Assembly (NCBI RefSeq): GCF_000473265.1
Contig: NZ_KI421511.1
Span: forward strand, 493,980 to 557,979
Length of the DNA: 64,000 nucleotides
Direction of reading: 5' to 3'
From: Amycolatopsis thermoflava N1165
Lineage (GTDB): Bacteria > Actinomycetota > Actinomycetes > Mycobacteriales > Pseudonocardiaceae
Positions 1-64,000 of this stretch are shown in pieces. The notes beneath the pieces are model-generated. The model saw only the letters and a program-made list of their open reading frames with translations, ran no database searches and was not told where the DNA came from. Positions within the stretch are counted from its first letter, which is position 1, and every line of letters starts with the position of its first letter. A program made the translations under genes and the position numbers.

Positions 1-1365
1 CCGAATGGGCAACTGACGTGGCATCGGGTGCAGCGTGGATGGAGTTGCGACGAGCTCGCCAAGCAGCTCAGGCGCAGTGTCACGGACGCGGGCGACGGAA
101 CGCCGGGCGTCAACGGGGACGTAGTTCGCCGGTGGGAGTCCGGCGACCGCCGACCGGACCCTCTGTACAAGAAGCACCTCGTTCTGGTCTTCGGTAAGCC
201 CGCAGCCGAGCTTGGCCTGTTGACTCCCGAGGAAATGGCGCTTCGCCCCAGCCCGGAGCTGTCCGCGAACGTCGATGATCCTGTCGACCGACGCCTGGTC
301 GGCGAGTTGGTGAAGAGGGTGATGCTGGAGATGATGGGCGGCGGGCCTCAGTTCGGCCGCGAGCTGTTTCTGAAAGGCGTTTTCGGGATGAGCCTGGCGC
401 CGTTGGCGGCCAGCGGACGTGAGATCCCGGACTCGATCGAAACACTCGCCGAGGGTCGCGGCAACCGCCTGGATCCTCGCATGGTCGAAGCGTACTCCGC
501 GGTCACCGCCTCTCATCGCCAAATGTACTGGGACAGTTCGGCCTCCGATCTGCTGCCGTCGGTGGTCGCACACGCAGGGCAGGGCGTCCGCAAGCTTCAA
601 GCGGTAAGTGATGTCGAGGTGCCCGGCGCCCGTCATCTCGCCGCGGCGGTCGCCGAAGAAGCCTTGATCGCGGCGCCACTCACCTTCTTCGACTTGGCAG
701 ATGCCGTTCGAGCAGAGCAGTTCTTCGACACGGCCGAAAACGCCGCGAAAGCCTCGCGTGATCACGCTCTGGTTGCCGCTGTGCTCGCGCACAGAGCGTT
801 CGTCCCTGGGTTCGCGCAGGACAAGCAAGGTACACAGCAGTACCTGGACGAAGCGTACGCACATGTCCCCCGTGGTGCGGGGCCGTTGCTGCGCTCGTGG
901 CTGCACTGCGTCGGCGCCGAAGTCCCAGCGCGTACCGGTCAGGTGCAGGCCAGCCTCGGTCATGTCCGCGCCGCCGAGGACGCCCTCGTGAGCGACGGCT
1001 CGGATCCGACGTGGCTTGACTACTTCGACTCCTCGCGGCTCGACGGGTTCGCGGGCAATGCGCTCTTGCTGGCGGGTCAACATCGCGCGGCAGCCGATCG
1101 GCTCGAAGCCGCCTTGAGCGCCGACACATCGGACAAGCAGCGGGGTGTCCTGCTCTTCGACCTCGCCAATGCACAGGCGTCGTTCGACGCCGAATCTGCG
1201 GCCGCAACGGCGGGCCGAGCTTGCGATGAGGCGATGGCGACGCGCTACGGCATGGCGGCGCAGCGCGCGGTCGAGGTGCGAGACGCCCTGAGTGCCACGC
1301 GCTACGTCGCCGAGTTGGAGGAGAGGCTCAACGCTCTCGAAGTTCCTGCGATCAGCGAAGCTTGA
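1..1365 (+). CDS. XRE-family helix-turn-helix regulator, 5' end cut by window edge
   Basis: The frame is open from base 1, and the residues before the first GTG (position 28) still read like the start of a helix-turn-helix (LTWHRVQRGWSCDELAKQL). The true start is therefore probably just outside the window. The N-terminal part holds an XRE-like HTH followed by VVRRWESGDRRPDP, the usual end of this domain. The remaining ~370 residues are alanine-rich and helical, resembling the TPR-like sensor half of ~400-450 aa actinomycete regulators. It ends directly against the stop of the convergent HAD remnant. The target is unknown, and nothing ties it to the catabolic locus downstream. Confidence 0.8.
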   Translation, partial: PNGQLTWHRVQRGWSCDELAKQLRRSVTDAGDGTPGVNGDVVRRWESGDRRPDPLYKKHLVLVFGKPAAELGLLTPEEMALRPSPELSANVDDPVDRRLVGELVKRVMLEMMGGGPQFGRELFLKGVFGMSLAPLAASGREIPDSIETLAEGRGNRLDPRMVEAYSAVTASHRQMYWDSSASDLLPSVVAHAGQGVRKLQAVSDVEVPGARHLAAAVAEEALIAAPLTFFDLADAVRAEQFFDTAENAAKASRDHALVAAVLAHRAFVPGFAQDKQGTQQYLDEAYAHVPRGAGPLLRSWLHCVGAEVPARTGQVQASLGHVRAAEDALVSDGSDPTWLDYFDSSRLDGFAGNALLLAGQHRAAADRLEAALSADTSDKQRGVLLFDLANAQASFDAESAAATAGRACDEAMATRYGMAAQRAVEVRDALSATRYVAELEERLNALEVPAISEA

Positions 1366-1790
1366 TCACCCGCGCGTCGCGTTGTACTCGCGGACAAGAG
1401 CTGGGAGCTGGTGCAAGCCGTCCAGCGAGAACAAACACTGCTCCTCCACCACGGGGTCCCGACGATTGTTCCCCCAGGGGCCGCGGCGGACCAGGGCGGT
1501 TGCGATGCCGACCTGCTGTGCCGGCTTGACATCGTTGTCCAACCGGTCGCCGACATACAGAACGGAGGCAGCCGGCACGCCAGCTTCCTCAATCACGCGG
1601 CTGAAGAAGGCAACGGAGGGTTTCTCTACGCCCCAGCTGTCGGACGTGCCGATCACATCGACCGGTAGGGCCAACGCCTTGAGGATTTGCTCCGCTCGTG
1701 CGGTCTGGTTCCCGGCCAGGCCGACTCGTATCCCTGCGGCTTTAGGTCAGGTGATGGGCACGGACTGTGCACGTCGCTCACCTCACCCAA
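1366..1790 (-). pseudogene. HAD-superfamily hydrolase remnant, N-terminus lost
   Basis: The frame encodes the C-terminal half of a HAD hydrolase: GLAGNQTARAEQIL, then DVIGTSDSWGVEKPSVAFF (motif III lysine) and LYVGDRLDNDVKPA (motif IV acidic pair), then ALVRRGPWG. The first in-frame ATG is at 1674, but recognisable homology runs further upstream to about 1746, where a TGA interrupts it. The preceding family-like residues lie in another frame. The N-terminal DxD nucleophile motif is absent. Only about 125 of the usual ~230 residues remain, so this is most likely a decayed gene. Confidence 0.6.
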
Positions 1791-2091
1791 TTGGCGCAAC
1801 AGGTGCGTCTTCAGGAGCGGCGGGTCTTCGCTGATGGACGTGAAACAGGTCAAGCGCCGCCCTTAGCGCGCACGACGCGGTTGCGGCCGCCGGCCTTCGC
1901 TGACTTCTTCCGCGGATCCAGGCGGACACGAGAACGGCTGACCCAGGGCCGAGCGGAACCAGCAGCCCGGGAGCGGCGGTTTCGCCGCAGATGCCGTGGT
2001 CGTGGTCCATCGGGCGGCACAGGCAGCCGCACTCGGTGTCGATCAGGAACTCCGCTCGGGCGAGAGCGGACGGCGATGTCGGGCCGCTCAC
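1783..2091 (-). CDS. small cysteine-rich hypothetical protein
   Basis: A GTG at 2091 is preceded by a strong GAGGAGG ribosome site with about 6 nt spacing and opens a 102-aa frame. Near the N-terminus it carries TECGCLCRPMDHDHGICGE, a C-x-C-x3..HDHGxC arrangement like that of short actinobacterial putative zinc-binding proteins. The C-terminal half is low-complexity and may be frame-damaged, since the adjacent HAD gene is also broken. Function unknown. The ribosome site and cysteine motif are the only support. Confidence 0.4.
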   Translation of the reverse strand: MSGPTSPSALARAEFLIDTECGCLCRPMDHDHGICGETAAPGLLVPLGPGSAVLVSAWIRGRSQRRPAAATASCALRAALDLFHVHQRRPAAPEDAPVAPIG

Positions 2092-2261
2092 GGGCCACCT
2101 CCTCGTCACGCGGGACGGCTCAGCATGCCACGCCCGTGGCCAAGTATCAAACAAACGGTCGGCAGTGAGCGCCTCTTGACCTGCTCGCGCGACCCAGCGC
2201 GATCTCTTCTCGCGCTGAGGCGATCACGCTCGCCTCTTTCGCTCCGGCTCGGCGGTAGGTA

Positions 2262-2279
2262 ACCTACCAATCGTTTGGA
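2262..2279 (+). promoter_or_regulatory. operator site A (18-bp palindrome) before the CoA-transferase operon
   Basis: ACCTACC-AATC-GTTTGGA matches the window-wide consensus ACCwAmC-N4-GkTTGGT. It ends only 16 bp before the GTG start at 2296. The flanking GGTAGGT immediately to the left makes an additional overlapping inverted repeat. Probably a repressor site for the TetR at 20465-21100 (inference). Confidence 0.6.
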
Positions 2280-2295
2280 TCGAAAGGAGTCACGT

Positions 2296-2973
2296 GTGGC
2301 GGTAGACAAAGTCGTCCCCTCGGCCGAGGCGGCCATCGCCGGCATCGGCGACGGTGCCACGGTGATGATCAGCGGGTTCGGGCCGCCCGGCCAGCCGGAT
2401 CTGCTCATCCAGGCCCTGCTCGAGTCAGACGTCACGGACCTGACTGTGATCAACAACAACGCCGGGGCGGGCGGTAAGGCGATCTCGGAGCTGTTCGCCG
2501 CCAAGCGGGTGCGCAAGGTGATCTGTTCGTTCCCCAAAGCCATCGGATCGACCGTGTTCGACGAGCTGTACCTCGCCGGGGAGATCGAGCTGGAGCTGGT
2601 GCCCCAGGGCACGCTGGCGGAACGCATCCGGGCCGCCGGTGCGGGCGTGGCGGGGTTCTACACGCCGACCGGCTACGGCACCGAGCTGGCCGAGGGCAAG
2701 GAAGTCCGGGTTCTGGACGGCCGTCCGTGCGTGTTCGAACGGCCGCTCGTCGCCGACTTCGCGTTGGTGCGCGCGTACCGGGCCGACGCGCACGGCAACC
2801 TCGTCTACCGCAAGACGGGCCGCAACTTCGGGCCGCTGATGGCCGCCGCCGCCGAAGTCACGATCGCGGAGGTGGGTGGCATCGTCCCGGTCGGGGCACT
2901 CGATCCGGAGGTCATCGTGACGCCGGGAATCTACGTCGACCGGGTGGTTCTCGCAGCGGAGGGGGATCGATGA
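2296..2973 (+). CDS. 3-oxoacid CoA-transferase family, subunit A
   Basis: A 225-aa class I CoA-transferase alpha subunit, similar to AtoD/PcaI/ScoA. It contains the nucleotide-binding-type motif MISGFGPPGQPDLLI, then TVINNNAGAGGKAISELF and FYTPTGYGTELAEGKE. GTG 2296 was chosen as start because AAAGGAG lies 5 nt before it; the frame extends upstream to a TTG without any ribosome site. It overlaps subunit B by ATGA, so the two are translationally coupled. First gene of a nine-gene operon (2296-10765) under operator A. It probably moves CoA from succinyl- or acetyl-CoA to a ring-cleavage-derived oxoacid; the substrate cannot be read from the sequence. Confidence 0.88.
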   Translation: MAVDKVVPSAEAAIAGIGDGATVMISGFGPPGQPDLLIQALLESDVTDLTVINNNAGAGGKAISELFAAKRVRKVICSFPKAIGSTVFDELYLAGEIELELVPQGTLAERIRAAGAGVAGFYTPTGYGTELAEGKEVRVLDGRPCVFERPLVADFALVRAYRADAHGNLVYRKTGRNFGPLMAAAAEVTIAEVGGIVPVGALDPEVIVTPGIYVDRVVLAAEGDR

Positions 2974-3635
2974 GCTGGTCTCGGCACGAAATCGCGGCCA
3001 GGGCGGCCCGGGACATCCCGGACGGCGCCTACGTGAACCTGGGGATCGGCATGCCGACACTGGTCGCCGACCACGTTCCCGAAGGCAAGCAGTTCATCCT
3101 CCACACCGAGAACGGCATGCTGGGGATGGGACGCGCGGCGACGGAGGACGAGATCGACCCCGACCTCATCAACGCGGGCAAGATCCACGTCACCGAGGAG
3201 CCCGGTGCCGCCTACTTCGACCACGCCGAGTCCTTCGGCATGATCCGCGGCGGCCACCTGAGCTACTGCGTGATCGGTGCCTACCAGGTGTCGCAGGACG
3301 GTGACCTCGCCAACTGGCGGACGACGTCGCCCACGGTCATCCCCGGTGTCGGCGGCGCGATGGACCTTGCGGTGGGCGCCCGGCACGTCTTCGTGGCGAT
3401 GGACCTGTTCACCCGCTCCGGAGAGTGCAAGCTCGTCAAGACGTGCACCTATCCGCTGACGGCGACGCGGTGCGTCGAGCGGGTCTACAGCGATCACGGG
3501 GTCTTCGAGCCGTCTCCGGACGGGTTCCGCGTCGTCGAACTCGCTGAGGGCGTCGAGATCGACGATCTTCGTCAGCGCAGCGGTCTCGACCTCATCGACA
3601 CCGTGCCGGGCGCGACCGGGAAAGGAACATCATGA
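2970..3635 (+). CDS. 3-oxoacid CoA-transferase family, subunit B
   Basis: A 221-aa beta subunit. The family's catalytic glutamate lies in LHTENGMLGMG, the ENG motif that forms the glutamyl-CoA intermediate. It also has NLGIGMPTLVADHV near the N-terminus and GVGGAMDLAVGA in the centre. The start overlaps the end of subunit A (ATGA), and its own stop overlaps the next gene in the same way. Full length for the family. Acts with the preceding subunit as a heteromeric CoA-transferase. Confidence 0.9.
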   Translation: MSWSRHEIAARAARDIPDGAYVNLGIGMPTLVADHVPEGKQFILHTENGMLGMGRAATEDEIDPDLINAGKIHVTEEPGAAYFDHAESFGMIRGGHLSYCVIGAYQVSQDGDLANWRTTSPTVIPGVGGAMDLAVGARHVFVAMDLFTRSGECKLVKTCTYPLTATRCVERVYSDHGVFEPSPDGFRVVELAEGVEIDDLRQRSGLDLIDTVPGATGKGTS

Positions 3636-4477
3636 CGGAGACGAACGCGCTTCCGGTGTCCTGGGGCGGGCGAGCCTGGACGGGGTCGACGACCTGGCCC
3701 ACACGGACGTCGAAGGCGTACGACCTGGCGGTGCGGCTGGAAGTCGGCATGACACAACACGCCGCCCACGAGCGCTTCGGGTACCGGCTCGTGCAGCAGC
3801 ACGGTGACCACAACTACCCGAAGGGCATCTCGGCCGCGATGGAGCTGATGTCGATGCCCGGTCACTGCGGCACGCACGTCGACTCCCTCGGCCACATCTC
3901 GGTCGACGGGTGCGTCACGGGTGGTCGTGACATCACCTCCGTGCAGTCCGAAACGGACGGTGTGCCGATCGGTTCGGTCGAGGAACTCCCGCCGCTGGTC
4001 GGGCCCGGTCACCTCGTCGACGGTGAGGCGCTGTTCGGGCGGGAGATGACGAACCGCGACGGTTTCGGTGCGCGGGAGCTCGAGGAGTGGTTCGCCGAGC
4101 GCCCGGAGCCGGGGCCCGGTTCGGTCGTCCTGTTCCGCACCGGGTTGATGAAGTACTGGGACACTCCCGAGCGCTATCTCGGCACCGGTGTCGGACTGCC
4201 GGGCGTGTCGCTCTCCGGGGCGGAGTGGTTGTCCGCACGGGGTGTTCTCGCCGTGGGCGGCGACACCGCGAGCTTCGAGCACAAGCCGGAGTGGACGGTT
4301 CCCGCGCTCGACGTCCACGTGCACTTCCTCATGAAGTCCGCGATTCCCATCATGGAATCGGTTTACCTGGAGGGGCTCGCGGCCGACGGGGTGCACGACA
4401 GGTTCTTCTTCGTCGCCACCCCGCTGCGCATCAAGGGCGGCACCGGTTCCCCCATCCGTCCCCTCGCCTTCGTGTAA
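3632..4477 (+). CDS. cyclase / kynurenine-formamidase-like metal-dependent hydrolase
   Basis: A 281-aa protein of the 'putative cyclase' family (KynB, isatin hydrolase relatives). The metal-binding signature is seen as HCGTHVDSLGH, equivalent to the HxGTHxDxPxH of the family, with serine in place of proline. Family members hydrolyse cyclic amides or imides, or open lactone-like rings. Translationally coupled to the CoA-transferase (ATGA) and followed by the biotin genes, so a ring-opening or hydrolysis step in the same pathway is likely. It is longer than KynB (~210 aa), closer to the isatin-hydrolase group. A second, divergent member is at 22842. Confidence 0.8.
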   Translation: MTETNALPVSWGGRAWTGSTTWPTRTSKAYDLAVRLEVGMTQHAAHERFGYRLVQQHGDHNYPKGISAAMELMSMPGHCGTHVDSLGHISVDGCVTGGRDITSVQSETDGVPIGSVEELPPLVGPGHLVDGEALFGREMTNRDGFGARELEEWFAERPEPGPGSVVLFRTGLMKYWDTPERYLGTGVGLPGVSLSGAEWLSARGVLAVGGDTASFEHKPEWTVPALDVHVHFLMKSAIPIMESVYLEGLAADGVHDRFFFVATPLRIKGGTGSPIRPLAFV

Positions 4478-4528
4478 GCCCGGGCGCGCCCGGAACTCCC
4501 TCGAATCGTTCGACTGAAGGACAGACCA

Positions 4529-5026
4529 ATGACGCTCACCCCGGCGGACATCAAGCTCATCGTCGCCGCCCTGCAGGAGTCGGAGTGGGACCAGGCCGAG
4601 GTCGTCGTCGGGGACGTCCGGGTCGCGGTCGCCCGCAACGGGGCGACTCTCGACTCGGCGTCCGCCCCGGCGACGGCTCCCGCTCCAGCTGCGGCGGCCG
4701 CGCCTGCTCCCGCCCCCGTCGCCGCTGCTCCGGCGGTCCCGGCTCCGCACGCCCCGCAGGAACCCGAGCCCGCCGCCGAGGGGGGCCACGTCGTGACCGC
4801 GCCCAGCGTCGGCGTGTTCTGGCGCGCCCCGGAGCCCGGTGCGAAGCCGTTCGTCGAGGTCGGCTCGAAGGTTGCCGCGGATGACACGATCGGCATCGTC
4901 GAGGTCATGAAGCTGATGAGCAACGTGACCGCCGGAGTGGCCGGCACCGTCACGGCGGTGCACGCGGAAAACGCGCAGGGCGTCGAGTTCGGCACGCCGC
5001 TGGTGACGATCCAGCCGGAGAACTGA
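4529..5026 (+). CDS. accB: biotin carboxyl carrier protein (AccB-type)
   Basis: A 165-aa carrier. It has a short N-terminal segment, an Ala/Pro-rich flexible linker (about residues 48-85) and a biotinyl domain with EVMKLMSNV, in which Lys128 is the biotinylation site. The linker and the motif are typical of AccB of multi-subunit carboxylases. It lies 1 nt before a biotin carboxylase gene and close to a carboxyltransferase-like gene, so these three probably form one biotin enzyme. No AccA/AccD or propionyl-type carboxyltransferase lies nearby. Confidence 0.92.
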   Translation: MTLTPADIKLIVAALQESEWDQAEVVVGDVRVAVARNGATLDSASAPATAPAPAAAAAPAPAPVAAAPAVPAPHAPQEPEPAAEGGHVVTAPSVGVFWRAPEPGAKPFVEVGSKVAADDTIGIVEVMKLMSNVTAGVAGTVTAVHAENAQGVEFGTPLVTIQPEN

Positions 5027-5027
5027 G

Positions 5028-6386
5028 ATGCGGAGCCTGCTCATCGCCAACCGCGGCGAAATCGCCGTCCGCATCGTGCGCGCCTGCTTCGACGAGGGGA
5101 TCGAAAGTGTGCTGGCCGTTTCGGCGGCCGACACGGACTCGCTCGCGGCCCGGCTGGCCGACCGGGTGGTCGTCATCGGTCCCGCGTCGGCATCGGACAG
5201 CTACCTGTCGGTGGATCGGGTGGTCGCGGCGGCGCTTTACGCCGGGTGCGACGCGCTGCACCCCGGCTACGGCTTCCTGTCCGAGCGTCCCGAGCTGGTG
5301 GACGCGTGCGAAGATAACAAGATCACCTACGTCGGGCCGCCGGCCGACATCATGAGGCGCTCGGGTTCGAAGCTGGGTGCCCGGGACGTCGCGGAGGAGG
5401 CCGGGATCCCGACCGGGAAGGGCACACCCGGGCTCCGGGACGTGGCGGACGCCGTGCGCGCCGCGGAAGCGCTGGACAACTTCCCATTGTTGCTGAAAGC
5501 CTCCGCCGGTGGTGGCGGCCGTGGCATGACGATCGTTCGCAACCTGGACGATCTGCGCGCCGGGTTCGCGCGGTCCTCCACCGAGGCCGAGCGGGCGTTC
5601 GGTGACGGGACCGTGTACTTGGAGCCCTACATCGAGAAGGCGCGTCACGTCGAGGTGCAGATCCTCGCCGACACGCACGGCAACGTCTGCCACCTCGGCG
5701 AACGGGACTGCTCGACGCAGCGCCGCTACCAGAAGATCATCGAGGAGGCGCCCGGTGCGGGTCTGCCCGAGGAACTCGCCGAGGCGATCCGCACCTCCGC
5801 GGTGAAGCTCTGCCGGGCATTGGGCTACGTGGGGGCCGGCACCGTCGAGTTCCTGGTCGACGCGAAAACGCACCGGTTCGTCTTCCTCGAGGTGAACGCC
5901 CGGGTCCAGGTGGAGCACCCGATCACCGAGATGGTCACCGGTGTCGACATCGTCCGCGAGCAGTTGCGCATCGCCCGGGGCGAACCGCTGTCCTTCCGGC
6001 AGGAGGATGTGCGGCTCGACGGCCACGCGATCGAGTGCCGCATCAACGCCGAGGATCCGCGGGCCGGCTTCCGGCCGACGCCCGGACGGATCGAAAAGTG
6101 GACCGTGCCGCAAGGGGCGGGTGTCCGGGTCGACACCTACGCCCACGATGGTGCGGTCGTGGCGCCCTGGTACGACTCGCTGGTCGCGAAGGTGATCGTG
6201 CACGCGCCCGACCGTCCCGCCGCGGTCGACCTGATGCGCCGGACGCTCGCGCGCACACGGGCCGAGGGCATTTCGACCACCGTCGACGTGCACCGGGCCA
6301 TCCTCGACGATCCCGCCTTCGCCGAAGCCCCGGTCACCACCCGCTGGCTCGAGGAGCAGTTCCTGCCCTCGTGGCTGGACGACTAG
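5028..6386 (+). CDS. accC: biotin carboxylase (AccC-type)
   Basis: A 452-aa ATP-grasp biotin carboxylase, the usual length for AccC. Visible are the start LIANRGEIAVRIVRAC, the glycine-rich ATP loop KASAGGGGRGM, RDCSTQRRYQKIIEEAP, and the signature EVNARVQVEHPITE, where an alanine replaces the usual threonine. It carboxylates biotin on the carrier encoded just upstream using ATP and bicarbonate. The acceptor enzyme is probably the DRE-TIM protein encoded 9 nt downstream. Confidence 0.93.
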   Translation: MRSLLIANRGEIAVRIVRACFDEGIESVLAVSAADTDSLAARLADRVVVIGPASASDSYLSVDRVVAAALYAGCDALHPGYGFLSERPELVDACEDNKITYVGPPADIMRRSGSKLGARDVAEEAGIPTGKGTPGLRDVADAVRAAEALDNFPLLLKASAGGGGRGMTIVRNLDDLRAGFARSSTEAERAFGDGTVYLEPYIEKARHVEVQILADTHGNVCHLGERDCSTQRRYQKIIEEAPGAGLPEELAEAIRTSAVKLCRALGYVGAGTVEFLVDAKTHRFVFLEVNARVQVEHPITEMVTGVDIVREQLRIARGEPLSFRQEDVRLDGHAIECRINAEDPRAGFRPTPGRIEKWTVPQGAGVRVDTYAHDGAVVAPWYDSLVAKVIVHAPDRPAAVDLMRRTLARTRAEGISTTVDVHRAILDDPAFAEAPVTTRWLEEQFLPSWLDD

Positions 6387-6395
6387 GAGAGTCCG

Positions 6396-7859
6396 ATGAA
6401 CATCGATTTCGTCGACCAGACCCTGCGCGACGGTCAGCAGAGCCTGTGGGGCATGCGGATGCGCGCCTTCGAGGCCGCGCCCGCGTTGCCTCACCTCAGG
6501 CGCGCCGGGTACCGCACGATCGACTTGACCGGTGCCGGCATGTTCACGGTTCTGCTGCGCGAGTACCACGACGATCCGTGGGGCACGCTGGACTTCCTCG
6601 TCGCCGGTCTGGGCGGGAACGAGCTGCGCTCGGGCCTGCGGACCATCAGCTGCGTCGGCTTCGCCCCCACGCCGCAGGCGATCCTCGACCTGTGGATCAG
6701 CACGCTGATCAAGCACGGCGCGACCAGCTTCTGGCTGTACGACTGCCTCTACGACATGGAGACCATGCGGCACATGGCCGAGGTGGTTGCCAAGGCCGGC
6801 GGTCAGCCCGTGCCCGCGGTGATGTACGGGCTGACCGACGTGCACGACGACGCGTTCTTCGCCGAGCGCGCCGGGCAGATGGCCTCGTGGCCGGGCGTGG
6901 AGTCGGTCTACGTCGAGGACGCGGCCGGCGTGCTGAAGCCGGAGCGCGCCAAGACGCTGCTGCCGGCAATCCGGGCCGCGACGGGCGACATCCCGCTGGA
7001 GATGCACGCGCACAACACGACGGGGCTCGCGCAGCACAACTACATCGTCGCCGTGGAGAGCGGTTTCCAGCGGCTGCACACCGCGTCGCGGCCGCTGGCC
7101 AACGGCCCGTCGTTGCCCTCCACCGAGATGATGAGCGTGATCGTCGAGCACCTGGGCCACACCCACGGTCTGGACACCTCGACGTTCGCGCCGGTGGCGG
7201 CGAGCCTGGAGGAGGCGGCGCGGATCGGCGGGCACCCGCTGGGCGTGCCGGCCGAGTACGACCCGCGGATCTACGATCACCAGCTGCCCGGCGGCATGAC
7301 CGGCACCCTGATCAACCAGCTCGAACGCCACGGCATGGGTCATCGGCTCCCCGAGGTCCTCGAGGCGATCCCGCAGGTTCGCGTCGATCTGGGCTCGCCG
7401 ATCATGGCCACTCCGTTCTCCCAGTTCGTCGGCATCCAGGCGGTGCTCAACATCGTCACCGGCAAGCCGTACGAGATCGTGCCGGACGAGGTGGTCCACT
7501 ACGCCCTCGGCCACTACGGGCCGTTGCCGGCACCGATCGCGCCGGACGTCCTGGACCGGATCCTGAGCAGTCCGCGCGCGAAGCAGCTGGCGGGCTGGGA
7601 GCGGCCGGACCCCTCGCTGAGCGAGATCCGCAAGAACTTCCCGAGCGGGATCTCCGACGAGGAACTGCTGTTGCGCTACATGTTCTCCGACGAGGAGGTC
7701 GACCAGATGATCGCCAAGGGGCCGGTGCGGACCGACCCGCGGCGCAGCGCGAACCACATCGTGGACGCGATCCTCGACCTGATCGCTGATCCCGGCGGGA
7801 GCCGCTCGTTCGCGGTGTCCACACCGGACTTCAGCCTCAAACTGGGAAAGGCGAACTGA
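6396..7859 (+). CDS. carboxyltransferase-like (HMGL/PYC type) DRE-TIM protein lacking the carbamylated lysine
   Basis: 487 aa. N-terminal TIM barrel like the carboxyltransferase domain of pyruvate carboxylase, oxaloacetate decarboxylase alpha and transcarboxylase 5S (FVDQTLRDGQQSLWGMRMR), followed by a PYC/OADA-type region (HQLPGGMTGTLINQL, MATPFSQFVGIQAV). Expected metal ligands are present as Asp12, His204 and His206 (MHAHN). The lysine that family members carbamylate (IKDMAG) is replaced by Glu174 in VYVEDAAG. The neighbouring biotin carrier and carboxylase argue for a biotin-linked reaction, but the substitution could mean lyase or decarboxylase chemistry. A close paralogue at 21367 has the same change. 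Confidence 0.82.
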   Translation: MNIDFVDQTLRDGQQSLWGMRMRAFEAAPALPHLRRAGYRTIDLTGAGMFTVLLREYHDDPWGTLDFLVAGLGGNELRSGLRTISCVGFAPTPQAILDLWISTLIKHGATSFWLYDCLYDMETMRHMAEVVAKAGGQPVPAVMYGLTDVHDDAFFAERAGQMASWPGVESVYVEDAAGVLKPERAKTLLPAIRAATGDIPLEMHAHNTTGLAQHNYIVAVESGFQRLHTASRPLANGPSLPSTEMMSVIVEHLGHTHGLDTSTFAPVAASLEEAARIGGHPLGVPAEYDPRIYDHQLPGGMTGTLINQLERHGMGHRLPEVLEAIPQVRVDLGSPIMATPFSQFVGIQAVLNIVTGKPYEIVPDEVVHYALGHYGPLPAPIAPDVLDRILSSPRAKQLAGWERPDPSLSEIRKNFPSGISDEELLLRYMFSDEEVDQMIAKGPVRTDPRRSANHIVDAILDLIADPGGSRSFAVSTPDFSLKLGKAN

Positions 7860-7860
7860 G

Positions 7861-8694
7861 GTGGAGGAGTGTCTGCTGGTCGAGCGCGACGGCCCGGTGA
7901 CCTGGTTGACGCTCAACCGACCGGACCGGCTCAACGCGCTGTCCGACGAGCTTCTGAAGAGCCTCGGCGACGCGCTGGAGGAGAGCACGTCCACCGACGC
8001 CGCCGTCGTCGTCATCCGCGGCTCTGGGCGGTCGTTCTGCGCGGGGTACGACATCGCGCCGGACTCCGCGGAGGTCGGGTACGCGGCCGAGCGCACGCCG
8101 GTCCAGGACCGGGACCGGTTGCTGGGCAACATCGAATTGTTCACCCGGATCTGGCGGCACCCGCAACCGGTGATCGCGCAGGTGCACGGGCACTGCGTGG
8201 CCGGCGGCGCCCAGCTGGCCTCCTTGTGCGACATCACCATCGTCGCCGAGGACGCCAAGATCATGACCTCGCCCGCGCTGCCACTGGGCGGTGGATACCT
8301 CTCGCCGTTGTGGGTGCACCGGGTGGGCCCCCAGCGGGCGAAGCTGATGTCCTTCGACGCGGGCCGGAAGATCTCGGGGAAGGTTGCGGCGGAGTGGGGC
8401 TGGGCGGCCGAAGCGGTGCCCGCGGACGACCTGGAGTCCTACGTCCGGCGCACAGCGCATTCGCTCGCACGCACCCCCGCGCCGTTGTTGCGCTTGAAGA
8501 AGGAAGCGGTCAACCGAACGATCGAGCTGCAGGGGTTGCTGACCTATGCCCGCACCGGGGCCGAGACCGATGCGCTGCTGCACCAGACCCCGGAGGTCAA
8601 GTATTTCCAGGAGTCGATCAAGGAGCTCGGCCTGAAAGGTGCCATCGCGGCGTTCAACGCGCCGTTCGCGGAACGGTTCGGCCGCGATGCATGA
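7861..8694 (+). CDS. crotonase-family protein (enoyl-CoA hydratase-like), atypical active site
   Basis: 277 aa with the crotonase fold. Oxyanion-hole segments are IRGSGRSFCAGYDI and HCVAGGAQLASLCD. The two glutamates of classical enoyl-CoA hydratase are both missing: the first position reads SPALPLGGGYLSP, and the second reads RAKLMSF instead of an AME-type sequence. It may therefore be a crotonase hydrolase, isomerase or C-C bond hydrolase rather than a hydratase. The start is a GTG one base after the preceding stop. It shares the LGGG(F/Y)(I/L)SPLW block with the crotonase at 15478, so the two probably act on related CoA esters. Confidence 0.85.
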   Translation: MEECLLVERDGPVTWLTLNRPDRLNALSDELLKSLGDALEESTSTDAAVVVIRGSGRSFCAGYDIAPDSAEVGYAAERTPVQDRDRLLGNIELFTRIWRHPQPVIAQVHGHCVAGGAQLASLCDITIVAEDAKIMTSPALPLGGGYLSPLWVHRVGPQRAKLMSFDAGRKISGKVAAEWGWAAEAVPADDLESYVRRTAHSLARTPAPLLRLKKEAVNRTIELQGLLTYARTGAETDALLHQTPEVKYFQESIKELGLKGAIAAFNAPFAERFGRDA

Positions 8695-8744
8695 CAACGC
8701 GCCGCCGTGCTCGTGGCGACTCGACAGCTGATGGAGGAAAGAAC

Positions 8745-9881
8745 GTGACATCGGTGGCGACACGCGACGCCCACGACCTCGAGACGTTCGCGGCCGAGGC
8801 GGAGCGATGGCTCGCGACCGCGGTGCCCGCTCGGTGGCGGGAGAACCGCGGGAGATTGACGGGCGAGGAGTCCGACGCGCTACGCCGACAGTGGGACCGC
8901 ATCCTGTGGGAGGGCGGCTACTCCGGTCTGTCGATCCCCGCGGAGTACGGCGGACGCGGTTTGGGCTTGGCCGAAGAGGTGGTTTTCCACGTGCTCGCGG
9001 GCAAGGTCAAGGCGCCCGACGGGCTCACGCGCGTCGGGAAGACACTCGTCGCACCGATGCTGATCAAGAGCGGCACGCCTGCGCAACGCGAGCGGTACCT
9101 GCCACCGATGATGCGGGGCGAGGAGGTGTGGTGCCAGGGCTTCTCGGAGCCGGAAGCCGGCTCCGACCTGGCCGGTATCCAGACCCGTGCCCGGCGTGTC
9201 GACGGTGGCTACCTGCTGACCGGGCGCAAGGTGTGGACCTCCTTCGCGCAGCACGCGCGACGCTGCCTCGTTCTCGCGAAGACCCAGCCCGACGCCGGGC
9301 GCTACCGCAACCTGAGCATGCTGCTGGTCGACATGGCCCAGCCCGGCATCACGATCAGCGACATCAAGCAGATTTCCGGTGCCGTCCACTTCGCCGAGGT
9401 CCGGTTCGACGACGTGTTCGTTCCTGAGGACGACCGGGTCGGCGCGGACGGCGAGGGGTGGCAGGTCGCCATGCGGGTGCTCGGCGACGAGCGTGGTGGC
9501 GTCGAGACGGCCACGCGGTACGTTGAGATCCGTTCCGATCTCGATCTGTTGATCGAAACCGTAGGGCACCGGCCGGAACTGGCCGACCGCGTGCGGGAAC
9601 TCGATGTGCGTGCCGAGCTGCTGCGCTGGCAGCTGGCCAAGGTCGTCGACCGCGAAGCCGATGCCGACAGCGCTTTCCAGCGTGCGGGATCGGTGCTCAA
9701 GGTGATGTGGAGCGAACTGTGGCAGGACGTGACCCGGCTGGGGCTGTCCACCGCGCCGCACATCCACCGGGAGCATTGGCGCTACCAGTACCTGGAGGCG
9801 CGAGCGGTGAGCATCTATTCCGGTACCAACGAGATCCAGCGCAACATCCTGTCCGAACGCATCCTGGGACTGCCGCGATGA
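8745..9881 (+). CDS. acyl-CoA dehydrogenase, larger subunit of a pair
   Basis: 378 aa. FAD-dependent acyl-CoA dehydrogenase with CQGFSEPEAGSDLA (flavin/substrate loop), KVWTSFAQHA in the middle domain and the C-terminal signature SIYSGTNEIQRNILSERILGLPR. GTG 8745 was chosen because GGAGGAAA lies just before it; the frame is open far upstream only by chance. Its stop overlaps the start of a shorter dehydrogenase (ATGA). Adjacent long/short pairs are characteristic of heterotetrameric dehydrogenases known from steroid side-chain degradation, and a second pair occurs at 16484-18502. Confidence 0.9.
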   Translation: MTSVATRDAHDLETFAAEAERWLATAVPARWRENRGRLTGEESDALRRQWDRILWEGGYSGLSIPAEYGGRGLGLAEEVVFHVLAGKVKAPDGLTRVGKTLVAPMLIKSGTPAQRERYLPPMMRGEEVWCQGFSEPEAGSDLAGIQTRARRVDGGYLLTGRKVWTSFAQHARRCLVLAKTQPDAGRYRNLSMLLVDMAQPGITISDIKQISGAVHFAEVRFDDVFVPEDDRVGADGEGWQVAMRVLGDERGGVETATRYVEIRSDLDLLIETVGHRPELADRVRELDVRAELLRWQLAKVVDREADADSAFQRAGSVLKVMWSELWQDVTRLGLSTAPHIHREHWRYQYLEARAVSIYSGTNEIQRNILSERILGLPR

Positions 9882-10765
9882 CACACACCATGACCACCAC
9901 GCCGTCGGAAGTGGGCACGTTGGGAGCGGAGGCCATCCGGGACGTGCTGCGGCGCGCGACCGCGGGGTCGCCCATCGCCACCTATGCCGAGGGGCAACCG
10001 CCCGTGTCGTGGAGCGTCCTGGCGGAAGGCGGGTGGGATCTCATCGGTCATCCCGAAAACGGAGCGTCCGTTCGGGATCTCGCCGAGATCGCCCGCGCCT
10101 GGGGGTACGGCTGCGTCCCGTTGCCGCTGATCCCGACGCTCGTCGCGAAGCGCCATTCCGCGGCGGCCGCGGTGCACGACGGCCCGGTCACGCTGGCGCT
10201 TCCGCTCTCCGGAACGACGCGGAGCTACGTGCCGTTCGGGCAGGTGGCCGGCATCCGGCTGGCGACCGGCCTGGGAACCGGGACCGACGAACTGGCCGAC
10301 GTGCCCGACGGGCACGCGGACGACCTGGCGCTGACGATGCTCGGACTCGAATCGGACGTCCGGACCGCGCTCACCGAGACGGTGGCCCGGGAGGTCGCGG
10401 TCCTGCTCGCGGCCGAGGCCACCGGCGGTGCGGAGCGGCTGCTGGCCGATTCGAACGCCTTCGTGGCCGAGCGCAAGCAATTCGGCAAACCCGTGGGTGC
10501 GTTCCAGGCCGTCAAGCACCACCTCGCCGACGCCGCGATCGCGGCCGAACTGGCCGAGACGGGGGTCATCTGGGCAGCCGAGCGGCCACGGGAGGCGTTC
10601 CGCGGGTCCTTGTTCGCGATCGACCGCGGCATCGACATCGCCGAGCTGGCCATCCAGGTGCACGGGGGCCTGGGATTCACCTGGGAAATGGGTCTGCACT
10701 TCCCGCTGCGGCAGATGATGATGGCCCGGGAGCTGGTCTGTGCCCTGGAGGAGCGCTACGGCTGA
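9878..10765 (+). CDS. acyl-CoA dehydrogenase, short partner subunit
   Basis: 295 aa, shorter than the usual ~380 because the N-terminal helical domain is reduced. Clear C-terminal features are ERKQFGKPVGAFQAVKHHLAD and IQVHGGLGFTWEMGLHFPLR. It is translationally coupled to the preceding dehydrogenase, so it is most likely the partner chain of an alpha2beta2 enzyme. Last gene of the operon; a bidirectional hairpin follows. Confidence 0.88.
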   Translation: MTHTMTTTPSEVGTLGAEAIRDVLRRATAGSPIATYAEGQPPVSWSVLAEGGWDLIGHPENGASVRDLAEIARAWGYGCVPLPLIPTLVAKRHSAAAAVHDGPVTLALPLSGTTRSYVPFGQVAGIRLATGLGTGTDELADVPDGHADDLALTMLGLESDVRTALTETVAREVAVLLAAEATGGAERLLADSNAFVAERKQFGKPVGAFQAVKHHLADAAIAAELAETGVIWAAERPREAFRGSLFAIDRGIDIAELAIQVHGGLGFTWEMGLHFPLRQMMMARELVCALEERYG

Positions 10766-10802
10766 TCATCGCCGGCGGAGCGGGCGACTCATCCGAACTG
10801 CT

Positions 10803-10845
10803 CCCCGGGAATCGGACCGAGAGGATTCGGTTCCGGTTCCCGGGG
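10803..10845. terminator. bidirectional terminator hairpin between convergent operons
   Basis: Inverted repeat starting CCCCGGGAATCGG and ending CCGGTTCCCGGGG, with one wobble and one bulge, lies in the 86-bp gap between the convergent ends of the dehydrogenase operon and the CoA-ligase operon. Confidence 0.6.
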
Positions 10846-10851
10846 GCTGGA

Positions 10852-12384
10852 TCATCCGTGGAACAACCCCCGGACCTGGTGGCGCGCGATCTTCTGGCTG
10901 TGGGTCATCGGCAGCGACGCGACGATGCGCACGATGGTCGGTTTCTTGTATCCGGCGAGGAACCGCCGGCAGTGCGCGGTGACGTCTTCCGGGGTGAGGA
11001 CCGCGCCGGTCTCGGGAACTACGGCGGCGGCGACCGTGTGGCCCCAGCGGGGGTGCGGCAGGCCGACGACCGCGCAGGCCGCGACGCCGGGCATGGTCAG
11101 GATGACCCGTTCGACCTCGCTGGGGTAGACGTTCATCCCGCCGGACACGATCAGGTCGGTGCGGCGGTCGGCGATCCGGACATAGCCGTGTGGATCCAGC
11201 GTGCCCAGGTCGCCGGTCCGGAACCAGCCCTGCCGGAAGGCGGCGTCGGTGGCCTCCGGCTGGTGCCAGTACCCGTCGGCGAGGCAGGGCGAGCGCACCC
11301 AGAGCTCACCGACCGTCGTCCCGTCAGCCGTCACCGGGTTGCCCTCGGCGTCGGTGGCCCGCACCTCGGTCTCGGCGACCGCGCGGCCCACGGTGTCGAA
11401 CACGGCGTCGCCGAGGACGGCGCGGTCGACGGGGCTCGTCACGGTCATGAGGCCGCCGGAGTTCTCGGTCATGCCCCACCCTTCGATCAGGCTCGCTCCG
11501 GCGACGTCGGCGAGGTTGCGCAACGCCTCGGGCGGCGCCTTCGACGCGGAGTGCAGCAGCGTGGTCAGGCTCGACCAGGCCGCGGGCCGGGCGCGGATCG
11601 CCTCGGTGAACTCGCCGAGCAGCGGTGACGGCGCGTAGGTGAACGTCGCCCGGTGTTCTTCGACGAGGGCGGACAGGGATCCGACGTCCCAGCGACCGGG
11701 GAACACCACCGTGCCGCCCACGTAGAAGTGCGTCAGGATGTGCGCGGGTACCACGGCGACGAAGGACATCGATCCCGTCATCGCCGCGACGCTGCCGAGC
11801 GGCAGCCGGTACGACAGCGCGTTGATCCGGGCGAGGTTCAGGACCGAGCATTGGGTCAGCCGCGCGCCTTTCGGCCGGCCGGTCGTCCCGCTGGTGTAGC
11901 CGAGGATGTAGAGATCCGATGGGCGTGGTTCGGACAGGGGGCTGACCGAGCCGGACTCGACGAAGGCGCGGTAGTCCGTCTCGTCCCCGGTGTCGACCAG
12001 CAGGAGGTCGTCGATCCCGGAGATGTCGCAGGCCTTGTCCTGCACGGCAGGTCCGAGGACGAGCGCGCGGGCACCCGAGTCGGTCAGCACGTGCTCGGCC
12101 TCGGCGGCGGTGTGCCGGACGTTGATCGGTGCGACGACCAGCCCGGCCAGTGCGCACGCCGCGTACAACACGACGTGGTCCACGCTGTCTTCCAGCCAGA
12201 CGGCGACCCGGTCACCGGGCTCGAGACCGCGCTCGCGGAGCGCGTTTCCCAGCCGCGTCGCTCCGTCGGCGAGGTGACCGTAGCTGAGGCGCCGTCCACC
12301 GGCCTCGACCACCGCGACGCGACCCGGGTGCCGGCGGGCGCCGGAGCTGATCAGCTCCGCGACGGTGCCCAGTGGTGCGGTCAT
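10852..12384 (-). CDS. acyl-CoA synthetase (AMP-forming CoA ligase)
   Basis: 510-aa member of the ANL adenylating superfamily. Motifs in order: YTSGTTGRPKGA (P-loop), GWGMTENSGG (A5-type), WFRTGDLGTLD and RIADRRTDLIVSGGMNVYPSEVE (hinge), and a C-terminal catalytic lysine in THSQKIARHQ. It activates a carboxylic acid as the AMP ester and then the CoA thioester. ATG 12384 lies 7 nt after the flavin reductase stop. Last gene of the minus-strand operon 16296-10852. It probably activates the pathway acid before beta-oxidation; specificity unknown. Confidence 0.92.
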   Translation of the reverse strand: MTAPLGTVAELISSGARRHPGRVAVVEAGGRRLSYGHLADGATRLGNALRERGLEPGDRVAVWLEDSVDHVVLYAACALAGLVVAPINVRHTAAEAEHVLTDSGARALVLGPAVQDKACDISGIDDLLLVDTGDETDYRAFVESGSVSPLSEPRPSDLYILGYTSGTTGRPKGARLTQCSVLNLARINALSYRLPLGSVAAMTGSMSFVAVVPAHILTHFYVGGTVVFPGRWDVGSLSALVEEHRATFTYAPSPLLGEFTEAIRARPAAWSSLTTLLHSASKAPPEALRNLADVAGASLIEGWGMTENSGGLMTVTSPVDRAVLGDAVFDTVGRAVAETEVRATDAEGNPVTADGTTVGELWVRSPCLADGYWHQPEATDAAFRQGWFRTGDLGTLDPHGYVRIADRRTDLIVSGGMNVYPSEVERVILTMPGVAACAVVGLPHPRWGHTVAAAVVPETGAVLTPEDVTAHCRRFLAGYKKPTIVRIVASLPMTHSQKIARHQVRGLFHG

Positions 12385-12391
12385 CGTGTGC

Positions 12392-12892
12392 TCAGTCGAC
12401 CGCGGCGAGCGTGCGGAAGCGGCTGCCGTGGAAAACCAGGGGAGCGGCTCCGGGATCCGCGCGCAGACCGTGGATGCGCAGCAGGGCGATGGCGTGGTCG
12501 CCCGCCGGCAGCTCACGCTCCACCGAGCAGTCCAGCCACGCGGTCGCGCCGTGGACGTATACGGCACCGTCGGCCGTGGCCTCCCACGACACGCCTGCGA
12601 ACCGGTCACCCTCCTTCTGGGACAGGCTCCGGCATTCCGCGTCGTGTCCCTCCGCGAGGACGCTGACGCCCAGACGTTGCCGCGGCCGAAGTTTCGGCCA
12701 CGTCGCCGAGGTGTCCTGGACACAGACCGACACCAGCGGCGGGTCGATCGAGACCGAGGTGAACGAGCTGGCAGCCATGCCGACGGGTACCCCGTCGATC
12801 AGGGCGCACACGGCGGTCACCCCCGACGGGAAGCAGCCGAAGGCCCGCCGGAGCGCGCGTGGGTCGTCGGACAGGGGTTCGAGCTGGATCAT
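12392..12892 (-). CDS. flavin reductase (HpaC/HsaB-like)
   Basis: 166-aa flavin-reductase domain protein. Typical features are the N-terminal AFGCFPSGVTAVCA and MAASSFTSVSIDPPLVSVCVQ (flavin-binding strand), then LSQKEGDRFAG. It supplies reduced FMN or FAD to a two-component monooxygenase. Obvious clients in the window are the two luciferase-like oxygenases at 19328 and 27832. It lies in the same operon as ribBA, which would supply the flavin itself. Confidence 0.88.
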   Translation of the reverse strand: MIQLEPLSDDPRALRRAFGCFPSGVTAVCALIDGVPVGMAASSFTSVSIDPPLVSVCVQDTSATWPKLRPRQRLGVSVLAEGHDAECRSLSQKEGDRFAGVSWEATADGAVYVHGATAWLDCSVERELPAGDHAIALLRIHGLRADPGAAPLVFHGSRFRTLAAVD

Positions 12893-12922
12893 CGTTTGCC
12901 TTCCAACAATTCGAGTGGCCGG

Positions 12923-13354
12923 TCAGCCTGGTCCCGCGAGGACGGCGCCGCGCAGGTCCGTCCCGGTGAAAGGTTCGTAGCGGTGGACGTGGAATCGCCA
13001 GCGACCGTCCTCGTACCGGAACTCGTCGGTGTAGCGGCCGAGCGTTACCAGCCGGATCGAGTTCTCGTCCACGGTCACGGCCTGCACGTAGGCTGCTCCG
13101 AGAGCGGCCTCGCCGGGCGCTTCGTCGACGATCACGGACGAGACCAGGTGCCGGATCCCCGTCGGGGTCCCGGCGTCGGTGACGAGGGAAGCGATCGCGT
13201 CCCGTCCCATCACCGGCTCGGCGCCGGGCGCGCGAACGAACGTCGCGGTCGTGGTGAACAGCGCCGCGAAGTCCTGGGCCCGCCCGTCGTCGTAGTACTG
13301 CGCGTACCGCCCGTACAGTTCGGCGATCTCCGGCTTGCTCACGGGACTGTTCAT
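12923..13354 (-). CDS. SnoaL-like / NTF2-fold protein
   Basis: 143 aa of the SnoaL-like polyketide-cyclase/NTF2 fold: EIAELYGRYAQYYDDGRAQDFAALFT, then RHLVSSVIVDE and GRYTDEFRYEDGRWRFHVHRYEP. The family includes epoxide hydrolases, dehydratases, isomerases and steroid isomerases, so a small hydrolysis or isomerisation step is possible. The start overlaps the SDR stop (ATGA). Catalytic residues cannot be assigned with confidence. Confidence 0.78.
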   Translation of the reverse strand: MNSPVSKPEIAELYGRYAQYYDDGRAQDFAALFTTTATFVRAPGAEPVMGRDAIASLVTDAGTPTGIRHLVSSVIVDEAPGEAALGAAYVQAVTVDENSIRLVTLGRYTDEFRYEDGRWRFHVHRYEPFTGTDLRGAVLAGPG

Positions 13355-14187
13355 TTCAGGAGTGCGCCCGCGTCGACCGGGAGCGCGACGCCGGTGATGG
13401 AGCGGGCGTCGTCGGAGACCAGGAACAGCAGCGCGTTGGCGATGTCCTCCGGTTGCACCCAGGGCGTGGGAAGCACCTGCAGGGTCCGTGCGGCATCGAG
13501 GAAGTCTTCCCGCGTGGGGTTGTCCAGGTCTGGCCGGAACATCCGCCAGGTCGCCTCGTTGTCCGCCATCGGTGTGGCGACCTGAGTGGGGTGGATGCTG
13601 TTGACGCGGATGTTGTCGGGGCCGAGTTCGAGCGCCAGCGACTTCGTCAGCCCGACGACGCCGTGCTTGGACGTCACGTAGTGCGGGATGTTGGCGAAGG
13701 GATGTAGTCCGGCCACGGAGCTGGTGATGACGATCGACCCGCCGCGTCCGCCCGCCTGGATGTGCGGGATCGCGGCCCGGCAGGTGTGGTAGGCGCCGTT
13801 GAGGTTGATGTCGATCATGTCCTGCCACACGGAGTAGTCCATTCCGGACGCCGTGGTGGGGGCAGCCGCGATACCCGCGTTGGCGGCGACGATGTCGAGC
13901 CTGCCGAGCTCGGCCACGCCCCGGTCCACGACCGCGGTCAGTGCCGGCAGGTCGCGCACATCGGTGACTGAGGTGATGACGCGCTTGCCCAGCGCTTCGA
14001 CCGCCTTCGCGGTTTCCTCGAGTTCCTCGCGGGTGCCGCCGGGATAGGGAACCCCCGGGATGTCCTCGCAGATGTCGACCGCGATGATGTCCGCACCTTC
14101 GCGGGCGAGCGTGATCGCGTGTGCGCGCCCCTGTCCGCGGGCGGCTCCGGTGATGAAGGCGACTTTGCCTTCGACGCGTCCCACCAT
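13351..14187 (-). CDS. mycofactocin-coupled-type SDR (alcohol dehydrogenase)
   Basis: 278-aa short-chain dehydrogenase. The start RVEGKVAFITGAARGQGRAH and the following GADIIAVDIC are the hallmark of the mycofactocin-associated SDR subfamily (relatives include carveol dehydrogenase). Known members hold NAD non-exchangeably. Active-site residues are seen as ITSSVAG (Ser) and YVTSKHG (Tyr/Lys). Probably oxidises a secondary alcohol of the pathway. Close relative at 28951. It lies 2 nt after ribBA and is coupled to the SnoaL-like gene. Confidence 0.88.
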   Translation of the reverse strand: MVGRVEGKVAFITGAARGQGRAHAITLAREGADIIAVDICEDIPGVPYPGGTREELEETAKAVEALGKRVITSVTDVRDLPALTAVVDRGVAELGRLDIVAANAGIAAAPTTASGMDYSVWQDMIDINLNGAYHTCRAAIPHIQAGGRGGSIVITSSVAGLHPFANIPHYVTSKHGVVGLTKSLALELGPDNIRVNSIHPTQVATPMADNEATWRMFRPDLDNPTREDFLDAARTLQVLPTPWVQPEDIANALLFLVSDDARSITGVALPVDAGALLK

Positions 14188-14189
14188 CG

Positions 14190-15446
14190 TCAGGAGCTCC
14201 TTTGCTGGTCGCCGGTGGTTCGTTCGGTGCCGGCCAGCAGGTGCCCCAGCCGGTCACGTTTGGTCCGCAGGTAGCGGACGTTGTGCGGGTTGTGGTTGAC
14301 CGGGAGCGTGACCCGGTCGGCGATCTCGAGGCCGTAGCCCTCCAGCCCGCCGTACTTGGCTGGGTTGTTGGTGATGAGCCGGAGCCTGCGGACGCCGAGG
14401 TGGCCGAGGATCTGCGCGCCGACGCCGTAACTGCGCGAGTCGACCGGCAGGCCCTGCGCCAGATTGGCGTCGACGGTGTCCAGTCCCTGCTCTTGCAGCG
14501 CGTAGGCGCGGATCTTGTGGCCGAGGCCGATCCCGCGGCCCTCGTGGCCCCGCAGGTAGACGACCGCGCCGCAGCCCTCCTCGGCGATGGCCTGCAGCGC
14601 CTGTTCGAGCTGGGCACCGCAGTCGCACCGGAGGGACCCGATGATGTCGCCGGTGAGGCATTCGCTGTGGACGCGGACCAGGGCGCCGCGCTCGCCGCGC
14701 CCGGCGGCGGCGACGTCGCCGAGGACGAGTGCCAGGTGCTCGGTGTCGTCGAGACGGGAGCGGTAGGCCACGGCCCGGAAGTCCCCGAACACGGTGGGCA
14801 TCGCGGACTCGGCGACCGGCTCGACGAGTTCCTCGGTCGCCCTGCGGTAGCGGACGAGGTCGGCGATCGCGAGCAGCGGGAGGTCGTTCTCGGCGGCGAA
14901 GCCGGTGAGCGCCTCGCCGCGGAGCATGTCCCCGTCGGCGCCGATCAGTTCGCTGATGACCCCGACCTGGGTGCGCCCGGCCAGCCGCAGGAGGTCCACC
15001 GCTGCCTCGGTGTGCCCGGCCCGGACCAGCACGCCGCCTTCCCTGGCCCGCAATGGGAACAGGTGGCCCGGGCGCCGGAGCTGCTCCGGCCGGGTCGCGG
15101 GGTCGGCCAGGGCGCGGCAGGTCAGTGCGCGGGCGGTCGCCGAAACCCCGGTGCCGGCGTCGAGGTGGTCGACGGAGACGGTGAACGCGGTGCCGTGGGC
15201 GTCGGTGTTGTCCTCGACCATGAGTGGCAGCCCGAGCGCGTCGGCGCGGTCCGCGGTCATCGGGGTGCACACGATGCCGGTCGTGTTGCGCACCAGGAAC
15301 GTCATCTGCTCGGGGGTCACGCTGTCGGCGGCCAGGATCAGGTCGCCTTCGTTCTCGCGGTCGTGGTCGTCGACGACGACGACCATCCGTCCTTCGGCGA
15401 GTGCTGTCACCGCCCGCTCGACCGCTTCGGCTGGTGTCGTGCGCAT
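14190..15446 (-). CDS. ribBA: bifunctional 3,4-dihydroxy-2-butanone-4-phosphate synthase / GTP cyclohydrolase II
   Basis: 418 aa. The N-terminal RibB domain (VVVDDHDRENEGDLILAAD, DAHGTAFTVSVD, RRPGHLFPLRA, GHTEAAVDLLRLAG) is followed by a RibA domain with the zinc/GTP motif GSLRCDCGAQL and RGHEGRGIGLGHKIRAY. Together they make both precursors of riboflavin. The gene is embedded in a catabolic operon with a flavin reductase, not in a rib operon, which suggests that flavin supply is induced together with the flavin-dependent oxygenases. Probably an extra, pathway-dedicated copy. Confidence 0.94.
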   Translation of the reverse strand: MRTTPAEAVERAVTALAEGRMVVVVDDHDRENEGDLILAADSVTPEQMTFLVRNTTGIVCTPMTADRADALGLPLMVEDNTDAHGTAFTVSVDHLDAGTGVSATARALTCRALADPATRPEQLRRPGHLFPLRAREGGVLVRAGHTEAAVDLLRLAGRTQVGVISELIGADGDMLRGEALTGFAAENDLPLLAIADLVRYRRATEELVEPVAESAMPTVFGDFRAVAYRSRLDDTEHLALVLGDVAAAGRGERGALVRVHSECLTGDIIGSLRCDCGAQLEQALQAIAEEGCGAVVYLRGHEGRGIGLGHKIRAYALQEQGLDTVDANLAQGLPVDSRSYGVGAQILGHLGVRRLRLITNNPAKYGGLEGYGLEIADRVTLPVNHNPHNVRYLRTKRDRLGHLLAGTERTTGDQQRSS

Positions 15447-15477
15447 CGGGAACCTCCTTGTTCCGCCGGCCGGCTCG

Positions 15478-16296
15478 TCAGCCGCGGAAGTGTGCGATGG
15501 CCTGCTTGAGGCCGATGTCCTTGACCAGTTCCTGCAGTTCGGTCACGTCCGGTGTGGTGTGGATCAGCGCGTCGGTGTCTGCGCCCATGCCGGCGACGGT
15601 GAGGAAACCGTGCATCTCCTGCACCCGGTTGATCGCGAGCTTCTTCATCCGCAGGATCGACGCCGGCGTCTTCGCGATGGACAGCGCGAGCTCGCGTACG
15701 TACTTCTCCAGATCCGCGGCCGGGACGGCGGTGTTGGCGAACCCCCATTCCACGGCCGTGCGCCCGTCGATGCGCCGGCCCGGCACGAACGACATCTCCT
15801 TCGCGCGCTGCGGCCCGATCTGGAACGACCACAGGGGCGAGATGAACCCGCCGCCCAGCGGAATCGCGGGGGAGGCGGCGAGCTGGGTGTCCTCGGCGAC
15901 GACGGTGATGTCGCAGAACAGCGCGAGCTGGGTCGCCCCGGCCATGCAGTAACCGTGGACGGCGGCGATGACCGGCTGGGGGTGCCGCCAGATCCGGGTG
16001 AAGCGATCGATGTAGGCCGCCTGCCGGTCACGGTCGGCCACCGAACTTCGCGTGTGCGCGTCGCCGATCTCCTCGGATTCGCCGGAGACGTCGTAGCCGG
16101 CCGAGAAGGCGCGGCCCGCGCCGCGCAGGACGACCACGCGCGCGTCGGAGTTCTCCAGTCGAGCCAGGTGTTCGGCGAGCTCGTCGAGCATGCGCATGGA
16201 CAGCGCGTTGAGCCGATCGGGCCGGTCGAGGGTGAGCCACGCGATCGGTCCCTCCCGCTCGAGGCGCACCTCGGCCGAGGGGGTAGTCGCTGTCAT
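15478..16296 (-). CDS. crotonase-family protein (enoyl-CoA hydratase/isomerase-like)
   Basis: 272 aa from ATG 16296 (an upstream ATG at 16332 is less likely). Crotonase motifs are LRGAGRAFSAGYDV and HGYCMAGATQLALFCD. The first catalytic Glu position is replaced (SPAIPLGGGFISPLW), while the second is retained (RAKEMSF), a single-acid arrangement found in isomerases. It shares several blocks with the crotonase at 7861, which lacks both. First gene of the minus-strand operon (crotonase, ribBA, SDR, SnoaL, flavin reductase, CoA ligase), with operator B 49 bp upstream. Confidence 0.85.
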   Translation of the reverse strand: MTATTPSAEVRLEREGPIAWLTLDRPDRLNALSMRMLDELAEHLARLENSDARVVVLRGAGRAFSAGYDVSGESEEIGDAHTRSSVADRDRQAAYIDRFTRIWRHPQPVIAAVHGYCMAGATQLALFCDITVVAEDTQLAASPAIPLGGGFISPLWSFQIGPQRAKEMSFVPGRRIDGRTAVEWGFANTAVPAADLEKYVRELALSIAKTPASILRMKKLAINRVQEMHGFLTVAGMGADTDALIHTTPDVTELQELVKDIGLKQAIAHFRG

Positions 16297-16345
16297 GTCG
16301 GGCCTGGGCACCGGTCCTCCTCGTCGCTGCACTGTGACAACGACA

Positions 16346-16363
16346 ACCTACCGGTTGTTTGGC
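16346..16363 (-). promoter_or_regulatory. operator site B before the crotonase-ribBA operon
   Basis: ACCTACC-GGTT-GTTTGGC matches the consensus ACCwAmC-N4-GkTTGGT. It lies 49 bp upstream of the crotonase start in a divergent promoter region shared with site C. Confidence 0.6.
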
Positions 16364-16445
16364 TAGCTTTTCAAGACCCTGGCGACCGCATAATGTAGGC
16401 GAAACTGGGCGCTCATTGACGTAGAGGTGCGCCGATTTCTAGTCT

Positions 16446-16463
16446 ACCTATCAGTCGGTTGGT
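16446..16463 (+). promoter_or_regulatory. operator site C before the second dehydrogenase pair
   Basis: ACCTATC-AGTC-GGTTGGT ends 20 bp before the ATG at 16484. Same consensus as site B on the other side of the divergent promoter. Confidence 0.62.
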
Positions 16464-16483
16464 TACCGGGAAGGTGAGGGGCG

Positions 16484-17608
16484 ATGACGCCGTCCGAGCG
16501 AGGGGACCTGTCGCGGTTCTCCTACGAAGCCGAGCAGTGGCTCCGCGACTCCGTGCCCGAGCGCTGGCGGAGCCGGCGGAACTCGCTGTCGCCGGCGGAG
16601 GTCACCGAGGTGCGCCGCGAGTGGGACAAGCAGCTGCACCGCGGCGGGTACGCGGGGCTCTCGCTGCCGCGCGAGTACGGCGGGCAAGGGCTGGGGCTTG
16701 CCGAGGAGGTCGTGTTCCACGAGCTCGCGGCGCGCGCGCACGCACCCGAGGGGTTCGGGCGGATCGGCAAGATCCTGACCGCGCCGACGCTGATCGCGCA
16801 CGGCACCCCTGAGCAGCAGGCGAGGTTCCTGCCGGGGATCCTGTCCGGAGAGCAGATCTGGTGCCAGGGGTTCTCCGAGCCGGGAGCGGGCTCGGACCTG
16901 GCCAGCGTTTCCACGATGGCGCGGCGAGACGGCAACGGCTACCGGGTCACCGGTCAGAAGATCTGGACCAGCTTCGCCGACGTGGCCGACCGCAGCCTGT
17001 TCCTCGCGCGGACGAACCCCGACGCGCCGCGTTACCGCAACCTGTCGATGTTCCTGCTGGACATGAAGCAGCCCGGCGTAACCGTGCGCCCGATCAAGCA
17101 GATCTCCGGCACGTCCCATTTCGCGGAGGTCTTCTTCGAAGACGTCTGGGTGGCCGAGGAGGACCGGCTCGGAGGTGAGGGCGAGGGATGGAAGGTCGCG
17201 ATGACCGTGCTCCAGAACGAGCGCGGCGCGATCGAGGGCATCACCCGCTACGTCGAGATGCGCGGGGACATGGATCTGCTCCTGCGCTGCTGCGCGGCAA
17301 GAGCAGGACGGCTCCTGGACGCAGAGGACTTCGACGTCCGGCTCGAGCTCGTCCGGTGGCAGGTCGGCAAGGCCGTTGAACTGGTCGACGATCCCGTGGC
17401 CTTCGCCCGTGCCGCCTCTGTGCTGAAGGTGACCTGGAGCGAGCTCTGGCAGGAGATGACCGAGCTCGCGATCGCGGCCTCCTGCCCGGATCACCGGAGC
17501 CACTGGCGTCACCAGTACCTGGAGACCCGGTCGTCGTCCATCTACTCCGGTTCCTCGGAGATCCAGCGCAACATCATGGCCGAGCGCGTGCTCGGCCTGC
17601 CGAAGTGA
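16484..17608 (+). CDS. acyl-CoA dehydrogenase, larger subunit of second pair
   Basis: 374 aa, colinear with the dehydrogenase at 8745: SLPREYGGQGLGLAEEVVF, CQGFSEPGAGSDLASV, KIWTSFADVADRS and C-terminal SIYSGSSEIQRNIMAERVLGLPK. ATG with an AGGTGAGGGG ribosome site. It is followed after 6 nt by a short dehydrogenase, repeating the long/short arrangement of 8745-10765, so the locus encodes two paralogous heteromeric dehydrogenases, perhaps for successive chain-shortening or ring steps. Confidence 0.9.
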   Translation: MTPSERGDLSRFSYEAEQWLRDSVPERWRSRRNSLSPAEVTEVRREWDKQLHRGGYAGLSLPREYGGQGLGLAEEVVFHELAARAHAPEGFGRIGKILTAPTLIAHGTPEQQARFLPGILSGEQIWCQGFSEPGAGSDLASVSTMARRDGNGYRVTGQKIWTSFADVADRSLFLARTNPDAPRYRNLSMFLLDMKQPGVTVRPIKQISGTSHFAEVFFEDVWVAEEDRLGGEGEGWKVAMTVLQNERGAIEGITRYVEMRGDMDLLLRCCAARAGRLLDAEDFDVRLELVRWQVGKAVELVDDPVAFARAASVLKVTWSELWQEMTELAIAASCPDHRSHWRHQYLETRSSSIYSGSSEIQRNIMAERVLGLPK

Positions 17609-17614
17609 GGGGCA

Positions 17615-18502
17615 ATGACACAGCTGACGACAGGCAAGATCGGTGCACTGGCGGCGGAAGGCATCCGGGATCTGCTGACGCGTTCTCTCGGCGGTGAACC
17701 GATCGCCCGTTACACCGAGGAACGCCTGCTGGACTGGGAGACGCTACGCGAGGGCGGCTGGGACGAGATCGGCGTTCCCGAGGAGGCCGGCGGGGCTGGC
17801 GCGACGTTGCGCGACCTCGCCGAGGTCGCAATGACCTGGGGCGAGTTCTGCGTTCCACTGCCGCTCGTGGTCACGCTCGCCGCGAAACGCTGGTCGGGCC
17901 CGGCCCGGGAGCACCCGGGCCCGGTCACGGTGTCGGTGCCCGTTCCCGGCGCGGGCCCGATGGTCCCCTACGGCAACGAGGCCGGCATCCGGGTTCTGTC
18001 CGGGCGCGACGGATTCCTGGACGCTGCCCGGGGCGCCGAGGACCCGTTCCCGCTGACTCTGCGCCCGGTCGCGCTGGAAGTGACGACGAACTTCGATCCC
18101 GTCGCTGCTCGCGAATTCGCGGTGCTCTGGGCGGCCGAGGGCGTGGGTGCGGCGAAGCGCTGTCTGCGCGACGCGGTGGAATACGCGAAGGAGCGCAGGC
18201 AGTTCGGCGTTCCGATCGGCAGTTTCCAGGCCATCAAGCACCGCTGTGCGCACATGCTCGAACTGGCCGAACGTGCCGAGACCGCGGTGCTGTGGGCTGC
18301 TTCGGACGACTTCCGTGAGGGCGCCGAGCCGGTCAGTACGCGCCGCCTGGCGCTGCACGCGCTGGCCACGGCGCGCGCGGTCGCCGAAAGCGCGATCCAG
18401 GTCCACGGCGGAATGGGCTTCACGTGGGAGATGGGGGTGCACGTGTACCTGCGGCACGTGGTCGCGCTGCGCGAGCTGGTACAGGGCTTGCTGCCGGAGT
18501 AG
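17615..18502 (+). CDS. acyl-CoA dehydrogenase, short partner subunit of second pair
   Basis: 295 aa, the same length as the short subunit at 9878. Motifs ERRQFGVPIGSFQAIKHRCAHM and IQVHGGMGFTWEMGVHVYLRHV. Reduced N-terminal domain. The last gene before two strong hairpins. Expected to assemble with the 16484 product. Confidence 0.88.
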   Translation: MTQLTTGKIGALAAEGIRDLLTRSLGGEPIARYTEERLLDWETLREGGWDEIGVPEEAGGAGATLRDLAEVAMTWGEFCVPLPLVVTLAAKRWSGPAREHPGPVTVSVPVPGAGPMVPYGNEAGIRVLSGRDGFLDAARGAEDPFPLTLRPVALEVTTNFDPVAAREFAVLWAAEGVGAAKRCLRDAVEYAKERRQFGVPIGSFQAIKHRCAHMLELAERAETAVLWAASDDFREGAEPVSTRRLALHALATARAVAESAIQVHGGMGFTWEMGVHVYLRHVVALRELVQGLLPE

Positions 18503-18510
18503 GGCTTCGC

Positions 18511-18536
18511 CCGGTGCCCGCGAGGGCGGGCACCGG
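18511..18536 (+). terminator. GC-rich hairpin after dehydrogenase pair
   Basis: Perfect 11-bp stem CCGGTGCCCGC / GCGGGCACCGG with a 4-nt loop, 8 nt after the stop codon. No T-run follows. Confidence 0.55.
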
Positions 18537-18575
18537 GGATGCCCGGGCGGATCGGGCGTGAACGGCTCGGAACGT

Positions 18576-18625
18576 GACTCCGGGGAGTGATCCGCGATTG
18601 GCGGAGCACTCCCCGGAGTCGTTTT
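18576..18625. terminator. long bidirectional terminator hairpin
   Basis: Outer 14-bp perfect stem GACTCCGGGGAGTG (18576-18589) / CACTCCCCGGAGTC (18607-18620) encloses an inner TCCGC/GCGGA stem and is followed by GTTTTC. It separates the convergent dehydrogenase pair and SnoaL-like gene. Confidence 0.75.
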
Positions 18626-18637
18626 CGGGCTGGAGGA

Positions 18638-19024
18638 TCAGCCGTAGTCGTGGTACTCGACGAGCAGGCCGTCGCGGATGGTCATGAAGGTGCCGAGGTC
18701 GAGACTGACGGTCTCGCCCGCGGCGGCCCAGCCCGGCACGTCGGCCGCGGCCGTGCCGCCCCAGGTGTGCTCGACGAAGACCCGGTCACCGGAGGCAGCG
18801 ATGCTACGGCGGTTGCTGAACGCCTTGCCGGGGAAGAGCTGCCCGTAGGTCTCGAAGAGCTGGCGGGCCGCGTCCTTGCCCTGCACGTCGACGCCGCGGT
18901 TGTGGTGGACGAACCGGACGTCCTCGGCCAGGAGGGCGGTGATCCGGTCGAGGTCGCCGCTGTTGTAGGCGTCGATGTAGGTCTCGGCGAACTCGACCAG
19001 GTCAGCCTTGTTCGAAGTAGTCAT
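18638..19024 (-). CDS. SnoaL-like / NTF2-fold protein
   Basis: 128 aa: LVEFAETYIDAYNSGDLDRITALLAEDVRFVHHNRGVDVQG near the N-terminus and TFMTIRDGLLVEYHDYG at the end, typical for the SnoaL-like nuclear-transport-factor-2 fold. Transcribed alone and divergently from the luciferase-like oxygenase at 19328, with operator D upstream. Probably an isomerase or hydrolase of the same pathway; function inferred only from fold and regulation. Confidence 0.75.
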   Translation of the reverse strand: MTTSNKADLVEFAETYIDAYNSGDLDRITALLAEDVRFVHHNRGVDVQGKDAARQLFETYGQLFPGKAFSNRRSIAASGDRVFVEHTWGGTAAADVPGWAAAGETVSLDLGTFMTIRDGLLVEYHDYG

Positions 19025-19138
19025 TCTTGCTCCTCGGAGTCAGCGGGAAGGCTCCCGCCCGGGAGGGACGGACGGCTGGAGGTGTCGGGTTCGCGGGCGG
19101 GAGGGGACCCCCGCGCTGGAGTCCGACGCTGGGAAGTT

Positions 19139-19156
19139 AACAAACATCCGGTAGGT
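19139..19156 (-). promoter_or_regulatory. operator site D before SnoaL-like gene
   Basis: On the minus strand it reads ACCTACC-GGAT-GTTTGTT, the shared consensus with one deviation in the right half. It lies 115 bp upstream of the SnoaL-like start. Confidence 0.5.
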
Positions 19157-19228
19157 TGACAAGGTTGACCTGGCTCGCTGATCGCTAAAACTCCGTGTTG
19201 ACGACGTTTCGGCCTCCCGTTAGGCTCT

Positions 19229-19246
19229 GCAAAACAGTCGGTTGGT
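19229..19246 (+). promoter_or_regulatory. operator site E before luciferase-like oxygenase
   Basis: GCAAAAC-AGTC-GGTTGGT: right half perfect, left half degenerate. It lies 82 bp before the GTG at 19328. Confidence 0.48.
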
Positions 19247-19327
19247 TGGCCACGTCCCGCCGGCTCGGAGTCACCCGCTTCCCGGTGGGCCGGGAAGTGT
19301 GGACGCAATCGGCAAAGGAGCTAACTC

Positions 19328-20410
19328 GTGCACGCTGCTGTGTTCCAGACCCCGTTCATGCCTCCCACGCGCTCGGCGCGCGAGGTGTTCAAGTGGGCGG
19401 TCGATCGGGCGACGGTCGCCGACCAGGTCGGTTGCACCGAGTACTGGGTCGGCGAGCACGCGACCCAGTCCTGGGAGAGCATCCCGAACCCGGAGATGGT
19501 GCTGTCGGCCTGTGCGCTGAACACCGAAAACATCATCCTGGCGCCGGGTGCGCATCTCCTGCCCTACCACAACCCGGCGTCGCTGGCGATCCAGATCGCG
19601 TGGCTGACGCAGATCCTGGAGGGCCGGTACATCCTCGGGGTCGGCGCGGGCGCTTACCCGGCCGACGGAACGCTGCGTGGTTTCACCGACCTGTCGAAGA
19701 ACCACAAGATGCTCGGCGAGGCCATCGAGATCATGGAGCGGATCTGGAAAGGGGAGCCGTTCCACCATGAGGGCGAGTTCTTCAAGGCCGGTTTCCCGGA
19801 GGAGGACCCGAGCCACCCGTTCCGCAACATGCTGCCCTACGGCGGCAAGGTGCGGATGGGGGTGACCGGTCTGAGCGCCAACTCGCCCTCGATCCGGTTC
19901 GCCGGCGCGAACGGCTACCTGCCGTTGTCGGTGTACTCCGGCGTTCCCTTCCTCAAGAATCACTGGAAGGTCTACTCCGAGGCCGCCGCCGGGGCCGGCC
20001 GGACGGCTGAGCGCGAGGACCACCACGTGGTGCGGGACGTCTTCGTCGCCGAGACCGACGCCGAGGCGAAGCGCCTGGCCAAGGAGGGCGGCATGGGCCG
20101 GGCGTGGACCGAGTACCTTCTGCCGGTCTACAAGCAGTTCGGCATCATCGACGGTCTGGCAGAGGGGACCGGCGTGGACTCCTCCGACATCGACGTCGAC
20201 TTCCTCGCCGAGCACGTCTGGCTCTGCGGCAGCCCGGACACCGTGGTCGCGAAGCTGGAGGAGTTCCAGGAGGCCACCGGTGGCTTCGGCACCCTCATGA
20301 TCTACGACTACGACTACATCGACGACCCGTCGCCGTGGAACGAGTCGCTGCGGCTGCTCGCGCAGGAGGTCGCTCCGCGCGTGAAGCTGCCCAGTGCGGC
20401 CAACGGCTGA
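19328..20410 (+). CDS. luciferase-like (LLM class) flavin-dependent monooxygenase
   Basis: 360-aa bacterial-luciferase-family TIM barrel: FQTPFMPPTRSAREVFKWAVD, GCTEYWVGEHATQSWE, APGAHLLPYHNPASLAIQIAWL, RYILGVGAGAYPADGT and WLCGSPDTVVAKLEEF. GTG start with AAAGGAG 7 nt before it. The family uses FMNH2 (or F420) delivered by a separate reductase and includes type II Baeyer-Villiger monooxygenases. With a flavin reductase and ribBA nearby, an FMNH2-dependent oxygenase acting on a cyclic ketone is a reasonable guess. A paralogue lies at 27832. An F420-dependent role cannot be excluded. Confidence 0.86.
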   Translation: MHAAVFQTPFMPPTRSAREVFKWAVDRATVADQVGCTEYWVGEHATQSWESIPNPEMVLSACALNTENIILAPGAHLLPYHNPASLAIQIAWLTQILEGRYILGVGAGAYPADGTLRGFTDLSKNHKMLGEAIEIMERIWKGEPFHHEGEFFKAGFPEEDPSHPFRNMLPYGGKVRMGVTGLSANSPSIRFAGANGYLPLSVYSGVPFLKNHWKVYSEAAAGAGRTAEREDHHVVRDVFVAETDAEAKRLAKEGGMGRAWTEYLLPVYKQFGIIDGLAEGTGVDSSDIDVDFLAEHVWLCGSPDTVVAKLEEFQEATGGFGTLMIYDYDYIDDPSPWNESLRLLAQEVAPRVKLPSAANG

Positions 20411-20422
20411 CGGTGTGACAGG

Positions 20423-20459
20423 CGCAGGGGTGCTCGCGGAGTCCGCGAGCACCCCTGCG
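20423..20459. terminator. bidirectional terminator hairpin
   Basis: Near-perfect 18-bp palindrome (CGCAGGGGTGCTCGCGGA and its complement) fills the 54-bp gap between convergent oxygenase and TetR genes. Confidence 0.72.
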
Positions 20460-20464
20460 GCGCG

Positions 20465-21100
20465 TCAGGCCGACTTCGCACGGGTCGGCGGAGGGGCGGG
20501 GTTGCACAGCGCCGCGAGCACCATGTCGACGTAGATGCCGGCGACCTCCTCCGGTGAGTACAGGCCGTCCGGCCGGTACCAGGTCGGGATGCTGTTCAGC
20601 GCGCCGACGATCAGCTGGGCGGCGATGCGGGGATCGATCTCGGAGCGGACCTGTTCGTCGGTGCGCGCCTTGTCGATCAGTGACCGGATGAACGTGTGGA
20701 ACTCCCGGCCCTGGGCGCGGACTTCCTCGAGGCGTGCGCCGGTGAGCCGCTTGCCCTCGTTGAAGTAGATGCTGACGCGCTCGATGTTGGTCAGGTACCA
20801 CACCGCCGTCGCGTGCAGGAACGCGCGGAGCTGGTCCAGCGGGTTGTCGGCGGCGTCCAAGGACTCCTGCATGATCACCGAGGACTGCCGGTGCGACTCC
20901 ACGCAGATCCTCGCGAGCAGCTCCTCCTTCGAGGAGATGTAGTGGTACAGGCTGCCTTTCAGGACGCCCACGATGTCGGCGACGTCCTGCAGCGACGCCG
21001 CGGCGTAGCCCTTGCGGTGGAAGACTTCGATCGCCGCGGCGATGATCTCCGGTTCCCGGTTGCGCCGCTCGGTCGTCCTGCCCTTGGATTTCGCGGCCAT
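20465..21100 (-). CDS. TetR-family repressor, likely regulator of the catabolic locus
   Basis: 211 aa from ATG 21100 (GAGGGGA ribosome site). N-terminal TetR HTH: IIAAAIEVFHRKGYAAASLQDVADIVGVLKGSLYHYISSKEELL. The C-terminal ligand domain (LNSIPTWYRPDGLYSPEEVAGIYVDM) resembles KstR2/FadR-like TetR proteins that sense acyl-CoA esters. It is flanked by operators F and G of the shared 18-bp palindrome and is the only TetR in the 2-33 kb locus, so it probably represses itself and the seven other operator-bearing promoters until a CoA intermediate binds. DNA binding is inferred. Confidence 0.85.
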   Translation of the reverse strand: MAAKSKGRTTERRNREPEIIAAAIEVFHRKGYAAASLQDVADIVGVLKGSLYHYISSKEELLARICVESHRQSSVIMQESLDAADNPLDQLRAFLHATAVWYLTNIERVSIYFNEGKRLTGARLEEVRAQGREFHTFIRSLIDKARTDEQVRSEIDPRIAAQLIVGALNSIPTWYRPDGLYSPEEVAGIYVDMVLAALCNPAPPPTRAKSA

Positions 21101-21179
21101 GGTCGTCCCCTCGTCTCGACTCGTCGGATCGTCGACGCGAAGTCGAGTCAGTCGCTTCGCACCTGGTTCTGACGATACA

Positions 21180-21197
21180 ACCAACCAGTTGGGTCGA
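21180..21197 (-). promoter_or_regulatory. operator site F before the TetR gene
   Basis: On the minus strand it reads TCGACCC-AACT-GGTTGGT; only the right half matches well. It lies 79 bp upstream of the TetR start and could serve autoregulation. Confidence 0.45.
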
Positions 21198-21270
21198 ACA
21201 AACGCCGTAGCCGTGTTCCTGGCCGGTTTTCTCCGCTTATCACCAAGCATTCCGGCCACGTCCGTTGATT

Positions 21271-21288
21271 ACCAACCATCTGTTTGGT
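21271..21288 (+). promoter_or_regulatory. operator site G before the second carboxyltransferase-like operon
   Basis: ACCAACC-ATCT-GTTTGGT, one of the best palindromes of the set, 78 bp before GTG 21367. Confidence 0.62.
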
Positions 21289-21366
21289 AGTTTATCTGCG
21301 GGCTCGACCCTGCGGCTCTGTCCCAGCAGTGCGGCCCCGAATCCTCCGCGGTCAAAGGAGACATCC

Positions 21367-22845
21367 GTGAGCAGTCCGACCATCGAGTTCGTCGACCAGA
21401 CGCTGCGCGACGGTCAGCAAAGCCTGTGGGGCCTGCGCATGCGTGCCTACCAGGCCGCTGACGCCTTGCCGCACCTGGACCGCACCGGATTCCGGGTCGT
21501 CGACCTGACCGGCCCGGGCATGTTCACGGTGCTGCTGCGCGAGTTCAAGGACGACCCGTGGGCGTCCACCGACTTCCTCGTGCGGAACCTGCCGAACAGT
21601 GTGCTTCGCGCGGGTATGCGAACCACCGCTGTCATCGGGTTCGCGATGGCGCCCGACGCGATCGTCGACCTGTGGGTGCGGACCCTCATCAAGCACGGTG
21701 TGACGAGTTTCTGGATCTACGACTGCCTCTACGACATGCCGACGATGCACCGGCTGGCGAGCGTGATCCACACCTCCGGCGGTCAGGCCGTACCCGCGAT
21801 CATGTACGGGCTGACCGGGGTGCACGACGACGCGTTCTTCGCCGCGCGAGCCAAGGAGATGGCGAGCTGGCGGGGCGTGGAGACGATCTACGTCGAGGAC
21901 GCTCCCGGTGTGCTGACCCCCGAGCGCGCTCGCACCCTGCTGCCGGCGATCCGTGAGGCCACTGGCACGATCCCGCTCGAGCTGCACTGCCACGCCTCCA
22001 CCGGTCTCGCGCAGCACAACTACATCGAGGGCGTCAAAGCCGGGTTCACGATCCTGCACACCGCCTCCCGGCCGATGGCCAACGGGCCCTCGCTGCCCAG
22101 CACCGAGGGCATGCTGCCGATCCTGGAAACGATGGGCTTGTCGCACGGCCTCGACGTCGACCAGCTGCCTCCGGTGGAGGAGAACTTCATCTGGGCCGCG
22201 CGGGACGCTGGGTTCGAGCCCGGGGCGCCCGCCGAGTACGACCCGCGGATCTACCAGCACCAGCTCCCGGGTGGGATGACCGGGACGCTGAAGAACCAGC
22301 TGGCCACCCACGGGATGGCCGACCGCCTGGACGAAGTGCTGGCCGAGATTCCGCGGGTGCGCGAAGAGCTCGGGCACCCCATCATGGCTACCCCGTTCTC
22401 CCAGTTCGTCGGAATCCAGGCCGTTCTCAACGTGGTCACCGGTGACCGGTACCGGCTGGTGCCGGACGAGGTCGTGCACTACGCGCTGGAGCACTACGGT
22501 CCGCTGGCGGCTCCGCTGGACCCGGACGTGCAGGACCGTATTCTCGCGAGCGAACGTGCGAAGAAGCTCGCGGACTGGGTGCGCCCGCAGCCCTCCATCG
22601 AGGAGATCCGGCGCAAGTTCCCCCTCGGCATTTCCGACGAGGAACTCCTGCTGCGTTACCTCACCTCCGACGAGGAAGTGGACGCCATGAAGAACGCCGG
22701 TCCGATCAGGACGGACCCCCGGCGCTCGGCGAACAGGATCGTCCAGGAGCTGACCGACCTCATCGCCGAGCAGGGCTCGGTGACCTCACTGCACGTTTCG
22801 CGGCCGGGTGTGGAAATCCGGCTCGGACGAAAGGCGAAGGCGTGA
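21367..22845 (+). CDS. second carboxyltransferase-like DRE-TIM protein lacking the carbamylated lysine
   Basis: 492 aa, roughly 65-70% similar by eye to the protein at 6396. Same barrel start FVDQTLRDGQQSLWGLRMR, ligands Asp15, His207 and His209 (LHCHAS), and PYC-type region HQLPGGMTGTLKNQL and MATPFSQFVGIQAV. The expected lysine is Glu177 (IYVEDAPG). GTG 21367 chosen because AAAGGAG precedes it by 6 nt. No biotin genes are in this operon, so it either shares the carrier/carboxylase at 4529-6386 or works without biotin. Cotranscribed with a cyclase-like hydrolase, as the first copy is, which suggests the two families act in sequence. Confidence 0.82.
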   Translation: MSSPTIEFVDQTLRDGQQSLWGLRMRAYQAADALPHLDRTGFRVVDLTGPGMFTVLLREFKDDPWASTDFLVRNLPNSVLRAGMRTTAVIGFAMAPDAIVDLWVRTLIKHGVTSFWIYDCLYDMPTMHRLASVIHTSGGQAVPAIMYGLTGVHDDAFFAARAKEMASWRGVETIYVEDAPGVLTPERARTLLPAIREATGTIPLELHCHASTGLAQHNYIEGVKAGFTILHTASRPMANGPSLPSTEGMLPILETMGLSHGLDVDQLPPVEENFIWAARDAGFEPGAPAEYDPRIYQHQLPGGMTGTLKNQLATHGMADRLDEVLAEIPRVREELGHPIMATPFSQFVGIQAVLNVVTGDRYRLVPDEVVHYALEHYGPLAAPLDPDVQDRILASERAKKLADWVRPQPSIEEIRRKFPLGISDEELLLRYLTSDEEVDAMKNAGPIRTDPRRSANRIVQELTDLIAEQGSVTSLHVSRPGVEIRLGRKAKA

Positions 22846-23771
22846 TGGCCGAACCGGCCTACGACGAACTCCCCGAACTCGGCACCCTCGGTGTCCGCCA
22901 CGCGTGGGACGTGCTGCCCGCGCCGCTGGGCACTCTGTCCCGCCTGGGCGCGGAGGACGTGGTGCGCGCGGCCGGTCTGGTGCGGACCGGCGAGGTCCTC
23001 CCGCTCAACCTGAGCCTGGACGCCTTCGACCCGCCCCTGTTCGGCCGGGCCGCGGTCGAACACGAGGTGTTCCCGCACGACCGCAACACCTTCGAGGACA
23101 CCCTCGGCGCCTTCAACCCGCAGGCGTCGTCGCAGTGGGACGGGCTCGGCCACGTCCGCGCCCGCGAGCACGGCTGGTTCGGCGGAATCACCGACCAGGG
23201 CGAGGCGAGGGAACGCCTGGGCATGCAGCACTGGGCGGCGCGCGGCATCGTCGGCCGGGGCGTGCTCCTCGACATCGCCGGGCACCGCGAGCGGAACGGG
23301 ATTCCGTACGACCCGTTCGGCGGTGACGCCGTCACCGTGGCGGACCTGCGCACGGTCGCCGCCGACGCCGGCGTCGAACTCCGCCGGGGTGACATCCTTT
23401 GCCTGCGGTTCGGCTGGACGGCCGAATACCGGCGGCGCGCGGCCGCGGGAGACGACATGCCCTCGGCGGTGAAGGCATGGGCGGGCCTCTCGGGAGCCGA
23501 GTCCACCGCGCGTTTCCTCTGGGACACCGGCATCGCCGCGGTCGCGGCGGACAACCCGGCCGTGGAACGCGGCCCCGGAACCCGTGAGGACGGCTCGCTG
23601 CACCGCAGGCTCATCCCGGCACTGGGGTTCGCACTGGCCGAACTACTCGACTTCGAGGCCCTGGCGGCGGCCTGCGCTCGCCAGGGACGAGCCGACTTCC
23701 TCTTCGCCGGTGTGCCGCTCCCGATCACCGGTGGTGTCAGCTCGCCCGCGAACGCGATCGCGCTGCTCTGA
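22842..23771 (+). CDS. cyclase-family hydrolase, divergent subgroup
   Basis: 309 aa from GTG 22842 (overlapping the previous stop) or ATG 22845. It belongs to the putative-cyclase/kynurenine-formamidase family, but to the subgroup in which HxGTHxDxxxH reads SSQWDGLGHV, keeping the Asp and final His and losing the first His-Gly-Thr-His part. Further blocks are GRGVLLDIAGHR and RRGDILCLRFGW. Metal binding may differ from the member at 3632. Its repeated pairing with carboxyltransferase-like genes suggests a hydrolytic ring- or amide-opening step. Confidence 0.76.
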   Translation: MMAEPAYDELPELGTLGVRHAWDVLPAPLGTLSRLGAEDVVRAAGLVRTGEVLPLNLSLDAFDPPLFGRAAVEHEVFPHDRNTFEDTLGAFNPQASSQWDGLGHVRAREHGWFGGITDQGEARERLGMQHWAARGIVGRGVLLDIAGHRERNGIPYDPFGGDAVTVADLRTVAADAGVELRRGDILCLRFGWTAEYRRRAAAGDDMPSAVKAWAGLSGAESTARFLWDTGIAAVAADNPAVERGPGTREDGSLHRRLIPALGFALAELLDFEALAAACARQGRADFLFAGVPLPITGGVSSPANAIALL

Positions 23772-23822
23772 CCTATCCCCGCCCGAATTCATCCATCTCA
23801 AGGACGAGAGGGAACATCTACG

Positions 23823-25154
23823 ATGTCCACCGAACCCACGGTTTCCGAACCCGGCAGAACCCAGGCCGGCGCGGAGGGCGCCCCCGGCGCGCAGAGTGTC
23901 CACCGCGCACGCCGCGCTGCGATCGCGGGAGGCGTCGGCACGTTCGTCGAGGGGTACGACTTCAGCTCCTACGGGTACCTCTCGGTGTTCATCGCACCGC
24001 TGTACTTCCCCAACGACGACCCGGTCGTCTCCTTGCTGCTCACCCTGGTCGTGTTCGCCACGGCGTACGTGGCCAGGCCGCTGGGCGGGATCGCGTTCGG
24101 CCTGGTCGGCGACCGGGTGGATCGCGGCAAGGTGCTCGTCGCGACGATTCTGTGCATGGGGGTCGCCACCACCCTGCTCGGCCTGCTGCCCACGCACGCG
24201 ACGATCGGCGTCGCCGCCACGGTGCTGTTGATCGTGCTGCGGCTGGTCCAGGGGTTCTCGGTGGGCGCGGAGGTCGCCGGTGCGGCCACGTTCGTCTCCG
24301 AGGCCGCGCCGAACGAGGTCAAGAGCCGGTTCGGCGCGTTCAACCCGGCGGGGGCGACCCTCGGTTTCGGAGTGGCTGCCGCCGTGGCGGGCCTGGTTTC
24401 CGCGCTCACCACGACCGAGCAGATGGCTGAGTGGGGCTGGCGCATCCCGTTCCTGATCGCGCTGCCGTTGACGGTGGTGTGCTTCGCCATCCGTCGCCGG
24501 ATCACCGCCGAGGCGCACCCGGTCGAGCAGACCGGCAAGCGGACTTCGCTGCTGGACGTCGTGCGGCTGGGCTGGCTCCCGGTCCTCAAGGGAGCCGGGT
24601 TGTCGGCCGCGGTCAACGGCACCGCCTACTTCGGACTGACCTACGTCAGCATCCACCTGATCCAACGGCTCGGGTACCCGAAGACCGGTGTGTACTGGGT
24701 GACGACCGCGGTCGTGGTGATCACGGCCCTGCTGATGATCCCCGTGGGCAGGCTCGGCGACCGCTGGGGCCTGCCTCGGCTGGGTACGGTCGGGATGTGC
24801 GGATACCTCCTGGTGACCTGGGCCGGCATGTGGCTGATGGGACAGGGCAACCTCGCGCTGGCCGGCCTGGCGTTCCTGGTGATCATGGCCAACAGTGCGT
24901 TCTTGCAGGTCACCGGTTACTCGCTGTCACCGGAGTTGTACCCGCGCGCCATCCGCTTCACCGGCACTTCGCTGGGCTGGAACATCGGTGTGGTCGTCGC
25001 GGGCGGAACGGCACCGGTGATCTGCGTGTGGTTGGTCCGAGCGACCGGCAGCGCTCTCGCTCCCGCTTTCTTCGTCATGACCGCCGCCGCGGTCGGGCTC
25101 GTCGCCTTGGTGGCCATCGTGGCCGGACCGCGCCCCGGCCGGACCGGCGCCTGA
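23823..25154 (+). CDS. MFS transporter, metabolite:H+ symporter (MHS) type
   Basis: 443-aa integral membrane protein with about 12 hydrophobic segments. The MHS-type start GTFVEGYDFSSYGYLSVFIAPLYF, the loop RPLGGIAFGLVGDRVDRGKVL and RLVQGFSVGAEVAGA are visible. Relatives import organic acids (shikimate, citrate, aromatic or terpenoid acids). Placed between pathway genes downstream of operator G, it probably takes up the growth substrate or an acidic intermediate. Confidence 0.88.
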   Translation: MSTEPTVSEPGRTQAGAEGAPGAQSVHRARRAAIAGGVGTFVEGYDFSSYGYLSVFIAPLYFPNDDPVVSLLLTLVVFATAYVARPLGGIAFGLVGDRVDRGKVLVATILCMGVATTLLGLLPTHATIGVAATVLLIVLRLVQGFSVGAEVAGAATFVSEAAPNEVKSRFGAFNPAGATLGFGVAAAVAGLVSALTTTEQMAEWGWRIPFLIALPLTVVCFAIRRRITAEAHPVEQTGKRTSLLDVVRLGWLPVLKGAGLSAAVNGTAYFGLTYVSIHLIQRLGYPKTGVYWVTTAVVVITALLMIPVGRLGDRWGLPRLGTVGMCGYLLVTWAGMWLMGQGNLALAGLAFLVIMANSAFLQVTGYSLSPELYPRAIRFTGTSLGWNIGVVVAGGTAPVICVWLVRATGSALAPAFFVMTAAAVGLVALVAIVAGPRPGRTGA

Positions 25155-25181
25155 ACCACATCGGACAGAAAGGGGATCCAC

Positions 25182-26322
25182 GTGCGTGACGCCGTGATCG
25201 TCGAGGCCGTGCGAACGGCCGTCGGCAAGCGAAATGGCGCTCTGGCGCCGGTTCACCCCGTCGACTTGTCGGCACACGTCCTCGAGGCGTTGGCACGCCG
25301 CACCGGTGTGGATCCGGCCGTCGTCGACGACGTGGTCTGGGGGTGTCTCCCAGATCGGCGAGCAGACGTTCGACATCGCCCGCAACACCGTCCTCGCGGC
25401 GGGCTGGCCGGAGACGGTGCCCGGCTGCACCGTCGACCGGCAGTGCGGCTCGTCGCAGCAGGCGATCCACTCGGTGGCGGCCGGGCTCGTCGCCGGCCAG
25501 TACGACGTCGCCGTCGCCGGTGGTGTCGAGTCGATGACGCGCGTCCCGATGGGCTCCTCCACCAACGGCATGGACCCGCTCGGGCCCCGGTTCGCCCGGC
25601 GGTTCGACGGTGTGGTGCCGAACCAGGGGGCGGGCGCGGAGATGATCGCGCAGCGGTGGCGGCTCTCGCGCACCGCGCTCGACGAGTTCGCTCTGCGCAG
25701 CCACGAGCGCGCCGCGGTGGCTCAGGACAGCGGTCTGTTCACGGACGAGATCGCGCCGATCGATGTCGACGGCTCGTTCTTCGCCCAGGACGAGGGGATC
25801 CGCCGGGGCGGCACCGTGGAGAAGCTCGCCGAATTGAAGCCGGTTTTCCGCCCGGACGGGGTGATCACCGCCGGCAACGCCTCCCAGATCTCCGACGGGG
25901 CGGCCGCCCTGCTGATGACGACGTCGGAAAAGGCGGCGGAGCTGGGCCTGCGGCCGCTCGCTCGCGTCCACACCGCCGTGCTGGCCGGTTCGGATCCGGT
26001 CATCATGCTGACCGGTCCGATCCCGGCGACCGAGAAGGCCCTGCGCCGCTCCGGGCTCCGCATCGACGAGATCGGGGCGTTCGAGGTCAACGAGGCGTTC
26101 GCTCCGGTGCCGATGGCGTGGCTCGCCGAAACCGGCGCGGACGACAAGCTCGTCAACCCCCTTGGGGGCGCTATCGCCCTCGGCCACCCGCTAGGGGGAT
26201 CCGGGGCGCGCATCGCGACGACGCTGCTGCACCACATGCGCCGGGAAGGCATCAGGTACGGGCTTCAGACCATGTGCGAAGGCGGCGGACAGGCCAACGC
26301 GACGATCTTCGAGCTGATGTGA
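25182..26322 (+). pseudogene. thiolase (acetyl-CoA acyltransferase), frameshifted near residue 54
   Basis: Reads as thiolase from GTG 25182 (DAVIVEAVRTAVGKRNGALAP) to VVWGC, then continues in another frame with VSQIGEQTFDIARNTVLAAGW. The shift is at about 25344, after a run of five G; TGTGTC shortened to TGTC would explain it. Everything downstream is intact: nucleophile Cys in DRQCGSSQQA, NEAFAPVP, GGAIALGHPLGGSGAR and the C-terminal CEGGGQANA. Length would be normal (~380 aa). Either a sequencing error or a recent mutation. Expected role: last, thiolytic step of beta-oxidation in this pathway. Confidence 0.75.
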
Positions 26323-26327
26323 ACTCA

Positions 26328-26371
26328 GACGACGAAGTGCCCATCCCGAACGTGACGGGCACTTCGTCGTC
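26328..26371 (+). terminator. hairpin after thiolase
   Basis: Perfect 15-bp stem GACGACGAAGTGCCC / GGGCACTTCGTCGTC with a 14-nt loop, starting 5 nt after the stop. Confidence 0.7.
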
Positions 26372-26605
26372 CGGCCGCGCCGGCCTGTCACCGTCACGGC
26401 ATCCAGTCCGCGTCTGCGCGGAAGGCGGCGGCGGGGACCTGGCGCGAGACCGGCCCTTCCGCCGCGTGATCTGCCGCCCGCCGTCTTGTGGTCAGATCGA
26501 TCATCAGCTGTCCGGTGGGCCGAAGGCACCGTCTGCTCGACCGAAGTCGGAGGGGCTGACGGCGATCGCGGTCGCCGCCCGCCCGTCCGGGAAGGATACT
26601 TTCCG

Positions 26606-27544
26606 ATGGATCGGATGCGACTCGACGGCCAGGTCGCCGTCGTCACCGGAGCTGGGCGCGGGCTCGGGAGCGCCTACGCCCGGCTGCTCGCCGAACGCGG
26701 CGCCAAGGTGGTGGTGAACAACCGGATCCGCCCGGGCACCGAAGCGCAACGCCCGGTCGCCGACGAGGTGGTGGAGGCGATCACCCGCACCGGCGGTGTC
26801 GCCGTCGCGGACACCTCCGACATCGGGACGACCGCGGGTGCCAGAGCTGTCGTGGAGACCGCGCTGGACACCTATGGCCGGCTGGACATCGTGGTCAACA
26901 ACGCCGGGGTGGTGCAGTTCCACTCCTTCGCCGAGTACCCGGACGATGAGTTCGAGCGGATGGTCGACATCCACCTGCGCGGGACGTGGCAGGTGAATCG
27001 GGCCGCTTGGCCGCACCTCGCCGCGCGGAACTACGGGCGTATCGTGAACACCGTCTCCCGTGGCGCGTTCTTCGGCGACCAGCACGGCGCTGCCTACGCT
27101 TCGTGCAAGGGCGCGATACTCGGCATGACCCGCGCCCTGGCCGTCGAGGGTCGCCAGGCCGGTATTGCCGTGAACGCGATCTCGCCGACGGCGTGGACTC
27201 CGCTCTACGCCAGCGCGCCCGACGTCAGTCCACAGCGCCGGGCTGAGCTGGAACGCGACTTCCGCACGGAGCAGGTGGCGCCCGTGCTGCTGCTGCTGGC
27301 TCACCCCTCGTGCGATTTCACCGGCGAGGTCATCGCCGCCGCGGGCCGCCAGGTCAGCCGGTTCTTCCTCGGCCAGACCACGGGTGCGCGGCTCGGCGCG
27401 GAACCCACCCCCGAGGACGTCGCGGTCGCGCTGCCGGAGGTATGGGACGAGACCGGCTACGTTCCGGTCGGTCTGGTCACGCCGGGGCAGCGGGCACGGA
27501 ACACGCCGCGCGCCGAGGTGCCGGCGTCGGCACGCAGACGTTGA
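26606..27544 (+). CDS. SDR, peroxisomal-MFE2-like 3-hydroxyacyl-CoA dehydrogenase type
   Basis: 312 aa: VAVVTGAGRGLGSAYARLLAERGAKVVVNN, DIVVNNAGV, Ser in NTVSRGAFF and YASCKG active-site Tyr/Lys. The long C-terminal extension and the ATG 26606 start fit the MFE2/17beta-HSD4-like group that oxidises 3-hydroxyacyl-CoA. About 235 bp after the thiolase hairpin, so probably its own transcript. No copy of the 18-bp operator was found before it. Confidence 0.82.
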   Translation: MDRMRLDGQVAVVTGAGRGLGSAYARLLAERGAKVVVNNRIRPGTEAQRPVADEVVEAITRTGGVAVADTSDIGTTAGARAVVETALDTYGRLDIVVNNAGVVQFHSFAEYPDDEFERMVDIHLRGTWQVNRAAWPHLAARNYGRIVNTVSRGAFFGDQHGAAYASCKGAILGMTRALAVEGRQAGIAVNAISPTAWTPLYASAPDVSPQRRAELERDFRTEQVAPVLLLLAHPSCDFTGEVIAAAGRQVSRFFLGQTTGARLGAEPTPEDVAVALPEVWDETGYVPVGLVTPGQRARNTPRAEVPASARRR

Positions 27545-27831
27545 GCGCCCAGACGGGGCCGGTGCTGGAGGTCTTCGACGCGGAGTACCAGCTCTACGAG
27601 CTGCCGGCCGGATGCCTCCTGCCCGCCGGGGAGTTCCTGCCCCATCTCGGCAGGCTTGACGACCGGCGGCCGTTGGGGCCCACGAGCCGTAGCGAGGCTT
27701 GCGGGCGGTCGGGCGGTGAACCGAGTAGTGGCTACTGCTGATCCGCTGATGTCGCTCGTGCAGGGTGGTGGCATCCACCACTGCCGGGTGCGCGCACCTG
27801 GTGAACGCTCTTTCGGTTGGGAGCACGAACA
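27545..27831 (+). other. intergenic region with coding-like remnant
   Basis: The first ~190 bases read as LEVFDAEYQLYELPAGCLLP in one frame from a TTG at 27541, without a ribosome site, and may be a decayed short gene. The second half carries the palindromic motif at 27723 and a GGTTGGG half-site resembling the TetR operator. Confidence 0.3.
27723..27738 (+). promoter_or_regulatory. conserved AGTAGT-type motif, copy 1
   Basis: GAGTAGTGGCTACTGC, palindromic AGTAG-TGG-CTACT, 93 bp before the oxygenase at 27832. Related copies occur before the ferredoxin/P450 operon and korA. Confidence 0.35.
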
Positions 27832-28893
27832 ATGAAGTTCGCGATGTTTCAGACGCCGTTCATGCGGCCGACGCGGTCGCCGCGGGAGGTGTTCGACTGG
27901 GCGGTGACCCAGGCGGAGGAGTGCGACCGCGCCGGGTTCACCGAGTACTGGATCGGCGAGCACGCCACGATGACCTATGAGTCCATTCCCAATCCGGAAC
28001 TGGCCATCGCCGCCGCCGCCCGCGGTACGGACAACATCAAGCTCTGCCCGGGGGCGCACCTGCTGCCCTACCACCATCCCGGCACGCTGGCCGTGCAGGT
28101 CTCGTGGCTCACCCACGTCACCAGGGGGCGGTACATCCTCGGGATCGGAGCCGGCGCCTATCCGAGTGACGCGGCCATTCGGGGCCTGAGTGATCTGTCG
28201 GAGAACCACCGCATGACCATCGAGGCGCTGGAGATCATGCAGCGGGTGTGGAAGGCAGAGCCGTTCCACTTCGAGGGCGAGTACTGGAAGGCCGGTTACC
28301 CGGAGCCGGTGGACGGCCACGAATGGCGCGACATCCGGCCCTACGGGGGCAAGGTCGACATCGCGATGGCGGGGCTGAGCCCGAACTCGCCGACGCTGCA
28401 GTTCGCGGGCCGCAACGGATACCTGCCGTTGTCCGTCTACGCCGGCGAAGCCGCCATCAGCAACCACTGGGAGACCTACGAGAAGGCGGCAACCGAGGCC
28501 GGGCTGACCGTGGACCGGTCGGACCTGCACGTGGTCCGGGACGTGCTGGTGGCCGAGACCGACTCGGAGGCCCGGCGGCTGGCCGTCGAGGGCGGAATGG
28601 GCCAGGCCTGGCTGAACTACCTGCTGCCCGTGTACAAGCAGTTCGGGCTGCTGCAGGCGATGCTCCCGGACCACGACGTCAACGAGGTGGACGTGGACAC
28701 TCTCCTCGACCACGTGTGGATCGTCGGATCCCCGGACACCGTGGCGGAAAAGCTGGCTGCCATTCGCGAACGCACCGGCGGCTGGGGCACCACGATGGTC
28801 TACGGCCACGACTACACCGAGAACCCGGAACCCTGGAACCGGTCACTGGAACTGCTCACGAGCGAAGTCGCTCCGAAACTCCAGGAAGCGTGA
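27832..28893 (+). CDS. luciferase-like (LLM class) flavin-dependent monooxygenase, second copy
   Basis: 353 aa, clearly paralogous to the protein at 19328: MKFAMFQTPFMRPTRSPREVFDWAV, GFTEYWIGEHATMTYES, CPGAHLLPYHHPGTLAVQ, RYILGIGAGAYPSDA and WIVGSPDTVAEKLAAI. ATG 27832 (an in-frame start at 27817 is less likely). Followed after 57 bp by a mycofactocin-type SDR, suggesting alcohol oxidation and flavin-dependent oxygenation of the resulting ketone as consecutive steps. Dependence on FMNH2 or F420 cannot be distinguished here. Confidence 0.86.
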   Translation: MKFAMFQTPFMRPTRSPREVFDWAVTQAEECDRAGFTEYWIGEHATMTYESIPNPELAIAAAARGTDNIKLCPGAHLLPYHHPGTLAVQVSWLTHVTRGRYILGIGAGAYPSDAAIRGLSDLSENHRMTIEALEIMQRVWKAEPFHFEGEYWKAGYPEPVDGHEWRDIRPYGGKVDIAMAGLSPNSPTLQFAGRNGYLPLSVYAGEAAISNHWETYEKAATEAGLTVDRSDLHVVRDVLVAETDSEARRLAVEGGMGQAWLNYLLPVYKQFGLLQAMLPDHDVNEVDVDTLLDHVWIVGSPDTVAEKLAAIRERTGGWGTTMVYGHDYTENPEPWNRSLELLTSEVAPKLQEA

Positions 28894-28950
28894 CGTCCGG
28901 CCGTGCGGCCGGGCGTAGTCCGACAACCAAGTCGAAAGGAAACCGCCGCT

Positions 28951-29781
28951 ATGGGACGAGTGGAGGGGAAGGTCGCCTTCATCACCGGCGCTGCCAGGGG
29001 ACAGGGGCGTAGCCACGCCATCCGGCTCGCGGAAGAGGGCGCGGACATCATCGCGGTCGACATCTGTGCTCCGGTGGAGACCGTCAGCTATCCGATGCCC
29101 ACACCCGAAGACCTCGAGGAGACCGCGCGCGAAGTGGAAAAGCGCGGCAGGAAAGCCCTGACCCGCGTTGTGGACGTGCGCGACCAGGCGGCGCTGCGCG
29201 AGGTGGTGGCCGATGGCGTCGCCGAGCTCGGGCGGCTGGACATCGTCGTGGCGAACGCGGGAATCCTCGCCATCGCCGTCGACGAGCCGACGGACCCGGA
29301 GCAGCGGCAGAAGGTCTGGCAGACGACACTGGACATCAACATCGGCGGAGCGTGGAACACGGTGGAGGCGGCCGCGCCCGCCATGGTGGACGCGGGCAAC
29401 GGTGGCGCGATCGTCTTCACCTGTTCTACCCAAGGGCTGAAATACGCCGCCAACAACGATCTGAGCCTGACCGCCTACACGGTGGCCAAGCACGGCATGG
29501 TGGGCCTCATGCGCTGTACGGCCGCGGACCTCGCGCCGCACTCGATCCGGGTCAACAGCGTGCACCCGACCGGGGTCAACACTCCGATGGTCACCAATGA
29601 GGTCATGGGGAAGTACGGGGAAAAGCACCCGCAACTCGGCGAACTGATGGGTAATCTCCTGCCGGTCGGCGTGGTCGAACCCGAAGACATCAGCGAGGCC
29701 GTGCTGTACCTGGTCGCCGACTCGGGTCGTTACGTCACCGGGGTCGCCCTCCCGGTGGATGCCGGTCACCTCATCAAGTGA
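28951..29781 (+). CDS. mycofactocin-coupled-type SDR, carveol-dehydrogenase-like
   Basis: 276 aa with the textbook subfamily start GRVEGKVAFITGAARGQGRS and GADIIAVDIC, DIVVANAGI, Ser in TCSTQG and YTVAKHG catalytic Tyr/Lys. ATG with GAAAGGAAA upstream. Subfamily members keep NAD tightly bound and pass electrons to mycofactocin; no mycofactocin biosynthesis gene is in this window. Likely oxidises a secondary alcohol made by the P450 encoded downstream. Confidence 0.9.
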   Translation: MGRVEGKVAFITGAARGQGRSHAIRLAEEGADIIAVDICAPVETVSYPMPTPEDLEETAREVEKRGRKALTRVVDVRDQAALREVVADGVAELGRLDIVVANAGILAIAVDEPTDPEQRQKVWQTTLDINIGGAWNTVEAAAPAMVDAGNGGAIVFTCSTQGLKYAANNDLSLTAYTVAKHGMVGLMRCTAADLAPHSIRVNSVHPTGVNTPMVTNEVMGKYGEKHPQLGELMGNLLPVGVVEPEDISEAVLYLVADSGRYVTGVALPVDAGHLIK

Positions 29782-29819
29782 CGGGCCGCTCGTCGCGCTG
29801 ATCCCTCGCCCGTCCACGA

Positions 29820-29854
29820 ACCGGGCCGCCCCCTGGGCGGTCCGGTTTTCTTTT
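29820..29854 (+). terminator. intrinsic terminator after SDR
   Basis: Stem ACCGGGCCGCC / GGCGGTCCGGT (one G-T wobble), 5-nt loop, then TTTTCTTTT: a classical Rho-independent terminator 38 nt after the SDR stop. Confidence 0.82.
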
Positions 29855-29909
29855 CGCGGCGGGGAATCTCGGGGCTGATTGTGGGCTGGTGGTGGCGGGG
29901 GGTGGAAGT

Positions 29910-29925
29910 GCGGTACCCACTACTC
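29910..29925 (-). promoter_or_regulatory. conserved AGTAGT-type motif, copy 2
   Basis: On the minus strand reads GAGTAGTGGGTACCGC, 79 bp before the ferredoxin start. The surrounding ~24 bp match the korA copy at 38747 with about three mismatches. Confidence 0.38.
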
Positions 29926-30004
29926 CTGCCTCGCGTGTGGTGGCCGTGGTCACATAAGTCGGACGTCACGTCACCGTACGAGCACGCTCGATGAGGAGAT
30001 TTCC

Positions 30005-30229
30005 GTGGATCTACGTGTCGACTGGGACAAGTGTCAGGGGCACGGCAAGTGCTACCTGATCGCTCCGGAGTTGTTCCAACCCGACGAGGAGGACGACTGG
30101 GGTCGGGCCCGCGTGCTCATGCCGGTCGTCGAGGAGAGCGACACCGCGACGTTCGGACGGGCACGTGAAGCGGTTTCGCTCTGCCCCGAGTTCGCGATCC
30201 GGCTCGATTCGTCCGTTCCTGCCGAATAA
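30005..30229 (+). CDS. [3Fe-4S]-type ferredoxin, P450 redox partner
   Basis: 74 aa from GTG 30005 (GAGGAG ribosome site). Cluster ligands appear as CQGHGKC and a distal CPEFA. A histidine takes the place of the second cysteine of a CxxCxxC motif, as in the short ferredoxins that serve actinomycete P450s. It lies 23 nt before a P450 gene and in an operon with a ferredoxin reductase, giving a complete electron chain. Confidence 0.88.
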
Positions 30230-30252
30230 TTCCACTGAAGGAGGGTCCTGGA

Positions 30253-31482
30253 GTGACTGCCACTGAAGCCTGTCCCTTCCTCGGCGCCGCCGGCGAAAGC
30301 CTGATGGCGACCGCGGACCACTACAACACACCGCTCGGTCCCGACGGCTCGCCGTTCGCCTACTACGAAGCCCTGCGCGACGAGGCGGAGCGTACCCCCG
30401 TCGCCTGGAGCCAGGCCTATGGCGGGCACTGGGTCGTGGGCGGTTACCAGCAGACCGTCGAAATCATGCAGAACACGACGGCGTTTTCGAACAAGGGTGT
30501 GACCTTCCCGCGCTACGAGACCGGCGAGTTCGAGCTCATGCTCGCCGCGCAGGACGACCCGGTGCACAAGAACTACCGGAAGCTGGTCGCCGCGCCGTTC
30601 TCGCCGGCCAAGACCGCCGAATTCGGCCCGCAGCTGCGCGCGACGGCGAACGATCTCATCGACACCCGCATCGGGCTTGGCGAAGGTGATGCCGCCTCTT
30701 GGTTCGCCAACGAAATTCCGGGCAGGCTCACCGCGATCATCCTCGGCCTGCCGCCGGAGGACGGCGAGCTGTACCGGAAGTGGATGTGGGCGATCACGCA
30801 CTACTTCGTCAGTGAGCCGGAGAAGGCGGCCGCCACCTTCGGCGAGATGGTCGAGCACGCCCGGCAGTTGATCGACGAGCGCCGCCGCAATCCTGGCGAC
30901 GACATCATGTCACTCGTCGTCCACGCGGAGGTCGACGGGGATCGACTGTCCGATGACGACCTCGTCGGCTTCTTCACGGTTCTGCTGATCGGCGGGATCG
31001 ACAACACCGCCCGGTTCCTCTCCACCGCCTTGTGGCGGTTGGCCTGGGACGTCGAGTTGCGCCGCAGGCTGATCGCGAATCCGGATCTGCTTCCGACCGC
31101 CGTCGACGAGTTCCTGCGTTACTACAGCCCGGCTCTGCTCGGAAGGCTGGTCACCGAGAAGGTGACCGTGGGTGGCGTCACGATGGAGCCGGGGCAGACG
31201 GCGATGCTGTGGCTGCCGGTGGCCAACCGGGACAGGTCCGCATTCCCGTATGCGGACGCGTTCCTCCCGGACCGCACACCGAACCGTCACCTCGGTCTCG
31301 GCAACGGAATCCACCGGTGTCTGGGTGCGCACCTGCTGCGCGTGGAGGGCCAGATCGCGCTCGGCGAGTTCCTGAAGCGGATCCCTGAGTTCGAGCTCGA
31401 TCGCACCAAGAAGCCGGAATGGACGCCCGGGCAGGTTTCCGGGTTCAGTTCGGTCCCGATCGTGTTCCCCACCAAGGAATGA
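30253..31482 (+). CDS. cytochrome P450 with Asn in place of the conserved I-helix Thr
   Basis: 409 aa, class I bacterial P450. K-helix ExxR is Glu286-Arg289 (EFLR); the haem loop is [18 protein letters not shown] with Cys356, carrying Leu where Phe is usual. The I-helix reads [10 protein letters not shown]: Asp250 is followed by Asn251 where most P450s have Thr. The same Asp-Asn pair is known from P450cin (CYP176A1), the 1,8-cineole hydroxylase. GTG start with GAAGGAGG. Probably hydroxylates a hydrophobic, perhaps terpenoid, substrate as the first pathway step; substrate is inference. Confidence 0.9.
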
Positions 31483-31570
31483 TTTCGACGGGAAGGGCCT
31501 CCGCGCGGACCGGGCGGAGGCCCTTCCCCTGGGGGACGACGAGTGGCGATCGACCGAGGAGAACAGGTTC

Positions 31571-32725
31571 ATGGCAGCGAAATCGTTGGAACACGTGGTG
31601 GTTGTCGGGGCCGGGCTGGCCGGCGCACGCAGTTGCGAGCAGTTGCGGCGTCAGGGTTACGAGGGCCGGATCACGCTGCTCGGCGCGGAGCCGCATGCGC
31701 CCTACGACCGTCCGCCCCTTTCCAAGGACATGTTGTCGACGGACCGTACGGACAGCTCGCTGCCCGTCGATTACACGGCTTTGCAGGTCGATCTGCGGCT
31801 CGGTGTGCAGGCGACTGCTCTGCGGCCGGCGGATCGGGTGGTGGTCACCGCACACGGGGAGATCCCCTACGACGGGCTGGTGATCGCTACGGGCAGCCGG
31901 CCGCGCCAACTGCCGGGGGACGGCGGGCAAATGACGCTGCGCACCCTGGGTGACGCCCTCCGGCTGCGTAAGCAGCTCAGGCGTGGCGCTCGCGTTCTGA
32001 TCGTCGGAGCCGGCTGGATCGGCGCCGAGGTGGCCACGGCGGCGCTTTCCGCAGGCTGCGAGGTGACCTGCGTGAGCAGCGGCTCGGCGCCTTTCGCCGA
32101 CATGTTCGGACCTGAGGTGGCGCAGCGGTTGGCTCCCTGGTGGGATGGTGTGGACCTGCGATTCGGATGTTCTGCCGAGTCGATGACGAACGAGGGCGTG
32201 CGGTTGTCGGACGGCAGTGATCTGACTGCCGACGTGGTGGTCGCCGCGATCGGGGATCGGCCGGAAGCCGGTTGGCTGGAGGGCAGCGGACTGGAACTGG
32301 ACGACGGTGTGGTGGTGGACGAATGGCTGCGAGCGGCGCCGGGGATCGTGGCGGTGGGCGATGTCGCCGCCTGGTGGTCCCGGCGGTGGGCCCGCCGGCT
32401 GCGTGTGCGGCACTGGGACCACGCCGCGAGTGCACCTGCGGTGGCGGTGGCGGCGCTGCTCAAGCCCGGTCTGTGCGGCGTGGCGCCCTATGACCCCATT
32501 CCGTACTTCTGGAGCGATCAGTTCGGGCACAAGATGCAGTACCTGGGTGCGCACGGACCCGGTGACGACGTGATCGTCGAGGACGGCGAGCCGGGCTGGT
32601 GGAAGGCCTTCTGGGTCGACGCGCGCGGCCGCCTCACCGCCACGCTCGTCGTGGACCGTCCGCGCGAGCTCGTCAAGGCCCGTCAGCACATCGGACAGCC
32701 GCTCCTGAGCGCTACCAAGTTGTGA
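31571..32725 (+). CDS. NAD(P)H:ferredoxin reductase (FAD pyridine nucleotide-disulfide oxidoreductase family)
   Basis: 384 aa. FAD-binding VVVVGAGLAGARSCEQLR, then YDRPPLSKDML, a second Rossmann motif VLIVGAGWIGAEVA for NAD(P)H, and the C-terminal FAD motif GIVAVGDVAAW, as in putidaredoxin-reductase-like proteins. It reduces the 74-aa ferredoxin that feeds the P450. Separated from the P450 by 88 bp. Confidence 0.9.
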   Translation: MAAKSLEHVVVVGAGLAGARSCEQLRRQGYEGRITLLGAEPHAPYDRPPLSKDMLSTDRTDSSLPVDYTALQVDLRLGVQATALRPADRVVVTAHGEIPYDGLVIATGSRPRQLPGDGGQMTLRTLGDALRLRKQLRRGARVLIVGAGWIGAEVATAALSAGCEVTCVSSGSAPFADMFGPEVAQRLAPWWDGVDLRFGCSAESMTNEGVRLSDGSDLTADVVVAAIGDRPEAGWLEGSGLELDDGVVVDEWLRAAPGIVAVGDVAAWWSRRWARRLRVRHWDHAASAPAVAVAALLKPGLCGVAPYDPIPYFWSDQFGHKMQYLGAHGPGDDVIVEDGEPGWWKAFWVDARGRLTATLVVDRPRELVKARQHIGQPLLSATKL

Positions 32726-32743
32726 ACCAAACGACGGTTTGGT
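32726..32743 (+). promoter_or_regulatory. operator site H before the LAL regulator
   Basis: ACCAAAC-GACG-GTTTGGT, the most symmetrical copy, directly after the ferredoxin reductase stop and upstream of the LuxR-type regulator. Confidence 0.62.
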
Positions 32744-32868
32744 AGCGTCTCATGACGCCGCGTAACACCGGATAGGGTTGGGTGACACTGTTGTCACGAA
32801 TCGGGAGCGCTGTCGCGAAGTCGTCCTGCTCGACCATCCGGAATGGTCCGGGACACGGTTCTGCGCTG

Positions 32869-35511
32869 ATGACCCAGTGGCCGCTGGTCGGACGTGCCGA
32901 AGCGCTCCGGCGGTTACGCGAGACGCTCGCCGGCTCGGGGAGTCGCGGGGTCGTGCTCGCGGGTCCGGTGGGTGTGGGCAAGAGCAGGCTCGCCGCCGAA
33001 GGACTGCAGCTCGCAGCTCGCGCCGGCTTGCGGACGGCACGAGCGACGGCCACCAAGGCCAGCTCCGGGATTCCGTTCGGCGCGCTCGCGCCGCTGCTGC
33101 CCCCCAGCACCCAGACGGAGATGGGCGTGGTGGACGACCGGGCCGACCTGCTGCGTCGCTGCACCGATGCGCTCGTCGAACGGGGTGACGGCAGGCGTCT
33201 GGTACTGCTCGTCGACGACGCCCACTTGCTCGACGACATGTCCGCGACCCTGATCCACCAGTTGGCGGACACAGATTCGGTGCAGGTACTCGCGACGGTG
33301 CGCAGTTGCGAACCGGCGCCCGACCCCGTGGTCGCCCTGTGGAAGGACGGCTTGGCCGACCGGGTGGAGGTCGAGGGCCTCGGCGTCGACGCGATCGGCG
33401 AGGTGTTGTCCTGGGTGCTAGGGGGACCGGTCGACGACGCCGCGATCGCCGACCTCACCCGGCGCTCGGAGGGCAACATGCTGTTCCTGCGCGAGCTGGT
33501 GATGGGTGCCCTCGACGAGGGGGTCCTCTCGAACGAGAACGGGGTCTGGCGGTTCGTGGGGGAGCCGCGTCCCACGGACCGGCTCGTCGAGCTGGTCGAG
33601 GCGCGGCTGGCAGGCCTGGAGCCGGACGAACGTGCCCTGATGGAGATCGTGTCGTGCGGCGAGCCCCTTGGCCCTGCCGAACTGAGCGCACTCGGCGACC
33701 TGACTATCGCGGAAACTCTCGAGCGCAAGGGTCTTCTCCTCAGTCGGCTCGACGGACGCCGGGTCTCGGTCATGCTGGCGCACCCCCTCTACGGCGAGGT
33801 GCTGCGGTCGCGGATGCCGCTGCTGCGTGCCCGTTCCATCGCCCGTTCGCTGGCCGAGGCGGTGGAAGCCACGGGTGCCCGGCGCCGGGAGGACGTGCTG
33901 CGGGTGGCCACCTGGCGGCTGCTCGGTGGCGGAGCGCGTCCGGAACAGATGCTCGAGGCCGCGACCGTCGCGCGGTGGCGATACGACTTCGCGCTCGCCG
34001 AGCGGCTCGCCCGGGCAGCGCTGCAAGCCGGCGGTGGCTTCGACGCTGAACTGCTGGTCGCCCAGCTGGCCTGCCTGCAAGGCCGTTCCGCCGAGGCGGC
34101 TCCGAGGTTGGCGGCGCTGGCCGAGCAGGCGGGCGACGCGGAACAGCGAGCCAGAGTGGCCCTGACCCGGTTGGACAACCGGGTCATCTACGCGGGCACG
34201 ATCAGCGAAGGCCTGCGGAACGCCGAAGAGGAGGAAACCGCCCTGCGTGGTACCCCCTGGCAGGACGACATCACCGCCCGGCGGGCCGCACTGTTGCTGG
34301 CTACCGAGGGCCCGGGCGCCGCGGCCACGGTGGCGGAACCGTTGCTCCGGAAGGCGTCGGGCCATGCGCTCGTCTGGGCCTGCATGCCGGGTTCCTACAG
34401 CCTCACGCGTCTGGGCCGGATCGACGCCGCGCTGGAAGCCGCCGACCGCGGGCGGGCGGCACAGCTCGCACTCACCGACCCCATGGACTGGTATCCGTGG
34501 ATGCACCTGTTCTACCGGGGCGAGGCGCTGGCGCAAGCCGGGCGTTTCGGCGAGGCCGAGACGCTGGCGATGGCGCAGTACCGGACGGGTGTGGCCAACC
34601 GCTCGGTCGAGGCCCAGGCGATGTTCTCCTGGCAGCTCGCCAAGACGGTGGCGGACCGCGGACAAGTCACCCAGGCCGTGCGGCGGGCGCAGACCGCGAT
34701 CGCCATCTACCGCCAGCTGGGACGACCTCAGTTCGTGGAGTTCTGCTTGATCTACCTGGCACTGGCGTACGCGATCGGCAGGCGTCCCGACGAAGCCGCC
34801 GGCGCTTTGCTCATGCGGGACGACCTGGGGCTGGGGCGCTCGTATTTCATGGGCGTGGATCTGCACCTCGCGCGTGGGTGGACGGAGGCCGCCGGCGGGA
34901 ACGTGCGACGCGCCTACGAACGATTCGGCGAGGGAGCCGACGAGGGGGAGCGGATCGGCGATCTCGTCGGCGCGGCCGCCGCGCTGCACGGGATGGCCAG
35001 GATCGGGTACGCGGAGGACGTGGCCGATCGGCTCGACGCTGTAGCCGCAGGCATCGAGGGAACGCTTGCGGCGGCTCGTGCCGCTCATGCGCGGGCGCTC
35101 GCCGAAGGGAATCCGGAGGCACTGGACCAGGCTTCGTCGACGTTCGACGCGATGAGTGCCGACCTGCTCGCCGCCGAAGCGGCCGCTGACGCGGCGGTCG
35201 CCTGGCAGCGGCGGGGCGAGCAGCGCCGCGCGGCGGCAGCCGGGCGCCGCAGCGCCTGGCTCGCCGCAAGGTGTGACGGCGCCGGAACGCCCGCATTGCA
35301 GGGCGCGGAAGTCCGCGTCACGCTCACGGCGGCGGAATGGGAGACGGCGCAACTGGCTGCCGCTGGGCGCTCCAACAAGGAGATCGCCGAGCACCTGGTG
35401 GTCTCGGTGCGCACTGTGGAAAACCGATTGCAGCACGTGTACGGCAAGCTCGGTGTCTCCGGGAGAGCCGAGCTTGCCGACGCGCTGCGGACGATTCATC
35501 CCGCGGGTTGA
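32869..35511 (+). CDS. large ATP-binding LuxR-family (LAL/MalT-like) regulator
   Basis: 880 aa from ATG 32869 (the frame is open from GTG 32782, but homology begins at WPLVGRAEALRRL). N-terminal AAA/NTPase domain with Walker A GPVGVGKSR and Walker B LVLLVDDAHLLDD, a long helical TPR-like middle, and a C-terminal LuxR HTH (LTAAEWETAQLAAAGRSNKEIAEHLVVSVRTVENRLQHVYGKLGV). LAL proteins often activate catabolic operons in response to a ligand. Operator H upstream suggests control by the TetR. Its 3' end overlaps the convergent ferredoxin gene by 16 nt. Confidence 0.88.
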   Translation: MTQWPLVGRAEALRRLRETLAGSGSRGVVLAGPVGVGKSRLAAEGLQLAARAGLRTARATATKASSGIPFGALAPLLPPSTQTEMGVVDDRADLLRRCTDALVERGDGRRLVLLVDDAHLLDDMSATLIHQLADTDSVQVLATVRSCEPAPDPVVALWKDGLADRVEVEGLGVDAIGEVLSWVLGGPVDDAAIADLTRRSEGNMLFLRELVMGALDEGVLSNENGVWRFVGEPRPTDRLVELVEARLAGLEPDERALMEIVSCGEPLGPAELSALGDLTIAETLERKGLLLSRLDGRRVSVMLAHPLYGEVLRSRMPLLRARSIARSLAEAVEATGARRREDVLRVATWRLLGGGARPEQMLEAATVARWRYDFALAERLARAALQAGGGFDAELLVAQLACLQGRSAEAAPRLAALAEQAGDAEQRARVALTRLDNRVIYAGTISEGLRNAEEEETALRGTPWQDDITARRAALLLATEGPGAAATVAEPLLRKASGHALVWACMPGSYSLTRLGRIDAALEAADRGRAAQLALTDPMDWYPWMHLFYRGEALAQAGRFGEAETLAMAQYRTGVANRSVEAQAMFSWQLAKTVADRGQVTQAVRRAQTAIAIYRQLGRPQFVEFCLIYLALAYAIGRRPDEAAGALLMRDDLGLGRSYFMGVDLHLARGWTEAAGGNVRRAYERFGEGADEGERIGDLVGAAAALHGMARIGYAEDVADRLDAVAAGIEGTLAAARAAHARALAEGNPEALDQASSTFDAMSADLLAAEAAADAAVAWQRRGEQRRAAAAGRRSAWLAARCDGAGTPALQGAEVRVTLTAAEWETAQLAAAGRSNKEIAEHLVVSVRTVENRLQHVYGKLGVSGRAELADALRTIHPAG

Positions 35512-35750
35512 TCCGCACTGCGGAAGAAGTTGGCATTGACCTCCGCGTAGTGGCTCCACTCGGGCGGGAGGTCGTTCTCGAAGTAGATGGCCTCGACGGG
35601 GCAGACCGGCTCGCAGGCTCCACAATCGACACAGGCGTCGGGGTCGATGTAGACCATGCGCTCGCCGACCGCGATGCAGTCGACGGGGCATTCCTCGATG
35701 CAGGCCTTGTCCTGGACGTCGGTGCAGGGCTCGGCGATCACGTAGGTCAC
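35496..35750 (-). CDS. fdxA: 7Fe-8S ferredoxin (FdxA type)
   Basis: 84 aa: MTYVIAEPCTDVQDKACIEECPVDCI supplies the 3Fe-4S cluster ligands and CVDCGACEPVCP the 4Fe-4S set. Typical actinobacterial FdxA with a C-terminal tail. Overlaps korB by ATGA, so it is the likely electron acceptor of the 2-oxoacid oxidoreductase encoded upstream. Confidence 0.92.
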   Translation of the reverse strand: MTYVIAEPCTDVQDKACIEECPVDCIAVGERMVYIDPDACVDCGACEPVCPVEAIYFENDLPPEWSHYAEVNANFFRSADQPAG

Positions 35751-36811
35751 GGGATGCTCCAGGTGTCCTTGCCGGTGAGCAGCGCCTGCAGGTCGGCCGG
35801 CTTGGCGGAGCGGGCCTGCTCGACTTGGGCGCGGGCCTGGTCGTCGTAGGTGGGGCGGGAGACCTGGCGGAAGATGCCTGTCGGCGTGTGGTTGAGGTGC
35901 TGGTCGCCGATGCGGGACAATCCGAAGGCGTACGCGGTGTCGGTGATCGTCGGGTCGTGGACGATCAGCTCGGATTCGCCGACCTCCGCCACCTTGGCGA
36001 TCTCGAAGCCGCCCCAGCGGTTCGGCACCACGCCGTACTCGGCTTCCGGGCCGAAGCGGATCGGCTCGCCCGCGCGCAGCGGGATGATCCGGTGCGCGGC
36101 TTCGTCGGAGTCCTTGAGGACGTCGAACGCGCCGTCGTTGAAGATCGGGCAGTTCTGGTAGATCTCCACCAGCGCCGAGCCGCGGTGCTGGGCCGCCGCG
36201 GTGAGCACCTCGGTCAGGCCCTTCTTGTCGGAATCCAGCGCCCGGCCGACGAACGTGGCCTCCGCGCCCAGGGCCAGCGAGATCGGGTTGAACGGCGTGT
36301 CCACCGAGCCCATCGGGGTGGACTTGGTGATCGTGCCCGGGTCGGACGTCGGCGAGTACTGGCCCTTCGTCAGGCCGTAGATCCGGTTGTTGAACAGCAG
36401 GATCTTGATGTTGACGTTGCGGCGCAGCGCGTGGATCAGGTGGTTGCCGCCGATGGACAGGGCGTCGCCGTCACCGGTGACCACCCACACCGACAGGTCC
36501 GGCCGCGTGGTCGCCAGTCCGGTCGCGATCGCGGGCGCGCGGCCGTGGATCGAGTGCATCCCGTAGGTGTTGAGGTAGTACGGGAACCGCGACGAGCAGC
36601 CGATGCCGGAGACGAACACGATGTTCTCGCGCTTCAACCCGAGCGTGGGCAGGAACGACTGCACCGTGTTGAGCACGACGTAGTCCCCGCAGCCCGGGCA
36701 CCAGCGCACTTCCTGGTCGGACTTGAAGTCCTTCGCCTTCTGGGTCTCGTCCGTGGTCGGCACCAGGTCCAGACCGCTCAGGGTGGGCAGGCCCAAGTCG
36801 GTGGCGGTCAT
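35747..36811 (-). CDS. korB: 2-oxoglutarate:ferredoxin oxidoreductase, beta subunit
   Basis: 354 aa. TPP-binding subunit with WCPGCGDYVVLNTVQ, SGIGCSSRFPYYLNTYG, HGRAPAIATGLA and VVTGDGDALSIGGNHLIHALRRN (the GDGD...N metal/TPP motif). ATG 36811 overlaps the korA stop. With KorA it converts 2-oxoglutarate and CoA to succinyl-CoA and reduced ferredoxin, which could also feed the CoA-transferase at 2296. Confidence 0.92.
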   Translation of the reverse strand: MTATDLGLPTLSGLDLVPTTDETQKAKDFKSDQEVRWCPGCGDYVVLNTVQSFLPTLGLKRENIVFVSGIGCSSRFPYYLNTYGMHSIHGRAPAIATGLATTRPDLSVWVVTGDGDALSIGGNHLIHALRRNVNIKILLFNNRIYGLTKGQYSPTSDPGTITKSTPMGSVDTPFNPISLALGAEATFVGRALDSDKKGLTEVLTAAAQHRGSALVEIYQNCPIFNDGAFDVLKDSDEAAHRIIPLRAGEPIRFGPEAEYGVVPNRWGGFEIAKVAEVGESELIVHDPTITDTAYAFGLSRIGDQHLNHTPTGIFRQVSRPTYDDQARAQVEQARSAKPADLQALLTGKDTWSIP

Positions 36812-38710
36812 CGGGTCAGCGCTCCTTCGATGATGTCGGTGAAGACGTGCTGGAGTTCCTCGGCCTTGAACGGCAGGCCGGCGACCTTCGTGTAGGAGTG
36901 CACGTCCACGAGGTACTTGGCGCGCAGCAGCAGGGCGAGCTGCCCCAGGTTCATCTCCGGCACCACCACGCGGTCGTAGCGGGCCAGTACCTCGCCCAGG
37001 TTCTTCGGGAACGGGTTGAGGTGCCGCAGGTGCGCCTGCGCGATCGGCATGCCCTGCTTGCGCACGCGGCGGGCCGCGGCGCCGATCGGGCCGAACGTCG
37101 ACCCCCAGCCTAGCGCCAGCACCCGCGCCTCGCCGGACGGGTCGTCGACCTCCAGGTCCGGCACGTCCACGCCGTCGATCTTGGCCTGCCGCAGCCGGAC
37201 CATGTGATCGTGGTTGTCCGGGTCGTAGGAGATGTTGCCCTTGCCGTCCTGCTTCTCCAGACCACCGATGCGGTGCTCCAGACCGGGCGTGCCGGGCACG
37301 GCCCACGCGCGGGCCAGCGTCTCCGGGTCGCGCACGTACGGCCAGAACTCGCCGGACCCGTCGGCCGCGTTCGGCTCCGACGCGAACTCCACCGACAGAT
37401 CAGGCAGGTCCTCGACGTTCGGGATCAGCCACGGCTCCGAGCCGTTGGCGTTCGCGCCGTCGGACAGGATCATCACCGGCGTCCGGTACTTCAACGCGAT
37501 CCGCACCGCCTCGATGGCCGCCGCGAAGCAGTCGCCGGGGGACTGCGGCGCGATGACCGGCAGCGGCGACTCGCTGTTGCGGCCGAACATCGCCTGCAGC
37601 AGGTCCGCCTGCTCGGTCTTGGTCGGCAGACCCGTCGAGGGGCCACCGCGCTGCACGTCGATCACGACCAGCGGCAGCTCCAGCATCACGCCGAGGCCGA
37701 TGGTCTCCGACTTCAGCGCCACACCCGGCCCGGACGTCGAGGTCACACCGAGCGCACCGCCATAGGAGGCGCCCCAGCGCGGCGCCGATGCCGGCGATCT
37801 CGTCCTCGGCCTGGAAGGTGATCACGCCGAAGTTCTTGTGCCGGGACAGCTCGTGCAGGATGTCCGAGGCCGGCGTGATCGGGTACGTGCCCAGCAGGAC
37901 CGGCAGCCCGGCGCGCTGCCCGGCGGCCACGATGCCGTAGGCCAGCGCCGTGTTGCCGGTGATCTGCCGGTAGGTGCCCTTGTCCAGCTTCGCCGGCGCC
38001 ACCTCGTAGGTGGTGGCGAACGACTCGGTGGTCTCGCCGTAGTTCCAGCCCGCGCGGAAGGCCAGGATGTTGGCCTCGGCGATGTCCGGCTTCTTGGCGA
38101 ACTTCTCCCGCAGGAACGCCTCGGTGCCCTCGGTCGGCCGGTGGTACATCCACGACAGCAGCCCGAGCGCGAACATGTTCTTGCACCGCTCGGCGTCCTT
38201 CTTGCCCAGCCCGGTGCCCTCCAGCGCGCCCTGGGTCAGGGTCGACATGGCGACCCGGTGCACCTGGAACGCCGACAGCGTGTCGTCCTCCAGCGGATCC
38301 GCGTCGTAGCCGACCTTGGTCAGGTTGCGCTTGGTGAACTCGTCGGTGTTGACAATGATCGTGCCGCCGTTGGGAACATCACGCAGGTTCGCCTTCAACG
38401 CGGCGGGGTTCATCACGACGAGGACGTCGGGGCGGTCGCCGGGGGTCAGGATGTCGTAGTCGGCGAAGTGCACCTGGAACGACGAGACGCCCGGGATCGT
38501 GCCCTGTGGCGCCCGGATCTCGGCGGGGAAGTTCGGCAGGGTGGCCAGGTCGTTGCCGAAGGCCGCGGCCTCCGAGGTGAAGCGGTCGCCGGTGAGCTGC
38601 ATACCGTCGCCGGAGTCACCCGCGAACCGGATGACCACGCGGTCCAGCTTGGCGACTTCAGTGGGCCGGCTCGCCGACAGCACACCGTTGCCGTTCGTGC
38701 TCGTGCTCAT
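36808..38710 (-). pseudogene. korA: 2-oxoglutarate:ferredoxin oxidoreductase, alpha subunit, one frameshift
   Basis: The alpha/gamma fusion subunit is split over two frames. From ATG 38710 (or GTG 38737): VVIRFAGDSGDGMQLTGDRFT (gamma part) to AEDEIAGIGAALG; then in the other frame TSTSGPGVALKSETIGLGVMLELPLVVIDVQRG and on to the normal C-terminus. The shift maps to a run of four C (plus strand 37772-37775); one base fewer restores GAALGASYGGALGVTSTSGPG. All expected domains are present (~630 aa), so a sequencing indel is as likely as a real mutation. Confidence 0.8.
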
Positions 38711-38746
38711 GGAAGAAGAGGACCACGAACCGGTCACCCGTGGCAG

Positions 38747-38762
38747 GAGTAGTCGCTACCGC
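38747..38762 (+). promoter_or_regulatory. conserved AGTAGT-type motif, copy 3
   Basis: GAGTAGTCGCTACCGC with palindromic core GTAG-TCG-CTAC, 36 bp upstream of the korA ATG. Extended match to the copy before the ferredoxin/P450 operon. Confidence 0.38.
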
Positions 38763-38803
38763 ATTCGGGCTTGCCGCGGCCCACCCGGGTCGCGGCGGTC
38801 GCG

Positions 38804-39747
38804 CTACGACTTGTGGAACAACGGCGGGATGACGGCCAGCTCGGCGCCGGTGTCACTGGGGGCGAGGAACTCGCCGAGCGCCATGATCCGGTCGCCGTGC
38901 TGTTGCAGGTCCTCCATGGTGTGGTCCGGGTTGAAGTACCCTTCGCCGACCACGAACGCGACCCGTGCCACCTTGCCCGACGAGGTGCTGAAGATCTGCC
39001 CGGTGACCGTGGTGTCGGGGTGGCTGAGCCACAACACGGTCGGTGACACGATCGAGGGCGGGCCCATCGGGACGCGCCCGCTGCGCAGATCGTCCTGCCA
39101 GCTTTCCAGTTCGATCTCGGATCCGCCGAAGAACGCGTCCTGGTTCATCCGCGTGATGGCCATCGGCGCGATCGCGTTGACCACGATTCCGTGGTCGGCC
39201 CCTTCCAGGGCGAGGTTCTTGGTCAGGGCCGCGACGGCGAGTTTGGCGCTGCCATAGTGGCTCAGTGTCGGTGAACCGGCGAAACCCGCGTTGGAGGTGG
39301 TGTTCACGATGCGGCCACCGCCCTGGCGCTTGAACAGCGGCCAGACGGCTTTGCACATGTGGTACGCGCCGTCGAGGGTGACGGCGAACATGCGGTCCCA
39401 CTGCTCGTCGGTGAGGTCCTCGAACGCGGCGTAGGAGATGATGCCGGCGTCGTTGACGAGGATGTCGACGCGTCCGAACTCCCGCACCGCGGTGTCGATC
39501 ACCGCAGCGGCGCCGTCGGCGTCGGCGACGCTGTGCGTGTCAGCCACGGCTTTCGCGCCGAGCGCGGTGATCTCGTCGACGACGGTCTGGGCTCGAGACG
39601 CCGTTGCCGTCGCCGTCGGAGGTGACGCCGAGGTCGTTCACCACGACGTGGGCGCCCCGCCGGGCGAACTCCAGCGCGTGTTCGCGGCCCAGGCCGCGTC
39701 CCGCGCCACACGACGACACGGTCCTGGAACGATTGTGGTTCGGTCAT
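38804..39747 (-). pseudogene. SDR (MFE2-like), two frameshifts in the N-terminal third
   Basis: ATG 39747 (MTEPQSFQDRVVV) loses frame at about 39707, where GTG-ACT-GGC seems shortened to GTG-T-GGC. It continues as GAGRGLGREHALEFARRGAHVVVNDLG, then shifts again near 39593 before VADTHSVAD. From there it is intact: DILVNDAG, NTTSNAGF, HYGSAKLAV (catalytic Tyr/Lys). About 310 aa when repaired. Related to the SDR at 26606. Either decayed or affected by sequence indels. Confidence 0.7.
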
Positions 39748-39789
39748 GGGCACTCCTCGTCGATGTGCTTCGGATACCGCGTGGACGTT

Positions 39790-40592
39790 TCAGGCGAAGT
39801 GGGGACCGGCCTCGAGCCAGTCCCTCCTGGCCGCTGGGGAGACTCGGAGGTACGCCGCGAGGGCGGGCGCCGAGTCTGCGCCCAGTTTCGCGCCGTACGC
39901 GCAGTCCGCCTCCTGGTCGAGTGCGGCGCGCAGGGGCAGGTCCGCACCGCGGTGCACCAGTCTCTTGGCCATCGCCACGGCCGTTCGCGGCATGGCCGCG
40001 ATGCGGTGCGCGTGAGCCAAGGCGGCGGCGACGGCGTCGTCGGCGAGTTCGTCGATCAGCCCCAGTTCGTGTGCCTCGGCGGGCGGGACCGGTCGTGCCG
40101 ACAGACCGTGCAACAGCGCCCGGCCGGTTCCAGCGAGGCGGGCCATGCGGGTGAGGCCGCCGGCCCCCGGCACGATGCCCAGGCGTACTTCGATCAGCCC
40201 GTACCGGTGGTCGCCGCGTTCGCCGATGCGGGCGTCGGCGGCCAGTGCCAGCTCGAACCCCCATCCCATCGCGTCCCCGTTGAGGGCGGCGATCACGGGA
40301 AAGGGAAGGGTGTGCAGTCGCAGCGTGAGGGCCTGCGCGACCGTGCTGCGACAGGCGCGGTCACCGGATCCATCACACGCTGTCCATTGAGGACCTCGTC
40401 GGCGTCGAAGTGTGTGATGAACCGTCCGGGGACGCCCCCGGCCAGCACGAGCGCGCCGATGCCCTCGGCCTCACAGCGGTCCAGGAGTGCGGACAGGCCG
40501 GCGAGCCCGGCGTCGGTGAAGTAGCTCATCGGGGGTCGTGACCACCGGGCCAGGACCACCTGTCCGTACCGCTCCTCGGTCCAGCTCCCCAC
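39790..40592 (-). pseudogene. enoyl-CoA hydratase/isomerase, one frameshift
   Basis: The N-terminal part (from about GTG 40592, ERYGQVVLARWSRPP, ALVLAGGVPGRFITHFD) and the C-terminal part (LHTLPFPVIAALNGDAMGWGFELALAADARI, IEVRLGIVPGAGGLTRMARL) are in different frames, with the break around 40365. The retained Glu in IEVRLG is the usual first catalytic acid. It lies 42 bp upstream of the broken SDR, in the same direction, so the pair was probably one operon. The island's left boundary begins just upstream. Confidence 0.68.
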
Positions 40593-40688
40593 GCCTTTTA
40601 GGGGCACCCGTCCCAGCTGCGGCTTGATCACATAGCCCTCGATGCCCTGGCTCGCAGGTCGTTCGCCGAACCATCTGTCCCGGGCCTG

Positions 40689-42130
40689 GTGCTCGTCGTT
40701 GATCCACTCGGCCGCCTGCAGCTGTCGACCAGGGCGGGCGTGCTCGGGTTCGCCCCGCACAAATCCTCCGGACCGGTCATGCGGGAACGGGCACGCCGAC
40801 GCGCCGCCGACGCCGCTGCCTGGCCGGTGTCACCGCATCTGATCGACCCCGACCAGCAGACTCTGTTCACGCTCGATCGAGACTGGAGCGCCATTCGGGG
40901 ACTGACCGCTGCCGAACTTCCGGCCCTCACCGACGATGCCCACGCCGTGCTCGCCGAACTCACCGCCGCCGCACCGGAGACCGGTCCCGGCGTGGTGCCC
41001 CGAGGCGCTCCGGTGCTGCGCGCCTTGCTGGCCTGGATCGGCGCCCGAGCCCCGTTTCGCGAGCGTGACGTGCGCGCCCTGGCCGCCCGCCTCACCGCGC
41101 CCTCGACCCACCGCTTGCTCGATTTCCTCCACCAGCGTAGCCTTCTGGAACTCGATGATCCCGCCACGCCACGCCCGGAAAGCCGGCGGCCCCGTCGCAG
41201 CGGCGTGGCCGACCTGGACACCGAACGCAGCAACCGGCACCTCCAGAACGCCATCGCGGCCGTGCTCGACACGCTGCCGGAGGTGATGGCCGGTCACCTC
41301 CGTGCCTGGGTCGAGGTTCTGCGCGGCGAGGGACGCCGCCGCCACAAAGCCGTTGGCTACGAACGGATCCGCCGCTACCTCCACATCGTCCTGCCCGTCC
41401 TGCCCGTCCTGCGTGCCTGGGCGGCCGCTGGACTGGACCTGCGGGAGATCACCGACGCCGAGATCCGCGACCAGCTCGGCAAGCGCCAAGGCAGTCGTGC
41501 CCGCGACCTGCACCATGTTCTGCGCACGCTCTTCACCGCCCTCAAGCAGGAACGGCTCATCTTCTACAACCCCATGGCCGGGACCTCGCTGACCACCCCC
41601 ATACGAGTGCCCGTTCCGCTGCCCAGCGACCGGTTACGCGGGCTGCTCGACGGCCTCGATGGGCTCCCGCGCCCGGCTGGTGATCGCTCTGGTCGGCATC
41701 CACGGCCTGCGCCCGGTCGAGGTCACCCACCTCCAGATCGACGACTTCGACCTCACCCGCCTGATCATCCGTGTTCCACGCTGCGAGCACACCCACACCG
41801 TCTACCTCGACACCTTAACCGCCGACCTGGCCACCGCGTGGCTGACCGAGCGACACCTCCGCTGGCCCACCTCCAACCCCCACTTGTTCATCACCAGCCA
41901 AACCGCCCACCACCCCGCGCAACCGCCCCTGAGCTACACGGGACTCCGAGCCGCCTTCGACCAGATCGGCATTCTCCCCAGGCAGCTGTGGTCCGACCGC
42001 ATCCTCCACGAAGCGCAACACACCGCCGACCCCATCCACCTCATCCGCCTGTTCGGCATCCACCCCGCACACCGCCGTGAAATACATCCACGCGGCCCAC
42101 CCCGACAAAGCGCTGCCCCGGATCCGTTAA
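40689..42130 (+). pseudogene. tyrosine recombinase/integrase, frameshifted twice
   Basis: The N-terminal and core-binding part runs from about 40689 to 41660 (RERDVRALAARL, LHHVLRTLFTALKQERLIFYNP). The catalytic part continues in a second frame (ARLVIALVGIHGLRPVEVTHLQ with the first catalytic Arg), and the last stretch in a third (TAVKYIHAAHPDKALPRIR, ending TAA 42130). The 5' end is also uncertain. Two shifts (about 41665 and 42065) make it inactive as read. It marks the left end of the mobile island. Confidence 0.62.
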
Positions 42131-42176
42131 TAACCATCCATGGTGGACGAGGACGGTGATGGCGCACAGCCGTTGG

Positions 42177-42443
42177 CTAGTTCCAGCCTCGAAGCTGGTA
42201 GTAGCGTTCACGCGGCTCCGCGGTAAGCGGGTTGATCCCGTTCTTGACGCACCAGGCGACGTGGAAGGTCGCGCCGATCAGCGGAAGCCCGGCGATCCAC
42301 ACCCGGCCGACCACACCGAGGACCGCCAGATACACCAGCCACCGCGCCATCCGCGTCCACACCGGAGCCTTGGCCTCGAAATGCCCGAACAATGGCGACA
42401 GCACCGCGATCACCACGGCCGCGACCATCCACTCCCATTCCAC
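42177..42443 (-). CDS. small membrane protein of the metal-resistance operon
   Basis: 88 aa from GTG 42443 with ribosome site GGAAAGGAAGG. Two to three hydrophobic segments (WMVAAVVIAVLSPLFGHF and the stretch beginning WLVYLAVLGVVGRVWIAGLP). No family recognised. It lies 23 bp downstream of the cation transporter in the same orientation and is probably cotranscribed with it. Confidence 0.6.
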   Translation of the reverse strand: MEWEWMVAAVVIAVLSPLFGHFEAKAPVWTRMARWLVYLAVLGVVGRVWIAGLPLIGATFHVAWCVKNGINPLTAEPRERYYQLRGWN

Positions 42444-42466
42444 GAATAGGCCTTCCTTTCCAGAGT

Positions 42467-43177
42467 TCAGCAGCAGTGCTCGCCGCGCCAGGCTTCGCGG
42501 CCTTCCTTGACCGCGACAGCGGCAATCACCAGCCCGACCACCGGGTCGGCCCACCACCAGCCGAACAGCAAGTTCAGCAACAGCCCGACCAGCAGCACGC
42601 CGGACAAGTACGTGCACAGCAGGGTCTGCTTCGAATCCGCGACCGCACTGGCCGACCCCAGCTCCCGCCCGGCACGCCGCTGCGCATAGGACAACACCGG
42701 CATGACCACCAGCGACACCCCGGCCAGCACAATCCCGGCCGGGGAATGCCCAGCGGATTCCGCCCCCAGCAGGCTGCGGACGGATTCGACCGTGACATAG
42801 ACCGCCAGCGCGAAAAACGACACCGCGATCACCTTCAACGCCGCCCGCTCACGAGCCTCGGGATCCCTGCCGGAAAACTGCCAGGCCACCGCGGCTGCCG
42901 AGGCGACCTCGACCACCGAGTCCAGCCCGAACCCCACCAACGCGGTCGACGACGCGACCGTCCCCGCCGAGATCGCCACGACTGCCTCGACGACGTTGTA
43001 TGTGATCGTCCCGGCGACCAGCAGCCGCACCCGCCGCGACAGCACCGCCCGGCGGTCCGCATCGACCGGCGAAGTCTCCGCGGACGTGCAGCAACCGTCC
43101 GTGCAACCGCCGTCCCGCGCATGGGGCGGTGCGGTCCTCAGCGGCAGCTCGAACCGCCGGCCAGCGTTCTCGCTCAT
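42467..43177 (-). CDS. cation transporter, CDF-like
   Basis: 236 aa. The cysteine-rich N-terminus DGGCTDGCCTSAE and C-terminal GEHCC could bind soft metals. The membrane part carries GFGLDSVVEVASAAAVAW (the CDF-type GxxxDS..E motif) and ADPVVGLVIAAVAVKEGREAW. Likely exports a divalent metal such as Cd, Pb or Zn. The start overlaps the stop of the CmtR-like regulator, so one operon. Confidence 0.8.
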   Translation of the reverse strand: MSENAGRRFELPLRTAPPHARDGGCTDGCCTSAETSPVDADRRAVLSRRVRLLVAGTITYNVVEAVVAISAGTVASSTALVGFGLDSVVEVASAAAVAWQFSGRDPEARERAALKVIAVSFFALAVYVTVESVRSLLGAESAGHSPAGIVLAGVSLVVMPVLSYAQRRAGRELGSASAVADSKQTLLCTYLSGVLLVGLLLNLLFGWWWADPVVGLVIAAVAVKEGREAWRGEHCC

Positions 43178-43551
43178 CAGACCACTTCCACCGAGTCGTC
43201 CACGGTGTCCGCCGCTTCCGTCGCGGCGACCGGCTCGTCGTCGACACAGCGCTGCGCGGTGTCCACCGCGAGCACCACCTGCACCAACTCGCCCAGCGCA
43301 CGAGCCAGATGCGCATCCGCCAGGGCATAACGAACCTGGCGCCCCTCATAGGTCGCCACCACCAGCCCACAGCCCCGCAGACACGCCAGATGATTCGACA
43401 CATTCGAGCGGGTCAGCCCGAGCTGAGCAGCCAACCGGCCCGGGTAGCTCACCCCGTCCAGCAGCGCGACCAGGATCCGGCAGCGGGTCGGGTCAGCCAA
43501 CGCCCGCCCCAACCGAGCCAGCGCCGACTCCCGCGTCTCACACGTCAGCAT
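43177..43551 (-). CDS. cmtR: CmtR-like ArsR/SmtB metal sensor (Cd/Pb)
   Basis: 124 aa, strikingly similar to Mycobacterium tuberculosis CmtR over its whole HTH: MLTCETRESALARLGRALAD, TRCRILVALLDGV, GLTRSNVSNHLACLRGCGLV. The known Cd/Pb ligands Cys57, Cys61 and Cys102 are all present at the same positions (LACLRGC, AQRC). It should repress its operon until Cd(II) or Pb(II) binds. The gene begins close to the broken end of an IS256 transposase, so its original promoter may have been altered. It is intact while most neighbours are decayed. Confidence 0.9.
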   Translation of the reverse strand: MLTCETRESALARLGRALADPTRCRILVALLDGVSYPGRLAAQLGLTRSNVSNHLACLRGCGLVVATYEGRQVRYALADAHLARALGELVQVVLAVDTAQRCVDDEPVAATEAADTVDDSVEVV

Positions 43552-43659
43552 GACCAGAACAGTACAGCGACAGCTGACATAACAGCAAGGGCTGAACAAT
43601 CCACTCGGCCGACGATGTCCCCGCACAACAGCCCAGACAAGCCACCTGAGCGACGAGGG

Positions 43660-44669
43660 GGGTTGGTGGACCAGATCTTCTTCCAGTGCGCGGTGGGGAA
43701 CGAGGCGAACGCGAGCAGGTCCTCGGTGGCGTCGCGCAGCATCGACTCCACCTTCGACGACTGCCGGCCGAGCATTTCGGCGATGACACCGAGCTGTTCA
43801 CGGACGTGCGCGGCGTCGGGCTGGGCGAAGATCGTGCGGATCGCCGCTGCCACCATCTCGGAGCTGCCTTTGGGGACCTGGGCCAGCACATTGCGCAGGA
43901 AATGCACCCGGCAACGCTGCCAGGCGGCGCCGAGCAACACCGCGGAGATGGCCTGTTTCAGCCCGGTGTGGGCATCGGAGATGACCAGCTGCACCCCGCC
44001 CAGGCCGCGGGCCTTGAGCGAACGGAGGAACGCCGTCCAGAACGCCCCGTCCTCGGAGTCACCGACGGCGAAGCCGAGGACCTCGCGCCACCCGTCGGCC
44101 CGGACCCCGGTGGCGATCACCACCGCCTGGGACACCACGCGGTGGTTGACCCGGGTCTTGCAGTAGGTGGTGTCAAGGAACACGTAGGGAAAATGTTGCT
44201 CACCCAGCGATCGGTCCCGGAATGCGCCGACCTCGGTGTCCAGATCAGCGCAGATCCTCGATACCTCGGACTTGGAGATGCCGGTGTCCGCACCCAAGGC
44301 TTTCACCAGATCGTCGACCTTGCGGGTGGACACCCCGTGCAGGTAGGCCTCCATCACCACCGCGAACAACGCCTGATCCACCCGTCGCCGACGCTCCAAC
44401 AACGACGGGAAGAACGACCCGGTGCGCAGCTTCGGGATCCGCAACTCCAGATCCCCAGCCGTGGTCGACAGCGTGCGGGTCCGGTGGCCATTGCGCTGGG
44501 CGGTGCGGCTCTCGGTGCGCTCGTGCAGGCCAGCGCCGATCGCCTCGGTGAGCTCGGCCTCGATCAGCGCCTGATAGATCGTCTCCGCCGCCTGACGGAC
44601 ACGATCACCAACATCGGCGACCTTGAGTGCATCGAGTACTTCAAGCAGGGCAGACTGGTCCAGGGCCAT
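43660..44669 (-). mobile_element. IS256-family (Mutator) transposase, 3'-truncated
   Basis: From ATG 44669 the protein reads as an IS256-family transposase (ALDQSALLEVLDALKVADV, NGHRTRTLSTTAGDLELRIPKLR, YVFLDTTYCKTRVNHRVVS with the first catalytic Asp, QLVISDAHTGLKQAI with the second). It ends abruptly after HWKKIWSTNP at about 43665. The expected continuation with the third catalytic acid (ERxNxExRRR) and the right terminal repeat are missing. The frame runs on into the cmtR upstream region. A dead copy. Confidence 0.82.
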
Positions 44670-44859
44670 CGCGTGACGCCTCTCCACGGGTTCCTTGGCG
44701 GGTTCCTGCAGAGACTCACGCGATGGCCCCCTCCACGCGCTCAGCCACGCCGAACAAGACCCAGACTTACACCACCAGCGGGGACATGGCCGCACCAGAT
44801 TCTGCGAACCCGTGCGCTTCCGCGTTCGACGTTCTCGCGGTTGGGCGGCGCGACCTTCG

Positions 44860-45644
44860 GCCCTTCACGTACGTGGAGCGCCGGGCGGAGCTGACAGGTT
44901 GCTGCCGGAGCCGCGGCCGTATCTGCAGCGCCAGGCCACCCGCGAAGGTCAGCTGCATATACCGGCCGACATCCGGGCCGAACTCGCGCACGAACACCAG
45001 GCACCCCCGGTAGAGACCGCCTTGCCGGTGGACGGGCAGGCGATCGCGTCCGCAGCGCGCGCATGGGCCCGGCGGGTAGCGGTCGCTGTCGTCGCGCCAG
45101 CAAGCGCAGCCGCGGCAGCGGCGTCGGGTGATTCCCCAGCTGTGGCAGTCCTCGCAGCCGTGCACCGGGCGAGCTCGAGCCGGGGCCAGGCGGTGGGGTG
45201 CAGGCGTGGCCAGGCGCGGCCGTAGCAGTTACGCCGCGGCGCAGGCAGCAGGCTCAACTGCCCGGGCAGGGCCGCGGGGAGAAACCGCGGATCGTCCTGC
45301 GCCTGCCGGAACACGGCAGGGGTGAGGGCGGGAGCCGGGTCCCGCCGCGACTTCCGCGGGAGGCTGTAAGCCTCGTGGAGCCCGAGCCCGACGAGGTGCA
45401 GCCGCAACTGCCGGGCGAACGGCAGGATCACCTCGCGGCCGGCGTGCAGCTCGGTGCGGGCCGCGATCGCGCACCCGCGACACAGCCCATCGCCGTCGGC
45501 CGACAGCTCCCGCAGGCAGCCCCGGCACCCTTGCCGGGCAGAGTGCTGCCGCTGCCAGGACCGGCATCCCTCGCACTGACCGTCGCTGCCGACATCCACA
45601 GGCCCCCAGACCAGACACACATCGCATTGCCGCGCCTGCCGCAC
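44860..45644 (-). pseudogene. cysteine-rich zinc-ribbon protein, frameshifted
   Basis: Repeated Cys motifs in the first half (RQCDVCLVWGPVDVG, CEGCRSWQR, GCRGCLREL, LCRGC) and again in another frame after about 45165 (HGCEDCHSWG, CRGCACWRD, GPCARCGRD). Such repeated CxxC ribbons occur at the N-terminus of actinomycete integrase-like proteins. The sequence needs one frameshift and has no clear end before the IS256 element. Confidence in identity is low. Confidence 0.4.
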
Positions 45645-45662
45645 CGATGCCGCCCTGCCCCG

Positions 45663-45995
45663 TCAGTTCGGGGGACGACGTCGCCGTAGCCCGTCGATGC
45701 GGGCCACCGGCCGCACCGGCCCCCGCTCGTCCCCGGCGGCCGCGACCCGGTGTGTTTTTTGCCCACCCTGTTGGTCGGCCACCGGCTCGGCCTCGAGGAG
45801 GTCAGCCACCGTGCACTGCAGGGCCTGGCAGATCCGGTCGAGGTCATCCAGCCGGACAGTGACCGGCGTGTTTCCCCACAGCGCCGCGACCTTGCTCAAC
45901 GAGGGGTTGAAACCCACCCGCCGGAACGCGGCCAGCAGATCGGTCGGCCGCCAGATGTCCTGCTTGGCCGCCACCCACCGCAGATTCCACTTAAT
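45663..45995 (-). CDS. small XRE-type helix-turn-helix protein
   Basis: About 110 aa with a Cro/C1-like HTH: DLLAAFRRVGFNPSLSKVAALWGNTPVTVRLDDLDRICQALQCTVADLLEAEP. No ATG, GTG or TTG fits; the homologous start seems to be IKWNLRWVAAKQD at an ATT codon (45995), which may be a mutated ATG. It lies just downstream of a broken recombinase and may be its regulator. Confidence 0.5.
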   Translation of the reverse strand: MKWNLRWVAAKQDIWRPTDLLAAFRRVGFNPSLSKVAALWGNTPVTVRLDDLDRICQALQCTVADLLEAEPVADQQGGQKTHRVAAAGDERGPVRPVARIDGLRRRRPPN

Positions 45996-47171
45996 CGAAG
46001 GCTCCCCGCATCCCGTACCAGCCGCTGCGCCGCCCGCCCGGCTGCTTCCCGACACGCCTGTTCCGGATCCGCCTGCGCGGTCGCGAGATACCGGACCGTC
46101 GTGGTGGTCCACTCATGTCCCAACAGTTTCTGCACCTCCCACAACGTCATCCCCCGCTCGTAGTTGTGTGTCGCGCACGCATGATGCAGCAGGTGCGGAT
46201 ACAGCTCAGTAACCGGGCCCGGCAGATACAGGCGCGAAGCCCTCTGCAACGCCCGGCGGAAGGTCGCCAGGCACCACCGCTGGCGCGATCGGCATGTTCA
46301 GCGCGGCCACCGCTGTCGGCAACCGTTCCGAACGAAACAACGGCGCCAGCGGATGTTCCGGATCGTCCTGGAACAGACCGCGCACCTCCTCGACATACCA
46401 TCACAGCAGCTCGCGGCTCTGCTCGAACAGGAACGCCTCGCGCTGCCGCGGCCCCGATCCGCGAGCACCCTTACCTTCCACCAGTAACCGGCCCCATTGC
46501 CCGGACTCCCAGTGCACATCCGAGATCCGCGCCCCGCACAGCTCTGTCGCCCGAACTCCGGACACGTAGGCGATCTTGGCCATCACATAGTCCCGGCACG
46601 CGACGGCCTCCTTTCGCGCGCCCGGCAGCGCGTCGCGCCACTGGGCGAAAAACCGGGTCATCGCCTTCTGCGATGGCGGCACCCGCAGGCCGAAGTCCCC
46701 ACGATGGCGCGGCCGGTTGAACGGATCGACCGGGGACTCCACCACCGCACCGAACAACCGGCTGATCTCACCGGCGTACCGCTGCTCCAAGAACGCGAAG
46801 TAGTCGTCGATCTTGGTGATCTTCGCGCGCACCGTCGCCCGCGCCCGCTTGCCCGGCCCGGCGAAATAGCGGTCCAGCTGCTTCGGCTGCAGCCGCCAGG
46901 GCACCGTCTCGTAGTGATCGCACAGCTCGATCACGGGTTTGACCAGCTAGTCGATCGTCCCCGGCATCAACCCGGCCGCATCGCGCGCCCACTGGTACTC
47001 CGCCAGCGTGTCCAGGTAGAACGCGCGCTCATCCTCCGGAGCCGACAAGGCAGACCGCCGCCGATGCAACGTGAAGACGTCGGCCAACCCCGTCTCGGGG
47101 ACATCCTGCCGCGTCTCCTCCTGCTCATCCCCGGTCACGAGTGGCGAACGACCAGTTTCGGAATCCGCCAC
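45996..47171 (-). pseudogene. tyrosine recombinase (XerC/D-like), decayed
   Basis: Reading from 47171: DVFTLHRRRSALSAPEDERAF, then an in-frame TAG (46947-46949), then LDRYFAGPGKRARATVRAKI and SGVRATELCGARI (first catalytic Arg). A TGA follows at 46401-46403, then a frameshift near 46270, then LYPHLLHHACATHNYERGMTLWEVQKLLGHEWTTTTVRYL with the H-x-x-H, GH and Tyr motifs. A full recombinase can be reconstructed, but two stops and one shift make it inactive. Confidence 0.7.
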
Positions 47172-47233
47172 GGACGGTCAAATTACCGGTATAGCTCTCA
47201 AAATCTGCCAGTGATCGCAGGAATCTCGCGCGA

Positions 47234-47662
47234 TCAGGTGACGGTCCACCGCAGGGCTTGGACCTGCTGACTTGCGCCGTTCAGTCCGCCCCAGGCAGTG
47301 AAGGAACCCGTGCGTGCTCCAGTCAAGAACGCGACCGGGTGGGACTTCGGCAGCTCGGGCCGCGGCCGGGCGGCATGCATCCGGGACTGGAGCCAGCCGA
47401 AGTCCGGTCGGCCCTGATCGTCGAGCGTGACCAGCTCACCATCCAGCAGGAGCGGCCGGACGACCAGGTCAGGCAGTACGCGCAACTCCGGGTAGGAGCT
47501 GGTGATGTCGCGCAGGTTGCGGGACTGTGCCACGACCCCGCCGGCGTCCACCGCCACCACGGCTCGCACGCCATCCCACTTCCACTCGAACGCCCAACCA
47601 GGGGCGGTGGGAGGCTGGCCGGCTGTCGCGAGCATCGGCGCGACCGGGGCGGGCAGGGTCAT
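47234..47662 (-). pseudogene. ATP-dependent DNA ligase fragment (LigC/LigD ligase domain)
   Basis: 142 aa. The N-terminal adenylation motif is clear: FEWKWDGVRAVVAVD, where the Lys of KxDGxR is the AMP acceptor, followed by LLLDGELVTLDDQGRPDF. Homology stops after SHPVAFL at about 47335, and the remaining residues are unrelated. Family members have ~300 or more residues in this domain, so this is a truncated remnant in the island. Confidence 0.68.
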
Positions 47663-48203
47663 GTACTCATCATCGGCGGCGACGCGAGGCTCCGCAGACT
47701 TGGCGCCGGATCTAATGAACTTACTCTCGTCGAAAGTCTATCTGGAGCCCTAGCTAGCGCACTTCCTGCAAAGAAACCTTTGTAGATGACTAGCTGGCAA
47801 ACTTCCGGGTTCTATTTCGACGCAGTTGGGCCAGCCGGAGAACTAACATATGCTAGCTGGGTCAGCTGGAGAACTAACATATGTTAACTCTGCTAGCTGC
47901 TGTTAGTGGTGTTACCAGTATTAGTAGGTGGTTGCCTTGCAAGCAAAACGGCTCTGACCTGGGTAAACGCCGGATTCGAGCGTTTTCTGTCGCTTCCTCG
48001 CCACTGCGCTTTCCGAACTATCGGGGCGCGTGTATTCTCGTTCTCGGCGGACGGGCCTCGCGACCACAAGACGCGGCCCATCGGTCACAACGGGCCGTTA
48101 TTGAAAGGTGGCCAAGGGGTAAGGGTCCTGAGCCACCTCACGCTCTCGCGGGCTGATCCCCCGTGAGGGCACGTTCAGATCGATAGCGCAGATGGAGTGC
48201 ACT
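47663..48203. other. low-GC gap with direct repeats, no recognised gene
   Basis: 540 bp, much richer in A+T than the rest (many TAGCT, TTAG and AACTAAC words). It contains the 21-bp direct repeats at 47832 and 47863, and a 12-bp palindrome TAACATATGTTA around the second. No convincing coding sequence. It could be a replication, transfer or regulatory segment of the former mobile element. Confidence 0.35.
47832..47883 (+). repeat. two 21-bp direct repeats (iteron-like)
   Basis: CAGCCGGAGAACTAACATATG (47832-47852) recurs as CAGCTGGAGAACTAACATATG-type sequence at 47863-47883 with a single base change. They are spaced 31 bp apart, about three helical turns, and each is followed by GCTAGCTG-like sequence. 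Confidence 0.6.
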
Positions 48204-48422
48204 ATGCCCGAACAAGCCGATCATATCCCCTGGATGACCGCGATGGCGTTTCGCCGCCAGTGCGGACTCTCAACGGTGGGCACAGAAGTGGCGCGCCATG
48301 GCCGCGGAGCCGCGGCGCGCTGCAAGGAGCTGGGCATCGAGCCCGGCAAGCTCTTCGACGAGCGGTGGGGACAGGTGAACACGTACCCGTGGTACGTGCT
48401 GGCCCATGCCGCGGCCAAGTAG
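48204..48422 (+). CDS. small hypothetical protein
   Basis: 72 aa from ATG 48204 (preceded by ATGGAG). Sequence IPWMTAMAFRRQCGLSTVG, then ARCKELGIEPGKLFDERWGQVNTYPWYVLAHAA. Basic and helical; the size and context would suit a DNA-binding accessory protein of a mobile element, but no family was recognised. Followed by about 370 bp (48423-48796) in which I see nothing. Confidence 0.4.
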   Translation: MPEQADHIPWMTAMAFRRQCGLSTVGTEVARHGRGAAARCKELGIEPGKLFDERWGQVNTYPWYVLAHAAAK

Positions 48423-48796
48423 CCGAGGCGAGGGAGTGGTGCCCTGTCCCGTGCCGGCGCGGGACAGGGCCACTGCCCGGAGTTATCCACAGATCGCGGA
48501 CGGCCTGGTGACCACGGTGCGGATGAGCCAGCGCCGAGGTATGCAGCACACCCCCGGCTTCGACCGCTGCAGCCCGCCGAACCCGTCGCTCGCCGAGTTC
48601 GACTGCGACCTGCCTGGTCGAGCGGCCCGGGCTCGGTCGAGCACAGACCGAGGTGCGCAGGCTGGGCGGCGGTGCCGATGTCCAGCCTGCATCGGGCGGC
48701 CCCAAGACGTAGGACACCGATGATGCCCTTTCTGGCGATGGGAGAGTCGGTGTCAGCCCCGCGCGCATGCGTCAGCCGTGTGCCGGAGATACTGCC

Positions 48797-49370
48797 GTGG
48801 TGCGCGCGTGGTTGGTGGGGATAACACTCGCTGTTGTCACGGGAATTGTCGTCGTCGTCTGGGGGCGCCCAGAACAAGCAGGCCGACTGGTGGTCGGCCT
48901 GGGGCCAGTGGGTCGGCGGGGGCGGCTCGATAGTTGCGGCGGCCGTGGCTGTGGGCATCGCTCTCGAAGGTTGGTGGCGAGCCGACCAGGAGCGCCGGGA
49001 CAACGAGTCGATCCAGGCCCGCCTGGTCTTCGCCCGGTACGACGTCGACAGTCGGTATCTGGTAGTCGTCAACGGCAGTGGCGGAGCGGTCAGCATGGTC
49101 AAGTTGACGGAGATGACCGGCAACAACGCCGTCGGCAGATGGGAACGCAGTGAGACGGACCCGGTGCAGTTCGGTGAGGTCATCGTTGAGGTGATTCCTC
49201 CGCACGAGTCGGTCAAGTTGCCCGTGTACTACCGATTTCATCCAGGACAGATCGGCGCGAATCCCGGCGCCACGCCCACCATCACCTTCTTGGATTCGGA
49301 TGGACGCGTATGGCGGCGAGTGGGCCGTGACGACCCGCAGCGGCAGACCGCACACACGTCAAGCACGTAG
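48797..49370 (+). pseudogene. hypothetical membrane-anchored protein, probable frameshift
   Basis: A first hydrophobic helix (VRAWLVGITLAVVTGIVVVVWG from about GTG 48797) is followed in another frame by NKQADWWSAWGQWVGGGGSIVAAAVAVGIALEGWWRADQERRDN and a soluble domain of about 110 residues. The join lies at a run of five G near 48870. Two-helix actinomycete proteins of this pattern are common but uncharacterised. Alternatively translation begins at TTG 48834 without the first helix. Confidence 0.42.
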
Positions 49371-49640
49371 TACTCTCGCGTGCATGGCGAGGCGCGGTTC
49401 GGCGGGTCGGACGGCACTCATGTCGACGTGTGCGGCATGCTCCGCCGGGCTCCAGGTTGCCGCAGGCCTGGTTGACGCCTCCTTGGCTGCAGTTGCGTTC
49501 ATGCTGCTGACCGCGATGACTGCCGGGGCAGCCGCGTTGCTGGGGACGGTGCCGCTTCAAAAAAACAACCGAGCCCCTGGGGTAAAAAAACCCTGCTGTT
49601 TCACGAAACGGGATGACGTACTGGCCGGCGCCGACCCACC
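49371..49640. other. gap with A-tracts, no recognised gene
   Basis: Contains an open frame with one hydrophobic segment (from ATG 49384) that runs into low-complexity sequence, and two A-runs around CCCCTGGGG at 49560-49590 that could act as a minus-strand terminator. Nothing stronger is visible. Confidence 0.25.
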
Positions 49641-50943
49641 GTGGCGCCCCACAGGTGGGCGCGCTGGCGGACGTGCGGAATTTGGTGGCGGTATGGCCAA
49701 GAGTCCTTCGTCGCTCTGCGGCCCGATGCCTGGCACATGCCCGAGCGGGTCACCGTCGTCGGCTGGCTCAGTACCTTCGCCGAGATGACCGCCGTTCGTG
49801 AGGCGATCGACGCGGATCCCGTTCTGGGCACTCGTCTCGACACCATGGTCGGCACCGAGTTCGAGCTGAATCTGCGACCGCTCGACTGGCTCTTGGTGGA
49901 GCACTTGCTCGAACCCATGATCGTCGCCTGTCGCTCGTACGAGTTCGACGAGGCGGCGTTCGAGTTCCAGTTCAACCGACTGGACGCCGGCCTGCGGTGC
50001 GACACCATCCGCTTCGTCGAGTTCGTCCCGCTCAACGGCTTCACATCGAGCATGGCCGACATCGCCTTGGCCGACGATGTGGTTCTGCGCCCGATGACTG
50101 ACAACCAGGTCAACCGGGCCATCCAGGCCCTGGCGGTACCAGTGGAGTTCAGTGGCGGCCCGAACAGTGTGCAGGTCTCCCGATTTCACTGGTGGGCCGT
50201 GATGCGGGAGCAGGGCTACCCGGTCCGGTCGTACAAACAGGGGATGCCCGAGCAGCCGCAAGCTCCCGACTTCCCGAGGCTGGAGGAACCGGCGCAACGG
50301 CTGGTCACCGCCCTGCGGATCGTGTGCGGTGGCTCTGTTGTGGCTACGCGGGATCCATGCCCAGCATGACGACGACTTCCCACCGACAGTGGACGGCAGT
50401 GCCGCACTGTCGACCTTGGTTGCGGCCGACATCAGCCGGCCGACCCAGGTGCTCACCGACGAGCAGGCCGAGGCTGTATGCGAGGTGTACGAGATGCTCG
50501 GGAATCCAGGAGTTCGACAGGACCGGTTGTTGCAGGTGGCGTTGCGTCGATTCGTGTTCGCCGGTTCCAAGGCCCAGCCAGAGGACCGGCTCCTCGACCT
50601 CGTCATCTGCTGCGAGGCCCTGTTCCTCAAGCGACACGGGATTGATGGGCCGCGGAAGGGCCGCCTCGCGGCTGCGAACGCTGCGCGGTTGCTGGCAGAC
50701 GACCCGCTGCTGAACGTGGGGCGCAAGCGGGTAGGGCGGTTCGTCGAGGATGCCTACCTGTTGCGGAACGCGGAAGTTCACGGCGACCACGCCGTCCGCC
50801 GATCGATGGCACTCCTCCGTGGTGCAACCACCGAAGACCTCGCTCGGTTCGTTGAGGACCTGAGGCTCGTGGTCGGCCGGGCGCTTCGCCTGGTGCTGAG
50901 CGAGCTGTCGCGCCCAGCCGCGGCAGCCGGGGCGGTCCGATGA
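49641..50943 (+). pseudogene. HEPN (Apea-like) domain protein in two frames
   Basis: The first frame (49641-50369) encodes an N-terminal domain of about 230 aa of unknown fold. The second (about 50335-50943) encodes LLDLVICCEALFLK and, near the end, DAYLLRNAEVHGDH. The R-x4-H in RNAEVH is the ribonuclease motif of HEPN domains, and the layout matches the C-terminal Apea-like HEPN domain. The frames overlap around 50335-50369, where a shift is needed. HEPN proteins often act in defence or RNA cleavage. Overlaps the next gene by ATGA. Confidence 0.5.
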
Positions 50944-51645
50944 CGATGCAACCGTCGGGAGTGCTCGGCGCCGCAGGCCCTGCGCAGTTCGAGTTCCTGA
51001 TCCATTTCTGCGGGCGGCCGAGTACCGCAGCCCTGACGCCGACGGTGCCCCAGAAAATCCGGGACCTACAAGCCGTGGCAGCGGCTGCACAACATCCTGT
51101 GGGAAGGCCAAATCCGAGGCTTCGCACCGTTCGGCTCCGACTCGCCGATGGTGTGCCTATCGGAAAGCCCGCTGGAACATCTCCGCTGGCTGCTGGCGCA
51201 TCGTCAGTGGCCGCCGTGGGGTCTGCTCCTGCGACGGCAGACCGTATACGACCTTGGCGGCGGGCCCGTCTGGTACGCCCGCACCGAGCAACTGGCGATG
51301 CTGCCGGCGGAGCTGCGCGGTTGGACCGTACGGTTCGAGGCCGGGTCCAACCGATCGGACTGGCTGCACGAGCGCGAGTGGCGTATTCCCCTGCCGCCCG
51401 ACAACCCAGCGCTGCAACTGCCACCCGACTCCGTTCCCGTGATCCTCGACGGCGATCCGCAGTGACAGCCCACCGAGATGGTTCGCCGGACCGTCTTCGT
51501 GGATGAGTTCGGCATGGAGGCGTCGCCAGATCAGCTGGGGCATCCGCAGCCCGTCGAAGTGCCGCAGTTGCCGTACCTGTGGACCGCGGCGGAACGCTGG
51601 TACTGGAACCAACAGAGCCAGGAGCTCCTGCAAATCCCGTGCTAG
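50940..51645 (+). pseudogene. hypothetical protein, frameshift and premature stop
   Basis: ATG 50940 overlaps the HEPN gene. Frame 1 gives QFEFLIHFCGRPSTAALTPTVP; after a shift near 51062 the other frame gives PWQRLHNILWEGQIRGFAPF and SPMVCLSESPLEHLRWLLA. A TGA at 51463-51465 (probably from TGG) interrupts it, and VFVDEFGMEASPDQ to the TAG at 51643-51645 continues in frame. About 230 aa when repaired. Function unknown; its coupling to the HEPN gene suggests a two-gene module. Confidence 0.42.
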
Positions 51646-52586
51646 GGCGTGTCTGACAAAGATCGCGGTTGGTGGCTGGGATGCTGCTGGTCGTGTCGCG
51701 GTTTCGGATGCTCTCGGATGAGCAGTGGGTGTTGATCGAGGATTTGTTGCCGGCGCGGACGGGGAGGCCGGGGCGTCCGTTTTCGGATGCGCGGGCGATG
51801 GTGGAGGGGATCATCTACCGGTACCGCTGTGGGCTGGCGTGGCGGGATGTGCCGGGAGTGTTCGGGCCGTGGCAGACGATCTGGACCTGGCACCGGCGGC
51901 TGGCCCGGGAAGGCATCTGGGATGTGGTGCTGCAGCGGCTCCAGGCCTTCGCGGACGCGGCTGGGTTGATCGACTGGTCGGTCTCGGTCGACTCCAGCAT
52001 CGTGCGGGCGCATCAGCACGCCACGACCATCACCCGCCACACAGGGGGCTGGATCGAACTACACGAAACCCGGGATCGAGCCGCCTGACCACGCCATCGG
52101 CCGCTCCCGCGGCGGCTGGACTACCAAGATTCACCGTGTCGTCGACGGGAACGGGCGGGGACTGGTCACCCTGCTGACACCAGGCCAGGCCGGGGACTCA
52201 CCGATGTTCGAACCGCTGATGGCCCACCTGCAGGTGCCCCGCTTGGGCGGCGGGCGAGCACGGACCCGCCCCAACCGGGTGCGCGCAGACAAGGCCTACT
52301 CCTCCCGCGCCATCCGCAACCACCTACGCAGGCGGGGAATCCAGGCGGTCATCCCCGAACCGGCCGACCAAGCAGGACACCGCAAACGCCGCGGTTCCCG
52401 CGGCGGACGACCACCCGCCTTCAACGAGGTCGACTACCGCGGACGCAACGTCATCGAACGCAGCTTCAACCAGCTCAAACAATGGCGCGGCATCGCCACC
52501 CGCTACGACAAGTTGGCCACGCTCTACCGCGCCGCCATCCTCATCCACGACGTCATCACCTGGACAAAGACATTGTCAGACACGGT
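51646..52586 (+). mobile_element. IS5-family element (IS427-like) with 4-bp CTAG target duplication
   Basis: Imperfect terminal repeats share CGTGTCTGACAA at both ends. The 4-bp duplication CTAG lies at 51642-51645 and 52587-52590, fitting the YTAR targets of the IS427 group. Inserted so that the TAG of the target is the stop codon of the upstream hypothetical. The right copy of the duplication supplies the stop of its own second ORF. Confidence 0.75.
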
Positions 52587-52590
52587 CTAG
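51681..52590 (+). CDS. IS5-family transposase, two overlapping frames
   Basis: Frame 1 (ATG 51681 or 51708 to 52088): MLSDEQWVLIEDLLPARTGRPGRP, YRCGLAWRDVPGVFGPWQTIW, and VSVDSSIVRAHQHA with the first catalytic Asp. Frame 2 (to TAG 52590): GGWTTKIHRVVDGNGRGL, RVRADKAYSSRAIRNHLRRRGI with the second Asp, and NVIERSFNQLKQWRGIATRYDK with the catalytic Glu. IS427-group transposases are commonly made by programmed frameshifting, so the element may be functional. Confidence 0.8.
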
Positions 52591-52922
52591 GCGCTCAAGC
52601 TCCTGGTCAACGCGCTGCCGGGATCCGCTCCCGGCGCGGATCCCGGCGACGGAGACCGATCAGGCTGCACGCCGACATGGCCTACGACATTCCCGCACTG
52701 CGCGACTGGCTCAGCCGGCACGGGATCAACCCGTACATCGCCCGCAAAGGCATCGAACCCGGCAACAAGCCCGGCAACACCGGTGGGTCATCGAACAGAC
52801 GATCGCCTGGCCGACCGGCGCCTGACCATCCGCTACGAACACAAATCCAGCCATTCCCTGGCCTTCCTCCCCCTCGCCGCCGCCATCACCTGCTATAAGA
52901 AACCCGCCAAATGAGACACGCT
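52591..52922 (+). mobile_element. 3' remnant of another IS5-family element
   Basis: Transposase C-terminal pieces in two frames: LHADMAYDIPALRDWLSRHGINPYIARKGIEP, and RRLTIRYEHKSSHSLAFLPLAAAITCYKK ending at TGA 52914. Its outer end GAGCGTGTCTCA (read on the minus strand at 52915-52926) adjoins the acyl-CoA dehydrogenase gene. The left part is missing. Confidence 0.65.
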
Positions 52923-54155
52923 CTTAGAGTTGTCGCACTGGAACTCCGGCTCATGTCGGAGCTCGGACTTCGCGATGGCGTTGAGGTGGACCTCGTCGGG
53001 GCCGTCGAACAGGCGCATCGCGCGGTGCCAGGCGTACATGGCGGCCAGCGGTGTCGTGTCCGTGACGCCGGCGCCGCCATGGACCTGGATCGCGCGGTCG
53101 ATCACGCGCGTCGCCACGCGGGGGACCGCCACCTTCGCCATCGCGACCAGGTCGCGCGCGGCCTTGTTGCCCTCGACGTCAATGACGTGCGAGGCCCGGT
53201 GACACAACAGCCGCGCCTGCTCGATCTCCAGCCGGGACTCGGCGATCTGCTGCCGCACGACGCCTTGCTCGGCCAGTGGCGCGCCGAAGGCCACCCGGCC
53301 CTTGGCGCGCTGCACCAACATGGCCAGCGCGCGTTCGGCCGCGCCCAGGGCTCGCATGCAGTGGTGGATGCGTCCGGGGCCGAGCCGGGCCTGCGCGGCG
53401 GCGAACCCGCCGCCCTCACCGCCGATTACGTTGGTGACCGGAACCCGGACGTCGGTGAAGCGGACCTCGGCGTGGCCGTGCTGGTCGTGGTGGCCGAACA
53501 CCGGGTAGTCGCGCACCACGGTGATGCCCGGCGTGTCGCGGGGAACCAGGACCATGGTCTGCTGCCGGTGGGCCGGCGCAGTGGGGTCGGTCTTGCCCAT
53601 CAGGATGAACACCGCACAGCGCGGGTCCATCGCGCCGCTGGTCCACCACTTGCGGCCGTTGATGACGTACGAGTCGCCATCGCGCTCGATCCTGGTGGCG
53701 ATGTTGGTGGCGTCGCTGCTGGCCACGTCCGGTTCGGTCATCGCGAAGGCGGAGCGGATCTTCCCGGCCAGCAACGGTTCCAGCCACTCGCGCTTCTGCT
53801 CCTGCGTGCCGAGCAGGTGCAGCAGTTCCATGTTGCCGGTGTCGGGGGCCTGGCAGTTGGTCGCCTCCGGCGCGAGCTCGAGGCTCCACCCGGACAGCTC
53901 GGCGATCGGGGCGTACTCCAGCTGCGTCAGCCCCGACTCGGCAGGCAGGAACAGGTTCCAAAGGCCCCCGGCCCGCGCCTGCTCCTTCAACTCCTCGACC
54001 ACCGGAGGCACCGTGTGGTCATCCGGGCCGGCGGCCGCCCGCTCGGCGTGGTAGCGCGCCTCCGCGGGCAGTACCCGCTCCCGCATGAATCGCGCCATCG
54101 CGTCACGCAGCTCGACCGCGCGGGGCGAGGGAGCGGGCAGCTCGTAGCTGACCAT
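52893..54155 (-). CDS. acyl-CoA dehydrogenase (ACAD10/11-like)
   Basis: 420 aa: LWNLFLPAESGLTQLEYAPIAE, FAMTEPDVASSDATNI (flavin loop), RKWWTSGAMDPRC, GRIHHCMRALGAAERAL and IQVHGGAGVTDTTPLA. This matches the dehydrogenase domain of ACAD10/ACAD11-type enzymes rather than classical short-chain dehydrogenases. The last ~10 residues (KSVSHLAGFL) are encoded by the end of the IS remnant, so the native C-terminus has been replaced. Divergent to the kinase operon at 55173 and sharing a 20-bp operator-like site with it. Confidence 0.86.
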   Translation of the reverse strand: MVSYELPAPSPRAVELRDAMARFMRERVLPAEARYHAERAAAGPDDHTVPPVVEELKEQARAGGLWNLFLPAESGLTQLEYAPIAELSGWSLELAPEATNCQAPDTGNMELLHLLGTQEQKREWLEPLLAGKIRSAFAMTEPDVASSDATNIATRIERDGDSYVINGRKWWTSGAMDPRCAVFILMGKTDPTAPAHRQQTMVLVPRDTPGITVVRDYPVFGHHDQHGHAEVRFTDVRVPVTNVIGGEGGGFAAAQARLGPGRIHHCMRALGAAERALAMLVQRAKGRVAFGAPLAEQGVVRQQIAESRLEIEQARLLCHRASHVIDVEGNKAARDLVAMAKVAVPRVATRVIDRAIQVHGGAGVTDTTPLAAMYAWHRAMRLFDGPDEVHLNAIAKSELRHEPEFQCDNSKSVSHLAGFL

Positions 54156-54172
54156 GAACGCCTCCTGAACAA

Positions 54173-54192
54173 GACCGATCGAATGTTCGGCT
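54173..54192 (-). promoter_or_regulatory. operator-like site before the ACAD gene
   Basis: GACCGATCGAATGTTCGGCT matches the site at 55141 in 15 of 20 positions and has an inverted CCGA...TCGG core. It lies 17 bp upstream of the ACAD ATG. Confidence 0.5.
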
Positions 54193-54219
54193 GAACATAA
54201 CGACCTGACGACGGGCGCG

Positions 54220-55050
54220 TCAACTGGCGAGGCGCACCAGGTCCCGCGCGAACCCGACGTACTGGCGCGCGACGACCTCGGGGGAGTACCCGCCCTTCGG
54301 GGACCACCACTGCGGCAACGCGGTGCACATCGTGACGACCGCGCGCGCGGCTTCGCGTGGCAGTGGCGTGGTCATCAAGCCGCGGCGGCACCCCTCGACG
54401 ACTTCGTCGTCGACCATCCGCTGCACCTCCCGCCGGGCCTCGGCGATCCGCGTTCGTTGCGGCTCCTCGACGCTGCGCATCTCGCTTGCCCCGATGAACC
54501 CCAGCTCACGGCGGTGCGTGTGGTACAGCGCGAGGCACTCGATCAGGCCGGTGAAGCGCTCGACCGGGCCGTCGCCCTCGGCGCGGGCCGCCCTGCACCG
54601 CTCCCGCAGGTCGTCCATCGTGAGGTCCATCAACGCCACGAGCAGGTCCTGCTTGGCCGGCCAGTGGTGGTAGACTCCCGCCACCGACAGGCCCGCGCGA
54701 TGTGCGACGTCCCGGATCGTGGCGCCGTGGTAGCCGAGTTCCACGAACGCCTCGAGCGCGCCGGTCAGCGGTGCCGCGAGGCGCAGCGGCGGGAAATCGC
54801 GCCAGTGACCGCGCGGCGGCGCCGCCGGTGCGCCCCGCAGATTGTCCGCCGTGGTGCCGAACAGGTGCGCCGCCGCGTCGAGTCGTGCCGCGGAAAGGCG
54901 GGTGCGCCCGTTCTCTACAGCGCTCCACGTCCCCGCGCTCACGCCGAGCGCTCGCGCGGCCTCCCGCAGGGTGAGACCGGCGTCCCGTCGTGCGGTGCGC
55001 AGACGTTCCCCGAGCAGCTCGCGCTCCTCGCTGTCCTGTGATCGCGGCAA
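54220..55050 (-). CDS. XRE-TetR fusion transcriptional regulator
   Basis: 276 aa with two DNA-binding domains. Residues ~10-70 form a Cro/C1 HTH (LGERLRTARRDAGLTLREAARALGVSAGTWSAVENGRTRL). From ~95 a TetR HTH follows (LEAFVELGYHGATIRDVAHRAGLSVAGVYHHWPAKQDLL), then a TetR C-terminal domain ending WWSPKGGYSPEVVARQYVGF. Most TetR proteins have only one HTH. It lies between the two copies of a 20-bp palindromic site and probably represses the ACAD gene and the kinase operon. Confidence 0.85.
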   Translation of the reverse strand: MPRSQDSEERELLGERLRTARRDAGLTLREAARALGVSAGTWSAVENGRTRLSAARLDAAAHLFGTTADNLRGAPAAPPRGHWRDFPPLRLAAPLTGALEAFVELGYHGATIRDVAHRAGLSVAGVYHHWPAKQDLLVALMDLTMDDLRERCRAARAEGDGPVERFTGLIECLALYHTHRRELGFIGASEMRSVEEPQRTRIAEARREVQRMVDDEVVEGCRRGLMTTPLPREAARAVVTMCTALPQWWSPKGGYSPEVVARQYVGFARDLVRLAS

Positions 55051-55140
55051 CTGGTTGGCTCCTTTCCGCTGGAGGTGACCCTAGCCGTCCTTGACATGCG
55101 GACGACCGCTCCGTCAGAGTACCGCTGTCGTGTTCAATCA

Positions 55141-55160
55141 GACCGTACGAACGCTCGGTT
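55141..55160 (+). promoter_or_regulatory. operator-like site before the kinase operon
   Basis: GACCGTACGAACGCTCGGTT, partner of the site at 54173, ends 12 bp before ATG 55173. A TTGACA-like -35 element lies at 55091. It is also 90 bp upstream of the regulator's own start. Confidence 0.52.
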
Positions 55161-55172
55161 TCGGAGGTAGAG

Positions 55173-56198
55173 ATGGTCCAGGCAACCGCACCGCCCGGGG
55201 TGGCGGTCCCTCCGCTCGAGGCGTTCCTGAGGGCCGAGTGCCCGGGAATGCTCACCGGGCCCCTGCGTGCCGAGCTGCTCCCGGGCGGTCGGTCCAACCT
55301 GACCTACCTGCTCACCGACGGGCACAAGCGCTGGGTGCTGCGCCGCCCGCCGCTCGGGCACGTCCTGGCCACCGCCCACGACATGGACCGCGAGTACCGC
55401 GTGCTCGGCGCCCTGCACCCGACCGAGGTCCCGGTGCCCCGCCCGATCGTGAGCGGTGGCCCCGACGTCATCGGCGCGTTCTTTTACGTCATGGACTTCG
55501 CCGACGGCGAAGTCCTGCGCGACCGCACCCAGCTGCAGACGGTCAACGCGACGGCGCTCGCCGGGCAGCTCGTCGACGTGCTCGCGCGCCTGCACTGCCT
55601 CGTTCCTGCCGCCGTCGGGCTCGCCGACCTCGGGCGCCCCGCCGGCTACCTGGAGCGGCAGGTCCGTCGCTGGGGCAAGCAGCTCGCCGCATCCCGCAGC
55701 CGCGACGTGCCCGGACTCGACGAACTCGGACACCGCCTGGGGAAGCGGCTGCCCGCGCACCAGCGGGGGGCGATCGTCCACGGCGACTACCGGCTGGACA
55801 ACGTCGTCGTCGGCGGAGACGGCACGATCACCGCCGTCCTGGATTGGGAGATGGCCACACTCGGGGACCCGCTGACCGACCTGGCGTCCATGCTCGTCTG
55901 GTGGGACGGGATCAGCGGTCTCGACAGCCCGGTCGCCGCCGTGCCCGGTGACGTCCCGGGGTTCCCGCCCGGCAGCACGCTCGTCGAACATTACGCGCGA
56001 GCCACCGGCCACGACCTGACCGATCTCGCCTGGTACCTGGGTTTCGCTTACTACAAGATCGCCGTGATCTTCGAAGGCATCCACTACCGCGCCCAGCAGG
56101 GTCTCACCGTCGGCGAGGGCTTCGACCGGCTCGGCGCCCTGGTCCCCGATCTCGTCGAGCGCGGGCACGGCGCTCTCACCACTCCGACCTCCCGCTGA
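55173..56198 (+). CDS. APH-family phosphotransferase, ACAD10/11 kinase type
   Basis: 341 aa aminoglycoside-phosphotransferase-like fold: LPGGRSNLTYLLTDGHKRWVLRRPP (ATP-binding lysine region), HGDYRLDNVVV (Brenner motif with catalytic Asp and Asn) and LDWEMATLGDPLTDLA (metal-binding Asp). This is the bacterial counterpart of the kinase domain fused to the dehydrogenase in mammalian ACAD10/11, which phosphorylates 4-hydroxyacyl-CoA before elimination; LvaA of levulinate catabolism is related. The ACAD encoded divergently supplies the other half. Followed by SDR and crotonase genes. Confidence 0.86.
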   Translation: MVQATAPPGVAVPPLEAFLRAECPGMLTGPLRAELLPGGRSNLTYLLTDGHKRWVLRRPPLGHVLATAHDMDREYRVLGALHPTEVPVPRPIVSGGPDVIGAFFYVMDFADGEVLRDRTQLQTVNATALAGQLVDVLARLHCLVPAAVGLADLGRPAGYLERQVRRWGKQLAASRSRDVPGLDELGHRLGKRLPAHQRGAIVHGDYRLDNVVVGGDGTITAVLDWEMATLGDPLTDLASMLVWWDGISGLDSPVAAVPGDVPGFPPGSTLVEHYARATGHDLTDLAWYLGFAYYKIAVIFEGIHYRAQQGLTVGEGFDRLGALVPDLVERGHGALTTPTSR

Positions 56199-56215
56199 AC
56201 AGAGGACAGACACAC

Positions 56216-57058
56216 ATGAGCACACTGGCCGGCAAGACCCTGCTGATGTCGGGCGGCAGCCGCGGCATCGGGCTCGCGATAGCCCTGCGAGCCGCCCGCG
56301 ACGGCGCGAACGTCGTCATGCTCGCGAAGACCGCCCAACCCCATCCGCGGCTGCCGGGGACCGTCCACAACGCGGTCGCCGAAGTCGAGCAGGCCGGGGG
56401 AGCGGCACTCGCCGTCGTCGGCGACGTGCGCAAGGATGACGACGCCCACCGCGCCGTGGACGCCGCGGTCGACCGGTTCGGCGGCATCGACATCGTCGTC
56501 AACAACGCTAGCGCCCTTGACCTGCGCGGCACCCGCGAGATCGCGATGAAGAGCTACGACCTCATGCAGGACATCAACGCGCGCGGCACGTTCTTGCTCA
56601 GCAAGCTCGCGATCCCGCACCTGGAGCGCAGTGCGCACGCCCACATCCTCACCCTGTCCCCGCCGCTGGATCTGCGGCCCAAGTGGGCCGGCTCCTACCT
56701 CGCCTACACGATGTCCAAGTACGGCATGAGCCTGGTGACCCTGGGCCTTGCGGAGGAACTGCGGGAAGCGGGCATCGCCGCGAACTCGCTGTGGCCGCGC
56801 ACCACGATCGCCACCGCCGCCGTGGCCAACCTCCTCGGCGGCGACGAGGCGCTCGAACGCGCTCGCACCCCGGAGATCATGGCCGACGCCGCGCACGCGA
56901 TCCTCGTCCGCGATCCCCGCTTCTGCACCGGGAACTTCTTCCTCGACGACGAGGTGCTCGCCGACGAGGGTGTCACCGACTTCGGCCGCTACCGCGCAGG
57001 CAGCGGCGACGAGCCGCTGGAGGCCGACCTGTTCCTCGACCCGGTGGAGGTCCGGTGA
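56216..57058 (+). CDS. SDR, HSDL2-like
   Basis: 280 aa: LLMSGGSRGIGLAIALRAARDGANVVMLAK, GTVHNAVAEVEQAGGAAL, DIVVNNASAL and YTMSKYGMSLV (catalytic Tyr/Lys). The start pattern and HPRLPGTV segment are typical of hydroxysteroid-dehydrogenase-like protein 2, a group that also appears in citronellol-type catabolic loci. Lies 17 bp after the kinase and overlaps the next gene by GTGA. Probably a hydroxyacyl-CoA or alcohol dehydrogenase. Confidence 0.84.
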   Translation: MSTLAGKTLLMSGGSRGIGLAIALRAARDGANVVMLAKTAQPHPRLPGTVHNAVAEVEQAGGAALAVVGDVRKDDDAHRAVDAAVDRFGGIDIVVNNASALDLRGTREIAMKSYDLMQDINARGTFLLSKLAIPHLERSAHAHILTLSPPLDLRPKWAGSYLAYTMSKYGMSLVTLGLAEELREAGIAANSLWPRTTIATAAVANLLGGDEALERARTPEIMADAAHAILVRDPRFCTGNFFLDDEVLADEGVTDFGRYRAGSGDEPLEADLFLDPVEVR

Positions 57059-57840
57059 ACCCCGTCGCCTACGACTTCCACGACAACGTTGCCCGCATCC
57101 GCCTGTGCGACGGCGCACGCGGCAACCCGATCAACCAGACCACAGTGGACGCCCTCGCACGGGCGGCCCGCCGGGCCCGCGCGGACGACGCACATGTGGT
57201 CGTCCTGTCCGCCGAGGGCCGCGCGTTCAGCTTCGGCGGCGACGTGGCCGCCTTCGCCGAGCCCGGCGACACCGAGCAGCGCATCGATGACCTCGCCGAG
57301 ACGCTGCACCGCGCCGTCAGCGACCTGCACCGGATGAACGCCGTGGTCGTCTCGGTGGTGCACGGCGTGGCCGCCGGCGCGGGATTGTCGCTGGCGGCTG
57401 CGGCCGACCTCGTCCTCGCCGGGGAGTCGGCCCGCTTCACCCTCGCCTACACCAAGATCGGCTTCTCCCCGGACGGCGGCAGCACCCTGCTGCCCGCCTC
57501 GCTCGGACTGCACCGGTCGCTGCGGCTGGCACTGCTCAACCCGGTCCTCACCGCGCACGAAGCCCGCGAGGCCGGGCTCGTCGCGGAGGTGTTCGGCGAC
57601 GACCAGCTCACCGACGGCGTCGAAGCCGTCGTGCACCAGCTGCGGACCGGTTCCCGCGCCGCGCAGGTCGCGACGAAACGGCTGCTGCGCGAGACCGCCA
57701 CCCCGGGCGCGGAAGCAGCACTGCGCCGGGAGACATTGTCGATCCGTACCCGCGCCGCCAGCCCCGACGGTCGCGAAGGCGTGGCCGCTTTCCTGGGCAA
57801 ACGGGCGCCGCGGTTTCCCGGGACAGCAATGTCCCCCTAA
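57055..57840 (+). CDS. crotonase-family enoyl-CoA isomerase/hydratase
   Basis: 261 aa from GTG 57055. LSAEGRAFSFGGDV and HGVAAGAGLSLAAAADL form the oxyanion hole. The segment AYTKIGFSPDGGSTLLP replaces the first hydratase Glu and places an Asp in the PDGG position, as in PaaG/ECI-type isomerases. The stop TAA is also the 3-bp target duplication of the IS5-family element that follows, so the coding sequence is complete. Confidence 0.86.
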   Translation: MNPVAYDFHDNVARIRLCDGARGNPINQTTVDALARAARRARADDAHVVVLSAEGRAFSFGGDVAAFAEPGDTEQRIDDLAETLHRAVSDLHRMNAVVVSVVHGVAAGAGLSLAAAADLVLAGESARFTLAYTKIGFSPDGGSTLLPASLGLHRSLRLALLNPVLTAHEAREAGLVAEVFGDDQLTDGVEAVVHQLRTGSRAAQVATKRLLRETATPGAEAALRRETLSIRTRAASPDGREGVAAFLGKRAPRFPGTAMSP

Positions 57841-58725
57841 CAACTCGTTTCATAATGAAGTCGGCAGCTTGCGGTAGCAGATGAGGACGCAGGCCAGGTG
57901 CATGAGGCCAAGGTGGATGTCGGCTCGGCGTTCCCAGCGGATCCGTAAACGCTTGAACTGGTGCAGCCAGGCGAACATCCGCTCAACTACCCATCTGATC
58001 TTGCCGAGACCGGAGCCGTGAGCGGTGTTCTTGCGAGCGATTCGCGGGACGATGCCCTTGTCTCGCAGGGTCTTGCGGTGATGGTCGTAGTCATAGCCGC
58101 GGTCGCCGTAGAGCCAGCGCGGGCGCTGACGAGGCCGGCCGCGTTTCCCGCGGATCACTGGAAGCGCCTCGACCAGCGGTATGAGCTGCGTGCTGTCGTG
58201 CCGGTTGCCACCAGTAACAGACACCACGAGCGGAATACCGTTGCCGTCGGTGATCACATGGTGCTTGGAACCGAGCCGAGCCCGATCGACGGGCGAGGGG
58301 CCCGTCGCTTCCCCCCTTTCAACGCCCGTACATGCGACCCATCCACCACCGCCACATCCAGATCGAGCCGATCCAGCGCTCGCAGCTGGTCAAGCAAGAG
58401 CTTGTGCACCGCGTCGAACACCCCGGCCTCGGTCCAGGCCCGCAACCGACGCCAACAGGTCACCCCGGAGCAGCCGAACACCTCACGCGGCAGCTCCCGC
58501 CACGAGATCCCGGTCTTGAGCACGAACACGATCCCCGCCAACGCCGCCCGGTCATCCACCGGCAACCGACCCGGATACCGACTCCGCCGCACAGGCCTCG
58601 GCGGCAGCAACGGCTCCACCCGCTGCCACAGACTGTCGGGAACCAACTTCTCAATCACCACATCAGCATGCCCACACTTGATCAACTACGGCCAGCAGAC
58701 GCGCCGATCATTTTGAAACGAGTTG
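57841..58725 (-). mobile_element. IS5-family element (IS1031-like) with TAA target duplication
   Basis: Terminal repeats CAACTCGTTTCA (57841) and its complement (ending 58725), differing at only one of the first ~18 bases. TAA is repeated at 57838-57840 and 58726-58728, matching the TNA targets of this IS5 subgroup. It separates the kinase operon from the swivel-domain cassette. Confidence 0.82.
57850..58685 (-). CDS. IS5-family transposase, two overlapping frames
   Basis: ORF A 58685-58254: VPDSLWQRVEPLLPPRPVRRSRYPG, ISWRELPREVFGCSGVTCWRRL and LDVAVVDGSHVRALKGGK with the first catalytic Asp. ORF B 58257-57850: SVTGGNRHDSTQLIPLVEALP, RWLYGDRGYDYDHHRKTLRD with the second Asp, and IRWVVERMFAWLHQFKRLRIRWERR with the Glu. 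The ATGA overlap at 58254-58257 and intact ends suggest an active or recently active element. Confidence 0.85.
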
Positions 58726-58833
58726 TAAGTGCACTGGGTCACAGATCGCTCCCGCTCGTATCGTCCGGCCAGCGCTGATGCGTGCGTCCGAGTCAAACCG
58801 AACGCCCCAACGGCGGGGCGGAACGGAGCAGTG

Positions 58834-59211
58834 ATGAGCGGGAAGCTGAACGAGGTCGGGACGGGGATCAACCTCTTCGTCGCCGGGGAGGTGCGTGGTA
58901 CCGCCCGGTGGTTCTACGACACGGCCGACGTGCTGTCGATCGACGACGACGATCTCGACGACACGATCGCGTTCGTCAACAAGGGCGGCATGACGTTCCT
59001 GTCGCCGATCCTGCCCGACCTGCGGGCCATCGTCTGCACTGCGGGAAGCCGTGAGTCGCACCTGGCGATCTTGTGCCGCGAGTCCGACGTGCCGTGCGTC
59101 CTCGCGGCCGAGCTGAGCACCACGGTGGCCGACGGGGACACCGTGGTGCTCGACCTCGCCGACGCCGACGCCGCCCGCGTGGCCGTGGCCGCCGGGGTGG
59201 TGACGGCATGA
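58834..59211 (+). CDS. stand-alone PEP-utilising swivel (phospho-histidine) domain protein
   Basis: 125 aa from ATG 58834 (GGAG 6 nt before). Resembles the mobile domain of PEP synthase / pyruvate phosphate dikinase: MTFLSPILPDLRAIVCTAGSRESHLAILCRESDVPCVL. His76 in the SHLAI motif is the phosphorylatable residue of the family. Neither an ATP-grasp domain nor a PEP-binding TIM barrel is encoded nearby. Its start of translation is followed by a coupled partner gene, and the same two parts are fused in the protein at 60407. Possibly part of a phosphotransferase for a pathway metabolite. Confidence 0.75.
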   Translation: MSGKLNEVGTGINLFVAGEVRGTARWFYDTADVLSIDDDDLDDTIAFVNKGGMTFLSPILPDLRAIVCTAGSRESHLAILCRESDVPCVLAAELSTTVADGDTVVLDLADADAARVAVAAGVVTA

Positions 59212-60410
59212 CGGCCCAGCTCACGACACCCGCGAACGTTGACGCGATCTACACCGACCCCTCCTACGAGCCGACGCTCGAGGAGTGGAACTGGCTGGTG
59301 CACACCGCGGGCGCGGCCTACAAGTCCGAGCTCGCCGCCCGCACCGTGTTCGAGTCCGAACTGTTCGGGATGAACACCTACATTCTGATGTCGATGATGG
59401 AGGACTACCTCCGCGTCCCGGAGCGCATCCGCACGATCCGGCGGCACGCCACCCCCACCGAGCTGGTGCGCAAGACACTGCCGATCGGCACCAAGCGCAG
59501 CTTCATCAATCTCGCGGCCATGCCGCTGCACTACCTCACGGGCCGCGAACTGTTCGTCGACCTCGGTGAGAACACGCTCGCCGACGGCCTCGACGACCAG
59601 CTCGAGGTGCTGCGCTTCTGGCGGCAGGCCACCATCGCCATGCGCACCGACGGCGTGCTGTTCAACATGGACGCCGACCCGGCCGACAGCTCGCACGTCG
59701 TCGACGATGCGCTGCTCGCCGAGATCCGAGACCAGCTGGTGCCCGCCGACGAGACCACCAAGGCCGGCATCCGCAAGTTCGGCGCCCGGCTGACCGCCTA
59801 CGCGTTCCTGGAGAACTGCGACGCCCGCACCGCTGTCTGCGACACCGGCCCCTACCAGTTCGACGACGGCACGTTCCTCGCGCTGCGCGAAACCTGCGCC
59901 GACGGCGACGGCGACTTCCCGTGGGTCGATGGGATCCGGGAAACCCTGCCCTACCACCACTTCGTCATCGCCCACCGTCTGCCCGGGACCGTCAAGATGG
60001 ACAACAACGTGTGGGGCACCGCCTGGTTCACCCCCAGCGACTACCAGTCCGAGATCCTTGAAACCCGCGTGTTCTGCGCCGACGGCGGCACCCTGCGCCC
60101 GCTCGGCCCGGCCGAGGTCGCCGAGGCCACCAACGCGATCCGCTCCGCCCACCGCGCGCTCTACCAGCGCCTCGCCGAAACCGATCCCGAGCAGCGCAAC
60201 CTCTACGCGACCCAGATGTACGCCTGGAAACTCAAGGCGTGGGCGCGGCTGGCCGGCTGCTACGACGACATCGACTGGAGCATCACCCCGCGTATCGCGC
60301 GGTCCTACGACAAGTTCAGCGTTCCTGACCTGGCGTTGCGCCTCATCGGCGGCGTGTTCGTGCCCCAGGACCGCGACAGCTGTTTCCGCCCACTCGGAGG
60401 TTCCCGATGA
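59208..60410 (+). CDS. swivel-domain partner protein of unknown fold
   Basis: 400 aa, no family recognised. Largely helical N-terminus with AARTVFESELFGMNTYILMS. Later blocks CDARTAVCDTGPYQ, VWGTAWFTPSDYQ, HRALYQRLAETDPEQRNLYA and DDIDWSITPRIARSYDKF recur in the C-terminal 400 residues of the protein at 60407. It overlaps the swivel gene and the next gene by ATGA, so the three are made together. Conserved Cys/Asp/Trp residues suggest an enzyme, perhaps the acceptor-binding part of a split phosphotransferase (inference). Confidence 0.55.
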   Translation: MTAQLTTPANVDAIYTDPSYEPTLEEWNWLVHTAGAAYKSELAARTVFESELFGMNTYILMSMMEDYLRVPERIRTIRRHATPTELVRKTLPIGTKRSFINLAAMPLHYLTGRELFVDLGENTLADGLDDQLEVLRFWRQATIAMRTDGVLFNMDADPADSSHVVDDALLAEIRDQLVPADETTKAGIRKFGARLTAYAFLENCDARTAVCDTGPYQFDDGTFLALRETCADGDGDFPWVDGIRETLPYHHFVIAHRLPGTVKMDNNVWGTAWFTPSDYQSEILETRVFCADGGTLRPLGPAEVAEATNAIRSAHRALYQRLAETDPEQRNLYATQMYAWKLKAWARLAGCYDDIDWSITPRIARSYDKFSVPDLALRLIGGVFVPQDRDSCFRPLGGSR

Positions 60411-62014
60411 CCATCCTCGGCAAAGGCGCTCCGTCCTACTTGTTCGCTCCCGTCACCGGGACGGTCCGGCACTTCCGCTCTCCCGACGACGTCATCGCCT
60501 CGCTGGAGTCCGATCTGGAGTCGACGATCGCGCTCGTGGCCTCCGGCGGCACGACATTCCTTTCCCCCATCCTCGGCCGCCTCGGCGGGATCGTGTGCCT
60601 CGACGGTACTCTGCGCTCCCACCTCGCGATCGTCTCGCGCGAGTTCGAGGTGCCCTGCTTGGTCGGCACCGATCTGCCCGAGGACCTGACCGACGGTACC
60701 GAGATCGTCCTGGACATCGAGGACGGCACCGGTGTGGTCCGCCAGGCCGAGGAAACCTCGGCTGACGTTTCCGACGCGTGGTGGTCCTACATCCGTCGGG
60801 TCGGCGACGACATCGCGGTCAACGACTTCGACCTCACCGTGTCCCCGGCGGCCCTGGACCGGCTCATCGCCGAAGAACTGACCGACGACCGGCTTGACGA
60901 CCTCGTGCAGCACATGGGCCGCGCCTTCAAACCGGAGATGACCCGGCGCTCTGGGTTCACCTCCGAGCTGTTCCCGATGCTGCCCTACATGTCCCTATCA
61001 GTTATCGAGGACTTCCACAGCTATGCCGCGCGCGTGGCCGCGATCGACGCTGCCATGCCCGCCGAGGAACTGGGCAAGCGGCTGCGTGAGGGACCGAACC
61101 AGGTGAGTCCGCTGTGGATCTGGATGATCGGCTACCACTACCTTTGCGGACGCGAGTGCCTGATCAAGATGGGCAAGCTCGCCCCGAGGGAGCGGCGCGA
61201 AGAGATCCGCACCGTCGTCGACTTCTGGCGCAGGCTCACCCTGGCCCACCGCGGTGACGGGACGCTGGACTACAAGGACGCCGGGTTCACCAACCGCTAC
61301 CTGCCAGCCGGTGTCGTCGACGAGCTGACCCGCGCCGCGACCACACTCGGCGCGGCCGAGTCCAAGGCGCTCAAACGGCTCAACGCCACCGTGTCCGGCT
61401 ACTCGTTCCTGTACTTCTGCGACTCGCGCGTGGGCATCTGCGACTCCGGACCCTACCCGCGCGGAGGCACCCGGCAGACCATCGTGCGCGACTACCTGTC
61501 GCTGGGCCCGAGCGCGTGGGCCTACCCGTGGGCGCAGGACCTCGAACCGGCCTACGCGGGGCTGACGATGGCGCTGACCTTCGACCGCACCGCCTTCACC
61601 GAGTTCGAGATCAACGACTGGGGCACCACGTTCACCGAACCCGACCAGCTACTGGCCGCGGTGGACGAGGCCGCGGTCTTCGGCTACCGTCCCGACGGCG
61701 CCCGCGAACTCCTTCCACCCTCGGCGTGGCCAGAGGTTGCCGCCGACCTCAGCCGCCAGCACATGAAGCTCTACCAGCGGTTCGCGGCGATGGACCGGCG
61801 CGAGCGGATCTTCGCCGCTATCACGATGTACACCTCGGGACTGCGCCCGTTCGCCGCAATCGCCGGTGTCACGGACCGGATCGACTGGTCGTTCTCGCCC
61901 GGCACGCTGGCGCTCTACCCCGACCCGTTCGACGACGACGACCAGGCGGCGGCCATCTTCGGTGGCGCGCTCGTCGCCAACGACATGCCGGGCTCGTTCT
62001 CGCCGGTGCGCTAG
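60407..62014 (+). CDS. fused swivel domain and partner domain protein
   Basis: 535 aa. Residues 1-115 are a PEP-utilising swivel domain (TTFLSPILGRLGGIVCLDGTLRSHLAIVSREFEVPCLVG with His72 in SHLAI). Residues ~140-535 match the 59208 protein in several blocks: SGYSFLYFCDSRVGICDSGPYP, INDWGTTFTEPDQ, HMKLYQRFAAMDRRERIFAAITMY and DRIDWSFSPGTLALYPDPF. It is therefore the fused form of the two preceding genes and strongly suggests that those two interact. Function unknown. Confidence 0.65.
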   Translation: MTILGKGAPSYLFAPVTGTVRHFRSPDDVIASLESDLESTIALVASGGTTFLSPILGRLGGIVCLDGTLRSHLAIVSREFEVPCLVGTDLPEDLTDGTEIVLDIEDGTGVVRQAEETSADVSDAWWSYIRRVGDDIAVNDFDLTVSPAALDRLIAEELTDDRLDDLVQHMGRAFKPEMTRRSGFTSELFPMLPYMSLSVIEDFHSYAARVAAIDAAMPAEELGKRLREGPNQVSPLWIWMIGYHYLCGRECLIKMGKLAPRERREEIRTVVDFWRRLTLAHRGDGTLDYKDAGFTNRYLPAGVVDELTRAATTLGAAESKALKRLNATVSGYSFLYFCDSRVGICDSGPYPRGGTRQTIVRDYLSLGPSAWAYPWAQDLEPAYAGLTMALTFDRTAFTEFEINDWGTTFTEPDQLLAAVDEAAVFGYRPDGARELLPPSAWPEVAADLSRQHMKLYQRFAAMDRRERIFAAITMYTSGLRPFAAIAGVTDRIDWSFSPGTLALYPDPFDDDDQAAAIFGGALVANDMPGSFSPVR

Positions 62015-62037
62015 CTCGTCAGGAAGGAGGCGCCATC

Positions 62038-63183
62038 GTGCGCCAGTCGATGCAGAAGATCGTCCCCGCGGACGAGCTGCTCTGCCACCAAACCCCCGAG
62101 ACGTTCGCGACGATCAGCCAGGCCGACATCTCCTGGACCGAGAAGCTGTGGGCATCGCTGTTCGCCCGCGACGGCTCGCTCCAGGTGGACTGCGGCATCG
62201 GCAAGTACCACAACCGCAACGTCATCGACATGTTCGCCGGCATCTCCCGCGGCACCGAGCAGCTGACCGTGCGGGCGAGCCGCCGCCTGGACTCCGACCC
62301 GGATCGGGTCGGAGTTGGCCCGCTCGACTACGAGGTCGTCGAACCGCTCAAAGCGGTCCGGTTCGTGCTGCGGGAGAACCACCTGCTGCCCATCCGGTTC
62401 GATCTCACCGTCACCGGGGTCCTGCCGCCGTTCCTGGAGGCCAAGGACGGACAACGCGAGCCCGACGGGTTCCGCATCTGCTCCGACCTGCTGCGCTACC
62501 ACCAGGCCTCGACGGTATGCGGACGCATCTGGATCGACGGCGAACAGATCGAGGTGCGCGACGACGAGTGGTTCGGATTCCGCGACCACTCGTGGGGCGT
62601 GCGGATGGACGTCGGCGAGCCACCGCCGGACGTGCACCGCAGGCAACGGCTCGACGGGAACTTCATCCTCACCTGGAGCCCGATGTGGATGCGAAACCCG
62701 GACGGCACCAGCTACGAGGTGCACCACTACCACCAGTGGGTCGACGGGAAGACGACCTACTTCTCCGGGTTCGTCAACCACCCCGACGGCACGCAGACCC
62801 CGTTGCACAACGTGCAGGACGAGCTGAAGTTCGACCCGGTCAACCGGCGCCTGCTCGGCGGCAAGATGACCTTCGACGCCGGATGGGGCCAGACCCGCAC
62901 CGTCGAGATTGAACCCGCCAGTGACACCGGGTTCCACCTCGGCACCGGACTGTACTTCGGGTTCAAGGGCCACCGGCACGGCACCTGGCTCGGCGAGTCC
63001 CATCTGGACGGTGAGCGCTACGCCGACGTGTCCGATCCGGACACCGCCCGCGAGGTGCACCAGCTGCGGGACTGCGTGATCCGCTGCCGCGAAGGCGACG
63101 CCACTGGCTACGGCATCTTCGAGTCGATGGTCATCGGTGAGCACCCGCGCTACGGGCTGACCCGGGAATCGTCCTTCCTGTAA
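62038..63183 (+). CDS. CrtC/AttH-like lipocalin-fold protein (hypothetical)
   Basis: 381 aa from GTG 62038 with the strong ribosome site AGGAAGGAGG. The segment EWFGFRDHSWGVRMDVG and the later WSPMWMRN and YHHYHQW-like aromatic strands resemble the double-lipocalin group of carotenoid-hydratase (CrtC) and AttH-like proteins, many of which are uncharacterised. Such folds bind hydrophobic ligands and a few hydrate double bonds. It ends the cassette; a terminator hairpin follows. Confidence 0.55.
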   Translation: MRQSMQKIVPADELLCHQTPETFATISQADISWTEKLWASLFARDGSLQVDCGIGKYHNRNVIDMFAGISRGTEQLTVRASRRLDSDPDRVGVGPLDYEVVEPLKAVRFVLRENHLLPIRFDLTVTGVLPPFLEAKDGQREPDGFRICSDLLRYHQASTVCGRIWIDGEQIEVRDDEWFGFRDHSWGVRMDVGEPPPDVHRRQRLDGNFILTWSPMWMRNPDGTSYEVHHYHQWVDGKTTYFSGFVNHPDGTQTPLHNVQDELKFDPVNRRLLGGKMTFDAGWGQTRTVEIEPASDTGFHLGTGLYFGFKGHRHGTWLGESHLDGERYADVSDPDTAREVHQLRDCVIRCREGDATGYGIFESMVIGEHPRYGLTRESSFL

Positions 63184-63191
63184 CGCGAAAC

Positions 63192-63228
63192 GAGAAAGCG
63201 GGGCTGGATCCACCGGCACCGCTTTCTC
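63192..63228. terminator. bidirectional terminator
   Basis: Perfect 10-bp stem GAGAAAGCGG / CCGCTTTCTC around a 17-nt loop, with A-rich and T-rich flanks, between the convergent cassette and LuxR gene. Confidence 0.65.
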
Positions 63229-63236
63229 TTGTCGGG

Positions 63237-64000
63237 TCAGATCCGCGACGAGCGGGCCAGCAACGCCAGCTCCATCCGCGACTGGCACCCGGTCGCGGAC
63301 AAGATCCGGCTCACGTACTTCTTCACGCTGTCCTCAGCCAGCGACAGCGTGTCGGCGATCTGCGCGTTGGAGAACCCGTCCGCCACGAGCTGCACGACCT
63401 GCCGCTGCCGCTCGGACAACCGCCCCAGCGCGGCCTGCGGGCGCGACACCGGAAGGCCCCGACAGATCACCGACAACTGCCTGCTCAGCAACCGCAGCGT
63501 CGACAGCTCGGACACGCCCAGCTTGTCCTCCTGAGGGTCGAACATGCCCACCAGGGCGGTGTGCCCGCCGGGCAGTTCCAGGCGCAGCGCGGCCGCCGCC
63601 TCCATACCCCACGTCGAGATCAGGAAATGGCGTACGTAGGCCTCCGCCGACGCGGGCAGCGGCCCTTGCGAGGTCAGTTCGACCAGCGAGGACACTCCAC
63701 TGGACACCAGCTGGCGCATCGCCGCCGGCGTGCCGAACACGTCGTAGCGGGCCCAGCGGTCCTGGTACTCCGGCAGCATCTTCGCCGTCTTGCCCTCGGT
63801 GAGCGGCGTGACGTCACCGAAGACGTTGTGGAACGTGGCGCCGGCGAAGAACGACACGTGTTCGAGCGCGAAGTGTTCACGCAGCGCGTCGACGACGCTT
63901 TCCTTGAAATCCACCACGCACGCGGCGGTGTCGCAGCACTCGAGGACACCGAAAGCCCGTTCGTAGTCGCCGGTGCGCAGGCTGGTTCGTTTCGGGGAAC
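63237..64000 (-). CDS. LuxR-family regulator, 5' end outside window
   Basis: The frame stays open to base 64000 (RTSLRTGDYERAFGVLECCDTAACVVDF precedes the GTG at 63917), so the start probably lies beyond the window. The middle ~150 residues look like a GAF-type sensor (VSFFAGATFHNVFGDV, RLELPGGHTALVGMFD). The C-terminus is a LuxR HTH: LGRLSERQRQVVQLVADGFSNAQIADTLSLAEDSVKKYVSRILSATGC. It converges on the swivel-domain cassette and may regulate it or genes further right. Confidence 0.82.
   Translation of the reverse strand, partial: SPKRTSLRTGDYERAFGVLECCDTAACVVDFKESVVDALREHFALEHVSFFAGATFHNVFGDVTPLTEGKTAKMLPEYQDRWARYDVFGTPAAMRQLVSSGVSSLVELTSQGPLPASAEAYVRHFLISTWGMEAAAALRLELPGGHTALVGMFDPQEDKLGVSELSTLRLLSRQLSVICRGLPVSRPQAALGRLSERQRQVVQLVADGFSNAQIADTLSLAEDSVKKYVSRILSATGCQSRMELALLARSSRI

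Follow-up and report, generated by a model that had tools for sequence, protein, structure and literature searches.

The locus raises the question of what a phospho-His swivel domain does when it is encoded once alone, next to a 400-aa protein, and once fused to a relative of that protein, and where its phosphate would come from. We analysed the whole stretch of 64,000 nucleotides (the window) and found open reading frames of 125, 400, 535 and 381 aa where the first-pass annotation had placed them (Table 1). The stand-alone swivel, the 400-aa protein and the 535-aa fusion that it described are real, and Pfam PF00391 was recognised in P0001 (E 5.9e-11, 42.3 bits) and P0003 (E 1.5e-9, 37.7 bits), both above the cut-off of 23.1. 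Its statement that all genes are ATGA-coupled holds for P0001 to P0003, which overlap at 59208-59211 and 60407-60410, but not for P0004, whose GTG start at 62038 follows the TAG stop of P0003 (62012-62014) with AGGAAGGAGG in between. It also counted two copies of the 400-aa domain, here called X, one split and one fused; a third swivel and X past the window end raise the number of X units to three.

Table 1. Features of the swivel-X cluster; positions are those of the window except for P0006.
Feature	Position	Strand	Remarks
P0010, APH-fold kinase	55173..56198	+	PF01636 E 4.9e-50; upstream, same cluster
SDR oxidoreductase (PRK08278 type)	56216..57058	+	NF006133 E 6.4e-129; upstream
Enoyl-CoA hydratase/isomerase family (ECH)	57055..57840	+	NF005804 E 7.1e-45, under model cut-off; upstream
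Insertion sequence (transposase frames)	57841..58725	-	Between ECH and P0001; TAA on both sides
P0001, stand-alone swivel (phospho-His carrier), 125 aa	58834..59211	+	GSRESHLAI, His76; PF00391
P0002, X domain alone (X1), 400 aa	59208..60410	+	Proposed acceptor-binding module
P0003, fusion of swivel and then X, 535 aa	60407-62014	+	ORF
Swivel half of P0003	60407..60763	+	GTLRSHLAI; PF00391
X half of P0003 (X2)	60764..62014	+	28-30% identity to P0002
P0004, Rv3169-family protein, 381 aa	62038..63183	+	Proposed phospholyase (phosphate elimination); NF053593; 25-phosphosteroid lyase likeness
LuxR-type regulator, 277 aa	63237..64000	-	PF00196 E 1.3e-13; extends past window end; between two cassettes
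P0006, PPDK-like, ATP-grasp and swivel	G000:C1:562489-564219		Starts 4.5 kb past window end, continuing the cluster

With scores above the cut-off and the carrier His in place, both swivels belong to the PEP-utiliser swivel domain (PF00391). The column of His76 was invariant across four aligned swivels. Loss of this His in most homologues would count against the original proposal; it was conserved in 132/132 swivels scored, 130 by pattern and 2 by eye, a count that leaves out 4 frames longer than 480 aa. The AF2 model of P0003 (entry for the swivel half) has a mean pLDDT of 91.2, and among the best 50 of 199 Foldseek rows at E 10 its swivel half matched PPDK, pyruvate kinase and rifampin phosphotransferase (RPH). 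The RPH matches (5hv1, 5hv2, 5hv3, 5fbs and 5fbu) span 110-119 columns, which is the length of a swivel, whereas the rifampin-binding domain was unmatched among the same 50 rows.

The X domain was more difficult to place. In the AF2 model of P0003, its X half runs from helices through a strand-rich region to helices, and an alignment of 45 rows contains 17 invariant positions, including R113, R207, R227 and Y216 (P0002 numbering). Profile and sequence searches gave no family match in Pfam, NCBIfam or PDB sequences, the profile from the 45 rows had no match at E 10, and the P0003 model gave no convincing PDB fold match for the X half among the best 50 of 199 Foldseek rows at E 10. The view of X as an undescribed module agrees with these searches, and no match to a known family turned up to contradict it. 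We also considered X as a rifampin-binding or HpeH-type domain, which profile comparison ruled out: against the acceptor domain of HpeH/CreH-like enzymes hhalign gave a probability of 0.2 (E 0.31), and as a control, 5 PRK08296-family rows cut to their acceptor part detected RPH at E 4.5e-4. CreH itself would belong to PRK08296, judging from C. glutamicum and B. subtilis, one of which is above the cut-off. As X has neither an HpeH/CreH acceptor relation nor a convincing PDB fold match, its role rests on its gene company.

Homologues of X were found in 8/298 genomes of the order and 5/296 of a phylum sample, the own genome being counted in both, and also in 70 loci, 26 with several X domains and 44 with one, which speaks against a chance arrangement. 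A swivel adjoins or is fused to every one of the 120 X domains in the 70 loci (120/120), so that the two are not, as had been allowed for, domains that never meet. A survey for the cassette with or without an ATP-grasp gene, suggested in the first-pass annotation, gave a PPDK-like frame in 63/70 loci (62 span the ATP-grasp part) and the gene of a 202-aa protein in 62/70. No donor genes lie within 10 kb of L080 and L084; both genomes carry them elsewhere. When whole genomes were searched for 7 of the 9 gene-short loci and 4 further genomes, the 202-aa gene was present in 10/11 and the PPDK-like gene in 11/11, as well as in the own genome. All 8 X-bearing order genomes have the 202-aa gene, versus 59/298 overall.

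The cassette had been described as lacking an ATP-grasp partner. This is contradicted by the sequence beyond the window end, where the cluster continues at 0.1 to 6.2 kb with the third pair of swivel and X, a CoA ligase, the 202-aa protein (P0008) and the PPDK-like P0006, the last two forming a proposed donor pair at 3.9-6.2 kb. P0006 contains PPDK_N (E 7.9e-45) and a swivel (E 6.5e-24), and the domain search found no barrel family (PEP/pyruvate) in it; none was found in two clade-B relatives (828 and 835 aa) either. It shares with pyruvate phosphate dikinase a score of 761.5 bits against PRK05878 (cut-off 456), but its best stretch against TIGR01828 stops at 535 of 865. Without the C-terminal PEP/pyruvate barrel it falls outside that enzyme class, and we rejected it as a working PPDK. 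The 202-aa protein shows weak winged-helix likeness only (PF24409 E 0.0077, below the cut-off; best PDB match E 0.09), has conserved polar residues and travels with PPDK, for which reasons we do not consider it a plain regulator. In domain layout and gene pairing P0006 and P0008 agree with VadK (Rv1127c), a barrel-less PPDK with a small operonic partner (Rv1126c) according to the part of PMC13400623 cited here. The VadK setting differs in that the 20 kb surrounding each of L104 and L108, two pairs of mycobacterial type, contains no swivel-X cassette.

P0004 had been labelled CrtC/AttH-like, which we replace by NCBIfam Rv3169_fam (NF053593, E 1.7e-114), its only PDB matches being 25-phosphosteroid lyase (9fzn, 9g2i and 9g4c). 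The alignment with 9fzn (E 1.6e-22, residues 11-323) includes the common RD.SWGVR; the similarity is local. Asp183 (FRDHSWG) is conserved in 26/27 P0004-matching frames, window and L020 counted, the exception being the second, shorter frame of L047, in which the region is missing. Sequence homology and the motif Asp place P0004 in the 25-phosphosteroid lyase family. A D/N difference among the deposited sequences suggests that this Asp is catalytic, and we propose that P0004 acts as a phospholyase, eliminating phosphate. No P0004-like gene was found in any of the 44 single-X loci, and the clade-B DUF7064/7065 protein did not match 25-phosphosteroid lyase. Two leads from the literature were dropped: 25-HSK is not described as a swivel enzyme in the part of PMC8449060 considered, and PMC7176365, again in part, concerns selenide, water dikinase. 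The first-pass annotation overlooked the putative phosphate-removing neighbours (P0004 and phosphatases) and the resemblance to HpeHI and VadK.

The insertion sequence is outside the ancestral cluster: its ends are inverted repeats matching at 20/23 positions, TAA flanks it, and it is missing from the sister genome locus L020, where the gene order is likewise APH-SDR-ECH-swivel. The LuxR-type regulator occupies the same position in many clade-A loci. APH-like frames were found in 3/26 multi-X and 0/44 single-X loci, so this kinase is not a constant neighbour. Further cluster neighbours are BCCP, BC, CT, OB-fold, thiolase and Y_phosphatase3. Frames of BC (biotin carboxylase) occur in 21/26 multi-X and only 11/44 single-X loci, and therefore a route like that of Hpe cannot be general. 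The clade-B locus had no match in passages of the microcompartment catalogue PMC8217296, and no description of a swivel-X cassette was found in titles and abstract openings of open-licence literature among the matches listed.

The closest comparison is with HpeHI, CreHI and PpsAB, two-component small-molecule dikinases (PMC12167813, in part), which share with our system a separate ATP-grasp protein, a swivel His and an acceptor module, proposed here to be X. The cassette swivel is homologous to the HpeH-type swivel (hhalign probability 96.9, E 1.5e-10, 88 columns). The Hpe catabolic cluster, like ours, holds biotin carboxylase, phosphatase and CoA ligase (PMC9618137), and the phosphate goes to the substrate in the Hpe pathway, as far as the parts of PMC12167813 and PMC9618137 used here describe it. 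Unlike these systems, the cassette has an acceptor module unrelated by profile, a swivel that is free or N-terminal, a 202-aa partner, up to three X units, and a donor of PPDK type with its own swivel, where their class has a separate ATP-grasp subunit lacking one. Our best reading is that the cassette would work like HpeHI, PpsAB or RPH, yet it falls outside their class.

We assign a probability of about 0.6 to the reading in which the cassette supplies the carrier and the acceptor site of an ATP-dependent small-molecule dikinase made up of several proteins, with P0006 and its partner P0008 as donor. X had been offered as either acceptor-binding or phosphate-donor module; acceptor binding appears the better half, and X need not be the donor, since an ATP-grasp partner is present. 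Sequence evidence covers the domains, the conserved His, the co-occurrence, the missing barrel and the lyase resemblance; the chemistry, the swivel partner and the acceptor we infer as follows. The ATP-grasp site of P0006 would phosphorylate the His of a swivel, either the one within P0006 or one in the free or fused swivel proteins, the phospho-swivel would dock onto X, and a hydroxyl- or enol-bearing molecule bound by X would receive the phosphate. In the window cassette P0004 would then eliminate the phosphate to give an alkene, a net ATP-driven dehydration. In the neighbouring cassette the product would be carboxylated by the biotin enzymes and dephosphorylated by the Y_phosphatase3 protein, after which FadD would make the CoA ester and thiolase cleave it, like in the Hpe pathway.

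Some observations count against the dikinase reading. P0006 already has its own swivel, so the extra one could be regulatory. The cassette motifs GSRESH, GTLRSH and GAPESH are mostly without the GG of the HpeH motif xxGGxxxH. The P0004 similarity is local, as stated. The top PPDK frames of G427, G313 and G475 measure 894-980 aa and possibly encode complete enzymes.

A rival reading is a protein-directed phosphorelay of the kind proposed for VadK, in which donor and swivels would regulate pathway enzymes and X would be a target-binding or sensor subunit. VadK autophosphorylates at His422, interacts with methylcitrate-cycle enzymes and is proposed to act on proteins (PMC13400623, in part), and the presence of multiple paralogous swivel-X units in one locus would fit several targets. 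The pair of 202-aa and PPDK genes also occurs without a nearby X; the 202-aa gene is found in 51 order genomes lacking a detected X. We nevertheless consider a phosphorelay unlikely, given that the clusters hold phosphatases and a phospholyase-like protein and that cassette 2 parallels the Hpe pathway with its substrate as phosphate recipient.

More improbable is that X is itself a catalytic pathway enzyme, for example on a phosphorylated or enol intermediate, with the swivel only activating it or coupling energetically, as in phospho-His-carrier ligases. The weak matches of P0001 include the ligase swivels of RedH (E 0.0021) and PigC (E 0.0071), and X has conserved Arg and Tyr, yet matched no known kinase or acceptor family; those matches cover the swivel only, and nothing supports catalysis by X. 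We see very little chance that P0001-P0004 are a specialised copy independent of P0006, with a donor elsewhere. A second 202-aa and PPDK-like pair at G000:C1:7.33 Mb could be such a donor, and the insertion sequence now splits the cassette from its upstream genes, but the cassette retains the swivel His and the lyase motif, and most multi-X loci have a cassette beside a second one with a PPDK-like gene.

A wider form of the dikinase reading is tentative. In it, X would open a new class of acceptor modules serving phospho-His swivels, and barrel-less PPDKs of the VadK type would, together with their small partner, act as general donors charging free swivels, either swivel-to-swivel or ATP-grasp-to-free-swivel. 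Multiple swivel-X units, each for a different substrate, would draw on a single donor, and the window cassette would dehydrate an alcohol at the expense of ATP, via a phosphoester and P0004.

If the dikinase reading is true, small-molecule dikinases would be built in one more way, using a substrate module that lies beyond the families searched here, and there would be a genomic setting in which an obvious carrier and acceptor accompany the barrel-less PPDKs described recently. For actinobacteria, the model predicts a dehydration step driven by ATP as well as a route of phosphorylation and carboxylation.

The first-pass annotation described the swivel and X genes of the window (X being a ~400-aa domain of no recognised family) as a cassette without an ATP-grasp partner. 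This has to be revised, as the partner, P0006, is encoded outside the window, in the continuing cluster (L004). Searching the own genome with P0002, we found a third X some 0.9 kb beyond the end of the window. It belongs to a second cassette with the order LuxR (minus strand), swivel P0007, X protein P0005 (523 aa), AMP-dependent CoA ligase P0009, 202-aa protein P0008, P0006, BCCP, biotin carboxylase, carboxyltransferase (PYC_OADA/HMGL type), OB-fold protein, thiolase and Y_phosphatase3 protein. P0006 combines a PPDK ATP-grasp domain with a classical swivel (GGATSHAAVV), and its C-terminus extends only 108 residues beyond the swivel match. It scores over the PRK05878 equivalog cut-off and would therefore be named PPDK; the pyruvate-binding barrel of PPDK was not recognised in it by the domain family search. 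P0008 is presumably the counterpart of Rv1126c, judging by the gene pairing and by size.

In the window itself, the annotated coordinates of P0001-P0004 were exact. The ATGA coupling stood for the P0001/P0002 and P0002/P0003 overlaps; P0004 starts 23 bases downstream. An insertion sequence lies between the cassette and the APH, SDR and ECH genes upstream; the TAA on its left is also the stop codon of ECH, and the element is not present at the equivalent place in the sister locus L020. The kinase adjoining the acyl-CoA dehydrogenase in the upstream stretch is reminiscent of phosphorylate-then-eliminate routes of the ACAD10/11 type.

Locations of the swivel-X genes, their surroundings and related gene pairs
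Feature	Location	Length	Description
Upstream genes	window 52893-57840		acyl-CoA dehydrogenase, TetR-like regulator, APH-fold kinase, SDR, ECH
Insertion sequence	window 57841-58725		TAA either side; between ECH and P0001
P0001	window 58834-59211	125 aa	swivel; PF00391, 42.3 bits
P0002	window 59208-60410	400 aa	X (X1); no family
P0003	window 60407-62014		swivel fused to second copy of P0002-type protein (X2)
P0004	window 62038-63183	381 aa	Rv3169-family protein
Third X (X3)	C1:558838-559920		in P0005
Second 202-aa + PPDK-like pair, own genome	L101 (G000:C1:7324000-7343900), 9662-11948	533 aa (PPDK-like)	divergently placed; no swivel-X nearby
Protein with PPDK-like C-terminal region	L101, 16031-17608	525 aa	
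Clade-B operon	L088, 14393-20016		swivel-X-202aa-PPDK

X is rare, being found in 8 of 298 genomes of the order and 5 of 296 genomes of the phylum sample, the own genome counted in both. For the locus survey, the best 80 of 168 relatives from one scan of named genomes were taken, so that close and middling relatives are covered; they form 70 loci, including near-duplicates (e.g. L054/L072; L059 is apparently the same record as L021). The association of swivel and X put forward in the first-pass annotation recurs across genomes, as all 120 X domains in these loci either share a frame with a swivel or have one no more than 400 bases away on the same strand. A PPDK-like frame is present in 63 loci, reaching over the ATP-grasp part in 62 of them and truncated by a contig end in the other, L061; a 202-aa frame is present in 62. 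In nine loci one or both are missing: L051, L052, L053, L061, L074, L087 and L097 comprise just 3.8-11.5 kb of sequence each, and L080 and L084 have full flanks, yet neither frame. Whole-genome searches, covering seven of these nine (all but L053 and L061) and four further genomes, recovered the 202-aa gene in 10 of 11 genomes, the one behind L087 giving no match, and the PPDK-like gene in 12 of 12, own genome included. The long PPDK frames in G427, G313 and G475 may represent complete enzymes.

The 202-aa gene itself is more widespread. It occurs in 59 of the 298 order genomes, among them all eight with X, and in 27 of the 296 phylum-sample genomes, including all five with X (a fragment in one, G475). 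The eight top-scoring matches in the order are the eight X genomes, a ranking biased in their favour since the profile includes at least one of them (L059). The 202-aa and PPDK pair without X nearby was seen in L103, in the mycobacterium-like L104 and L108, and as the own second copy (L101). L102, L105, L106 and L107 have no PPDK-like gene in 20 kb around the 202-aa gene, and the family may thus have another role.

Loss of the swivel histidine in most homologues was looked for and not seen. It is kept in all 132 swivel frames scored, alone or X-fused (window, L004, L020-L030 and the 70 loci); 130 fit the pattern and the other two (L027, L028) read GTPMSHI and GTPRSHI. Four frames above 480 aa (L068, L070, L071, L079) were left out by length; they are not PPDK and each has an S/C/T-His pair somewhere, a weak test.

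Two clades, whose members are named here by record title, can be distinguished. In clade A (Pseudonocardia, Amycolatopsis, Rhodococcus, Gordonia, Nocardia and others) the order is swivel-X-FadD-202aa-PPDK, in many cases accompanied by biotin carboxylase genes, and in clade B (Xanthobacter, Bradyrhizobium, Methylocella, several Pseudonocardia) it is mostly swivel-X-202aa-PPDK. The clade-B operon of L088 adjoins microcompartment shell genes (EutN_CcmL, BMC), with aldehyde dehydrogenase, HAD hydrolase and DUF7064/7065 protein as further neighbours. L065, a record titled Bifidobacterium breve MAG, has an X locus resembling those of Nanopelagicales-titled MAGs (L063, L066), and its name may be wrong. 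At least two X are present in 26 of the 70 loci, and an Rv3169-family gene adjoins X in 24 of these and in none of the 44 single-X loci; biotin carboxylase frames occur in 21 of 26 multi-X versus 11 of 44 single-X loci. The midpoint-rooted FastTree phylogeny of 45 X rows grouped X1 with X2 (support 0.949), with X3 separate from them and clade B outside. Swivel-X fusions form 23 frames in the 70 loci, and as X2 is split from its swivel in L051 and L052, the difference looks like simple gene fusion or fission. Clade-B PPDK-like proteins have 795-853 aa, and no barrel family was found in the two examined. The last ~320 aa, in L082 and L088 conserved within clade B without a Pfam match, are possibly a decayed pyruvate barrel.

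Regarding X, profile and family searches found no Pfam, NCBIfam or PDB sequence relative. The 45-row profile recovered nothing from PDB sequences at E 10; Pfam gave six families, each with a match to a single member (best E 0.027), taken as chance; in NCBIfam, P0002 had no match and P0003 matched by its swivel only. P0003 was modelled confidently by AlphaFold2 (mean pLDDT 91.2, pTM 0.78): the N-terminal swivel is followed by helices, by a strand-rich region (344-436) and by further helices at the end. Among the best 50 of 199 Foldseek rows against PDB, given without query ranges, 11 have E <=0.001, all PPDK or pyruvate kinase, followed by rifampin phosphotransferase (RPH) at E 0.001-0.02. For pyruvate kinase, RPH and the isolated carrier domain of PPDK, the aligned stretch is swivel-sized, at 110-127 columns (rmsd 2.3-3.8). 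Several PPDK rows give longer alignments (228-382 columns), but were not counted as X matches because of rmsd 12-20 and TM-scores of 0.17-0.21 of the query. In our reading, the matches among these 50 rows would concern the swivel and not X. We also considered X as an acceptor domain of the RPH type, using as control NCBIfam PRK08296 (its rows are ~600 aa long and end in a swivel domain). With five control rows, the acceptor part found RPH chains at E 4.5e-4 and the swivels aligned with the PRK08296 swivel at probability 96.9, while X against the acceptor part reached 0.2; by profile, X is therefore not detectably that domain, and this candidate was rejected on that basis. The 45 rows share 17 invariant columns, including R113, R207, R227, S50, Y58, Y216 and Y338 (P0002 numbering), which would suit an anion-binding or active site.

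In a PDB search at E 1, P0004 found relatives only among the entries for 25-phosphosteroid lyase (E 1.6e-22, residues 11-323). The lyase is deposited in two sequences, with D in one and N in the other at the Asp position of RDRSWG, a difference that suggests a designed mutant. The Asp is present in P0004 (D183), and 26 of 27 matching frames retain it. In anaerobic cholesterol breakdown, 25-HSK is described as phosphorylating the tertiary C25 alcohol, the phosphate then being eliminated by the putative 25-PSL (PMC11061730; PMC8449060). A clade-B DUF7064/7065 protein (from L082) did not match the lyase at E 1, which weakens a general rule.

A close parallel is the two-protein dikinase HpeHI, described as phosphorylating a phenol with one ATP-grasp protein and one swivel-and-acceptor-domain protein (PMC12167813). 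In the Hpe pathway, phosphorylation is followed by biotin-dependent carboxylation, dephosphorylation, CoA ligation and cleavage (PMC9618137, Table 1), and by annotation the second cassette has the same activity series (kinase parts, BCCP/BC/CT, phosphatase, CoA ligase, thiolase). VadK, a mycobacterial PPDK without the barrel, is reported to still phosphorylate its own His (PMC13400623). Based on these parallels, we propose a scheme, with chemistry predicted from sequence and analogy, in which P0006 and P0008 would be the phosphate donor, the swivels the carriers and X the acceptor site. The phosphate on the free swivel could come directly from the ATP-grasp site or by way of the swivel in P0006, and in the window cassette P0004 would remove the phosphate.
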